A stretch of 64,000 bases of DNA. Origin: Medicago truncatula (Eukaryota; Streptophyta; Magnoliopsida; Fabales; Fabaceae). The stretch covers positions 2,492,501-2,556,500 of the forward strand of contig NC_053042.1 in assembly GCF_003473485.1 (NCBI RefSeq), read 5' to 3'. Position 1 is the stretch's first letter. The number at the start of each line of letters is the position of its first letter. The notes under the pieces are model-generated. The model was not told where the DNA came from and made no database searches. It saw only the letters and a list, made by a program, of their open reading frames with translations. Below, one piece after another: positions 1-64,000 of this stretch. A program made the position numbers and the translations under genes.

Positions 1-600
1 GAGTCTTGTGTTTGATCGATTATCCTTAATCTGATCATGGGTGTGATTTGTTTTGTGATTTCTTTCTTTTAATATCTCTCTTCTTTATTTGAATTTTTTC
101 TTTTGACGCATTCTCTGTTTTGATGATCACCGTAAATGGTACATCAATGGAAAGATTTGTTTGGAAATTAGCAAGGGTCAACGGAAATGGTACTTTAATT
201 GAAAGAATTGAGCTGATCTGGTGTTTAATATCTTTGATTTGTTATGTCAAATCACCGATATGGAATTTTAATGCTATGAATATGAATGAATGGGTGGCAT
301 GCTAATGGGGATGAAAATGATACTGTCATTAGTATGAATTTTTCATTTCCATTATTGGTGTGGATTTGGTGGTTGTATGGCAATACCATACGAAGGAAAT
401 GTTATGTGCAAATTATTGTCATGGTGTTTAAAGTCATCAAGTGCATATCTCAACCCAGTCAAAGGGTGTCGTTGGTATCCCTCCTTGTATGGCTTTGATA
501 TGGAATGAATCCAACATCTTTATTGATGAAAATTTGTCAAACAAATGGCAAAGTCATTGGATTTATATTTATATATTGCTGGTGGTGGTCTACTCACGCA
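1..600. other. no recognisable feature
   Basis: AT-rich sequence with only short, unconvincing open frames. I see no protein family, RNA gene or terminal repeat. It may be part of the decayed element that follows, but nothing in the sequence shows its left edge. Confidence 0.4.
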
Positions 601-639
601 CAACAATCAATGCAAAACAAAACCGTGTCTTCCAAAATA

Positions 640-1283
640 GCAAAGTTCATATCTATCCTCATTTTATCTTTAATCATAATGGAGAATCTCAACATCGGTG
701 CTGACGGTGGCTCATCAAACAACAAATCAACATTTTCTCAAGCTGAACTCCTTGACCTTTATCTCATTGGAAAAGTGGTGGTGAACAAACCTGTTCACAT
801 TTCCACAATCGAAGGAAGACTTGGTCCGATCTGGCGACCTACACATCAGATGGATGCAAGGTCCTCCCCCACGTTCATAGGGGTGAATTGGATTGAATTC
901 TTGAAGGCAGTCCTTGGTTGGTCGATAACAATATGGTGATTTTGAAAAAGGTGAACGTGGGGGAGGACCCTGCATCCATCCCTATGACCAAAACGGAGAT
1001 TTGGGTCCAGATTCATCAACTACCCTTCGGATTTATGGAGAAGAGTGTAGGAGCTTTGGTGGGCAGCCATGTCGGTCGAATGGTAAAATATGATGAAGAG
1101 AATAACTACGGACCGTGGAGAAAGTTCATGCGTGTATCAGTGTAAGGGTTGAGATAGATATGGAGGAACCATTGCAGCAGGAATTGGTGATTGAGAAGGA
1201 GGGAGGAGACCCGATAAGGCTCGTGGTCAAATACGAAAAATTGGGTAAGCTCTGTTTCATTTGTGGTGTGTTGGGTCATACTG
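640..1283 (+). pseudogene. DUF4283 / zinc-knuckle fragment (LINE ORF1-type)
   Basis: Decayed coding sequence of the plant DUF4283 plus CX2CX4HX4C zinc-knuckle family, usually the nucleic-acid-binding ORF1 of plant LINEs. The first part (about 680-900) has a LIGK start and a GxIWRP-like turn. A frameshift near 905 moves the reading into a second frame with the hallmark WVQIHQLPFGFM. A further shift near 1140 leads to the zinc knuckle, CFICGVLGHTDK. The knuckle's final Cys is missing because the frame passes at about 1283 into Helitron helicase sequence. The family call rests on these motifs. Whether the fragment was captured by the Helitron or simply abuts it is inference. It is not functional. 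Confidence 0.6.
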
Positions 1284-2144
1284 ATAAAAGGATAGTCCTA
1301 GGGGCAGACCTGGTGCGTGCTGTAATGTTGATAATTTGGGATGAGGCTCCAATGATGCACCGATGGTGTTTTGAGGCAGTTGATCGATCAATGTGTGATA
1401 TCATGTCCAAGAATGACCCCTTAAACGAGTTTAGAACTTTTGGTGGAATGACAGTAGTTTTAGGTGGTGATTTCAGGAAGATATTGCCCATTGTCCGAAA
1501 AGGATCGAGGCAGGATATTGTTGATGCTTCAATCAATTCATCAAAGATATAGGCATATTGTAATGTGTCGAGGCTTACTGTTAATATGAGATTGGGTGCA
1601 TCTTCGGTACCTGCAGAGCATGAAGAAATTGCTAATTTTGACAAGTGGATACTCTCAATTGGAGACGGCAACGACGCTTCAAATGAGAATGGTGAAATGA
1701 AGGTAGAAATTCCTGAAGATTTGCTCATATCGAACACAACAAATCCGTTGATGTCACTTATAGACTTTGTGAATTCCGATTTGAATGATAACCTTGGTGA
1801 CCCGCTATTTTTCCAAGAAAGGGGAATACTCGCACCAACGCTTTATTGAGTTGAGCATGTTAACGAATATATGATGTCACTAATTCCAGGTGAAGAGAAA
1901 GAGTATTTAGGCTCTGATTCTATTTGTCGATCGGGTGAAAATTCTGATGTCCAAAACGAGATTCACAATGGAATTTCTTAATGGTATTAAGAGCTCTGGA
2001 ATTCCAAATCACCGATTGAAACTAACGGTGGGATGTCCAGTTATGCTGATGAGAAACATCGATCATGCAAATGGATTGTGTAATGGTACGAGGTTGACAG
2101 TTACACATCTATGGAAGAGCAAGATAGTTGCTACCGTAATTTAG
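1284..2144 (+). pseudogene. Helitron RepHel helicase remnant (PIF1-like)
   Basis: C-terminal half of the PIF1-like helicase of Helitron transposons, broken by stops and shifts. Motifs appear in the expected order: LIIWDEAPM (Walker B, about 1330-1355), VVLGGDFRKILP (about 1455-1490), an INSSKI segment followed by a stop at 1550, NMRL (about 1580), IPEDLL (about 1705), ERGILAPT (about 1820), PGEEKEYL (about 1890), then GIPNHRLKLTVGCPVMLMRN (about 2000-2060) and LCNGTRL. The Rep nuclease domain and helicase motif I are absent, so this is a 5'-truncated, inactive copy. The 3' terminus of the same element lies about 680 bp downstream. Confidence 0.8.
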
Positions 2145-2798
2145 AAAGCTAAAGTTGCGTATTGTTTGGAAGTCGTTTTTTTTTAATTTCTTTGTAAGGC
2201 GTACCGGTCATTAGTAGGACATGCAATTTCTATATAAGCAGATCCTCCTGCCATTGACTTTTAATTGATGCATTTTTCAGGTATAACAATACGTGGAACT
2301 TTTTTTTTTACATCGTTGTTACCCTAAAATACAATATTTACATTAAACCATTGGTTTTATAAAAAATAAAAACAAATAACAATCGACGTTTCTTTAGCCC
2401 AAACTATATTTATACACACCGGTAAAAATTTTAACGTTTGCATTCACAAACTAGATGTATATACATCTGACATTGACTATTATATAAATTAATACAAATT
2501 TTTTAGTTTTTATGATTAATAAAATACATTATGTCAACAAATAATAATATACAGTACGTCGGCGTATTTTTGCAAAAATATTACATATGCTAAGTTTATC
2601 AATGAGTGCATCTTATACTACAAATAATTAGTATAAGTATAAATCCAAATACTTTAATCGTTATGTGCAATGTTTAAATATTTCAAAATATATACAAAAT
2701 TAAGATGATGTTTTTTTCCATATCAAATTTAAATTATAACCACCCTTTTTAATTTTAAGATAACATAATATAAAAAATTAATAAAAGTGTTTTACTTC

Positions 2799-2828
2799 CC
2801 GTGCTTGGCGCACGGATCACTATACTAG
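2799..2828 (+). mobile_element. Helitron 3' terminus (hairpin + CTAG)
   Basis: A GC-rich hairpin with a perfect 6-bp stem (CCGTGC 2799-2804, loop 2805-2809, GCACGG 2810-2815) is followed after 9 bases by CTAG at 2825-2828 and then T. That is the structure of Helitron 3' ends, which carry a hairpin about 10 nt before CTRR and insert at AT. It lies in the right place and orientation to close the element carrying the helicase remnant. Confidence 0.75.
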
Positions 2829-2871
2829 TTCCATTAATCTAAACCTAGTCTATGCATGTTAAACTATGAAG

Positions 2872-3124
2872 TTCCTTGACATTCTTTCCTCAAACTGAAG
2901 TAGAGATCCTCTCAATTTTCCAAAATAAATGGCAATGTCCATTAATAAGATTTTAGTGTATTAATGTCACACATTCTAAAAATATATGCATTTATATCAT
3001 GTATATGGTCACATTCATAGACCAGATACATTAATTGTTAACCTAAAAAATTATTTTTTGTTTAGATATATTAATTGTTAACCTAAAAAATTATTCCTTG
3101 ACATTCTTTCCTCAAACTGAAGTA
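2872..3124 (+). repeat. short direct repeats
   Basis: A 31-bp sequence starting TTCCTTGACATTC occurs at 2872-2902 and again at 3094-3124. Between them, a 32-bp sequence containing ATTAATTGTTAACC is present twice (3024-3055 and 3064-3095, period 40). This looks like local duplication; no family is recognised. Confidence 0.6.
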
Positions 3125-4391
3125 AAAAACTATTTTAAAAAATGGAGAGATCTCAACTTCTCAACCCATGTGACTCTTCCATCTAAGACTTCATCTATCA
3201 CGCTAGCAAACCTTGTCATGTTGATGCTGCTTTTTTTTCATTTCCAATTCTTTCTACTTTTATTATCATATTCTAGAAAGAGAGAACATCAACTTCGTTT
3301 TATTCCCATTACACTTATTACACTTACAAAGTTTATACCATTAATTGTTGCCACGAAGGAATAGCTCAACTTGGCTGTGACACCGAACAAGTATTATGTA
3401 ATCACTTCAGTATTCAATCTCTGCTACTCACACCCCCTCCTCCTAACAAATAAATAACTTTTCCTATAAAAAAAAGTCTTGAATCGTTAATTGATTTGTG
3501 TCAAGAGTTTTGGGAGAGGAAAAGAAAAGAACAAACGTTGGGATTTTCCTAGCAAGACAAAAGGGAAGGGGAAAAACAAAAGAGAATCCTCTTGTAGTAG
3601 AGGCTTTCAATTCAAGGGACTGGGAGTGATGTTCATTGACACTCAATTCTAGCAGTATCTTTTTCGAGGGACTGCCAAGTCTAATACACTTTTACGAGGG
3701 ACATGTTCAGAGACTGCCCAAGTCTAAGACACTTTATTAGTTTACCATTCGCTCTTCATCGTGATTGTATTATCCTAGTGACTGTTTGAATGTGAGATTT
3801 GTTCATACCTATAAACAACAAACTATAAATGCCAATCATAGCAACTCATTCGACAAGGGTGTCTACAAGAGTGGAAGGTACACCAAGTATACTACTACTG
3901 TATTGCATAATTCTTAGGCTCATAAACCTCAGCGAATTCAGATTAAAATTGGGATGGTGGATATAGCACTTAAATGAATAGAAAAAACATTACTAGAATA
4001 ATCTTATAATTAGCAGAGGCCAATGTCAAATTCATTGACGCATTCAAGACAAGTTGAATCAAAGCAACTGGTGGATTTCCATCCTCGATTTTAAATAACC
4101 AATCTAATTAATTGAACATAAGATAAATTCATAAAAACATAAGCCTTTAGGAATAAAAACCTACATAATTTAGAATACAGTAAATTAATCCACATATTTG
4201 GAAGCAGTCATATTGCAAAATCCAAATACCGAGTTTATCTCCAACGACAAAACGGTCTCACGGGTCAATAGAAGTACATGAACTGGACAATGACAAGGTG
4301 AATCACCCAGTTCTAAGAGCTTTGTTTAGCTGGATTGTAAGATAATCAAAGACAGTCCAATTAATTCAAAGGATTACACCACAAGAGGTTA
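3125..4391. other. 3' flank of helicase gene, no further gene
   Basis: Non-coding DNA downstream of the minus-strand RNA helicase; the part nearest 4391 should be its 3' UTR. A short internal duplication (GAGGGACTGCCAAGTCT and GAGACTGCCCAAGTCT) lies at about 3668-3740. The open frames are short and unlike any family I know. Confidence 0.4.
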
Positions 4392-12248
<7,857 letters not shown>

Positions 12249-12648
12249 TATCTGCAACGAATCAAACAGTGTTAATTAAACCTAATTTTCAAAATTCAAA
12301 CAAAGGTTTAATCATATAGAGAGGGAGAAGGGGATAGAGAGAAGGTGAATGAATACCTGCGAGAAGAAGGAATTGGAGAAAGCTTGAGAAGTGAAGGATT
12401 GTCAGGGTTAGGGTTTCCGAAGAGATTCTGCAAAGAAAAATCAAAATTTGGGGGAAAATGAAAGTGAAAGAGTGAAACTGTGAAGGTCATTTTATAGGCA
12501 CACATGTGTGGGTACTGGGTACGTATGTTTGTACTCTTTTTGAGTCATCTTTTTTGCACCCCACGTACTCATCTTTTTTGCACCCCACGTACAAACCCTA
12601 CGAGGTCATCTTTTTTTACTAAACTAGTTAAAACCATGTGTATTTTAT

Positions 12649-12875
12649 CGAGTAAACCATCAAATTGGTCCATATCTTTGTACTAAATTTTTAATTTGGT
12701 CCCAGACTCCATTAATAACTCAAAATGACTCATGTCTTTGTCAAACGTTTCTCAGTTAGGTCCCTCCATTAGTAAATCGTTTATAAAGACAATGACTATT
12801 TTGAGTTATTAATAGAGTCATGGACCAATTTGAGAATTTGGTACAAATACAAAAACTAATTTGGTGATTTACTCG
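12649..12875. mobile_element. short TIR element with 8-bp TSD
   Basis: Termini CGAGTAAACCATCAAATTGG and (inverse of the right end) CGAGTAAATCACCAAATTAG, flanked by exact TATTTTAT copies at 12641-12648 and 12876-12883. Length 227 bp, with no coding capacity. The 8-bp TSD suggests hAT; a 9-bp reading (GTATTTTAT, MULE-like) is possible if the terminal G is excluded. It lies just upstream of the RNA helicase gene. Confidence 0.75.
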
Positions 12876-13136
12876 TATTTTATTATGAAAAATTATATTT
12901 ATAATTTTTGTGACAACTTTCTTTTTTATACTTACATAATATTTTTATTTGTGTTAGTACCTACTTTTATTTATAAATTTATATTATCACATAAATTGTC
13001 ATACAATTAGTTACTCAAATAACACAACTCTTTGATTATTTTACATAATGAGTTAATGTATTAAAAGATTTTCATTTCAATATCAAAAGAGAGATATATC
13101 AAAGTATGAACTTTTATGTTTTGTATATGTTTATTG

Positions 13137-13264
13137 AATTCCTAATACATGTATTTGCTCCGCACTTGGTGCGTTAAGTTTTGTACATGTGACAATATTG
13201 AATTCCTAATACGTGTATTTGCTCCACACACGGTGCGTTAAGTTTTGTACATGTGACAATATAA
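13137..13264 (+). repeat. 64-bp tandem duplication
   Basis: Two copies of a unit containing GTATTTGCTCC and GTGCGTTAAGTTTTGTACAT, at spacing 64 (landmark at 13151 and 13215). The first copy contains a small hairpin, CGCAC-TTG-GTGCG. This could be a degenerate Helitron-type end, but there is no CTAG. Confidence 0.7.
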
Positions 13265-13374
13265 GAGTTGTGGTGTGGCATTTGTGTCAATAAGAGCTTG
13301 TGGTGTATGGATATACATGGTGGATGGTTATAGCGGAAATCTGATAGCAGGTGGCACAAGGATCTTAAAGAATG

Positions 13375-13510
13375 CTCTAATATTATCTTAAAAATCGTAT
13401 TTATACCTAACATAACCTCATGAAACCGAATTGTGAGGTGAGGATTACCTCCACTTATAAACACTCGTATATATCATATTTTCAACCGATGTGGGACTCT
13501 TAAACTTCAC
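13375..13510 (-). repeat. dispersed repeat with USE-like motif
   Basis: The minus strand carries GTCCCACATCG (13497-13487), identical to the plant snRNA upstream sequence element RTCCCACATCG, followed by an AT-rich stretch and TTATAAGTGGAGGTAATCC. The downstream sequence is not an snRNA. I take it as a common plant repeat that contains this motif. Confidence 0.4.
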
Positions 13511-13767
13511 TTATGTCACATCACAAGTCCTTATTTGTCACATGGACAAATATGTTAAGGTTAGGGATATGTAATTTAGCTTGTGTTTGTGTGTTAACCT
13601 TCCATTCTTAAAGAAAGTGTTTTGGACCGACGAGAAGGCCAATCACATGCACACACGTGGACTAAACATCTACTACACTAAGGTACAACGTCTGAAGGAA
13701 CACACTAATAACAACGCACCGTATCACGTTCGAGCACACCTCCGCATTCTCTTTATCACGTTTTAGA

Positions 13768-14345
13768 TAAGTGGGGATTGTAATTGGACCCAGATCCGAC
13801 GATAACTGCAAAAAATATGTGCAATGGGTATGATTAAACCTCACTTTCATGGGTTCGGGCTTGGGTCTGGGTATTACTCGCAAATTTAAATGGGTATGAG
13901 TACAAGTAATGGTACTATACTGCCCATCCACACAACCCGCATATACATAGTTATATAATATGATAAATAATTTGTTTATTTTTGGTGTATAATTAATTAA
14001 TTTATTTAGCTATTTAAGTCTAAACCTAAAAACTACTTAATACAATAATTGATCCCTCTTGGTATACAATTATTGAAGGATGTTTTGGATATTTTTTTAT
14101 TTTGTTAAATACTATTTTATGAGTTGATTTGAAAAAATTTGAACCATAGTTTTATTTTAATTGTGATATTTTTATTGTCTTCTCATAGTTAAAGTACGAG
14201 CAATGAGTGCGGGTATGAACACTAATGTGCCCATAAGTTATGGGAAAGAACACTAAAGTTGTCACGGACTTAGATACGAGTATTTTTTACAAACGCATAT
14301 ATGAGGAAAAGCACTGTAGTACCTTACCCATAAGGTACCCATTGT
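13768..14345 (+). repeat. ~580-bp dispersed repeat, copy 1
   Basis: Matches 50050-50635 in inverted orientation. Shared blocks include the TTTTGTTAAATACTA, GTTTTGGAT and GGGTATGAGTA-like segments. The termini are rich in GGGTA/TACCC. No coding capacity. Its ends face each other as imperfect inverted repeats, so a non-autonomous DNA transposon is likely. Confidence 0.6.
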
Positions 14346-14900
14346 CATCTCTAACGAAGGATTCCTACATCAAAGTCTAAATAATTTAAATCTTTATTTG
14401 ATTTTGGTTATTCCAAAAAAAATGTATAACCAAAAATACAACAGTAAAATAAAAAGATGAACACATTAGTGTCAATATTGACGCTACTCTTAACATAAGA
14501 GATTATTTTTTTTGTCAAATAGTTTAGTGGCTCACCTTTAAGATGAATAAGTGGGGTGTATGCGGTTCGAACCTCAATCTTTGCATAAATTATGCATCAT
14601 CCCTTACCAAATGAGCTAAACACATGGGGACAAATTTAAACTACCATTTTGCATATAAAGTTCAAATCTACATGGTGCACATAATTCATATCCGAATTTA
14701 ACCAGCAACATGCAATATAAAAATGGAGGATGGAAACTAAAGCTAATGCAATATTTTTATTTTAGGCAGTAGCACCAAAAAATTAAAGCCCCAACGCATC
14801 TATCAATTATGCCAAATTGCGAATACAAGCAAAAGTTACTTAACACAATAACAATCCTTTTTTATTTTGAATGAATTTCTAATTGTCAGAAGCAAACACA
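14346..14900. other. intergenic, 3' flank of carboxylesterase
   Basis: No gene or element recognised. The last 100 bases before 14901 should contain the 3' UTR of the minus-strand esterase. Confidence 0.4.
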
Positions 14901-15839
14901 CTAATGCAAACATTTCTTCATGAACTGACTCATTTGGTTTTGAAGCAACCTAGTTGCATCAGATTCAGGATAAAAAACGTGAAACACATGTTTCTCTTCT
15001 TCAGCCTCAACAACATTCACCTCTTTCACCCCTTTCTTCTTCACAAACTCAGCATACATAACACCTCTTTCCTTCAAAAAATCCTTTCCAGCAACATAAA
15101 CCTCAACAGCAGGAAACTTCAACCAAACACTCTCACTCACATCATCTTTCTCAAAATTACAACCAAAAAAATCGCGGTCCGAATCTTCAGGCAAACTCAA
15201 TCTCCAAAACATATCATTCATTTTCACATCCTCAACACCTCCTTCTTCCTCCATCTCTTTCTCAGTCCTTTTCTCACTCCCAAAATAAGGATGTATAAGC
15301 ATAACCCCTTTAATCTTCACAGGACAAAACCCATCATTTTGAATAGCTTTAACAGCAACATAATGAGAAATGTTACCACCAGCACTATCACCAGAGAGAA
15401 AAACATTTGATAAATCAGCATGTCGTAGAAACGGTTCGGTTTTCACATTTTCACCAAGCCATTCAAGTGATGAGTAACAATCTTCATAAGCTATTGGAAG
15501 ACGATTCTCCGGTGCTAACCGGTAATCAACAGAGAGAATAATGGACTGTGACGCGACGGAGAAATCTCCGAGGAAGTTGTTGTAACCAAGCCATGTTGTG
15601 GAACCAATGCAAAAGCCACCACCATGGAAATAAACTAAGAGAGGTAGGAGTTTTTTGGTTGGATTGTTTGGAATGAAGATTCTTCCTGTGATGGGTTTTG
15701 TAGGGTCAATGATTATGTCTTTGGATTTGTATTTGTTGGATGAATCTAATGAGGGTGGTGCTATTTCTGGGTTGAAACGTTTCACCGTTCCATCTGAGAA
15801 AACTTGAAGAAATTCTGGTGCTTCTGCAATTAAGGACAT
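14901..15839 (-). CDS. plant carboxylesterase (CXE / alpha-beta hydrolase)
   Basis: Intact single-exon gene, 312 aa, of the plant CXE family (the hormone-sensitive-lipase-like group that also includes GID1 and 2-hydroxyisoflavanone dehydratase). The oxyanion-hole motif HGGGF lies at residues 72-76, the nucleophile elbow GDSAGG at 150-155 (Ser152), the acid is probably Asp253 in AGKD, and the His is probably His284 in HVFH. A DYRLAPE motif is at 105-111. The triad is complete, so an active esterase is expected rather than a GID1-type receptor, in which the His is lost. No signal peptide or membrane segment, so probably cytosolic. The start is the first ATG after a TATA-like TATAAAAT at 15924-15917. 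The substrate cannot be read from the sequence. The acidic run EKEMEEEGG at 194-201 is a variable cap-region insert. Confidence 0.92.
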   Translation of the reverse strand: MSLIAEAPEFLQVFSDGTVKRFNPEIAPPSLDSSNKYKSKDIIIDPTKPITGRIFIPNNPTKKLLPLLVYFHGGGFCIGSTTWLGYNNFLGDFSVASQSIILSVDYRLAPENRLPIAYEDCYSSLEWLGENVKTEPFLRHADLSNVFLSGDSAGGNISHYVAVKAIQNDGFCPVKIKGVMLIHPYFGSEKRTEKEMEEEGGVEDVKMNDMFWRLSLPEDSDRDFFGCNFEKDDVSESVWLKFPAVEVYVAGKDFLKERGVMYAEFVKKKGVKEVNVVEAEEEKHVFHVFYPESDATRLLQNQMSQFMKKCLH

Positions 15840-15916
15840 TTTATTTTTGTTGCTTGCACAAAACTGAAGTGGTACTAGGTGGTGAGTTTCTGTATCTGAA
15901 TTATGACTTAGAGGTT

Positions 15917-15924
15917 ATTTTATA
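15917..15924 (-). promoter_or_regulatory. TATA box of carboxylesterase
   Basis: TATAAAAT on the minus strand, about 78 bases upstream of the ATG, a normal distance for a plant promoter with a short leader. Confidence 0.5.
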
Positions 15925-16115
15925 CATAGCTGAAAAAATTGTTTGTGTTTTTTTATGATAATGTTGATTGATACATTCTTGGTGGTTGCAATTTGTAGGT
16001 CTTGTTAGGTTGGACATGCAAATCGTGCCCTGTAGCATTTGAAGTTAAAAAAAGTTAAGGTGTTTTTTTCATGAAACAAAAGAACAGAGTAAAAACTGAT
16101 AGGAAAAACATGAAA

Positions 16116-16188
16116 CGCGCCAGGTAGGGGTCGAACCTACGACTTTCTGCTTAGGAAACAGACGCTCTATCCACTGAGCTACAGGCGC
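16116..16188 (-). tRNA. tRNA-Arg (anticodon CCT)
   Basis: A 73-nt cloverleaf on the minus strand starting GCGCCTGTAGCTCAGTGGAT (A box) with TC-arm GGTTCGACCC (B box). The anticodon loop TTCCTAA sits on a 5-bp stem, giving anticodon CCT for AGG codons. The acceptor stem pairs except for one T-T mismatch at position 6-67. No intron. A CAACAA motif precedes it immediately and a run of five T follows within about 15 nt, as expected for a Pol III gene. Confidence 0.95.
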
Positions 16189-17341
16189 TTGTTGTTCTTT
16201 GTTACCGCAAGTTACATTATCTTTACTCTTTTGACTGTTGTTTTTGCAAAAAAGTTATATTTTGTTTATTTTAATCAAAATAATTGGGTTCATGTGGTTA
16301 ACGAGCTCCACTAAAAATGAATTGTTCAGAAGAATTCAAATTCCTATGTATAACAATTATTGGTCATATTATACTTTCCTAGCGAATCGGAATGTCAACA
16401 AAAAAAAAATTGTATATTTTGTTTGTCTCAAATGTTTGTTACAGAGAAAAAAAATTAGTAAAAAAAAATAATATTTCTTGGGTTATTCTTATTATTGGGT
16501 TAATCTTTGAACAATGATAATTTTTAGTTTCCCACCACCAAAGGTTAAAGACAATCGTATTCAGAATATTGTGTACTAAATGCTAGTATCTCATCAACCG
16601 AAATTCAAACTTTAATTCACCATATTATAAAAGTCTAACATCTCCAGCTATACACAATTTCCTTTGTTTTTTATTTGCCCAATAAACAAAAAATTATTGT
16701 CTTTAAATGGTTTTCAAAGAACTGATTGTCTCAAAGCTAGACTGAAATTGTACTTCTACATTTTATTACGGTGCATTGGAATTTCACCTTTTTATTGCAA
16801 CCAAATAATTTAAATTTCGGTTTGCCCAAGAGCCAAGACATAGACATTGCCTGTACAGTGGCAAGGTGGCTATCCATGCATAGGAAATATTTCTCCAAAC
16901 AAAGTAATATCAAAGTTACAAAATTAGCAGATGCATTACAAAATTCCAATCACCCTCTTTCTAATCAAATGTTTGATATAAATTAAAATCTAGTAGTTAT
17001 CTACATAAAACCCACACATTGTTAGCATACTGATACGAGCTAGATGCCAATTTAAGATAGTGCATGACACCTATAACCCTGGGGAAAATTTTACATTATT
17101 TAGAAAAAGGAGAATAATAATCATGCTGCATCCATCTACCATCAGACACTGTTCCAAAAAGGAGGCCAAATTTCCATCCAAATTCATTCGGTGTGTGTTC
17201 TCAACATAGAAAAGACAATGTTGGACAGGACCTATCACAAGTTATTGCCATGATCTACTGGCTACTATCTCTCCACAGAAGAGAAACAGGAAACACGCGA
17301 AGACGAAGAGCTAAACTCAGCACCTATCCTGTTATTTTCTT
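16189..17341. other. intergenic, 3' flank of SPX gene
   Basis: AT-rich intergenic DNA. The part from about 16750 to 17341 probably includes the 3' UTR of the minus-strand SPX gene. No other gene recognised. Confidence 0.4.
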
Positions 17342-20300
17342 TCAATCCTCTACCAAAGTCTCGCTATGCAGAGGAGGCAATGAGTATATGCTTACAGTTG
17401 AGCTTCCACCCCTAATCTCTTTCAGAGTATCCAGTGCTGATGTAGTTAGTTTGATGAAAATGTTCTCCATATTTTGGATCTCAGAAAATTCTTTTGGGAC
17501 ATGGTCTAGTGTCTCCTTAGTTTCATTTGCAGTCGTGGTCTCACGCGCAACTTCCTCAAAAACCTCACTTGTTGATAAGGATTGCCCTAGAGGCCCACTT
17601 TTGGGGAAAATAATGCTTAGCATCACCTCACACTCCTTCACAAGCTTGTTAAGCACATCGATTTTGAAGAATGGCTGGTTCAAGACATCTTGGATAAAAG
17701 GTAACCGAAGTAGTGCACCAGTTCGCTTATCATATTTCTTTATTATCTTAACCAAACCTGCACACAGGATGAGAGAAGAAAACGCTTAGCATTCATTATC
17801 ACAAAAACCCACCTAGTCAAAGAAATCATCTTTCACCTACTGTCCTACACACCCTAGTTTTCCTGTCTGATTATATTGTGTTTAACCATTCACTTCATTT
17901 TATGCACCCATCTACTGACAAACAAGAATAACTCTGATGTATTCAATCAGAAGAGTATCAGTAAAACCCTGACTCAGTTTAGAAATGCAAACTCATTTTT
18001 TAAAACAAAATGTTCAGTAGCCATCTTATTTGCAAAATATGGTTGCAAACGATAGTCAATAGAATTAAGACTGTAAAATCCATGATATTCTATAGCTTCA
18101 TCTGACTATACATCTTAATTGACTAAACTACCATTAATTAATACCCCTAAAACTGTAACTCATTCGCAATTTAGTCTTCAATGTAACTGTATGATAATTC
18201 AGTCCTTAGAGGTCCAAACTCATTTCTCATTGGTTCTCATATTATATGATAGGGATTGACAATACAAATTTGAATAATTCAAGAACTAAATCATATGCTC
18301 AACTTAAATGCGGTACAATAATACTTTGCAAATGAGGTGTACTTCAAAAAAAACAAAATACCATATGTCACTATCCTATGAGGCAAAAGGAATCTGCCGC
18401 TTAAAATTCATGCACAGGGTCTGACAAAAATTACCTGTGTAGTTAAGTGCACTATAGTTCTCTAACAAAACCATCTCTCCATGAAAATCCACTATTTCCC
18501 TCCCTACTGTCATCAACTCGATATCAGAACTCTTGGCCCAGGCAACTTTGTCTTGCAATTCCTGCATAGCAAACATAAGAAGTCGTTCTTAGAAATGGAA
18601 TACGCTAGGTCCATATCTCAGTCACGTCTCTGACATGGAAAAGTTGGTGTAACTATGCAGAACAAGGTGAAAATTGCAGACATATGGCGATATAAAAGTT
18701 GGTGTAACTATGCAGAACAAGGTGAAAATTGCAGTCATATGGCGATATAAAAGTTGGTGCAACTATGCAGAACAAGGTGAAAATTGCAGACATATGGCAA
18801 TATATGTGTAATTGTTTATCACTAGCAATACTTTCATAATAATATATGTCAGCTAAAGCTTAAACACAGTTTACATTAGCTTCTAGTCATAAAATCACTC
18901 GGCTAAAATACATTTACGGTTCTTCACTAAGATTATACTTTTTTTTTACTAGTAGGAATCAAACTCAACATTCCGAAATTTACAACACAGACAAGGTGCA
19001 TCAGGCCCTTGGTGGTAAAATTATACTAATTGAGATGAAAAACAGAATATTATTGTTCAAATTACTCATAATTATTATAAGATTATTTTAATAGTCCATT
19101 TTACTTCGAGGATAAGTTTCTAGAACATTTTTTCCTTCCACCAACAGTCCCAATGAACAGAAAAGATTGCTAAAATAAAAAATATGAGTCAAGCATGCCT
19201 TTCCAGAATTACAATATATGCTGACAAAGAAAGGACTTCTAAACCACCAAGAGCAAACCACGACCCCTGTTAAAATTCATACATTCTAACATGTTGCCCC
19301 CTCTATTCCACATTCATTGATATTTAGGGTGTGTTTGGATGGAGGGTTTAGGAGGGGAAGAGAATGGAGGGTTTCGTTTACATTTTTAAATTACGAACAC
19401 TATAAAATGTTTTTTTTTTTAAAATGCATATTAACATGATAAACAGTCATATAATACTTCCTTCAATCACAATTAGTGTATTTTAGAAAAACATGTTATA
19501 TAGTTGATAATTTAAAAAAGAAAAGTAAACCTTCCCCTCCTAAACCATCAATCCAAACACACAAGGTTATTACACCCCTATTTAATCCACAAACTGCATG
19601 ATTGGATTTGCAGTGAGTTTGCTAGAATCGCAATGTGTCACCGTGATTGTAGCAAAAATTTCAACAAAATCACGGTACCACTTGATTTCTTCAAACTCAA
19701 CTTTACTCCAAAAATAATCATACATTGGATTTCATAAGCATCATAGATTATGAAATGGAGTTGCACAAATCTTTCTAGCACCGACAATTCTGATCTAAAG
19801 TATGTGAATTCTGACGCTGACACAGATTACATTGAATTATCTCATTTTCTCAAATTATTAACATGTGTAGGTGTAGTGTTCATGTCGTGTTTGTATCAGT
19901 GTTTCATAGGCAAACATTCATATTAATACTTAAAAAAAAAAAAAACATAAATTTGACAAAACTATATAATCTTGGTCTCTGATATTCCTCATAGCACAAA
20001 TAAAAATCTTAAATTTAATTTTCAATACACCGTATTACAACAAAAAAAAAAAAAAAAATCGTAAACTATAATCGATTAAAGTTAAAAATATACCTTCCAT
20101 TTGATAACATATTCTTCTTCTTTCTCAACAAAAAAGCCATTAAATTTCTCAATTTCAACCTCCAACAACCTAAGAAAATCTTTAACCTCTTTCGTAACCT
20201 CTCCTTCAGCACCACCATCATCATCCAAACGACGCCGTTTAGAACAAGAAGAATCAATCTCTTTAGGAACAATGAGTTTCAACTGCTTCTTAAGATCCTT

Positions 20301-20375
20301 GTAGGAAAGAAACTTATCACGCCAATCAGGTAACGTTTGCTCGATCTGGTTGTTGAGAATCTTCCAGAACTTCAT
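17342..20375 (-). CDS. SPX-domain protein (SPX1/SPX2-like)
   Basis: Complete three-exon gene for a 274-aa stand-alone SPX protein. Proteins of this class bind inositol pyrophosphates and, when phosphate is plentiful, sequester PHR1-type MYB factors in the nucleus. Exons: 20375-20094, 18561-18435, 17757-17342, all with GT-AG introns. The SPX domain covers residues 1 to about 160. Visible ligand-site residues are Tyr25 and Lys29 (YKDLKKQLK), as in Arabidopsis SPX1, and the basic helix KIIKKYDKRTG at 140-150. A KRRRLDD stretch at 46-52 could be a nuclear signal. There is no EXS, MFS or RING domain, so it is the short SPX class rather than PHO1, SPX-MFS or NLA. The C-terminal 110 residues are Ser/Thr-rich and less conserved. 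Two P1BS boxes upstream imply induction by phosphate starvation. SPX1 cannot be separated from SPX2. Confidence 0.93.
18641..18805 (+). repeat. 55-bp minisatellite, 3 copies
   Basis: Three nearly identical 55-bp units starting AAGTTGGTGTAACTATGCAG at 18641, 18696 and 18751, inside intron 1 of the SPX gene. Confidence 0.9.
19327..19566. mobile_element. Tourist-like MITE in SPX intron 1
   Basis: Left end GGGTGTGTTTGGATGGAGGG, right end inverted CCTTGTGTGTTTGGATTGAT, both continuing with GTTTAGGAGGGGAAG. Flanked by TTA (19324-19326, 19567-19569). Same family as the element at 55138-55370. A TTA TSD is typical of PIF/Harbinger-derived MITEs. Confidence 0.75.
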
Positions 20376-20508
20376 CGTTGCTTCTGAAGAAGAAAGAATC
20401 GATTATTCTGAAAATCGCGTTTACGAAACGCAACGGTGTTTTGGATGGTTTAATGAAAAGAATAAGAATAATGATAATGAGTAATTTGGATTAGAAAAAG
20501 TGTGAAAA

Positions 20509-20518
20509 TTATATATAT
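20509..20518 (-). promoter_or_regulatory. TATA box of SPX gene
   Basis: ATATATATAAT on the minus strand, about 135 bases upstream of the ATG at 20375 and about 60 bases downstream of the nearest P1BS box. Confidence 0.5.
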
Positions 20519-20576
20519 GGAATGGAAATTGAAGTGCGGATTTAAAAAAGTAAATAAAAAAATGGTTTCGGATATA

Positions 20577-20584
20577 GAATATTC
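20577..20584. promoter_or_regulatory. P1BS box 1 (GNATATNC)
   Basis: GAATATTC matches the PHR1-binding consensus GNATATNC on both strands. It lies about 200 bases upstream of the SPX start codon. Confidence 0.7.
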
Positions 20585-20603
20585 TTTATGGAGAAGAATA
20601 ATG

Positions 20604-20611
20604 GAATATTC
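20604..20611. promoter_or_regulatory. P1BS box 2 (GNATATNC)
   Basis: A second GAATATTC, 27 bases (centre to centre) from the first. Paired P1BS boxes close to the TATA box are usual in phosphate-starvation-induced SPX promoters. Confidence 0.7.
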
Positions 20612-20817
20612 TTGTTCGTATTCTTCTTCTTCTTTATCGGTGGTTTTTGTCTTTCTTCTTTTAGATGTACTACTTGTTACAGTTGTTTGTTAGTTACTTA
20701 TCCCGTGCTATGGAAAGACCAGCTCAACTCAACCTCTTTTCACTCCTACCCAAATATGACAATACTTTTGAGTACTTTATTATTTTAAAAAAAATAACAA
20801 AATATACGAGTACTTAT

Positions 20818-21566
20818 AAATTTTTGAGCTCTGAAATCCGGATACGAGATACGATACGGATATGATACTGCACTAATATGTCGATACAGAAAATTTTAAA
20901 AATCAAGATACGATACGGCTGAGATATGTTAATAAAAAAACATTATATAATTAAATGTACAATATATTATAATAATATTTTTTAGGGTTAATAGGTCTTT
21001 AACCCCTGTAATATAGGTCATTTCTGGTTTTCACCTTTGTAAAATTATTTTTTTGATTTACGCCCTATAAAAAAGATTGTTTTACCAATTTTTTTTTCAA
21101 GAATTTTCGTTTTTATTTGGCCTATTAGGGAGGTAAATTAAAACAATTTTTTTTACAGGGGTAAATCAAAAAAATAATTTTCAAGGGGGAAAATCGAAAA
21201 TAACCTATATTACAGGGGGTAAAGACCTATTAACCATTTTTTTTAATATGCAAATATATTAACAAACAAAAGAAACCAATTACATACACAATATATCCTA
21301 AAAAGAGCACCATCAGTGCTATACTATATATGTTAGTGCTATACTTTATCGATCAGAAAAAGAAGCACTATATCCAAAAAATAACACATTCGTACTCAAG
21401 AGTTAAGTTATTTTAGTTAACATTAATTGGGAAATATCGGGGCAGGTGTCAGTGCTGGATAATTATCGGATACTCTCCTGATACGTATCGGAAAGTATCA
21501 GGCAGGTACCGGTGCAGGATATGCAGGGGATACGATACGTCATCTATTTTGAAGTATCGGAGCTTC
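20818..21566. repeat. dispersed repeat with GATACG-rich inverted ends
   Basis: The left part (GGATACGAGATACGATACGG) and right part (inverse GACGTATCGTATCCCCTGC) form imperfect inverted arms. The interior is AT-rich and carries a nested 250-bp element. No coding capacity; probably a non-autonomous DNA element. Confidence 0.5.
20986..21235. mobile_element. nested MITE with ~33-bp TIRs
   Basis: Almost perfect inverted termini beginning GGTTAATAGGTCTTTAACCC (left) and GGTTAATAGGTCTTTACCCC (right, inverted), both continuing TGTAATATAGGT. Further internal symmetry makes the whole 250 bp a potential foldback. A relative is at 43047-43382. Flanks are T-runs, so the TSD is ambiguous. Confidence 0.75.
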
Positions 21567-21723
21567 ACAGTTTTTGAGGGATGAGAATAGGTCAGGTCGA
21601 CCAACAGGAGCCTACAACATAGTCTATGATAGGCTGCATGTCATACTTGGGCTTTAAAAAAATTTGGTAGGCCAGACTTAGACCTTGCAAAGCCTAACTC
21701 AGCCTAGCCTATTTCCACCCTCG

Positions 21724-21740
21724 TAAGTAAGTAAGTAAGT
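21724..21740 (+). repeat. (GTAA)n microsatellite
   Basis: Four consecutive GTAA units. Confidence 0.8.
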
Positions 21741-22743
21741 ATATCGAAGGATTGATATAACAGTATTAACATAACATTTTAACACGAGAGACTATTTCGA
21801 TTAACAAAGTGGATAATTAGAGATTATTTTATAATTTGATACATTTGGAGACTATAATGTTTACTCGTTCCACATTAGATACAAGTATTTTACATGTATC
21901 TTTCCGTACCAGATCTTGAATTTCAAATTTCACATATCTTCAAGTATTACGTCTCTTGGCTTCATGTACCATTGTTCATTCTAGATGTTGACCAAGGGCA
22001 AGTACATTCATTAAATTCAGAACAAAACCAGTCCCACTAAAAAACACCAGCCCTAGGGGCACGCATGCATTGTTACCTTATTGATTCACCACTTATTGGT
22101 AACTATTTGATGAAAACAATGTAACCTGGGTATTTGTTTGGCCTCAAATGAGTTTCACCCGATGATGAAGAGAGAGGGTTACTATGAAATCAATAAGGTA
22201 AAAGATTAATAATGTAATTACGATCTCAAAGCAAAAAAGACATTACGTTGAACTCGGCAAATATGTCGCAGCGGCGACAATGTACGCCAGAACCTTAGTA
22301 AATTTGACACTTAGGTCCCGTTTGGATCGGTTTATTTTGAGCTTATGTGGGCTTATCTACGCCCATAAGCTTTTTTAAAGGTGTTTGGGTAAATAAATAA
22401 AAATAGCTTATTATAGTTTCATAAGCTGCTTATGTCATATTTCAATAAGCCTAAATTTTCAGCTTACCCTCCTACTTAACAAGGAGCTTATGAATTTATG
22501 TTACCTCCTTCGAGTCTCTTTGGATCCACATTTTCAAAACATATATTTTAATTATAATTATCTTTGGCGGTGCATAAGTAACAAAATTGCTATATAGTTA
22601 TCTTACTAAATAACACACGTAACTAAGATTTTTATTATTATTTTTTTAAGGAAGATTTTTATTATTCTTTGTTACGTAACAAAATAAAACTGAATAGAAA
22701 AAACAAACTTAACTTAATTTTTTTTAAGGACAAATATTGATTA

Positions 22744-22786
<43 letters not shown>

Positions 22787-23162
22787 TAATTAATATATTA
22801 TAATATTGTTTTTTACATCTTGATTAATTTTATGAAAAAAATCTTGATAATTGTGGTTTGATTCTCTGATTTTTTTGTTAAATTAAAAATATTTAAAATT
22901 TCGATAATTGCTTATGTAATGTCACATCCAAACACTTCAATTATGTAAGTACTTTTTGGTGTACATATCCAAACATAAATAGCTTATCAAGTATAAGAAC
23001 TTAGACCATGTGCAATGGGGGTGTTGAACCCCATATTCAACAAGCAAACCATTGGAGAGGGGGGTGTTGAAAGTGAGCTGGAGGAAAGAGATGATGAATA
23101 CATTCAATAGGTTGAATCCTGACGCCGGAAGCCACGTGGCGCGCTCGGATTGGGCTTTTTTT

Positions 23163-23183
23163 GGCGCGTGCGTTACACGCGCC
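23163..23183. repeat. GC-rich palindrome in Harbinger 5' region
   Basis: A perfect 8-bp inverted repeat, GGCGCGTG-CGTTA-CACGCGCC, in an otherwise AT-rich region about 160 bp inside the left end. It is a candidate hairpin or protein-binding site. Confidence 0.7.
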
Positions 23184-23368
23184 GACAAGGCGCGTCTGTG
23201 ACAGAGGGACGCGGAGAGAGAAACTGTTTTGGATAGTTGCTGCCACGCGTCGCTTTCTGGTTGGCTGGCTTGGATTTTTATCTTCTTAATACTTTGGACT
23301 CAATTATTTCATTGCAAATAATTTTTTTAATTTTTTTTTTTCACCAAAATTCGTGATTTTTTTTTCTC

Positions 23369-23376
23369 TATAAATA
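23369..23376 (+). promoter_or_regulatory. TATA box of Harbinger ORF1
   Basis: TATAAATA 114 bases before the ORF1 ATG at 23483, in a CTCTATAAATAGAG palindrome. Confidence 0.6.
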
Positions 23377-23482
23377 GAGACTTGGATCATTTGATTTGGA
23401 CACAGAAAAAAAAACCATAATTTTCACTCTCTTAATCTTATTATTAGCATTTCTTTTGAAGTTTTAGTCTTTAATTAGTGAA

Positions 23483-24670
23483 ATGGATCCCACTAACAAT
23501 CAATCCAACACCCAAAATTCTTCTGATTACCCTTTTAGCTACCAAAATCAATTTCCCAACTCACATCCTCAAAACCCAAATCAATTTCCCAACCAATATC
23601 CTCAAAACCCAAATCAATTCCTCAACCAACATCCTCAAAACCCAAATCAATTCCCCAACCAAAATCCTCAAAACATGTCTAATTTTGGTTTTGCCTCAAA
23701 TTTCAATCACCCATCCTTTGTTCCAAACAACTTTAATCCATATTTTAGATCTATGATGGGATATTCATCTCAAACACCCCCATTTAATGGTTATATGCCA
23801 ATGGTGAATGAAAATTTTCAGAGTGTTGGTGAATATCCTGAATTTTCATCACAAATAAATCGTGGTGGAATGACACGAGATAATGAAGTTGGTCCAACTC
23901 CAGAGGATACAACTCCAAAGAGCAAGAGAAACCAACAACCATCATGGAACACTGAACAAAATTTGGTGTTAATTAGTGGGTGGATAAAATATGGAACATG
24001 CAGTGTTGTCGGAAGAAACCAGACAAGTGAATCATATTGGGGTAAAATTGCTGAGTATTGTAACGAGCATTGCTCATTCGATTCTCCGCGCGATGTAGTT
24101 GCATGCCGAAACCGTTTTAATTATATGAACAAATTAATAAATAAATGGGTTGGTGCTTATGATAGCGCTAAGCGTATGCAAGGAAGCGGTTGGTCGGAAG
24201 ATGATGTTTTCAAAAAAGCTCAAGAATTATATGGATGTGGGAAGAATGTTCAATTTACTTTAATGGAAGAATGGCGCGCTCTCCGAGATCAACCACGGTA
24301 TGGTAGTCAAGTGGGAGGAAATGTTGACTCAGGAAGTAGTGGATCTAAGAGATCTTACGAGGACTCTGTAGGATCTAGTGCTCGTCCAATGGGTAGGGAT
24401 GCAGCTAAAAAAAAAGGTAAGAAGAAAAGCAAGGGCGAGACATTGGAGAAGGTGGAAAAGGAATGGGTTCAATTCAAAGAATTAAAAGAGCAAGAGATTG
24501 AACAATTGAAAGAGTTAACTTTGGTGAAACAACAGAAAAACAAGTTGCTGCAAGAAAAGACTCAAGCTAAAAAAATGAAAATGTATCTAAAGTTAAGGGA
24601 CGAAGAGCATCTCGATGACCGGAAGAATGAGCTGTTGGGGAAGTTGGAGCGTGAGTTGTTTGAAAATTAA
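23483..24670 (+). CDS. Harbinger ORF1, Myb/SANT-like DNA-binding protein
   Basis: Intact 395-aa frame. In PIF/Harbinger elements this protein acts with the transposase in the nucleus, helping its import and its binding to the element ends. Residues 25-63 are four imperfect 11-residue repeats of the type NPNQFPNQYPQ. Residues about 150-270 form a trihelix/Myb-SANT-like domain (PSWNTEQNLVLISGWIKYG, then YWGKIAEYCNEH, CRNRFNYMNK and FTLMEEWRALRDQPRY). A basic stretch AAKKKGKKKSKGE near 310 is a probable nuclear signal, followed by a charged, Leu/Gln/Lys-rich coiled coil to the end. The start is the first ATG after a TATA box. It resembles host glutathione S-transferase/trihelix-like proteins annotated from such elements, but its position beside the transposase settles its origin. 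Confidence 0.9.
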   Translation: MDPTNNQSNTQNSSDYPFSYQNQFPNSHPQNPNQFPNQYPQNPNQFLNQHPQNPNQFPNQNPQNMSNFGFASNFNHPSFVPNNFNPYFRSMMGYSSQTPPFNGYMPMVNENFQSVGEYPEFSSQINRGGMTRDNEVGPTPEDTTPKSKRNQQPSWNTEQNLVLISGWIKYGTCSVVGRNQTSESYWGKIAEYCNEHCSFDSPRDVVACRNRFNYMNKLINKWVGAYDSAKRMQGSGWSEDDVFKKAQELYGCGKNVQFTLMEEWRALRDQPRYGSQVGGNVDSGSSGSKRSYEDSVGSSARPMGRDAAKKKGKKKSKGETLEKVEKEWVQFKELKEQEIEQLKELTLVKQQKNKLLQEKTQAKKMKMYLKLRDEEHLDDRKNELLGKLERELFEN

Positions 24671-24692
24671 TTTTAATCAAATATTTGTTTGT

Positions 24693-25115
24693 ATTCAGTC
24701 AACATTATCAGTGTTGTCTAGTCCCAACTGTTTGCTTTAATATTTGTCAGTGTTGTCTAGTCCGTAGTGTTTGCTTTAATAATTATCAGAGTGTTGTCTA
24801 CTCGTCACTGTTTGCTTTAATAATTATCAGAGTGTTGTCTAGTCCGTAGTGTTTGCTTTAATAATTATCAGAGTGTTGTCTACTCGTCACTGTTTGCTTT
24901 AATAATTATCAGAGTGTTGTCTAGTCCGTAGTGTTTGCTTTAATAATTATCAGAGTGTTGTCTACTCGTCACTGTTTGCTTTAATAATTATCAGAGTGTT
25001 GTCTAGTCCGTAGTGTTTGCTTTAATAATTATCAGAGTGTTGTCTACTCGTCACTGTTTCCTTTAATAATTATCAGAGTGTTGTCTAGTCGTCACTGTTT
25101 GCTTTAATAATTATC
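24693..25115 (+). repeat. 41-bp minisatellite, ~10 copies, alternating variants
   Basis: About ten tandem copies of a 41-bp unit (GTGTTGTCTA at roughly 24711, 24748, 24790, 24831, 24872, 24913, 24954 and onward), between the stop of ORF1 and the promoter of ORF2. From the second copy the units strictly alternate between a TAGTCCGTAGTG type and a TACTCGTCACTG type, so the later array is an 82-bp higher-order dimer. Confidence 0.9.
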
Positions 25116-25180
25116 AGTGTTTGCTTTAATACAATACAATAACTTATTTCGAATCCGTCAGTGTCCACCACACAATGTAC

Positions 25181-25190
25181 TTATATATAG
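25181..25190 (+). promoter_or_regulatory. TATA box of transposase ORF
   Basis: TTATATATAG, 132 bases before the transposase ATG and just after the minisatellite. It suggests the transposase is transcribed separately from ORF1. Confidence 0.55.
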
Positions 25191-25203
25191 GGACTCATGT
25201 CTA

Positions 25204-25310
25204 CTTCCAATATCACAAATCTCATTCCTATCTATTTCCAATATCACAAATCTCATTCCTATCTATTTCCAATATCACAAATCTCATTCCTATCTATTTC
25301 CAATATCACC
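25204..25310 (+). repeat. 31-bp tandem repeat in transposase leader
   Basis: Three full and one partial copy of a 31-bp unit (TTCCAATATCACAAATCTCA...) fill the stretch between the TATA box and the ATG. The repeat has no stop in the transposase frame, so an earlier in-frame ATG at 25175 would add 49 repetitive residues. Confidence 0.85.
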
Positions 25311-25321
25311 AAAGACTATCA

Positions 25322-26602
25322 ATGGATCCTTTTGATATCGAAGCCTACAAACAAAAACGTGATATTGAAGACACTTATATCGTCAACCGATTTATTCAGC
25401 GTCGAAAAGAATTAGAGGAAGGTAGTGGATCTCGTAGTAGAAAATATTTAAATAGAGATCATGCAGCGGCAAACCAAAGACTCATTGACGACTACTTTGC
25501 CAATGAGCCTACATATGACGATGCAATGTTTCGTCGTCGGTACCGGATGCAAAAGCATGTTTTCCTTCGAATCGTTGGAGACCTTTCAATTACTGATAAC
25601 TACTTCACCCAGCGAGTTGATGCCGCCAACAAAGAAGGTATATCACCGTTAGCAAAATGTACCACAGCAATGCGAATGTTAGCATATGGCGTGGCAGCAG
25701 ATGCGGTCGATGAATACATCAAAATAGGAGGTACTACAGCATTGGAGTGCTTACGTAGATTCTGTAAAGGAATCATACGATTGTATGAGGAAGTGTACCT
25801 GAGAGCACCAAACCAAGATGACCTTCAAAGAATACTACATGTTAGTGAAATGCGGGGGTTCCCAGGGATGATCGGGAGTATTGACTGCATGCACTGGGAG
25901 TGGAAAAATTGTCCTAAAGCATGGGAAGGTCAATTCACCAGGGGGGATAAGGGAACCACCACAGTTATTCTTGAAGCAGTTGCATCTCATGATCTATGGA
26001 TCTGGCATGCCTTTTTTGGATGTCCAGGAACGTTGAACGATATCAATGTTCTAGACCGGTCACCGGTGTTTGATGATGTGGAACAGGGAAAGGCTCCACG
26101 GGTGAATTTCTTTGTGAATCAACGTCCCTATAATATGGCATACTATCTAGCTGATGGTATCTACCCTTCTTATCCAACTTTCGTCAAATCAATTAGACTT
26201 CCTCAAAGTGAACCTGATAAGTTATTCGCAAAACATCAGGAGAGCTGTCGGAAGGACATCGAACGTGCTTTTGGAGTGCTTCAAGCTCGATTTAAAATCA
26301 TCCGTGAACCAGCTCGCTTGTGGGACATAGCCGATTTGGGTATCATCATGAGGTCATGCATCATATTGCATAATATGATTGTTGAGGATGAACGAGATAC
26401 ATATGCTCAACGTTGGACCGATTTTGAGCAATCTGAGGGAAGTGGATCTAGTACAGCACAACCATACTCGACCGAGGTGTTACCCACTTTTGCAAATCAT
26501 GTGCGTGCTAGATCCGAGTTGCGTGATCCAAATGTTCATCACGAATTGCAAGCAGATCTAGTGAAGCACATATGGACAAAGTTTGGAATGTTTCACGATT
26601 GA
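25322..26602 (+). CDS. PIF/Harbinger transposase (DDE_Tnp_4, ALP1/HARBI1-like)
   Basis: Intact, intronless frame, 426 aa from the chosen start. It catalyses cut-and-paste transposition at TTA/TAA targets. The N-terminal part (about 40-150) is helical and DNA-binding in related proteins. The catalytic core carries GSIDCMHWEWK with Asp188, GTLNDINVLDRS with Asp240, and KDIERAFGVLQARFKII with Glu314, the DDE triad in the order and motif context of the DDE_Tnp_4 family. The start at 25322 is preferred over the in-frame ATG at 25175 because residues encoded upstream are only the 31-bp repeat, and because MDPFDIEAY begins a normal family N terminus. No frameshift or stop. Domesticated ALP1 is the alternative for such sequences, but intact TIRs and TSDs show an element. 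Confidence 0.93.
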   Translation: MDPFDIEAYKQKRDIEDTYIVNRFIQRRKELEEGSGSRSRKYLNRDHAAANQRLIDDYFANEPTYDDAMFRRRYRMQKHVFLRIVGDLSITDNYFTQRVDAANKEGISPLAKCTTAMRMLAYGVAADAVDEYIKIGGTTALECLRRFCKGIIRLYEEVYLRAPNQDDLQRILHVSEMRGFPGMIGSIDCMHWEWKNCPKAWEGQFTRGDKGTTTVILEAVASHDLWIWHAFFGCPGTLNDINVLDRSPVFDDVEQGKAPRVNFFVNQRPYNMAYYLADGIYPSYPTFVKSIRLPQSEPDKLFAKHQESCRKDIERAFGVLQARFKIIREPARLWDIADLGIIMRSCIILHNMIVEDERDTYAQRWTDFEQSEGSGSSTAQPYSTEVLPTFANHVRARSELRDPNVHHELQADLVKHIWTKFGMFHD

Positions 26603-27029
26603 AGATGATTTGTATCGAACTAAGTAAATTACTTGTGTGTTGTGTGCTTGTTTGTTGTCTTGCATTTTAAGCTATTTGTGTGACCCGTACTTAGTTTGTT
26701 GTATTGCATTTTATTTATGTTAAGAAAATAAAAATAAATTATTTAAATAAATTTTGTTTTTACAAAAAAAAAAAAATTGTTAAGTGTTTCTTCATTTTAA
26801 TTTAATTATAATCGATAATTGTAATTTTATATAATTATAAAAACAAAAATATAAAATTAAATAAGAATAAGAAATAAAAGGTGGTGGGGTAGGGTGTTGA
26901 ATAAAAAACCATTGGAGAGGTAAAAATTGAAAGGGTGTTGAATTAAGAGAGAGAAAATGATGTGGAGTGTTGGGAATTGAAAAAGTGGGTGTTGAAGGTT
27001 GTTGAATTTGTTTTACCATTGTAAATGGT
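26603..27029 (+). other. 3' region of Harbinger element
   Basis: AT-rich 3' UTR of the transposase gene followed by the right subterminal region, which repeats GGGTGTTGAA and ACCATTGGAGAGG found at the left end. Confidence 0.6.
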
Positions 27030-27104
27030 CTTATGATGTAAGCTCTAATGCTATAAGCCTTAATGCTATAAGCATCTATATAAGTTGTTTATCCAAACAG
27101 GGCC

Positions 27105-27722
27105 TTAGTATAACTCGCTAAGGCTTTTGTTCTTTGTTTATTGGCTATAACTTATATTAAGTCCTAACCTTGACACTTTTTGTGAGGGTGTGGACCTCAT
27201 GTTTTTAATATATTCAATTTTGTCTTCTTCTTAGAAAAAAAACACTTCGATTTTAATTTTGTTAAGAATATTGATTTGATCTTTTTATCTCTTGATTTGA
27301 TTTTTTGACAAACAATAATTATATTATTATAAACATTAAAAATAATAAATAAAAGAAACGAAAAACTTATTAAAAAACGACATTAAAAAGTAAGTAGCAT
27401 TGTATGGACACCAACTTAAATTTAAGAGTTGACCTTAGTAATGGGGGTACATACATGGAGAAGGACCCTTTGTTTATTTTTTTTTATTTTTTCAAGTAAT
27501 TTAGGGGTTATAATTTAAATTTTTTTTCAGGATGAATAAGTGGGGTGTTTGAAATTCGAACCCCGACCCCAATGTATATCCTTACCAACTGAACTATGCT
27601 CACGGATACGGAGGAGGACCCTTTATAAGGTGGATGAATTTTTTTCTTCCTACTTATAAGAAAATGAGTAGACTCGGTAATATTGACATTATAATCTGCT
27701 CCATTCATCTTGGGGCAATTTA
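27105..27722. other. intergenic, no gene seen
   Basis: AT-rich; includes a small tract (27525-27620) with GGATGAATAAGTGGGGTGTTTG and CCTTACCAACTGAACTATGCTCA, a pattern also seen near 14530 and 63180, so probably a dispersed repeat. Confidence 0.35.
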
Positions 27723-27930
27723 GGGTCTGTTTGGGAAACCAAAAAAAGAGCTTTTAGCTTTTAGCTTATAGCTTATAAGCTCGTTTGACAAAAAAAGCTC
27801 TGTTTGGTAACACTTTTTTATCATGAGTTTATAGCTTATTTCACGAGCTTATAAGCTATTCCAAGTAGCGTTTGAGCTTATAGCTTATAGCTTCTCACTT
27901 TTTCTTCCAATTTTACCCTTATAATAGTAA
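27723..27930 (+). mobile_element. truncated MITE, 46.5-kb family
   Basis: Starts GGGTCTGTTTGGGAAACC after TTA and matches the left ~200 bp of the element at 46481-47268 (AGCTTTTAGCTTATAGC, then GTTTGACAAAAAAAGCTCTG, then CACGAGCTTATAAGCTATTC). No right terminus follows, so it is a truncated copy. Confidence 0.65.
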
Positions 27931-28743
27931 TGCAATGATTTTTATTTTTAATTTTTGAATTTCAAAAGACACCCATGAAGCATATTATAATGATACTATT
28001 TTACTATTAGAATAGAAAAGAATTTAGTAAATAAAAAATGAGAAGAAAAAAAACTTTCAACACCCTTGATTTACCATTTGGAATTAGACACAAAGGAAGG
28101 AGAGAGAGATAAGAGGTCAAGAATGTAGAAAAAATCCATAATTTTATGAATGTATTAGAGACATGGCAATCATACATATGACATATAATACATAATAATC
28201 CTTAATTTTTTATACAATTAAGAAGTTAAGTTTCAGAAAAACTTTTATTTACTAATATACTTTTTTGAGGGGCATTAATAGTAATACTAGATCATATGTA
28301 GGAAATCGCACTACATTAATTATCAACCGGTATCTTTAATCATCCAATATTTTTCTTTTTCCTTGATATCGTAACCGATTATTGTAACAGAATGCATACT
28401 GTTATCACAGTTACGTGGTACCAATATGAATGTTGTTACTATAATTGATTATGATATTAACGATTGACAAAAATGTTGGATGATTAAAGATTTATCCGGC
28501 GAATAAGTTTAGATTTCCTACATCCCACTGTCTCTAGTACATTGATAAATCTTAATAAGATTAGAGCTTAGTTAGGGATATGGTCCACAAAAGTGTTTCA
28601 TACTGTAAGTGAAAAGGAGTTCTTTGAAGACAAATTGATTTCAGAGTAACCTAAAAAGGAGTTCTTTAATACAGTACAATAGTATGTTATTAATATTATA
28701 TATTATAGAAGTAACATCAGACTCCTGAAGGTTACTTGAAGTT
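27931..28743. other. 3' flank of SHINE gene, no other feature
   Basis: AT-rich. The part next to 28744 should hold the 3' UTR of the AP2/ERF gene. No other element recognised. Confidence 0.35.
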
Positions 28744-29430
28744 TCAATTAAGTAGCTCTTCAATCATCTGCATGGTAACAATATCCTCTTCATGTTCTAT
28801 CCCATTTTTCTCAGCACAATCACCAACAATTGTACTATTATTAGGTGCTGATTTTTCTGATGATGACACATAATTTGATTCATGACTATCTTCATGTTTC
28901 TTTCCAAGCTCCACCCTTAAGATCCAATTAGAGTCAGAATGTGATCCTGCTCCTTTTTGCCAGACTCCTATGTGAGAATTATCAGCATCAAGCCTCAAAC
29001 AAGTGAGTGATTGAGATTGTTTTTGACAACATTTTGTAAGCTTTTGTTTAAGGAGATGAGAAAGAGCATTTGAAGTGTGGAAAGAGTTATTATTATCATC
29101 ACAATTTGGTGTTAGGGAATTGGCATCTTCAGTTTGATCCTTTGGTATAGGGAAATTGGTTTTGGCATTTTTTCCATTCATCAATATGGCCGCTTGATCA
29201 TATGCTCTGGCTGCAGCCTCTGCTGTCTCAAATGTACCTAGCCATACCCTTCTCTTCCTGTGTAAATTTTGCAGCCATATGATATGGTGTGAAATTATGA
29301 AAATAACAACATTATAATAATGAAACTATAGTGTTGGAGAAGTAGATTACAGTAAAGGGTGACGAATTTCTGAGACCCATGAGCCCCACTGTCGTTGTCT
29401 AACTCCTCTGAACTTGTTACGTTGTACCAT
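28744..29430 (-). CDS. WIN1: AP2/ERF transcription factor, SHINE/WIN1 clade
   Basis: Complete two-exon gene, 197 aa. Exons: 29430-29351 and 29257-28744, with a GT-AG intron inside the AP2 domain after HPLL, the position shared by SHINE genes. SHN/WIN1 factors activate wax and cutin biosynthesis genes in the epidermis. The AP2 domain covers residues about 6-65 ([20 protein letters not shown], then [20 protein letters not shown]). The clade-specific middle motif follows ([19 protein letters not shown], then [12 protein letters not shown] and WILRVELG), and the protein ends with the clade's QMIEELLN. Length agrees with Arabidopsis SHN1 (199 aa). TATATATATA lies about 65 bases upstream of the ATG. 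Which SHN paralogue it is cannot be decided here. Confidence 0.95.
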
Positions 29431-29491
29431 GATCGATTGGTGCCTAATGCCTTTGTATCTGCAGATAATGAATGTGTATTGTATGAGGGGA

Positions 29492-29503
29492 AATATATAT
29501 ATA
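29492..29503 (-). promoter_or_regulatory. TATA box of SHINE gene
   Basis: An ATATATATATAT run upstream of the minus-strand ATG at 29430 and at a typical distance. Confidence 0.45.
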
Positions 29504-30137
29504 GTACAATGCCAAATGTGGAACTTATATGCACCTTGCGAGACTTATATAGATTGTCGGTGGAAATTTGTTTGAACTGGTCCAATCATAGGTTAAACAT
29601 TTGTATAAAGTCTTTGCGTGAATCATCATGTAAATAATATAATGTAATTGTAATTATGAGGCCGGTTAATAAGCATTACGTATTTCATAATAAGTAGTAA
29701 TTAATTCCATGTTTTTGTTCACAACTTATATATATGTATATAGTACTTGAGTATTTCTTTTCAAATATTTGAACATACATACATACAGGTGCATTAAAAG
29801 TTTCAGCTGCACAAGTTTGACATGTCACTAGCTTCCAAAGGCAACTTCAATAAATGAAAAACTATAGTTGGCATTTTTCTATCCATTAAAGTAACAGCAC
29901 AGGCTTGCTGTACTATAAAAGAAAAAACAAGATTTTCTTAGGAATGTGTGTATCCAACAATAAAAATTTATTGTGTCACGTTTCCATGTTTTCATCCTCT
30001 CTTTAAATAGTACTATAATAAATAGGGAAACAACTTAAAACAAGTCGTCCTTATAATAGTGTTTGTGTTAGAATCAATAGTTGTTAGTAATCAATGTATC
30101 AAGAAGGGGAAGATCATATAAATGAGAAAGATCTCCT
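29504..30137. other. upstream region of SHINE gene
   Basis: Probable promoter of the minus-strand AP2/ERF gene. No other gene is visible. Confidence 0.35.
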
Positions 30138-30340
30138 AAAAAATTGCATATATTGAAAAAATTCTGAAAACACAAATTATATGATCTGCATAAGAAACAG
30201 AATTGGGAGAACATAATGATATTCATGAATATCATTTATATGTTCTTTTTTGAATACACACAAATTTATGTATTCAAGAAAATTTATAGTATGATTTTTC
30301 ATGAAAAATTTGTATTCATGAAAGAACATAATGATATTCA

Positions 30341-30372
<32 letters not shown>
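30138..30372. repeat. flank with short hairpins and direct repeat
   Basis: A segment with ATTGAAAAAATTCTGAA and ACACAAATTA (30149-30180) recurs at about 32022-32056, on the far side of the foldback element. Between lie palindromes such as AACATAATGATATTCATGAA (30211 and again near 30325) and a (TA)n tract ending at 30371. Confidence 0.55.
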
Positions 30373-30379
<7 letters not shown>

Positions 30380-31963
30380 GATATTTTGACTCCAAGAGTA
30401 AGTGTAATATCTTACTTCAAATCTTGACATTTAATTTTAATATTGGTTAATGGCTTAGATTAATTGATATAATAGACTTTAATTCCATTTTCTATTGTAG
30501 TCAACACTTATCACGAGTTTTTCTATTTACACCCCATGTTTTTCTGGTTACACCCAAATTTTCTTAAATTTTTTTTATAATACCAAAATTGCCCTTTTAT
30601 ATAAATTTTCTTAAAACCCTAATTTTATTCATTGTCAGTGAGTTTCACCCTCTTTCACCCCACAAAGCGATCGATCAAACAATTTGATGTTCAATATCAA
30701 TCTCCATGAAAATTAAAGAGTGAATCAAAATATTTTTCATCCATACTCAATTGGATATAAGTAAGTGAATTTCTTCTTCTATTTGCTAGTTTCAATTTTT
30801 TTCCTTCAACTGCAATGATGCATTGTACGATTACGGTTTTAATTTACATTGGCAAGGTTAACTTAAATTCAGTTTAAGTAGGTTCATAGGTTCATGTAAA
30901 CTTAGTTTACATGAACCTACTTAAATTGAGTTAACATGAACCTACTTAAACTGAGTTTACATGAACCTACTTAAACTGAGTTTACAAAATCGCAGAACAA
31001 GGAAAACACAAAATCAGAACTGAGAACCCATAACAAGAAAAACACAATCGATTGAAGAACAACACTTGCTAACCTGATTTGCTTCGAATTTCTTTGAAAT
31101 CATGAATGGACGGACGTGAGAAAGTATGGTTTTGAAAATCTTTGCAGAACACAATCGATCGATTGGAGAATTATGGTTTTGGAAGAAGGGTTTTGGGGTG
31201 TAACCAAAAAAGAAGGAATAGGCTTTTTGAAAATCAAATTTTATGAAAGGGTAATATTGTCATTTTGGGGTGCAACCATGATTAACTAGGGTGCAAGTAG
31301 AAAAACTCCTTATCACTACAAAATAACAAAACAATAAATGTCTTTTAATTGCTTGATTTTTTTTCTTCTTCCATTACTTTTTTTTTGTTTCACGCTAGAA
31401 TTTTTGAGGCTTAAGAGCAAAACTTAAAAACTCTTGCATGGCAAAAATGTTTATCATTAAAAATTGAACAAAACTTAAAAACTCTTTTTTCTTGTTTGTT
31501 CAATATCTTTATTTTTTTTTTGTTTGTTTTAGTTTCTTAAAAAGGCCTGAAACAAAAGATAATAGAACAGAAGTTGAACACGTTTTGTTTTCTTCTATGC
31601 ACCAAACTAGCAAGTATAGTGTTCTTTTCTGCTTATTAACATAATGTCATATATGCAAAAAAAAAAAATTCTTATGCAATTTTTTTGAAGGAATAGAATG
31701 AGTGAATCTTGAAATTTTTATTTCAAGGAAAGGATTTTAATTTAACCCTCAAAAAATATTTTTGCGTGAAACAAAAAAAAATCATGCAATTAAAAGACAT
31801 TTATTGTTTTGTTATTTTGTGGTGATAAGTGTTGACTACAATAGAAAATTGAATTAAAGTCTATCATATCAATTAATCTAAGCCATTAATCAATATTGGA
31901 ATTAAAGGTCAAGATTTAGAGTAAAATATTACACTTACTCTTGAAGTCAAAATATCCTCACCC
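30373..31963. mobile_element. long-TIR foldback element, interrupted
   Basis: Left arm from GGGTAGGGATATTTTGACTC at 30373 and right arm ending ATATCCTCACCC near 31963 are inverted copies of about 200 bp (through AGAGTAAGTGTAATAT, ATTAATCTAAGCCATTA, TAGTCAACACTTATCAC and AACAAAACAATAAATGTC). The left arm is split by the insertion at 30515-31308, after which it resumes at 31317. It sits between (TA)n tracts, so its TSD cannot be read. No coding capacity. Confidence 0.8.
30515..31308. mobile_element. TIR transposon with exact 8-bp TSD
   Basis: Termini GAGTTTTTCTATTTACACCC and (inverse right end) GAGTTTTTCTACTTGCACCC, flanked by exact CTTATCAC at 30507-30514 and 31309-31316. The 8-bp TSD suggests hAT; no transposase. 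It interrupts the arm of the surrounding foldback. Inside, 30886-30985 holds a palindrome (AGGTTCATGTAAAC/GTTTACATGAACCT) followed by tandem 25-bp copies containing ATGAACCTACTTAAACTGAG. Confidence 0.85.
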
Positions 31964-33769
31964 ATATATATATATATATATATATCATGAAAAATTTACA
32001 CATAATGATATTCATGAAATTGCATATTGAAAAAATTCTGAATACACAAATTAAACTATATTTACATAGAGCTTATGAACGATATGATTAACTATCTTAC
32101 TAGTTAACAACCGTAACTTACTCTTAAAGAATGTAACTAACTTGTAACAGAGTTGTAACTAGCTCACTAATCATGAAACTAATTTTATATTCATAATACT
32201 ATTATTAAATTTATTAACAATTAATATATATTGGGTTTATCTATTTGCTTATTGGTTAAAATATTTACACTAATTAAAGAGTATTCGATAAAAATATAAG
32301 ATTTCTATATATAAAAAAAAGTTAAATACTTCAAGATTTTTTTTACAATTAGTTAAACATTTGAAGATGATTCTATAAAAAGTAATCAATAAATTGTTTC
32401 AAAATTGTCTTAAAGTATATAGAGACGGAGGTAGTATACTAACATAAACATATGTTTTTATGGAGCACAATCTAAAGCAGTAATGCACACGTGGATGAGA
32501 AAGTGAAACTAAAATGTCATGAGAAAAAGGGAAATCAGGCTAAATGTGAGGTTTCACGTACATCCAACAACTAGCAGAAACTTGTATTACCTGCGACAAT
32601 AGTCGATTGAGTTGAGTCAGGGTTAAATATTGTAGGTCAAGATGTTTTGGCGAGTAAGATTATTTTTTTTCTATAATTTTTCATTCAGAACACACACAAT
32701 CGATCAAACCAATATTTTTCTTGTAATTTATCCTTATTTTAGTAGCTCACAAAAAATTCCGCACCTTTCGGAGAAGTTAAGAAATTCACATCCCTCTTTG
32801 ACGTAATCTTTTGAAGCAAAAAGAGAATCATAGTTGATCTCTATTAGTTAGTTGATCAACAAGATAGCATAAGGGAAACTAATTTTTTTTATCAAGGGCA
32901 CAGGGGAGGCAAATTAAAAACATGGAAAAAATACAAGAGAACTCTCACCATAACAATTTACATAGTTGAGAGATACAATCTAAAGAGCCAACACATCATT
33001 CATAGTGTAGGTAGTGCAACATCTTAATTTAATCTAAAGCTAATTAGAACCACATCCAAGCCACTATCTTATTAAAGTTCACTGCATTTTGATTAAACTT
33101 TATTTAAAAAAGATCTACATATATTTTTGAGATCTCAAGTAGTCCACGATACATCTACTAATAAAACATAAATTATACAAAGAAATAAAAAAGATTATTC
33201 GACGTAACCAACAAAAAAGATTATTTTACTGGTCAAAGACACTATTCTACTTGAGAAATAAAACATAAATTATACAAAGAAATTCTAAAGATTATTCTAC
33301 ATCCTTAAAAAAAAAGAAACACTATTCTACTGGTCAAAGACAACATACCGTACACTAAGTATGAAGAAAATAGATTATTTTTATTTTTTTCTGAAAGAAC
33401 GAGGAAAATAGATTATTAAATTTAGAATCAAGAAGGATGCATTTTTTCCTAATTTTTTTTTTGAATTTTAAGGAAATATTAACAAGTACATCCAAGATCG
33501 TCTTTAAGGACTTTTGATAGTAAGCTTTTATGAAAATTTATATATTTAATGCATTGAAATTTATAATATTTAATTAACTTTTTAAAAATAATTTCTAAAT
33601 GTAAGATCCTTAAAGAGTGTTCTGAGAGCACTCGTTAGTAAGACCTCTTATTTTATAAGCTAGAAAGGCATTGTTTGTCATTTTTCAGACAACCTAAAAT
33701 GAGACATATATCAATCATACCAAGGTTCTTTCCTGCACAAGATGTGGACATAGAGAACACCACGAACAA
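31964..33769. other. intergenic, no gene seen
   Basis: AT-rich with a (TA)n tract (31964-31985), the flanking direct repeat at about 32022, one isolated Stowaway-type end (GAGACGGAGGTAGTATA near 32420) and local duplications near 33190-33310. No coding sequence recognised. Confidence 0.35.
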
Positions 33770-34210
33770 AAATTACTTACAAGGTACAATCAAACAATCG
33801 AATACAACAAAGAAACTCTGCTAGGGGGCTAACCTCAAATATATCAAAGGATCAATGATTAAGATCAAAAGTTAAAGTTGAGTTTTTTGCTTTCAACTAC
33901 CTAAAAGATAATTTTTTTTTACCTTTTTAAACAAATGATCAATTGAATCCGCTTTACCTAATACAACGATAGTTCCTTTCCTTCCGGATGACTCTTATAT
34001 AGACTAATCAATTTATAATTTTATTAGAGAAACCACCGAGTGTGCCAAAAAATAACCCCCATAGTCAGACTGCTTTAAAGGGGTAACCACTATCTAACTA
34101 ATAATCAAATGCTTCTAAAATTGTGCATCCCAAAAGTAAATGGTCGATGTTTAAAGAAACATAAACACCTACATTTTGTTGAAGAATCCCTTACTTTACA
34201 AGATTATCTT
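33770..34210 (-). pseudogene. LINE reverse-transcriptase C-terminal remnant (zf-RVT tail)
   Basis: On the minus strand, with several frameshifts and stops, short blocks resemble the end of plant LINE ORF2: DHLLLGCTILEAFD-like, LVYIRVIRKERN (the family's VWVIWKERN box), and a run equivalent to LLEKVKL..FRWLKAKN. The order and spacing fit. Too decayed for firm boundaries. Confidence 0.5.
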
Positions 34211-34593
34211 GAATTGATGATCAATTTTGTAACAAGCGTCAAGCAAAAAAAAAAAAAACGAAATTTTTAACTGAACAAATATATTCCAAATTATATTGTA
34301 AAATTCATTATGTTGCATCGGTTTCACCGTCGTGAATAAACGATGAACCTCACTAATAGTATAACCTTTATCAGATGTTAGTTGTCATTTTCACCTATCT
34401 TCCAAACCGTCATGCAAAAGAATAACATGGTTTATCTTTTGTCAAAAAAAAAAAAAACATGGTTTATCTTCATAATTTTACATCTTATCCTATTTTATTC
34501 ATTATTTCATAACGACATTTTTTCAATTTTAAATTTTTACATTCTAAACATAATATCATATCATAATATATATCATCACTAACATCCAAACAC

Positions 34594-34940
34594 ACTATTT
34601 TTGTGATTTCGTCGTGTTTATATGACTTTGTTTACTTTGATTTTATGTCTTTATATGCCTTGGATTTTCCGTCTTAGTACGATATTATTTGATTGAGGTT
34701 GAAAGGTTAGCTTTGAATAAGTGCAGATTCAATTAATGACTTTTACGTCATCAACGTTGCAGATCCGGAGACATGAATTTTCTGGAGACTTAATGAATAT
34801 AATCATATTTGTAGGCATAAGTATTCTATCATTTTATGCTATTAACGTGGATACTATGAGTTTGTTCGCAGATTCATCTTTTTTATTTTTAGTGACTTTG
34901 AATTTGTACTATATCGAAATAATTTATCAATTTAAATGAA
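34594..34940 (+). repeat. dispersed repeat family, copy 1
   Basis: Matches 61890-62235 in inverted orientation. Shared blocks include GTGATTTCGTCGT, GATTTTCCGTCTT, ATCAACGTTGCAGA and GACTTTGAATTTGTA. A weaker third copy lies at 58070-58160. No coding sequence. This could be the 3' end of a retroelement; the family is not identified. Confidence 0.6.
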
Positions 34941-36128
34941 TAAATATCGTTTATTTTTATAAAAATAAATAAAATAAATCCAAACGCACTAATACATTAA
35001 GTTCTGAATAATCTAAAATAAACAGCTCATAAGAAGTCAAAACCCATTAGGTGGTGTTTCCACGTTTTCAATACAAGACGTCTTCAATACAGCTTTCTAA
35101 ATAAAATAGTTTTCAATATAATTTTCCAAACCACCAAACAGGTCTTTATATAATCCTTTATTATTTTTCAAGAGAACCAAACAACTCGAATATTTGCTTC
35201 CCTAGTTGATTCTTTATTAAGGCATTTTGTACTCAATTTTCTGCTAACATTATTATTCTTATCATTATTGTGCATGAGGGACTATAAATCCTCTCCTTCA
35301 AGTTCAACGATTCATAATTATTGGTGAAAAATCTCATCATTGACTTTGTGTGAATACAATACAACCTTAAGTGTATAGGGTGAGTTCTTTGCTCTCTATT
35401 TTGTTTGTCTTCTTTTGGTAGTTGAAAAGAACATTGACTAATTAACCAATTCAATTCCACTATTTTCAACTGTTCCACTCATTACTTAATCTCAAAGTAA
35501 TTAACTTTTATACATGCCTTTTTGATTAGTAATGATTCTACAATTTTATTCTCTTAATTAACTTGCTTACCAAGTAAAATATAAAACATCCAATCAAATT
35601 TTGCTACTCTCTTAACTATTCTGTGTATTTTAAGGTTATTTCTATGTACTTTGCACTGTTTTTCTTAAATCATGTTTAGGAATCTTTGCTTGTACTTGCT
35701 TTGTTATTAAGCAAGCATAATTGTTTTGTCATTCTTTAATTGGATTCTTTTGAAATTGGTATAATATGACACAACACATGGAATTTGCTTCGGTTATAGG
35801 ATTTTCAATTTCATGAGATATATGTATTCTAGGTGTTGCTTGTTAGCACTTTTTGATAGATTCTCTATAAAGAAACTTTGCAGTTCAATTTTTCTGTTTT
35901 GCTGTTATTACTTTCGCATTCTTGTCATTATCTCCATGGAAAAATTCAAGCATAAATGCAAAGAAATTTTCTCTGTGAGAGTGAAACTTGTTTTATGTCA
36001 ATTCTATTTGCATTAAATTTATTGTTACAAATAATAGTAGTTGAATGCATAGTTTTTTTCGTGATTGTAACATGATTGTATGATTCTTAGTCACACTTTT
36101 TGTTGAACATGTTTTTTGATAGAGCATA
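34941..36128 (+). other. upstream/leader region of Gag1-clamp gene
   Basis: No separate gene. A leader exon probably lies around 35230-35383, ending with a GTGAGTT donor at about 35384, joined to an acceptor TTTTGATAG at about 36119-36128. These sites are inferred only from splice consensus. Confidence 0.35.
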
Positions 36129-36170
36129 GGTTGTCTTAGAAGCCGCGAAAAACCTCAAGCTACTGTTTCA

Positions 36171-37094
36171 ATGGATGAGGGATGTAAGGGAGAAATAATT
36201 CAAGGCCAAACCGTGACTAAAGATGATGGATCATCAGGCTTCTGGAGCAGCAGCACTTTTGAAAAGGATCATAGTGAAGCTCGGTCGCGGAGAAGTGTTT
36301 CTTCGAGTGGAATAACGATGAGTATTTCTTCTGATCTTCAAAGTAGTTCGAGCAGTCAAATTAGTCCTCCTGAATCTGTCAACCAAGGCATGTTTATGTT
36401 ATTTCCATTGTTTCCTATTTTCAAAATTCTGCAGGATAGTTTATGAAAATAACTTATAGCTTATATCCAAATAATTTGACTTTACTTTATTTGTCATTAT
36501 AGAATTAAGTTGTTTATACAAACACGGATTTAAATGATTTTGATTTGACGTCTCACACTGACAAAAGAAGTTTGGTGTATGCAGGGCTTGTTCAATGGAA
36601 CCAGATAAGGCAACAATGGGCTGGAAATAAAAGGTCTGAGAGACAGACAGTAGCTAGAGAACCACGAATAAGGTAAATTTCGTATGAGATAAAGGTTTTT
36701 GATGTTGCTGAAACAGCGACGCCACTGCGATTGAGACTGCATCAGTCGCATTTGACTGCAATTCTACGCAATATTAATAATTACATTGCATTGTTTTGAG
36801 TATGTTTTCTATCTTATGTTTACATCAAGTAATTTTCGACGTGTTTGTTAATTTCTTACTGAGTTCATGTTCCACACAGTTCTAATGCTACCTATGAAGA
36901 TATACTTGGGAATAACAAGCCTTTCCCCCAACCTATCCCTCTAAGAGTATGATTTTATGAACTTTATTCTTCAATTATTGATATTCTAGTAATAAAATAT
37001 GGCACCATATCATTGATTGATTATAATATTTTTGATACAGGAAATGGTTTATTTTCTTGTTGATATTTGGGAGCAAGAGGGTCTATATGATTGA
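36171..37094 (+). CDS. Gag1-like clamp domain (DUF4050) protein
   Basis: Four coding exons: 36171-36387, 36585-36672, 36880-36946, 37041-37094, giving 141 aa from the ATG used here. The C-terminal half shows the family's conserved parts: GLVQWNQIRQQWAGNKR, then ATYEDILGNNKPFPQPIPL, then EMVYFLVDIWEQEGLYD. The N-terminal half has the conserved FWSSSTFE and Ser-rich segments. Plant members are of unknown function, and no enzyme motif is present. The frame is open upstream of 36171 to about 36129 and reads SIGCLRSREKPQATVS, which resembles the GCLGC-type start of relatives, so the true ATG may be in an upstream exon that I could not place. The first coding intron has a GC donor (36388-36389). 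Confidence 0.8.
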
Positions 37095-37733
37095 TTGATA
37101 AAGCAAAATAGACATTTCTTCATTCTCCTATTGGATGGATAATTGTAAATGGTGTAACTCTTGCAAACTATTTTGATTTTAATTACTTGGTAACAAGAAA
37201 TTTAATCAATGTAAAGAATTAGTTTTTTTTAGGAAGTAGTTAAATTACTTGTTAACATCGATTATTATATGGTTTCAGTTATTGATTTTAACGGATCAAG
37301 TTGATCTCACCAACAGCAACCTTTACAAGATTTCCGTACAAACTTCCAAACACACCGAACGAGGAGGTCCAAAGAATCAACTGATCAACCATATAATTTT
37401 TATAATTACTGCAATTGCATCACATAAATTAAATTAATGATAAAGATGACACTTTTTTTAGTAAAGAAGACACGAAAATTTAAAATAAGCATTCTTGACA
37501 TGTTAACTTCTTTAAATAAAAAATTAATAGAAACCACAACATGCACATATACGTAGATAAAAGATTCACATTGCTTTTATTTTAATCTTGACAAATTGGA
37601 GACTGGTTGGTTCATAACAAACAAAGTTTTTTTTATTTTCTTATTAACCAATATTCTTACCCAACTTCTTAATGATATGTTTATTTTATTTAGCTAATCA
37701 CCTCTTTTATTATTGATATCAGAAAATCAAGTA
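37095..37733. other. 3' flank of Gag1-clamp gene
   Basis: Probable 3' UTR and intergenic DNA; no further gene. Confidence 0.35.
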
Positions 37734-38025
37734 CTACCTCCGTCCCTAATTATAGAGCCATTTTGAAAAAATAACGGGAATTAAGATAATGAACATTTGT
37801 ATTAAATATATTTGTAATTACTATTGTTTTTACAATTTTATCCTTTAAGAGAGAGTTGGTTTATGTTTTCAACATGTTATTTATTGCTGATTGTAAAAAA
37901 AGATGTATAATAAATATGAGCATGTATGTAAAGAAATAATTAATGTAGTTGGAAATACCAAAAAGTTCTTATAAAAAGGGACAAAAAAATTTTCAAAAGG
38001 GTTTTATAATTAGGGACGAAGGTAG
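37734..38025. mobile_element. Stowaway-like MITE
   Basis: Ends CTACCTCCGTCCCTAATTAT and the inverse, ending TAATTAGGGACGAAGGTAG, with TA at 37732-37733 and 38026-38027. Length 292 bp. Confidence 0.85.
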
Positions 38026-38601
38026 TATTTTTTAGCGCTAATGTTACATTAATCTTTGCCGAGGTTCTTTTTGTAAATCTTTGAGTGTAAAGATTAATGT
38101 GCATTAAGTTTAAGTTCCTCGGCAAAAAAATTTGGATCATTCTAAATTGAAGAAATTTGAAGGTGTATGATCAACTTGAACTACACTTACTCCATTGGTA
38201 AGTATCTTGGTTATCCTTTACTTGCTGGAAGGGTTACCAATGCATATTTTTCCTATTTTATTGATTAGATCTTCGAGGTTGGCTGGTTGAAAAGTTAGGC
38301 TTTCAAGTAGACCCGAGAAAGTAACTTTGGCAAAATTAATTCTTAGCTTTATACCCATTTACACCATGTATAACTATTGGCTTTCAGAGGGCATATGAAA
38401 CAAGATTGATTCTAGTATTAGACAATGTATTTGGGGTGGAAATATTGTACATTGGGTGAATTGCAACACTAATACCAAATCACCTCAAAGAGGCGACATT
38501 GGTATCAGAAAAGCTAGACTTGTCATTATGGCTATGTTGGGAAAGCATGTCTGGAATCTCATTCAGAATCCTGAATTCCTGATAAGTTATAGGTACAATT
38601 A

Positions 38602-38760
38602 AATGTGTTCAAAACTGATCCAATTCAAACTACATTGGTTTGGTTCGAATTTTATTTTAAAAGTCAACTGAACCAAACCAAATCGCATACTTATTTATCT
38701 TGCGGTTCGGATAACTTTTAGCCTCAAAATCGAACCAAACTGCACCGCAAACACCCTTAA
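38602..38760. mobile_element. small MITE in LINE, 8-9-bp TSD
   Basis: A 159-bp insert bounded by GTACAATTA at 38593-38601 and 38761-38769. The right end inverted is TTAAGGGTGTTTGCGGTGCA and the interior carries GGTTTGGTTCGAATTTT-type symmetry, typical of hAT-like MITEs. Removing it restores the LINE reading. Confidence 0.75.
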
Positions 38761-39270
38761 GTACAATTACTTACAAGGAAATTTATTGATAAATCTCACA
38801 TTCTTTCGGCTTCTAAAAAGAGACTCGTATTCAGGTTGTTATATCGTTAAAGCAACAAATATTCTTTGTTTATGATTTCATTACAAGTGTGGCAAGAGGT
38901 GACATATCCATTTGGTATGACAAATGAATTTCTGTTGGTTGTGTTTTTAAGCGAATTTTTCATGTGTTACAAAACGACACTAATCTCCGTATCAATAACA
39001 TTTGTTACCACGAGGTGTGGAATTTGGATATCATATCAAAGATCTTTCTTTAAGATGTTAAGATGGAGATGGAGACTAAACATTATACTAAGACCTAATC
39101 CGAAATGGTTATGAGTTGGTCTTGAATTTGGAATCTTAAGCTCCCTAACAAATATTCATCATTTTACATGGAATTTTATGCATGGGAAGTTGTCTAATAA
39201 CCATGTTTAGTACACTCATGATATTTCTTTATATGCTTATTGTTATTGATGTGGTGCTTCGTCAAAAACT

Positions 39271-40288
39271 TTTTTTGAACAATCAAAAATGGAATATATT
39301 ATCACCAATGATGTAATTGTTGCAGCATAAGGTGTGCCTTAACAATTACATAGAGAAACACAGAGTAGTCAAAGATACAAGGCAGTTAGTCGATACCCAT
39401 ACAAATGAGCGGGTTCGACCACCAATTGTGAATACCAAAACGAAAAACTACATTACTAACTTTCAGCCACCACAGGGAATAAGATTTTACTTTATCTAAC
39501 AAATGTGGTAAAGAACTATGATTATTACTGAAAACGCTATCATTCCGCTCATTCCACAATATCCAAACACACAGCAGCCAAATTAGATGGAAAAAAGATC
39601 GTCGTGCTCTCGAACCACCTGCATAATTAATAAACTGCAAACAATGGTCTGTTATGAACTGAGTTTCGACCCCATCAACACCAAGCCAAGCTCACACCAT
39701 CGGCCACAACGCACCAAAGTACGGACAAGACAGAAAAAGATGATTGACGTCCTCGACAAACCCACACCCAGCTATGCATGACCGCGCCTCCAAAGATAAG
39801 ACCCCGCAACTTGCCAAATTTTGTCTAGAAGGTAACCGGTCCCTCAGCAAACGCCAAGCAAAAATAGACACCTTCAAAGGTACCTGTTTGTGCCAGATCA
39901 ACTCCATAATTTGATGTAACATGGGTTGTTCCTGCGAGGTCAACATATCATATACCCCACGAACCGTATACCCGCCAGTCGGATCCGGTAACCAAAGTCA
40001 CCTGTCAGAAGAGGAATCTTGCAAAGTAACTGTAAGTAATAGTACCCTACACTCCTCTACCAACTCTTCCTCCCAAGCCCACAAACGACGACGCCACTGC
40101 CACGCCCCCCCACCAGCCTCCACACCCAACTGGAACATATACCTAACCGTGACAACTTTGTTAACTGTCAAAACAAAAAACCGTCTAAATCGCACACAAA
40201 ACGGAACATCTCCACACCAACAATCACGCCAGAAGTCAGTCTCAGCACCGTCTCCTAACACCCGATGCAAACCATCTCCCATCTCTAG
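39271..40288 (-). mobile_element. 5'-truncated LINE insertion
   Basis: Minus-strand LINE fragment flanked by TCGTCAAAAACT at 39259-39270 and 40289-40300 (a 12-bp TSD). It starts on its 3' side with a T-run at 39271 (the poly-A tail on its own strand). Coding blocks on the minus strand: 40282-39998 (TDFWRDCWCGDVPF), 39946-39692 (zf-RVT: LIWHKQVPLKVSIFAWRLLR, then VEDVNHLFLSCPYFGALWP) and 39640-39386 (FHLIWLLCVWILWNERND). Much better preserved than the LINE it entered, and missing the endonuclease and RT parts. Confidence 0.85.
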
Positions 40289-40402
40289 TCGTCAAAAACT
40301 ATTTTACAACTATTGCGGATTTGATGGTAGTTTGATTGATAACCTCGATATATCAAGATTTGGAGGTTTTATCAGAAATTCTTTAAGTGGTTGAATTACT
40401 GG

Positions 40403-40435
40403 TTTTTTTTTTTTTTTTTTTTGGGGGGGGGGGGG
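40403..40435 (+). repeat. T20-G13 homopolymer junction
   Basis: A run of 20 T followed directly by 13 G within the RNase H remnant. It is either an unusual mutation product or a sequencing artefact. Confidence 0.8.
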
Positions 40436-40775
40436 TGTATGGTTATACTACTAATATCAATGTTGAGCTTCATGTTATTTCTTATGCGTTGACTTTAGAG
40501 ATATAATTTGTGAGTTATATTCTCAAATTTCCTTGACTTTGATAAAGGACATGGTCGTGCCTACTCGTCCTTATGCTCCTCTTATTAATAACATTTGTTC
40601 TTTATGTCGAGAAATTGGAATGTTGTGTTCTCTCATACCTTACGCGGAGGGAACTCTTGCACTATTTGGCTCGCGGAATTGGATGCTTCACTTTCTAATG
40701 AGCTCAAAGTCATCCCTACTTGTTCTTTTTCCCTCGCTTGTGTTGAGTTGATACCATCGGATTTTTTTTTTTTTT

Positions 40776-41440
40776 ACGTGGAGGGAACATTTGTTTTTTA
40801 AAATATAGTAACAAAAAAATTAAAAGTATTCAAATGAAGTAACGAAAATTGATATGATTCGTAAAAAGAAATTTCGATCATGAAAATAAATTGAAGGTAA
40901 AAATATTCGAAGTAAGTTTTAACTCTCTCGAATCTCTTTATGTTGAGAGTTTTGAAGGTAAAAGTCTCATTATACAAGTTTCTGTCAATTAATTATTTTT
41001 TATATAATGATATTTGTACAACCATTTTATTACAACTTTTGTGATAATTTTCTCTCTCATACTCACATTATATATTAGACTTTAGAGATATCAACATTTT
41101 AGATTCATTCACTGAATGATGTATGTGGTTTATAATAAAGATCATATACATCATTTATTGAATGGATCTAAAATGTAAACTTTTGCTTATAAATAGTAAT
41201 TGGACAGTGTGTAAGAGTACGCCTCGATTACTTGGCCAAAAACCACTTTCTTGAGGATAAGTTATCACAATCTACCAATTGTTGAACACTTACTTCTACT
41301 TGTTGATTTTTGTTTATAAGAGTGATGGAAGGAGGTACTTTTTACGAGTGACAACAAAATAATCTATGTGCCATTCTTGTTAGGCATTTAGCGGAGTGTT
41401 CCTTCATCTTCTTTGGCTTTCTATGGATGTTATATCTTAG
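40776..41440. other. intergenic, no gene seen
   Basis: AT-rich, with no recognised gene or terminal repeat. Confidence 0.35.
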
Positions 41441-42759
41441 GCTTTGTTTGAGTGTTTAGAGGAGCGGGGAGGAGAAGAGAAGTCTTTGAATGGTGGGAAA
41501 TATATGAAAGAAATCTATCATATTTTTTGGAACAATATGATAGATTAATATAAGATTAATGTAAGATTAATATATTTTTAATTTTAAGAATATTATAACA
41601 ACATAGATTTAATAGATAAATCTATCATATTTTTTTGAAAGATTAATATTTTAGAGAATGATAAATTAATTTATGATTAATATATTTGTAATTTTAAGAA
41701 TATTATAATTGTTGGAACACTATGGGTGTTAATATGTGAATTAAAAAAATTCTCATGTCAACTATCCCTTTGAGTGCTCATTTATGAGGCAATATCATGT
41801 CATTGATTTTGTGGTGGCCAACTAATCCTAACCATTGAATTTGTAACTTATCTTTGGCTCCTCACCTATAAATAGAGCTCTCATTCCTCACTTCTGATCA
41901 CACCAAAAGTTCTTTTGAGTTGTCAAAAAACTTTTCTCTCTTCTCCCTCATTTAGCTTGTGTTGACGAGTTATTCTTTTCATCTCCCTCTCTTTTTGTCC
42001 CGTAGGATTTAAAGAATGTTTTTAAGACCATAGTCCCTTCGAGAAATAATGTCCCTTCGGAATTAAGAATGGTCTTAAGAGCATAGTCCCTTCGGTAAAT
42101 TTTGTCCCTTCGAAAATAAGAGTATTCTTAAGATCATAATCCATTTCGAGATAAAGTGTCCCTTCGGAAAATAAGATTGATCTTAAGAATATAACCCCTA
42201 TTTATGTTTTATGCCCTTGGAGAAGTTAGAGGTTAGAGCGGTGGAAACACCATATTAGAGTGGTCTTAAAACTATATAAGAATGGTCTTAATATCATGAT
42301 AGAGTGGTATCAATACCATATTAGAATGGTCTTAGCACCATATTTGAATGTGTATTTCTAGAACAGACCCTATAGTGCAATAGGATTGATACGATTGTAG
42401 CTGAGTTGTTTTATCCTGGGGGCGCCGTGGTTGATAGTTTGCTTGCACAATTTTGGGCAGTGCCACGAAACGTCTTAAAGAGAGCGACCTAGTTTGCGAC
42501 TCAACCTAGTAATCTCTTCGGTTGCAGATAAATATTTTTAACTAATTTTGATTATTGTTCCAACAATAACAACATAAATTTAATATTTTGAAGAACAATG
42601 CAATTCTTGAGTTCCACCCAATTGAGGGGAATTTTGTATTAGGAAGAAAAATCAACCCCCCAAAGCTCTCCTCTTCTCATATCATCTATTTCTTCCATTC
42701 GATCCTTCCTTGTTTTCAAAGACCTCTATCTCTTCCCTTCTAAACTCGCAAACAAAGCC
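41441..42759. mobile_element. Tourist-like MITE carrying a solo LTR
   Basis: Ends GGCTTTGTTTGAGTGTTTAG and (inverted right end) GGCTTTGTTTGCGAGTTTAG, flanked by TTA at 41438-41440 and 42760-42762. Its interior has two direct copies of a segment around AGAATATTATAACAACAT. The second is broken by the LTR at 41710-42565, so the original length was about 460 bp. Confidence 0.75.
41710..42565 (+). mobile_element. solo LTR
   Basis: An 856-bp sequence bounded by the inverted pair TGTTGGAACA (41710-41719) and TGTTCCAACA (42556-42565), with flanks ATAAT and ATAAC as a near-perfect 5-bp TSD. It has a promoter-like CTATAAATAGAGCTC at about 41868 and internal direct repeats built on GTCCCTTCGG (42020-42180). 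No coding sequence or second LTR nearby, so the internal part was lost, probably by LTR-LTR recombination. Confidence 0.75.
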
Positions 42760-42762
42760 TTA

Positions 42763-43046
42763 TGTAGTTTTCTTTTTCATTTGTATTCATCCTTTTTTAT
42801 TCTTCTTTTGCTTGTACCATCTTTTTCTTGGTTGTTTTTATTGTTTTAGCTCTTGGTGTTAGGCATTTCGCTTGCTATCTTCGATATTTTTTGCAGCGAG
42901 TTAGAGTAACCTTTATACTTTCGTCGTTAATTAGTGATCAATGATACAAGTGTTTTCTTATTTGATTAGCGATCATAGTTTAAATGTGAATCCTATAAAT
43001 ATGCAGTAGCGATCATAGTTAAATGATACAAGTGTTTTCTTATTCA
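42763..43046. other. intergenic
   Basis: AT-rich, with duplicated ATACAAGTGTTTTCTTATT segments (42948 and 43027) and GCGATCATAGTT twice. No gene. Confidence 0.4.
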
Positions 43047-43382
43047 AGGGTTAATAGACTTTTATCTCCTGATAAATAGGCAAAATTTGGTTTACCTGTA
43101 AATTTTTTTGGAGATCCTCCTTGTAATTTAAAGAGTCTATGGTTTTAGACTTTTGGTGTAAATGATTGTGCATTTTTGCTGATGTGACAGAAGGTAAACC
43201 AAATTTCGCCTATATAGTTAGGGGGTAAAATCCTATTAACCCATAAATTTATGCTCAGTCATATGCACTAAGGGTGCAAAACTAAATGATCTTTAAATTA
43301 CAAGGGGATTCTCTAATTTTTTTTCTTTACAGAGTGTAAACCAAATTTCGCCTATATGACAGGGAGTAAAAGCTTATTAACT
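43047..43382. mobile_element. MITE related to 20986 element
   Basis: The left end GGGTTAATAGACTTTTATCT is mirrored by two right-end copies, TAGGGGGTAAAATCCTATTA near 43220-43242 and AGGGAGTAAAAGCTTATTAA near 43360-43382. Internal AACCAAATTTCGCC occurs in both. The doubled right end suggests a rearranged or nested copy. Confidence 0.55.
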
Positions 43383-46059
43383 TTTTATTCAATTTGAGAG
43401 ATTAGTCTATACGATTACGAGGGAAAATTCCATTCATTCATAAAAAATAAAAAATAAGGCAATACACAACTTTGGAAGCGTTGGCAGCATCACAACAAAT
43501 ATACACTAACTAAATCCAAAATCCTAGCTAGTTCTAACATTACTTTAGAAACAGAGAAATGAGCTACGAATCATTACTTAATGTGTAATTAGCACAAGTG
43601 GAGGACAAGCTTAAAGGAAAAAGAGAATCCCTTTCTCTATATTATGATTATATAAGATGAATGTTGTGAACACTATTTTCTTAACTTTTTTAATACTTAT
43701 TCTTTTATTAAATGAAATTATGTAGATATTATCACTTTACACATAATCCATTTCTATAATATAAGATGTTTATAAATTTCATCCAAAAAAAAATTAGTAT
43801 TAGAGAAATTACGTTAGAAAGAGAGTGTTTATTGCATTTTTGAAATACAGATTCTAAATACAATGTTTTAAAAGGGAGAGAGCATGAATAAAAGTGAAAA
43901 AAGTTAAGAATGAGAAGCATGTGTTTTTTCTTGGTCAAAAGTATTAAACTTGATGGAAAAAAGGATTTGTATTAATTAAAGAAGATGGCGGTGGTGATGA
44001 TGTTCTTTAGCTTCAACAATGAACCTGGATGCAATTAAAAACAGTACATGCATGCTATGCGAATCTAAGGAAACAAAAAACCAATACTTGCATTAGTTAC
44101 ATCCCCTTCGACCAACACAATTCCAACATAATTTCCTCGTACATGAATACGCTTGATGGAGGCAAACTTTGTCATTATATCTCTCCCTTGGTTTCAAAGT
44201 GTGACACATTTGTAAAATTTAATTTATCAATTCTATATATAAGGAAAATACATCAATTTACGTTAGGTTTTTTTTTTCTTTTCAATTTTACCGTTCATTT
44301 AAAATATTTTATTAATTATTTTATCATTTTAATAATACTCCAAATAAGGACTGATGTTCAAACTTTTTATATTGTTTGCTATATTGAAAAAGTTAAACAT
44401 AGTTTGTTGGATTTGTTAGATTTTGAAATTCACAGACATCCAATTTTTATACTTTAAATCAAAATTCAAATTTCATAAAAACATGTTTCATAATTTATAA
44501 ATGTTAGTGTATTAAAAAGAAAGGAGTATTCGTCTTTCCCCTAATTTGTTATAAAATAAATAAGGATTATGCTAACAAGTGCCTTTAAGGAAACCAAAAT
44601 TAGTATGTTAGTATTGGATTCAACAATATTTTTACATTTTTTGAAGAACAATATTTTTACTTTTAAAAAGTTAATTTCATCCATTTTTACTATTTTTCAA
44701 CATAATATTTCTATTTGTATCCTCTTAACCAATAACCTAAGGACATTCCTTAGTCTTTATCTTTCTTGCAGGTTAGTAATATTTTCATTTTACATTTATG
44801 ATAACAACAATGATTTTATAGTTGATTCAAGTAATTTAAAAGACAACAATAATATTTGAACATACATTCTTTTCTAACACTCATTTAACACACTGTTTTT
44901 CTTCTTCTTCAATCTCCATCTTTTCTTCGTATTATCAATATATCACATGATCATAATCTATTCTCTCTATTCTTTAATACACTTTATTAATTTGTGTGAA
45001 ATCATGAAATGTGTAACTTGCAAGGGGGTAATATTTTTGAAAGCAATATCCACTACACTCAATTGTACAAATTAATAGTTCTCTCATGAAGATCTCCAAC
45101 ATGTTTAAGAGTAGTATTTCCTTTAAAATGAATTATAAGTAAAATGAACTAATATTTCTTGAAATAATATTTATCGAGATAGCAACATCTTCTTTCATGA
45201 TCTTATTGGTTACTTCCTCCATCCCAAATTATACTATCATTAAATTGGTTCAAAGGTGCAGAGAGTCTCACTTTTGAAGGAAATCAAATGATGATATGCT
45301 GAGTGTGTGAGTTAAAAGTGTTGTCACAAAAAACAATGTGTATACTCTATTATAGTCAAACGACCAGATGAAGATATGATAATCAAACTCACACACATGT
45401 GATTGCTCTTAATCTAATGTAATGATCTATTTCAGTATTTTAAGGCTTCCACGGAAGTCCCAACAGCTATCTTAGGCAATCGTTCTTTTTGTTGAGATTG
45501 CACACTATATTTCTCAATATTTAGTAAGAAAATCCTATATTTCTCAATAAGCATAATGTCAAATTCATTTTTACTTTATCCCACAGAACAAATTCAATAC
45601 GGCGTGCTTAATAAATCCAGATGTAGCTACCATTCAGATCAGACCAATTTGATTTTATTGTGTACAGAAAAAATACACAGAAAAGAATATTGCTATCACG
45701 ATTTGACGGATTTGTTCTTCTTATTCATGTCTAGAGTAATTTATCTTTATACATCTATGTATTAAATATACATGATTGTAATAATATCTATATTGTTTTA
45801 TAATATTCTTAGATGCATGTATTGATAAATTATTATGAAAAACTGAACCATATTCAGAAATGAGCAAGTGGATGCTTTTGACAAAACTCCAGTTCAATTG
45901 ATCTGGCTTTGGCTTTATGCCACGTCTCAAATTCAAAATTCAAAATCCTAAATGTGGGATAACAATCCCTTTGTGTGTCTTGTGCGGCCGCCCCTCCCCT
46001 CCTGCTTATGGATAAAAAATTGAGAAGTTGTATGTAATTTTTTTTGGAATAAATAATAG
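43383..46059. other. intergenic, no gene seen
   Basis: Long AT-rich stretch. The frames at 44029-44457 and 44569-44859 are Lys/Asn/Ile/Phe-rich and unlike any family, so not called. One isolated Stowaway-like end (TTCCTCCATCCCAAATTAT) at about 45214. Confidence 0.35.
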
Positions 46060-46250
46060 AGTGGTGATACATGTACCACACCATGTGGCAATACACCCTT
46101 TATACCCACATAAAATTCTGACACGTGACAATCTGGATCCCACATAAATAGATGATAAAGTGTGGTTGTGAGATGAACTTACCAAAATATCCTTAATATA
46201 TGGGGTGTACAATGGAATGTATGAATAAATGGTGTTTATGTAACATTTTT
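46060..46250. repeat. dispersed repeat, relative of 57610 copy
   Basis: Shares GACACGTG, an AAAATATCC(C/T)TAATA block and GGGTGTACA with 57610-57790, in the same order and orientation. Ends are loosely inverted (ATACACCCTTTATACCC and GGGGTGTACAATGG). Confidence 0.5.
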
Positions 46251-46480
46251 CTAAATAATATCTTGAAACAAATTTTTATAAAATTTTACCAAACATAAAA
46301 ATGTTATATTCTTAACCCCACTTTTCCACCAATTTTTGTGATAATCTTGAAACAAACACATCTAGTAAAAAGACATGTCTTTTATTAAGAAGTTTCAAAG
46401 GTGAGCCTTACTATTCACCTTAAAGAAAGGTAAATGTGAATGCACTTGTAAATGCTACTTAATCCTTAAAAAAAAAAATA

Positions 46481-47268
46481 GGGTCTGTTTAGTTAACCCT
46501 AAAATAGAGCTTTTAGCTTTTAGCTTATAGTTTATAAGCTCGTTTGACAAAAAAAGCTCTGTTTGGTAACACCTTTTCACCATGAGCTTATAGCTTATTT
46601 CACGAGCTTATAAGCTATTTTTCAGAAGCTATTCCAAGTAGCGTTTGAGCTTATAGCTTATAGCTTCTCACTTTTTCTTTCAATTTTACCCTTATTATTT
46701 CATTTAAATTGTATTTTTATCCATTATAATTTTATAATAAGCTACGTAATAAAGACTACTATCCATTTATTTCAATTTTTGTATATATATCAGCTGACCT
46801 TTTTTTTTTTTTTTGAAAAAATATATACCTTCGTTTTTTTTTACGAAACAAAATACTATTATTCTATTAGTGTTATTTTTTTTTTTTGAGGTAAGTGTTA
46901 TTTTCTTTATTCTCTGTTAATTAGTGCTACTTTTTTTTTTGTTTTTGAGGTAAATGTTATTTTTTTTATAAAGTGGAAACACTTAAATGATAATAAATAT
47001 AAGATAAAATTTTAGTGAATAAAATTTAATTTAATTTATAATACATAGGATATATTAAATTAATAAATTTAAAGTATTTTTTTAAAGAAAAATTAGTTTA
47101 CAAAATTACAAATACTTAAATTAATGATATAATTTTTATTATGAATAAGAATACCTTTTATGTCATTTTACATTTATCAGCTAGTTGAACCGCTATTTTT
47201 ACCAAACACTTCAGTTAGCTTATCAGCTAAAAGCTATCAGCTATCTGCTATTTTTACCAAACAGAGTC
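46481..47268 (+). mobile_element. Tourist-like MITE, full copy
   Basis: Ends GGGTCTGTTTAGTTAACCC and (inverted) GACTCTGTTTGGTAAAAATA, flanked by ATA at 46478-46480 and 47269-47271. Subterminal AGCTTATAGCTT and ATCAGCTAAAAGCTATCAGC motifs. 788 bp, AT-rich centre with long T-runs, no coding capacity. Full-length relative of the 6939 and 27723 copies. Confidence 0.75.
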
Positions 47269-47271
47269 ATA

Positions 47272-50049
47272 ATTGATATTTTATCAAGGATATTATCTTC
47301 ATACGCCTATGGCAGACAAATTTTAGCATATGTAACTATGCTAAAAGCCACTAATTATCTTTATCATGATTCATGCATATATGTTGTCCTTCCTTAAGCA
47401 AGTTTGTTAAAAGTTGAAACTTTAAATTTTGTGGGGTTAAGACTAAAGACTCTGCTTTTGACCCAATAAAACGCTTCTATATTTGGACGGTGGGCCAGCA
47501 ATTAAAATGAATTAAGCAATGGTTAGTGGCATGAAACTTAGGTCAATTAATACCCTCTTGTGTGTTTACTTACATTGTATATAGATTTTGGTAGGTTGGG
47601 TTTGTCGCTTTGTCTCACGGTAACGCGTAAAAGGAGTTAGCTGCGTCCCTAGTTGGGTATCAAATAAATGTGGTTCTAAATCAAAGAGGTTACTATTAAC
47701 TTTAGGGTGATAGATAATACTACACATCATTAATATTGCAGATTCATGAATCAACCATTTTTTCTTTTTCTTTTCTTTTCATATATAGTGGTTTGAATAA
47801 ACGTATTTTTCATGAAATCTCTATCTATTATAACATCCTAGTCTTTTAAAGTTACAATCCAGTGAAAGAAAAATTGTACGTTACATGTGTTATGATTTCA
47901 TTTAAGAGTAATTGAATAAATAATGTATGGCATCTAGACCAAATGTTATAATTCATAGTTATTCATTATTTCTAAAAAAAAAAAAAAAAATCTTTTCTTT
48001 ATATTTAGGATCGGAGGGAGTATCAATTTTCAACAAGTGTTAAAAATATGCCGGGTTGTTTATACCATTATATTAAAAAAGTATGGTTAAATATTTTTTA
48101 ATCCTCATAATTATTTCAATATATTTAAGAATTGTTTACACCGAAAAATAGTTGATTGGATCATGCATTGACCACTTGATTGCGGTGGAAGTATTTACCT
48201 ATGAGCTAAATAAACATTAGCTAACAATCACCTGATCCAAAATAGATTGACGACTGATGAATGAATACTGAATGTGACTACCAATTTTGATGAACTTGGA
48301 GAATGTCGTTTGCTTTTGTTGGGTTCATGGTAATCTTGAATAGGAGTCAAATAGACTACAACATAGAGTTCACCAAATCAAAAAACCATATAATCACTTT
48401 TTTAGATATCGAGGATGGATACAACAACAACCTAATTTTAGTCCACCAAGTGAATCGAGTACATCGATCAAATTATGCCATAATGTTCTATCATGCACTT
48501 TATTTTGGTCTAATTATTAATCTCTAATATTTCGTAATTGTTTCGATTATAGTTTTTCTAGGTCTTCCTCTACATCTAGTGACATGATTATCCTCTAACT
48601 GATCTACTCTCTTTACTATGTAATCTACAAGTTTTCTCTCTCTCTATATATGCCCAAATCACCTAAACATATTTTCCATCATCTTTTCTACTATAGGGGC
48701 TATCCATAATCTCCCTAATATTTTCATCTTTGATCATATCATATTTTATCTTGCCACAGATTCAGTGCAACATCCTCATATTTAGTATGTTTATTTTATT
48801 CTCATGTTGATTATTCACCTCTCAAACATTCTATTCACTCTCTAAAAATATGGATATGGAAGACATAAGTAGTTATACTCAATCAAAAGGCAAGCAATCA
48901 ACCTTAGTAGTGGGTTTTTGCATCAATTAAGCCATATGGATAGTATATTAGTCGACTAAGTTTAGAACATGCATGAAGTCGTATTTCCCAAAGTAAATTA
49001 TGGAGGACAAGGTTGGTTGATGCGAAAGTTAATAACTTAGAAAATCCTAAACAAATTTGGATTGTAACTCAGGCGACGAGGTAATTATCTTTATTCTTAT
49101 GTTAGCCATGATCTTAAATAATGTAATGGGTGAGTCAGTGAGCCAAGAACATGGAAAACAATGTTAATATGGGTTGCCTAGTTACCCTGAGACTATAAAT
49201 ACCATTACAAGTCTTTAGTCATCTCTATTGATTTTCTTTTTCACATTTTCTTGATTTTTTATGCAACCTTAGGTAATAGTTCACCATTTTACACTAGACG
49301 TAATTTTTGTGTGGAAAGGTTTAGGAATTTGTACGTAGCTAAGAAAAATAATTATTTTCTTAGCGTAATCGTTTGATAAAAAATGAGATCATTGTCATAG
49401 ACGCAAGTAAGTTATAATACCATCTTTTCGACAAAATATACAATGAATAAACCAAACAAACAACTAATAAACCGAGAACAAGGTTAGTAAGGTAAGCACC
49501 AAATTTCGCAAGATGACAACACTTGGCATGTATAGTAAGATTGTGAAGGTGGACATACCATTGATGTTTGAGGCACCATCAAGAGTAAACGTATGTTTAG
49601 ACAAAACCTTGACCACAAGTTCAGTTGTACAATGTTTAGGTTGAACCTTTATCATATGTTTAATGAGACGTTATTCAGAAGAATCTTGATCAATGATTCG
49701 CTTGGAGAAAAAGTTATGAATTATATGATTAACAATGCATCAAAGACATGCCTGAATGTCATTTTTTTCAAGCCAAATATTTGATTAATCGATTATGGCA
49801 TGACTCTACAAACCACTAATCAAGGATTTGTTGTTTATCAAGCTCTCGATGATAGTATAAGAGCTACATGATGGTTGCATGGGGACACAACCAAGAACTA
49901 ATATTCAACCAAGCTCGGCTGATAAATCATTCTTTAAATGTATCTCTAAAAGTGAATAAGTGAAAAATCTGAAATTTGTACCTTGGACCCTAAATGTCGC
50001 AATGTATTGTTACTACCAACTGAACTATGCTCAATGTGACTATCGTTCA
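47272..50049. other. intergenic, no gene seen
   Basis: Several short open frames (for example on the minus strand at 49464-49655) could be transposon scraps, but I recognise no family. One isolated Stowaway-type end (GGATCGGAGGGAGTAT) at about 48009. Confidence 0.35.
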
Positions 50050-50635
50050 TCTTATGGATGACAATGGGTACCCTATGGGTAGGGTACTACAGTGCCCTTC
50101 CCCATACACGCGTTTGTAAAAAATACTCGTACCCGATCCCATACTCTCGCGGGCAACAACTTTAGTGTCCTTCCCCATCCCTTATGGGCACCTTAGCGCC
50201 CATACCCGCACCCATTACCCACACTTGAACTCTGAAAAATCAATAAAAATATCATAGTTAAAATAAAACTATGGTTCAAAAAATTTCAAATCAACTCATA
50301 AAAGAGTACGAATCGTAGTATTTAACAAAATAAAAAACATCCAAAACATCCTTCAAAAATTGTATACCAGCGAAGGGATCAATTATTGTATTAAGTACTT
50401 TTTAAGTTTAGGCTTAGACTTAAATAGCTAAATAAATTAATTAATTATATACAAAAAATATTAAATATGTATGTGCGGGTGACGGGGCTGGGCAGTATAG
50501 TACCCTTACCCGTTTAAATTTGTGGATAATACTCGGGCCCAAGTCTGGATCCATGAAAGCAGAGTTTACCCTACACGTTGCAGGTATTTTTTTACAGGTA
50601 CACATCGGGCCTGAGTTCAATTGTCATCCCTAGTT
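50050..50635 (-). repeat. ~580-bp dispersed repeat, copy 2 (inverted)
   Basis: Inverted relative of 13768-14345. Both ends are TACCC/GGGTA-rich (ATGACAATGGGTACCC at the left; inverse AGGGATGACAATTGAACTCA at the right), so the copy is itself a terminal-inverted-repeat element. Confidence 0.6.
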
Positions 50636-51230
50636 CATCTGTATGAATATATGACATGACTATACAAACCACCAATCTAAAATTTGTTGTTTGTCAAGCC
50701 ATCAATGATAGTATGAGAGCAAGATCACTTGTCACAAAGATTACGATACCATTTTTATTGTTATTATCAATTGAATTAGGCTCACAAAAATTATCGTTTA
50801 TCTTATGGAAATGCAATTGTTTTGCTACGGTAAAAAAACTTGTCTTGGTATATTTACTATATGAATATATATTATCTTAGTAAATTTAGCATATGATAGA
50901 AAATTTCTCCCCACTAATTAGGAAACCTATGGGAAAATTCTGACCATGGAAAAAAATTAGCATATCCATTTTTTAAACCATCTCTAACATAGTCTCTCTT
51001 AGCTAACATTCAACTTTCTTAAACTTTAAGCAAGTCATTAGTCATTGATTACATTATTAATTAAAACTCATTGATTACCATTCTTATCAATTCTTATACT
51101 AAAAGATAAGGTAAAAAAAACAAATAAAAAAACAAAAGAGAAAATATAAAAAAAAACATGATAGTGGGAAAAAAGAAAAGAATAAAATAGAAAAGGAAAC
51201 CCCACTTTCCATATTGAATGCAAGATACAT
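50636..51230. other. intergenic / EBF promoter region
   Basis: No gene. The part near 51200 probably holds the promoter and the start of the EBF leader. Confidence 0.35.
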
Positions 51231-51556
51231 TGCATGTGTTAATGAACCATTCATTGTATGGGAATCCGTTTCCCACTTGTCTCTTACAATAAAAACCTTC
51301 CCTTTTCCCTTCATTTTTCATTCATCTTCTTTTTCTTCTTCTTCTTCTTTCAACACCCCCAAATTTTCTCTTTCTTTTTTTGCCCTATTTCAATTAGGGT
51401 TTCCAATTTCCACCATTTCATACCTTCAATTCCTCTCTTTCTCTCCTAATCTCTTATGCATAATTGCCTTCAATACTCACAAATCAAATTCACCGTCTTC
51501 TTCTTCTTCTTTGCTGCTTTTTTTGCACTCTTTGGAGGGTTGTTTCAGCTGCACCC
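51231..51556 (+). promoter_or_regulatory. probable EBF 5' UTR
   Basis: Pyrimidine-rich leader (CTTCTTTTTCTTCTTCTTCT near 51327, again near 51490) directly before the EBF ATG at 51557. The transcription start is not determined. Confidence 0.45.
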
Positions 51557-54073
51557 ATGTCTCAAGTCTTCGGCTTTTCTGGTACTTTCAATGATCCTTT
51601 ACGTTTTTTATTTGATTCATAGATTTTTAGGTTGTGGGTGTGTTTTAAATTTTGCAACCAAAAATAGTAGCATGTGGTTCTAGATATTTGATTAGAGATG
51701 ATGATTTTGATGTTCATAGGAAAGTTTATTTTTTATGATGATTTTGATCTATTTTATATGAAATAATTATGGGTTTGATCTTAATTCTCTTATTATGTTA
51801 TGTGGTATGGATAATCATGTGGTTAAGAGGTAAAATTTTAGCTGGGTAATAGTATTTGTGTTATAGATCTATAAGATTAGTATTTGGGAGGGTTTGTATG
51901 ACATAGTTTTGATTGATTAGAAGATCTGATTAGAGATATGAATAGATTATAATTTTAATGAGATAGTAAGATACTTTAGCATAAGTTGTTTTAAGAATTT
52001 TACTTTTCTGATATCTTATGATTCTGCTTTGAGAAGTTTATTCTGCATAGGTTTGATTTAAGCAGTTTTGTTGAGTTTGATAGTTATAACTTATATAATT
52101 GACATAGATCATTATATTTATATGCTTAATTTGTTCTTTCCTGATGATCTTGCCTTATGTTTTCAGGTGATAACTTTTGCCATGGTGGGTTATACACAAA
52201 CCCCAAGGAAGCAAATTTCTTCCTGTCTCTTGGCCCTCAAGTTGATGTCTACTATCCACCTCAGAAGAGATCACGTGTCAGTGTTCCATTTGTTTTCGAT
52301 GGAGAATGGTTTGAGCAGAAGCAGAAAACATCTATTGAATCTTTGCCAGATGAGTGCCTCTTTGAGATCTTTAGAAGGTTGCCTGTTGGTGAAGAAAGGA
52401 GTGCATCCGCTTGTGTTTCCAAACGCTGGCTTATGCTTCTAAGCAATATTTGCAAGAGTGAAATCTGTAGCAACAAAAGTACCTCCTCAAATGACGAGAA
52501 TAAAATGGAATGTGACAGCGAAGAGTTTGGAGGTGAGGGATACCTTTCCCGCAGCTTGGAAGGAAAGAAGGCAACCGATGTCAGACTTGCTGCTATTGCA
52601 GTTGGAACTGCATCACGAGGAGGATTAGGGAAGCTTTCAATCCGTGGAAGCAACTCGGAACGCGGCGTGACAACTCTAGGTCTCAAAGCAGTTGCTAGTG
52701 GATGTCCTTCTCTAAAGTCTTTTTCTTTATGGAATGTTTCTTCTGTTGGTGATGAAGGCCTTATTGAGATTGCTAATGGATGTCAAAAACTAGAGAAGCT
52801 TGACCTTTGCAAATGCCCTGCAATTTCCGACAAGGCTTTAATCACAGTTGCAAAGAAGTGTCCGAATCTGACCGAGTTATCATTAGAGTCTTGTCCTAGC
52901 ATTCGCAATGAAGGTCTACAAGCCATTGGAAAGTTCTGCCCAAATCTTAAGGCTATATCTATCAAGGACTGTGCCGGTGTTGGGGATCAAGGAATCGCTG
53001 GCCTGTTTTCTTCGACTTCTTTGGTTCTGACAAAGGTGAAGCTTCAGGCACTGGCTGTTTCTGATCTCTCTCTAGCTGTTATTGGACACTATGGCAAAAC
53101 AGTTACCGATCTTGTCCTTAATTTCCTCCCAAATGTTAGTGAGAGAGGCTTCTGGGTTATGGGAAATGCTAATGGATTGCATAAACTGAAGTCACTCACA
53201 ATTGCATCATGCAGAGGAGTAACCGATGTTGGGATTGAAGCTGTTGGAAAGGGCTGTCCTAATTTGAAAAGTGTACATCTTCATAAGTGTGCATTTCTCT
53301 CAGACAACGGATTGATTTCATTCACCAAGGCTGCTATATCACTTGAAAGCCTACAATTGGAAGAGTGCCACAGAATTACCCAATTTGGGTTTTTCGGCGT
53401 CCTTTTTAACTGTGGTGCAAAATTGAAGGCTCTTTCTATGATAAGCTGCTTTGGGATCAAGGATCTGGACTTGGAATTGTCACCTGTATCTCCTTGTGAA
53501 TCACTTCGTTCATTATCAATTTGTAATTGCCCTGGATTTGGCAACGCCACCCTTTCTGTACTCGGAAAGTTGTGCCCTCAGCTTCAACAAGTTGAATTGA
53601 CTGGACTTAAGGGAGTGACAGATGCTGGGTTGCTTCCACTGCTCGAGAGCTCTGAGGCTGGTCTTGTCAAAGTCAATCTTAGCGGTTGCGTAAATCTTAC
53701 AGACAAAGTTGTTTCATCCCTGGTCAATCTGCATGGTTGGACTCTTGAGATTCTGAACCTCGAAGGTTGTATAAACATCAGCAATGCTAGCTTGGCAGCA
53801 ATTGCTGAACATTGCCAATTGCTTTGTGATCTTGATTTTTCCATGTGCACAATCTCTGATTCTGGGATAACAGCCCTGGCACATGCGAAACAGATCAATC
53901 TACAGATTCTTTCTTTGTCAGGTTGCACTTTGGTTACAGACAGGAGTTTGCCCGCTTTGAGAAAATTGGGCCACACCCTTTTGGGACTAAATATCCAGCA
54001 TTGCAATTCAATCAGCAGCAGCGCGGTTGAGATGCTTGTTGAACATCTTTGGAGGTGTGACATCCTTTCCTGA
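51557..54073 (+). CDS. EBF1: EIN3-binding F-box protein (EBF1/EBF2 type)
   Basis: Complete two-exon gene, 643 aa. Exon 1 (51557-51581) encodes only MSQVFGFS; exon 2 (52167-54073) holds the rest, and the tiny first exon is typical of this family. The protein is the substrate receptor of an SCF E3 ligase that marks EIN3/EIL1 for degradation in the nucleus, restraining ethylene responses. The N-terminal motif YTNPKEANFFLSLGPQVDVY is family-specific. The F-box is at about residues 64-105 (SIESLPDECLFEIFRRLP). From about 150 to the end come Cys-containing leucine-rich repeats (for example CPNLTELSLESC, CPNLKSVHLHKC). It ends CDILS, as in Arabidopsis EBF1. No break or missing motif. EBF1 and EBF2 cannot be told apart from this alone. 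Confidence 0.96.
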
Positions 54074-54780
54074 ACTGCAAGATTTAATCTCACACGGCAA
54101 TTTAGGCTCGATACAGAACATGCAGAAGTCTAGTTACACGGCATAGTAGTTTTTTGGTCCATTAACTTTGGGTCTTGATCATCATCCAGCGACTCGGGTC
54201 CCTTTTTCCGGAGTATGCAGTCATTTAACCATATTTTTTTGCAGATTCCTTTGATTGGAATTCTGTTTTTGGCACCATGTATTTGGTTTGCTGTTTTTAA
54301 ATGGCTGCATATCTCTGAGAACACAACTACCGGGTTCTGGAGTTAGGAATCTTTGTTACTTTGGGTTGGCACCTGATGTTTTTAGCTCGGCTTTGTATCG
54401 GTTTTGCCACAATTTCTTAGTTCCCTCTGTCTATGTTTTTACAGTTATCTGTACCACGGTGTCCATAGGTGTTTTGACTCAAAGGGAGGTATCGGTATTT
54501 GTGCTCTTGTTAGGGTTGTTGCAGTTGTCTAGTTCAGAGTTATGATGCCTTGTGTTCGGGGGCCTTGGCTGTGGCAGCAAGTTATACATGTCTGCCATGA
54601 CAATCTTTTTCCATTGGGAAAGGTTGTTTTTTATACCAGGCCCTAGTTTTTTTAAGGCTTCATTTTTTTATGAACTTGTCACTGTAACTTCTATATTGTG
54701 TACTGATGCTGATATCTGCCCCTTTGTGTTGTATGGTATATTACCACAATGATGAAATAAAATTTGCAGTTTCTTTCCAA
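54074..54780 (+). promoter_or_regulatory. EBF 3' UTR with poly-U tracts
   Basis: About 700 bases after the stop, with a polyadenylation signal-like AATAAA near 54757. T-runs of six or seven occur at about 54150, 54234, 54627, 54646 and 54664, besides many of five. In Arabidopsis, poly-U motifs in EBF1/2 3' UTRs mediate EIN2-dependent translational repression by ethylene; the same control is inferred here. Confidence 0.55.
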
Positions 54781-55137
54781 AAGCATTTGTTTTGACATTC
54801 ATCCTTACTTTGATTTTATTTCACAAGTTTCTTAACTAAATTATCCCATTATCATTAAGTCATAATCAAAATTATCCCGTTAATGAAGTTGTGTAACAAC
54901 ATTACCTTATTATCATTGGTGGAGAAGAACATAATTGGTTGGTGGTTCCATTCTTATTAAGTCATCTTCAGCATACGAAAGAAGCTTGTGGTACATCTAA
55001 TATAACTTTATATTGTGAATTATGAGTCATATCTTTGCAACTTGACTCTAATTTATTATTACAAGGGTTTTCTCTACGGGTGCAAGTGGTTTAAGTTAAT
55101 AATGCTTTGTACAGGTTAAGAAGTAAAGTATTGCTTA
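54781..55137. other. intergenic, no feature seen
   Basis: AT-rich spacer between the EBF 3' end and a MITE. Confidence 0.35.
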
Positions 55138-55370
55138 GGATGTGTTTGGATTGAGGGTTTAGAAGGGGAGGGTTCATTTTTATCTTTTAAATTACGACCA
55201 ATATAAAATGTTTTTTCAAAATAAATTAAGTGTTTTTGAAGTATTATATGATCATTTATTATATTGTTAATTCGATTTTTTAAAAATTATTTTATAATAT
55301 CTGTAATTTAAAAAAGAAAACTAAGTCATCTCCTCCCTTCCTCTTCTAAACTCTCCATCCAAACACACCT
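55138..55370. mobile_element. Tourist-like MITE
   Basis: Ends GGATGTGTTTGGATTGAGGG and (inverted) AGGTGTGTTTGGATGGAGAG with TTA on both sides (55135-55137, 55371-55373). 233 bp; sister of the element in SPX intron 1. Confidence 0.75.
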
Positions 55371-55373
55371 TTA

Positions 55374-57609
55374 GTAAACAAGTTGGAATGTAATAATACA
55401 ACTGAACATATGAAAGTATTTTATGTATAAAAAAGATAATCTAGTTTAACCATAAAAGAAAGAAGAGAATAATAATTTTCCTTTCAAAATAGAAAAAACA
55501 ATCTATTTATATGTTAAAGGGTTCGTTTTTTAAAATTTAAAGGGAAATGCTAACATTTGCCTTTTAGGCATTTGTTAAAAAATCTAAAGAAATTTTTTGT
55601 CTTGAGAATGATGCATTTAATACGTTGAAATTTTAAAAAGTAATTTTTTATATATAAAATTTATCAATTATTTCTATTTTTTGAATCTTTAACAAATATA
55701 AGGACACTTGTTAGCAAGACAGTTATTGATAATTAAAAAAAATTATAATAGAGAATACTAGATAGAAGAAACCAAGAATAAATGTATTATGCATGTGTAC
55801 TTGACTCATCCATGGTTTATATTGTGAATCGTGGAGGTTCATGTTGCACAAATTTAAGACTTTAAGAAGATTTTTGAATTTGAATATGTGTTCCTTATAA
55901 AAATTTGACAAATTAAGGTTTAGGTTCAATGGTTCATTGTCAGAGACATAAAAATGACACATGCAATGTCACATGCATTATCATTGTATAGCAATCATTC
56001 ATGTACTACCACCCACTACATGACCCACACCGAAGCTTCCATATACGTTTAATAGAGACAGGAACAGCAAGTTAAGTCTGGGACACAACACAAGCCCCAC
56101 TTGGGTCACTATAATTTATTAATTTCAAAAGATTTTATTTTTCTTCTTTGAAATTGATGTATATCCTCTTGTGGGAGACATCGAGATCGATTGATAAATA
56201 AGAACAGGGAATCTTCTTAGACAGGTTCTATTCTGAACTGGTCCTCTTATAACGACGCAGTAATAATATATGTTGGAAAATAAATTTTAGACACCCTTTA
56301 TTTTGCCAAATGAACGTTGATCGAGTCCTCTCAAAGAAAAGAAAAAAACCTTGATTGAGTCAAAGTTAGGCATCGTTAATGTTTTACCAATTCTTGAATT
56401 ATCAATCAAAGGTGGGAGAATTTGTCATCTTCCTAATATAGTTATTTTACTTTTCTTTTAAATGATGATGTTTATTGCACGTCCAACAAAGAGATCCTTA
56501 ACTCCAAACTCTCCATTTTCTAGCTTCTCAATCTCACAATCATATTTGTATTGAAACGTGAGATTGTCAATCAAAACGTGGAACCAAACATGTTATAAAT
56601 AAATGACTTTTTATTAAAGAATATTCCTGATATTCTTCTACTAAGTAATTTAGAATTAATTGAATTATTTAGGTTAATCTAACTACATAGTTCTACGATA
56701 ACATTTCATATATATATATATATATATAAAAGCTAATTCAACCACTAAATTTATCAAAAACAAAAAAAATTCAATCATATAACTTATCAATTATTGAAGA
56801 AGAACTCCTCTTCTCTCAATTTTACTCCTCTTATCTTACAAAAAAAAAAAAAAAACTTATCAATTATTAGATTAGATATGAATTTTGTCAAAAAAAAAAT
56901 TTTATTAGATATGAATTAACTTTTCACGTTATCCTCTATATTTTACCAAATATAGCCTATATTCCTTTTAAATTGTGGTTGCTTCAAAATTGTAGTATCC
57001 TATATGATATTTAATAAATTTTTCAGATGATATGAGTTCAATGTACAGTTTTCGATTTTTTTTTTTTTTTGAAGGAGTGTACAGTTTTCAATAGAAACCT
57101 CAAATATAAAAAAGGCATATAAGATCGACGTTGTGATTCTGGTGAAATGATAAGAAGGGAAATAAGGAGATTTTGATTTTTTTATTTATTATCCACACAC
57201 AAGATATAATAACACTAACATATACACCGCATATATATATTTTTTGAAATAAACATATACACCATATTAACTCTCCTCTAAAAAAACTCATAATTCAACC
57301 AATCATGGAATGTGTAGGCATTGATTCTCAGTTCTCACTGTGATGATGATTTTATTTTTAATACTACATGCATTTTACGGGTTCCATTTGGTTAACTTTT
57401 AGTTTGATGACTTTGATTATTTATTTATTTATCATTTTCTCTTATCTAAAAATACACTAAAATTATCGAAGTATTTTTCACATTTTACATATAATACAAA
57501 CCATTTCAGTTCTTTATGCTAAGTTAGTGGAGAGTGACAATAATATTTTTTGTTAAAAGTAATTTTTAATATTACATGCTGAAATAATGTCATTTGATAT
57601 ATTAACAAA
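55374..57609. other. intergenic, no gene seen
   Basis: AT-rich with a (TA)n tract near 56709-56728; nothing coding is recognised. Confidence 0.35.
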
Positions 57610-57790
57610 CGAGTTCTTATACATGAACCACCTTAGGTGACATACATCCTTTTACACCCACACACATTTGTGACACGTGGCAAAAACATTGAAAGAAGAG
57701 ATGAAAAAGGGTGGTGATATGATGTAAAATTACTAAAATATCCCTAATACATGAGGGTGTACATAAGAGGTGTATGAAAAAAAGTGTCTA
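57610..57790. repeat. dispersed repeat, relative of 46060 copy
   Basis: Has GACACGTGGC, AAAATATCCCTAATACATGA and GGGTGTACAT in the order seen at 46060-46250, with inverted ends (CATACATCCTTTTACACCC and GGGTGTACATAAGAGGTGTA). Confidence 0.5.
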
Positions 57791-58069
57791 CCTATCTTTT
57801 TCCTTAAAAAAAATCTGTTGTAAAATCACATGAATGATAAATAGTTAAACGTTTGTTTAGTCGGTTAATAGAGTGTGCCATTTTTTTTGGTGCAATAGAG
57901 AGTGTCATTTTTGTTGCCATTAAATATAATAAAATCATTTAATATTTTTATAATACGAAAATCGCAAAGAACATTTATGATATATATAATTTATACTTTT
58001 AAAAATAAAATGATATGTATATATATTGCCTCGACTACTATAAATTTATTAGACCATCCCCGCAACTAA

Positions 58070-58160
58070 TGATAGTTTGACGGTCAACATTGCAGATCTC
58101 GAGTCATGTGTGCTCCAACCAATTTAATTTTATCACTTTTATAAATATTTTGATGTTTTA
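58070..58160 (+). repeat. dispersed repeat family, weak third copy
   Basis: Resembles the centre of 34594-34940: TCAACATTGCAGATC, then TTTTATACTATCAA. Short and diverged. Confidence 0.35.
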
Positions 58161-58924
58161 TACTATCAACTTGAATGATGCGACTTTATTCATTAATTTA
58201 TACTTTTCATTTTTATCGACTTGAATAAAAAAATAAAAGCCACCACAACTAGCATCCGAGCATAAGAATGGAAAGTTAGATAAATTCATTGTATTGATGA
58301 GTTTGGACAGTGAATTTATAGTTTTTAAAAACTCTGATATGATGTAAGCAGCCGACTGAAAATGACTTAGAAGAGCATACAAGAAAAGCATAGGGCATAA
58401 TTCCATCAAAATCTGTGTTTATAAACAAACGAATAATTCTTGATTATTTGATATGCCTGGTTTAAATTAAAAGCTAGAATTATCTGACCTATATAAACTT
58501 TGAAACTGTTTTTTAAGTGGTAATCCAATTACCTTAATAATTGCTACCAAAAGATTGATTTGTCCTAAAGGGATGTTCTTTCATTCGTATATATATATAC
58601 TAGGTCCATAACTGTTTATCAATATGCTTCTTTGAGAGACTCAGTTATACTCGAAGGTTGATCTTTAAACTCTAAGATCTTTACTGCTTGAACTGAAACA
58701 CCATCCTTTCACCTTAAGTTTTTTTCTATGTAACAAATCACAACACATTTTCATATTGTATTAACCCTACTGTTGTGAATTCGTTGTGAAAATCACACCA
58801 ATAACAACTTGATATGTGAAGCAAGAGATAATCAAGCAACGAAAACAAAGTGTATGGAACAATTAAAAACAAGTCAAAAATAGAAAACAACGGCGAGAAG
58901 AACACAAAAGAATTTGTTGACCCA
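58161..58924. other. intergenic, no gene seen
   Basis: AT-rich; nothing recognised. Confidence 0.3.
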
Positions 58925-59225
58925 GTTCGGTCCAAATTGACCTAGTCTGGGGGAGAGAGCAGCCATCCGTTTCACTATATGATGAGTAACTTTACAAGAG
59001 AGAAATCAATGGGTTACAAGAATAAGTCTCTGCCTAATTCTACCCAAAGTCCAAATCTCTTCCCGTAACCAAAAGACTCAATCCTAATAGTGTTTCCAAA
59101 GGTGAATCAACCCTCAAAACCTAGTGTTTGTTCCAAAGAGACAAACTCTATACAAACCCTAGTTTTGTGGTTGCCTTTATAAACCCTTGTTTCAGCCCCC
59201 TCTATCTCTCTCAAAGTTTAGCCTG
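58925..59225. repeat. moderately GC-rich repeat-like tract
   Basis: Contains GACCCAGTTCGGTCCAAATT and CTGGGGGAGAGAGCAGCC followed by less AT-rich sequence unlike its surroundings. I recall this pattern from interspersed repeats in legume genomes but cannot name the family; no coding sequence. Confidence 0.35.
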
Positions 59226-59384
59226 ATACAAGGTCTATATTTATAGTAAAAGTATAACTCATAAATTTGGAACAAATACCACACTGAAAATACGTTTTTT
59301 TTCTTTCCCTCCTTCAGTGAAAGAATATTTGCATCAAAAATATAATATTCTCTTTCAAAATATATTTGCATCAAATCGTTCTTC

Positions 59385-59540
59385 ATACTCATGAGTGTGG
59401 AAATGGATCCAAGGTTATAACTACCTTCTATCTTGTAGGTGGAAATTGATATTAATCTTACTCATGAGAATTGATAAAAATAAAAAATAAAAAAAAAATA
59501 CTCATGAGTGTGGAAATGGATCCAAGGTTATAACTAATTA
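59385..59540 (+). repeat. 39-bp direct repeat
   Basis: A 39-bp block starting ATACTCATGAGTGTGGAAAT occurs at about 59385 and 59499. A (TC)n tract follows at 59554-59570. Confidence 0.75.
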
Positions 59541-59570
59541 ACACATTCGTTGTATCTCTCTCTCTCTCTC

Positions 59571-61889
59571 GAGTCCAAAAGTTGCATGCCAAAGCAATAC
59601 TGCCCTAAGCTATAACTGCAACAAGCTTGGATTAGTTTATATTTGTCTGATTTAATATTATATTTGATTAATTTGTCTAGAAAATAAAAACGGGGAATAA
59701 GTTAGCTATTTACCTTTTTTTTTCAATGTCAAAATTAGAAGTAGTTTTACTTATATAAAATAGCATCGACAATATAGACCCATGTTATAAAGTATAAACA
59801 CCCAATATCTATCCCACATAAGAATGTAAAGGCAGGTGCTTGAGGTATCTAGTAATATTGTATTATACTTTGCTGAAGCATTATATCATGAAGGGATTAA
59901 TTTTGTAAAAAAAAAAAGAAGATAAATTATCCCATTATCATAAAGTCATTTGAGGAAAATATCAGAACCAATACAAAATATCGGTTTAATTTGATTTAAT
60001 ATTTGCAATCTTTTCGTTCAAACCAAATCAATAAAAATTGTTTGATTTGGCTCATCAAGTTGACATTTTAAAAACTTACGAATTTTCCCCTCAAAAAGAA
60101 AAAAAAAAACACTTACAAATTTTATTTTTAAATATCTAATTTTTTTTTTCTTTTCTGAATACGATTTGTTTTTTACACTATAAAACAAATACATAAATTA
60201 AAATGAGAAAGATAGTATGAAATGATTAAAAGACTATATGAACACATCATGTCTTTTAAGATAATACGACTAATATAGTGTATAATAAACTAAAAATAAT
60301 GGTTTGATTCGCATTTCAAAATATATAGTAACCAAAATATAATGGTTGTTCTAAACCAAACATGAAAAAAATCAAACCAATTTATTGGTTTTGTTTGGAT
60401 CTTCAGATCATTGATTTTAGTTCTTACCACTTTTAGAATAAAGATAATTTGTTCAAAATAGGATTTGACAAAGTCATTAGTTCAAATTTGAGTCCCCCAC
60501 ATGACAAATAGTATAGCACAAGAGAGGCATTGAAAGCTATAAAATTTAAACTAAACCCCTAAGAAATCTAAACATGAAAGAAATTGAACCAATATATTGG
60601 TTTGAATCTTCGGTTCATTAATTTGTTTAAAATGTTTGATTAGTGTGCAACTCCCATCACACACAAAATAGGAATAAATTTTCACCCTCATAGAGCATAA
60701 AAGAGATATTGACAACTATAAAAGTTCAACTAATCACCTGCCACATTGTAATAATAGCCAAGATGGGAATAAATTAAAGTATTTCTTAAACAAAAAAGAC
60801 TAGAGTAATTGTTAAAAACTAAAAGCAACCAAGTAAAAGCTATCAACCTATTATTTAAGAGTACAAAATAAGCAACAGAGGCCAACAAAAAGTTGGTGGC
60901 AACAACATCCAAACCAATCATATGGAAAACAATAATTTGCCATGTTTGAATGATGTTTACTCCAACTCTTCCGTTGACATTTGGTTGATTATTTTATATT
61001 CCCTCCGATCCTATTTACAAGAGACAATTTACTTTTTAGATACAGAATAGCGCATCCATAAAGGAAGGAGGGAAGGGGAGAGCTATGAGAAGAAAGAAAA
61101 AAAAGAAAAAAAAAAAAGGAGAAAGAGGGGTAGAGAAAAATAGAGAGAAAGTTCATGGTGATGAAGAACACACATAGTTGAATATATATATGCTCTAACA
61201 CAAGAAATAAAAAAGAGGAAAAGCTGAAAAAACTCACCGCCCCTCTTTGATGAGTAAAATTTGATCAATAGTTATTTTAGAAATATCAAACACAAATACT
61301 ACTTTATAAATATTCCGTTCTTTAATAATGTTCATAATACAACAAGCATAGCTGTGCTTCATTTAACGCTTCTTTTGTCTAGTAAAATTGAATTTGAAGA
61401 TTGTTTTATCGTTTGTTTTATTTTTTTATTACTAGTATGAATGCAAATGGAAAGAAGGAATGAGCTTTTTGAATGGATTTTTTTTTTTTTATAGAAATTA
61501 TTGATGGAAATTAAAAATGATGACAAATATTATAAAATTAAATATTTTTGAGGGAAAATATTTAAGAAAAAATATTCAGTTTTATAATATTTGTCATCAT
61601 TTTTAATATTATAAAATTAAATATATTATGTCTAATAGTTTTTTTGAAAATTATTTAATTGGTCGGACAAAATTAGGTACAACAACTTCTAGCAAAAGAT
61701 TTCCTTAAAAAAAAACTTCTAACAAAGGTTTCAGTATCTTTTGTTTTTTTTCTATGCTAAAAAACTTCTAATAATATTTGCAAATGAATATGCGGATTTT
61801 TAATTACTCAACGACTACTTTGCCCTTTTCTCAACAAAAAAAAGAACTACATTGCTATTCCCTAAAAAACCTACTTCATTGATATGTAT
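59571..61889. other. intergenic, no gene seen
   Basis: AT-rich. Between about 59955 and 60625 there are repeated AACCAAA/TTTGGTT-rich segments suggesting decayed small elements. One isolated Stowaway-type end (TTCCCTCCGATCCTATTT) at about 61001. Confidence 0.35.
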
Positions 61890-62235
61890 GATTCAGAAGA
61901 AAAAAACCTACATTGCTGAAATACATTAATATAATACAAATTCAAAGTCGTTAAAAATAAAAATGATGAATAGTATAAAATGATAAAGTATTTTATGCCC
62001 AGGAATATGATTATATTCAAGTCTCCATAATACTCATGTTTTCGGGTCTGCAACGTTGATGGCAATAAAGTCATTGATTGGATATGCACCCGCTCAAAGT
62101 TAATCTTTCAGTCTGAATCAAACAAACACCGCACTAAGACATGAAATAAAAAAAAACACACCGCACAAAGACGGAAAATCAAAACAAATAGAGTCGTGAA
62201 AAGACGACGAAATCACAAACAAACGAAATAAGACT
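61890..62235 (-). repeat. dispersed repeat family, copy 2 (inverted)
   Basis: Inverted relative of 34594-34940: TACAAATTCAAAGTC, TCTGCAACGTTGATGG, AAGACGGAAAATCA and GACGACGAAATCAC align in reverse order. Confidence 0.6.
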
Positions 62236-62859
62236 GAAAATATATGAAAATCATTTATTTAACTAAAAATGGAGGAATATCAATTTGGAGGGGTGATTAG
62301 GTCGAAATCACACAAAAGAGCAAAGTGTTAAACTTTGCCTTGTAGTTGAGATGTAGAATGCAATGTTTGGTAAACTTACCAACATGTCATATTTGCTCTT
62401 TTTCAATATTTTTCTTGTTTTTTTTAATATTTAGCTAACACAAAAGGCCCTTTTTCTGGTCTATATAAGAGGATGTTTATTTTAAGTTTAAGAATGACAT
62501 TCTCAAAAATATATGATTAGGAAATAACTATACACATGTTTTGTATAAGGTTGAACAAAAATTATTCCTAAATATAAAGGTTCTCAAGAATGAAGTAACT
62601 CTCCGTAACTTCACTTATTTCTATGAATTTATTCTAAAAAATGAAATAACTTTCCTTATCTTTTCTTTTCCCTGTATTTTCCACCTTCTAAGCCATGCAA
62701 AGTCCTGAACAAAATCTTGGAGAAATATACTTGTACACCTATCTACTAACAAGATTCTTACATTAGTAGTGTCATATAATCTCATGCCTTTGGGAGGTAC
62801 AAGTCATATTTACCGTTGGATATAAAAATGATAGTGAGAATTTAACTAAAGCCTAGACA
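62236..62859. other. intergenic, no gene seen
   Basis: AT-rich; nothing recognised. Confidence 0.3.
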
Positions 62860-63515
62860 GTAGGCATGGCAATGGAGCGGGGTAGGGATGAGTTTTACAT
62901 TCCCCGTTCTCATACCCAATTCTCATTTTCTTGCGCGTTAGCCTACCTATATCCAACGGGGATGAGAAATTGAACCTCATCCCCGTCCCCGACGGGTTCA
63001 AGTATCTCATCCCCGTCTCCGTTTGAATAATTTTTTTTAATAAAAAATAGAAGTTTTTTTGCAACCCCTAGATAAATGTTGTAATGCATTATCGAGCAAT
63101 ATGCTTATTTTAACATTTGTTAGACCGATTGATTTTTTTTTGGTCTAATAGCATAGTGGCTGGAGCTCACACAATTAAATGTGGAGAAGTGGGCCGGTCC
63201 CTGCATAAATTATTGAGCTAAGCTCACGGGGACGGGGATGGGGCTACAATTAATAGTTACTACTTTAAATATCAATGGTAGTTTTTATTACACGGCAATT
63301 ATCAAACAAAATAACATGACATGTTCAACATAAAATAATTTTATGCATTCGGGACAGATTTAGGTATGTATTCGGGGTGGATATCTATATGCCCTTTACC
63401 CGTGTTTTGAAATTGGGGAAAACCCAAACTCATACCCCAAACCCAATCAAAACGGGGAAAACCCATCAAGTTGGGTTTGGTTTGGACGGGTACCCACGAG
63501 ACAGTGATTGTTTCC
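62860..63515. repeat. GGGGA/CCCCG-rich dispersed repeat
   Basis: Left part GGCATGGCAATGGAGCGGGG with repeated CATCCCCGTC; right part GGTTTGGACGGGTACCCA. General plan (GC-rich ends, AT-rich middle, start like GGNATGNCAATGG) resembles the 50050-50635 element, but the sequence differs. A short GCTCACACAATTAAATGTGG/ATTGAGCTAAGCTCACGGGG piece at 63170-63240 looks like a separate insert. Confidence 0.45.
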
Positions 63516-64000
63516 GTCAGAATTCGAATTCAATTTCTCTTGAACAATTCGTCTTTAATTGTAGCTTATTAACCACTCAAGGGCAACAATATATCAGCTA
63601 AAAGTGTGTTCACAAGAAAACAAACATCCTGTACATGCCAACAATATAATTTGTTTAACAAAGCAAGACCTTTCTCAAAATTTTCCTCATAATATATATC
63701 CCACTAAACAGACAAATGTTGCATACTCAAAATAACCATCAACTACAATGACCTTGCGAATAGTTACATACATTGCTGCAAGCAAAAAAAAGAAAGAAAA
63801 AAAAAAGAGAATAATGAGGACTGAATCAACAAGCTTGAGAGTAAACAGATAAAGAAACAATGACGCTTGGACAAAGACAAGAGGACAACAGAAACCATAA
63901 TGCAAATTTGCAAGCCTTCATTGTCAAAATAATCCGAGTCATAAGCTTCTATAACATTCATTCACAGACAAAACAAATTCTCCAATAACCTGTAGTTTGC
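63516..64000 (-). other. possible 3' UTR of a minus-strand gene beyond the window
   Basis: Less AT-biased than the preceding intergenic DNA and without repeats, but no coding frame is convincing. It may be the 3' untranslated end of a gene whose coding part lies past 64000; this is only a guess from composition. Confidence 0.2.

Follow-up and report, generated by a model that had tools for sequence, protein, structure and literature searches.

A structurally complete, probably autonomous Pong-type transposon in Medicago truncatula

Is the two-gene element in this part of the Medicago truncatula genome a complete transposon, and has it moved recently? We examined a 64-kb stretch of DNA (the window) for which a preliminary description had proposed an intact, potentially autonomous PIF/Harbinger transposon, and compared the element with its relatives elsewhere in the same genome. 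Our reading, to which we give a probability of about 0.9, is that it is a structurally complete two-gene transposon of the Pong type, probably autonomous and recently active.

Element ends and the interrupted repeat

Direct reading places the element at 23004–27030, bounded by TTA on both sides. The left junction reads ...AACTTA followed by GACCATGTGCAATGG, and the right one CCATTGTAAATGGTC followed by TTATG.... The start in the preliminary description is thereby retained, and its end, 27029, moves one base further. The exact TTA duplications that it reported lie at 23001–23003, where four aligned empty sites have a single TTA, and at 27031–27033, where copy comparison agrees with the sequence; this is the 3-bp TTA/TAA target duplication of PIF/Harbinger elements. 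The paired TIRs are likewise present: GACCATGTGCAATGG at 23004–23018 (plus strand) and GACCATTTACAATGG at 27016–27030 (minus strand), both supported by sequence reading, pattern scan and copy comparison. They are 15 bp long, in the range of PIF/Harbinger-type short TIRs (~14–25 bp), and identical at 13 of 15 positions. A two-TIR pattern with two degenerate positions matched exactly only at the two element ends, with no further exact copies in the 64-kb window; allowing three mismatches gave chance-level results over the 64 kb (6 matches observed, 5.6 expected).

The flanks belong to an older, high-copy Tourist-like MITE, which the element interrupts (22904–27104, from flank matches). The right end of this MITE, GGCCCTGTTTGGATAA, is at 27089–27104 on the minus strand; its left end was not found, 22904 being only the start of the query. 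When the flanks were joined, they matched uninterrupted repeat copies across the junction with 94–97% identity at all 40 loci scored from 425 first-look candidates, and each of the four loci fetched keeps a single TTA. The empty sites that the preliminary description had suggested looking for therefore exist: the window element inserted by transposition into the older MITE. The empty site was established for one copy, that in the window.

Two genes and the sequences around them

ORF1 (23483–24670, plus strand) is an intact frame of 395 aa, as previously claimed, defined by reading frames and copy comparison and presumed to encode a DNA-binding partner protein. Its N/Q/P-rich N-terminus contains a 33-bp in-frame tandem repeat (23541–23674, plus strand), the number of units varying among copies. 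The Myb/SANT-like character attributed to ORF1 shows up weakly. The stretch at 23939–24145 (plus strand), searched as a domain alone, matches Myb_DNA-bind_4 with E 1.2e-4 and 22.9 bits, under the curated cut-off of 27; full-length ORF1 has no Pfam match at E≤10, and ORF1 of three relatives gave only weak NAM-associated matches (E 0.24–0.4). Helices are predicted over the same region in a low-confidence AlphaFold model, and searches of solved structures with the ORF1 profile and domain returned nothing better than E 0.9. "Myb/SANT-like" is perhaps a fair label here.

The transposase gene, ORF2, is intronless and encodes 426 aa (25322–26602, plus strand; reading frames, Pfam, alignment). The frame is already open from an ATG at 25175, which would give 475 aa, but the start at 25322 is the likely one because the upstream ATG precedes the TATA motif at 25180–25192. 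This motif and the one upstream of ORF1 (23368–23379), both on the plus strand, are the separate TATA boxes of the preliminary description, and each is found in 36 of 40 copies. Between the second motif and the gene, the transposase leader carries a 31-bp tandem repeat (25200–25309, plus strand; repeat scan, copy comparison). The protein matches Plant_tran (PF04827, E 8e-115) and DDE_Tnp_4 (PF13359, E 8.5e-11), and alignment identifies the full catalytic triad claimed for it, D188 (25883–25885), D240 (26039–26041) and E314 (26261–26263), all on the plus strand and invariant across 26 aligned open transposases; by domain match and triad it is an IS5-like Harbinger-type DDE/D transposase. At the DNA level there is no sign of a coding defect, which would have counted against the original proposal: the window transposase is a 100% match, with equal score, to transposases at two other loci, and ORF1 has zero amino-acid changes relative to that of copy L023. 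ORF2 had no match to solved structures at E≤10, an NCBIfam search gave no matches, and none of 61 pattern matches to transposase relatives in IMG/VR was confirmed. AlphaFold models built from single sequences were of poor quality (pLDDT 34.9 and 51.2).

Both subterminal regions contain four short motifs, GTTGAA/TTCAAC on the left (23004–23303, plus strand), where subfamilies have strongly diverged, and GTTGAA on the right (26731–27030, plus strand), all in direct orientation. Between the genes lies a 41-bp tandem array with an 82-bp higher-order unit (24710–25117, plus strand; repeat scan, copy comparison), ranging from 0 to 14 unit cores among the 40 copies. Every unit has a GTGTTG core that recurs in both subterminal regions. 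We rejected the idea that the array copies the end motif, as GTTGAA is absent from it and GTGTTG also occurs three times in ORF1. A GC-rich dyad, GGCGCGTG-N5-CACGCGCC (23163–23183), is found in 33 of 40 copies if a changed outer base is tolerated, and its initially exceptional appearance had to be toned down: when 21-base windows of the 5′ region were ranked by conservation in an alignment of 12 of the 40 copies and three derivatives, 11 of the best 12 start at 283–298, and just one (start 172), ranked twelfth, overlaps the dyad.

Classification and known relatives

Assignment to the PIF/Harbinger superfamily stands, and within it Pong-type appears to be the better-fitting label because the TIRs lack G(N)5GTT (left GACCATGTG, right GACCATTTA) and ORF1 lies upstream of an intronless transposase gene, an assignment by TIR motif and gene arrangement. 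The same TIRs rule out the PIF-type label. An intronless transposase gene downstream of ORF1 is typical of Pong, and the window element has a single 426-codon transposase frame in that position.

With rice Pong/Ping and mPing the family shares separate genes for a putatively Myb-like ORF1 and a DDE transposase, a 15-bp TIR, a TTA/TAA target and short internally deleted partners. Apart from host lineage, it differs in that position 4 is T rather than C in 5 of 32 resolved left TIRs. The VNTRs of the window family, 41-bp between the genes, 33-bp in the ORF1 coding sequence and 31-bp in the transposase leader, may be further differences. mPing is 430 bp long, whereas the derivatives here are ~0.8 kb, with one common deletion junction in only 20 loci (exactly so in 17). 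G1, C4 and A11, described in PMC9921582 as highly conserved TIR positions in rice Tourist-like MITEs, are all present in the window TIRs.

In M. truncatula itself, the MtPH survey, in the sections available, selected elements by G(N)5GTT TIRs, a motif that typifies most PIF-like elements and not Pong-like ones, and such a filter leaves Pong-type elements out (PMC2213677). As described there, the MtPH families (MtMaster and others) share with the window element its host, superfamily and TTA/TAA duplication, as well as deletion derivatives, internal VNTRs (60-bp in MtPH-A6-4) and empty sites found by the same approach; they differ in having G(N)5GTT TIRs and, in their core transposases, one or two introns, neither of which the window element has (PMC2213677). 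The same source reports recent amplification of PIF- and Pong-like elements in Lotus japonicus, and by this description the Lotus Pong-like elements resemble ours in having amplified recently in a legume (PMC2213677).

Family spread and competing explanations

We fetched 40 copies of the family from the same genome. Both ORFs are open in 19, and 15 combine this with both TIRs and identical TSDs, so that intact copies, earlier presented as a minority among plant copies, are common within this family. TSDs are resolved and identical at both ends in 28 copies (TAA in 14, TTA in 12, TGA and TCA in one each), mismatched in two and unresolved in ten. Divergence was compared for 26 of the 40 copies, that is, 25 against the window element. 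The proposed search for near-identical copies succeeded: leaving out the tandem array, the nearest differs at 5 of 3,525 positions (0.14%), in agreement with the suggested recency. Among the 26 compared, L017, L036, L037, L038 and L042 are each 0.03–0.06% from their nearest neighbour. Finally, the coding frames of both ORFs have been under selection in the past, as judged from median dN/dS values of 0.21 for ORF2 and 0.45 for ORF1 (88 of 171 pairs, dS>0.05).

Could such copies have arisen without transposition, as segmental duplications or assembly artefacts? The near identity of L036, L037, L038 and L042 across ~3.4 kb might suggest so, but these four have different flanks and each its own matching TSD, and for the window copy an empty site is known. 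When the sequences outside every resolved end, as far as 800 bases out, were compared all against all, 12 rows resulted, the longest spanning 234 bases (67% identity) and the others no more than 93; because flanks share almost nothing, we regard the copies as separate insertions. Duplication is very unlikely for those 28 copies (of 40) whose TSDs match, over these distances from resolved ends. Domestication could also keep genes intact. Host genes of such origin are as a rule single-copy, do not move and are common to several species. That one or both ORFs now serve as host genes is very unlikely: purifying selection on ORF2 would fit, and domesticated Harbinger proteins are described elsewhere (PMC9710019), but the element still has intact TIRs and TSDs and carries both genes between its ends, and its near-identical dispersed copies are numerous.

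A far more serious alternative, with roughly even odds, is that the window copy, though intact, has since been silenced, as the young fossil of an ended burst, with its frames open only because little time has passed. With ~7e-9 substitutions per site and year in plants, 0.14% corresponds to ~0.1 Myr, which would permit silencing without decay. Moreover, several close relatives already have frameshifts or stops. It also counts against our main reading that ORF1 is broken in L020, the nearest sister of the window copy. On the other hand, the five copies with the smallest distances suggest very recent movement, and by hand count 28 of 45 near-full-length transposase frames among those listed are stop-free, which suggests movement until very recently. 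It is plausible from these sequences that the Pong-type element is still mobile today.

By analogy with rice Ping/Pong/mPing, ORF1 would bind the element ends and recruit the ORF2 DDE transposase; together they would cut the 3-bp TTA/TAA target with a stagger, leading to excision and insertion elsewhere. Repair that uses a homologous template may raise copy number, and where such repair is interrupted, the internally deleted short derivatives could result. A bolder reading, which we hold only tentatively and consider doubtful as a whole, is that a legume today harbours a mobile Pong-type family, rich in copies that look autonomous, which feeds a growing set of short derivatives, that the 41-bp array may be a putative platform of ORF1 sites tuning transposase expression, and that the fast-diverging 5′ end is swapped among subfamilies. 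If true, this would be a dicot counterpart of Ping/mPing.

The window element is a good representative of an already known element type rather than new biology, and the mechanism known for the superfamily is unchanged by our findings. Its value lies in the material: with 15 complete two-frame copies, an empty site and short partners, a model legume would offer a convenient setting in which to study how such elements stay mobile and where short derivatives come from.

Some smaller observations concern how copies are read. dN/dS among subfamilies reports past selection, not present activity, and in a recently amplified family genes look intact even when silent. One copy, L022, was considered as a recombinant: its 5′ half is nearest L013, L021 and L024, and its 3′ half lies a little closer to the window group, a difference (0.7% versus 1.2–1.4%) that is suggestive only.

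Structure and coding capacity of the element

The window element, previously described as a potentially autonomous PIF/Harbinger transposon, is real and was rightly recognised. Judged by its sequence, it is more precisely a Pong-type element, a good member of an already known kind, and probably autonomous. Direct reading of the window places the transposon at 23004–27030, so that the start in the preliminary description stands, whereas the end lies one base beyond the proposed 27029. The exact TTA duplications that had been claimed are present at 23001–23003 and 27031–27033, and the paired terminal inverted repeats (TIRs) carry the same base at 13 of 15 positions (GACCATGTGCAATGG and GACCATTTACAATGG). 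ORF1 (23483–24670) encodes 395 aa and the transposase frame, ORF2 (25322–26602), 426 aa. An alternative, longer transposase frame opens at ATG 25175; because this ATG sits upstream of the TATA motif at 25180–25192, the start was taken as 25322.

The transposase proved to be intact with a full DDE triad, as had been stated: it matches Plant_tran (E 8e-115) and DDE_Tnp_4 (E 8.5e-11) in Pfam, and the catalytic residues D188, D240 and E314 are unchanged across all 26 open transposases aligned. For ORF1, said to be intact and Myb/SANT-like, the open frame was confirmed, but whole ORF1 had no match in Pfam and its domain run alone matched Myb_DNA-bind_4 with E 1.2e-4, under the curated cut-off. The TATA motif of ORF1 is preceded, at a distance of about 185 bases, by a GC-rich dyad (23163–23183) that has conserved arms and a variable spacer and occurs in 33 of 40 copies.

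By analogy with the rice elements Ping and Pong, as treated in passages of PMC2836001, PMC9921582 and PMC4561436, ORF1 would bind the element ends, the transposase would make a staggered cut at the 3-bp target, and excision would be precise for the most part. Copies may accumulate via homology-dependent repair, a route raised in part of PMC10288884.

Copies in the genome, their integrity and age

A DNA search of the assembly (430 Mb, 42 contigs) returned at least 67 matches, with 39 of 516 first-look candidates scored, and 40 copies were fetched, counting that in the window. ORF1 was considered open if longer than 340 aa with a start matching MDP[TN][NS]; ORF2, if longer than 400 aa with an MDPFD-like start, or if aligned from residue ≤3 to ≥410 with an ATG. 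By these rules 19 of the 40 copies have both ORFs open, seven just ORF2 and three just ORF1; the ORF1 rule leaves out one copy, L047, having a 362-aa frame with a different start. Both ends with identical target-site duplications (TSDs) were found in 28 copies, while in 10 one or both ends were not resolvable. The remaining two, the full-length copies L024 (TAA/TTA) and L028 (TTA/TAA), have mismatched TSDs, perhaps through inter-copy recombination or imprecise repair. They are of interest because, according to part of PMC4561436, mismatched TSDs reduced mPing transposition in yeast. In two of the 28, L018 and L048, the duplications match each other but are non-canonical (TGA and TCA).

The full intact set had been presented as rare among plant copies. 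The window copy is indeed complete, but 15 of the 40 fetched copies combine open ORFs with both ends and identical TSDs (in one of these, L023, a stop at codon 418 cuts the transposase), and the intactness of the window element is nothing exceptional inside its own family. In a genome-wide search with the transposase protein, which scored 98 of 317 candidates and gave 100 matches, at least 45 frames were near full length (≥422 of 426 residues; frames and stops counted by hand). Internal stops are absent from 28 of these 45; among the 28, the L028 frame no longer has its ATG. A second, related family is represented by two distant transposase frames, both open and with 55% identity to the window transposase (G000 C7:28569737-28570960 and C4:31710971-31712146, on two contigs of the searched genome).

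Near-identical copies, whose presence was to be checked, do occur. Outside the tandem array, the window copy and L020 differ at 5 of 3,525 bases; this comparison covered 26 of the 40 copies, leaving out nine with an unresolved end and five in which the array boundary was not located. L017, L036, L037, L038 and L042 diverge by only 0.03–0.06% from their nearest neighbours. The window transposase has a 100% match at two other loci, with identical score, and the window and L023 ORF1 proteins show zero amino-acid changes. Plant sequences accumulate about 7e-9 substitutions per site per year, at which rate a divergence of 0.14% corresponds to about 0.1 Myr. The suggestion that the insertion may be recent is in line with these values, which indicate that the element was recently mobile. 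Median dN/dS was 0.21 for ORF2 and 0.45 for ORF1 in pairs with dS >0.05 (88 of 171 pairs among the 19 copies with both ORFs open).

Insertion site and short derivatives

All-against-all comparison of flanks, up to 800 bases past each resolved end, gave 12 matches, the longest being 234 bases at 67% and the rest at most 93 bases. For the empty site, the element was removed, one TTA retained and the flanks joined (200 bases, junction at base 100). This query matched 40 of 40 scored loci (425 candidates) from base 1 to 171–182, spanning the junction, at 94–97%. Four of the 40 loci were retrieved for alignment: they have AAGAGCTTATGATG in place of AAGAACTTA–element–TTATGATG in the window. The empty TTA sites that were to be looked for exist as uninterrupted counterparts with a single TTA. 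Since the interrupted repeat terminates in GGCCCTGTTTGGATAA (27089–27104, minus strand), with the PIF-type G(N)5GTT and TTA next to it in the window, we place the Pong-type element inside an older Tourist-like MITE, the left end of which was not found. An identical 16-base MITE end is also present at 11447–11462 (+).

Six derivative candidates were fetched. In two of them, L049 and L051, roughly 476 bases from the left end of the element remain joined to some 343 from its right end; both TIRs are kept, and TTA stands on each side. L050 and L052 have different junctions (454/3653 and 522/3697), L052 lacking a clear left duplication; the end pattern found no ends in L057, and L058 was resolved only in part. 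The 40-base L049/L051 junction occurs at 20 genomic places, 17 of them exact (control matches, 0). TTAGT is common to the parent sequences at either side, compatible with repair via microhomology. Despite the same junction, L049 and L051 have unlike 5′ parts, which match the window copy at 86% and 78%. The pattern recurs in full copies: those of other subfamilies differ from the window copy by 27–41% in the first 300 bases (copies scanned) and by 0.7–8.8% in the 3′ half (copies compared), which may reflect either a swapping of 5′ ends or a higher rate of change in that region.

Internal repeats, published families and other window features

Three tandem arrays, all variable in copy number, lie within the element: a 33-bp array in ORF1, which is 384, 395 or 406 aa long among otherwise similar copies; a 41-bp array between the genes, with 0 to 14 unit cores across the 40 copies; and a 31-bp array in the transposase leader. 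The higher-order combinations of 41-bp units that were amplified differ by subfamily (six copies examined). GTGTTG is found in every 41-bp unit of the window, a count inflated because the units are mutual copies, as well as twice in the left 300 bases, four times in the right 300, three times in ORF1 and never in ORF2. GTTGAA occurs four times per end, once in both ORFs together and not in the 41-bp array. That the 41-bp array is an ORF1-binding region is a guess.

The Medicago survey PMC2213677, in the part considered, used a TIR motif that it describes as characteristic of most PIF-like, not Pong-like, elements, so the window family lay beyond its scope. Among the papers listed in our literature search, no title or abstract opening described a Pong-type Medicago family; an entry for it may well exist in Repbase, which lay outside this search. 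The TIR of MtPH-A6-4, from the published PIF-like families, has 279 occurrences with a TWA target in this genome (control, 0), which points to Medicago truncatula or a species very close to it as the host. One PIF-type element end, an exact TIR of this type with a TAA target, lies at window 42743–42762 (−), or C1:2535243-2535262.

Elsewhere in the window, inspection by eye pointed to frames resembling a Helitron-type helicase fragment (1106–1842) and to three likely host genes: carboxylesterase-like (14901–15914, −), an AP2/ERF-like exon (28744–29325, −) and an EBF-type F-box/LRR gene (52148–54073, +). ARAGORN predicted a tRNA-Arg (CCT) at 16116–16188 (−).
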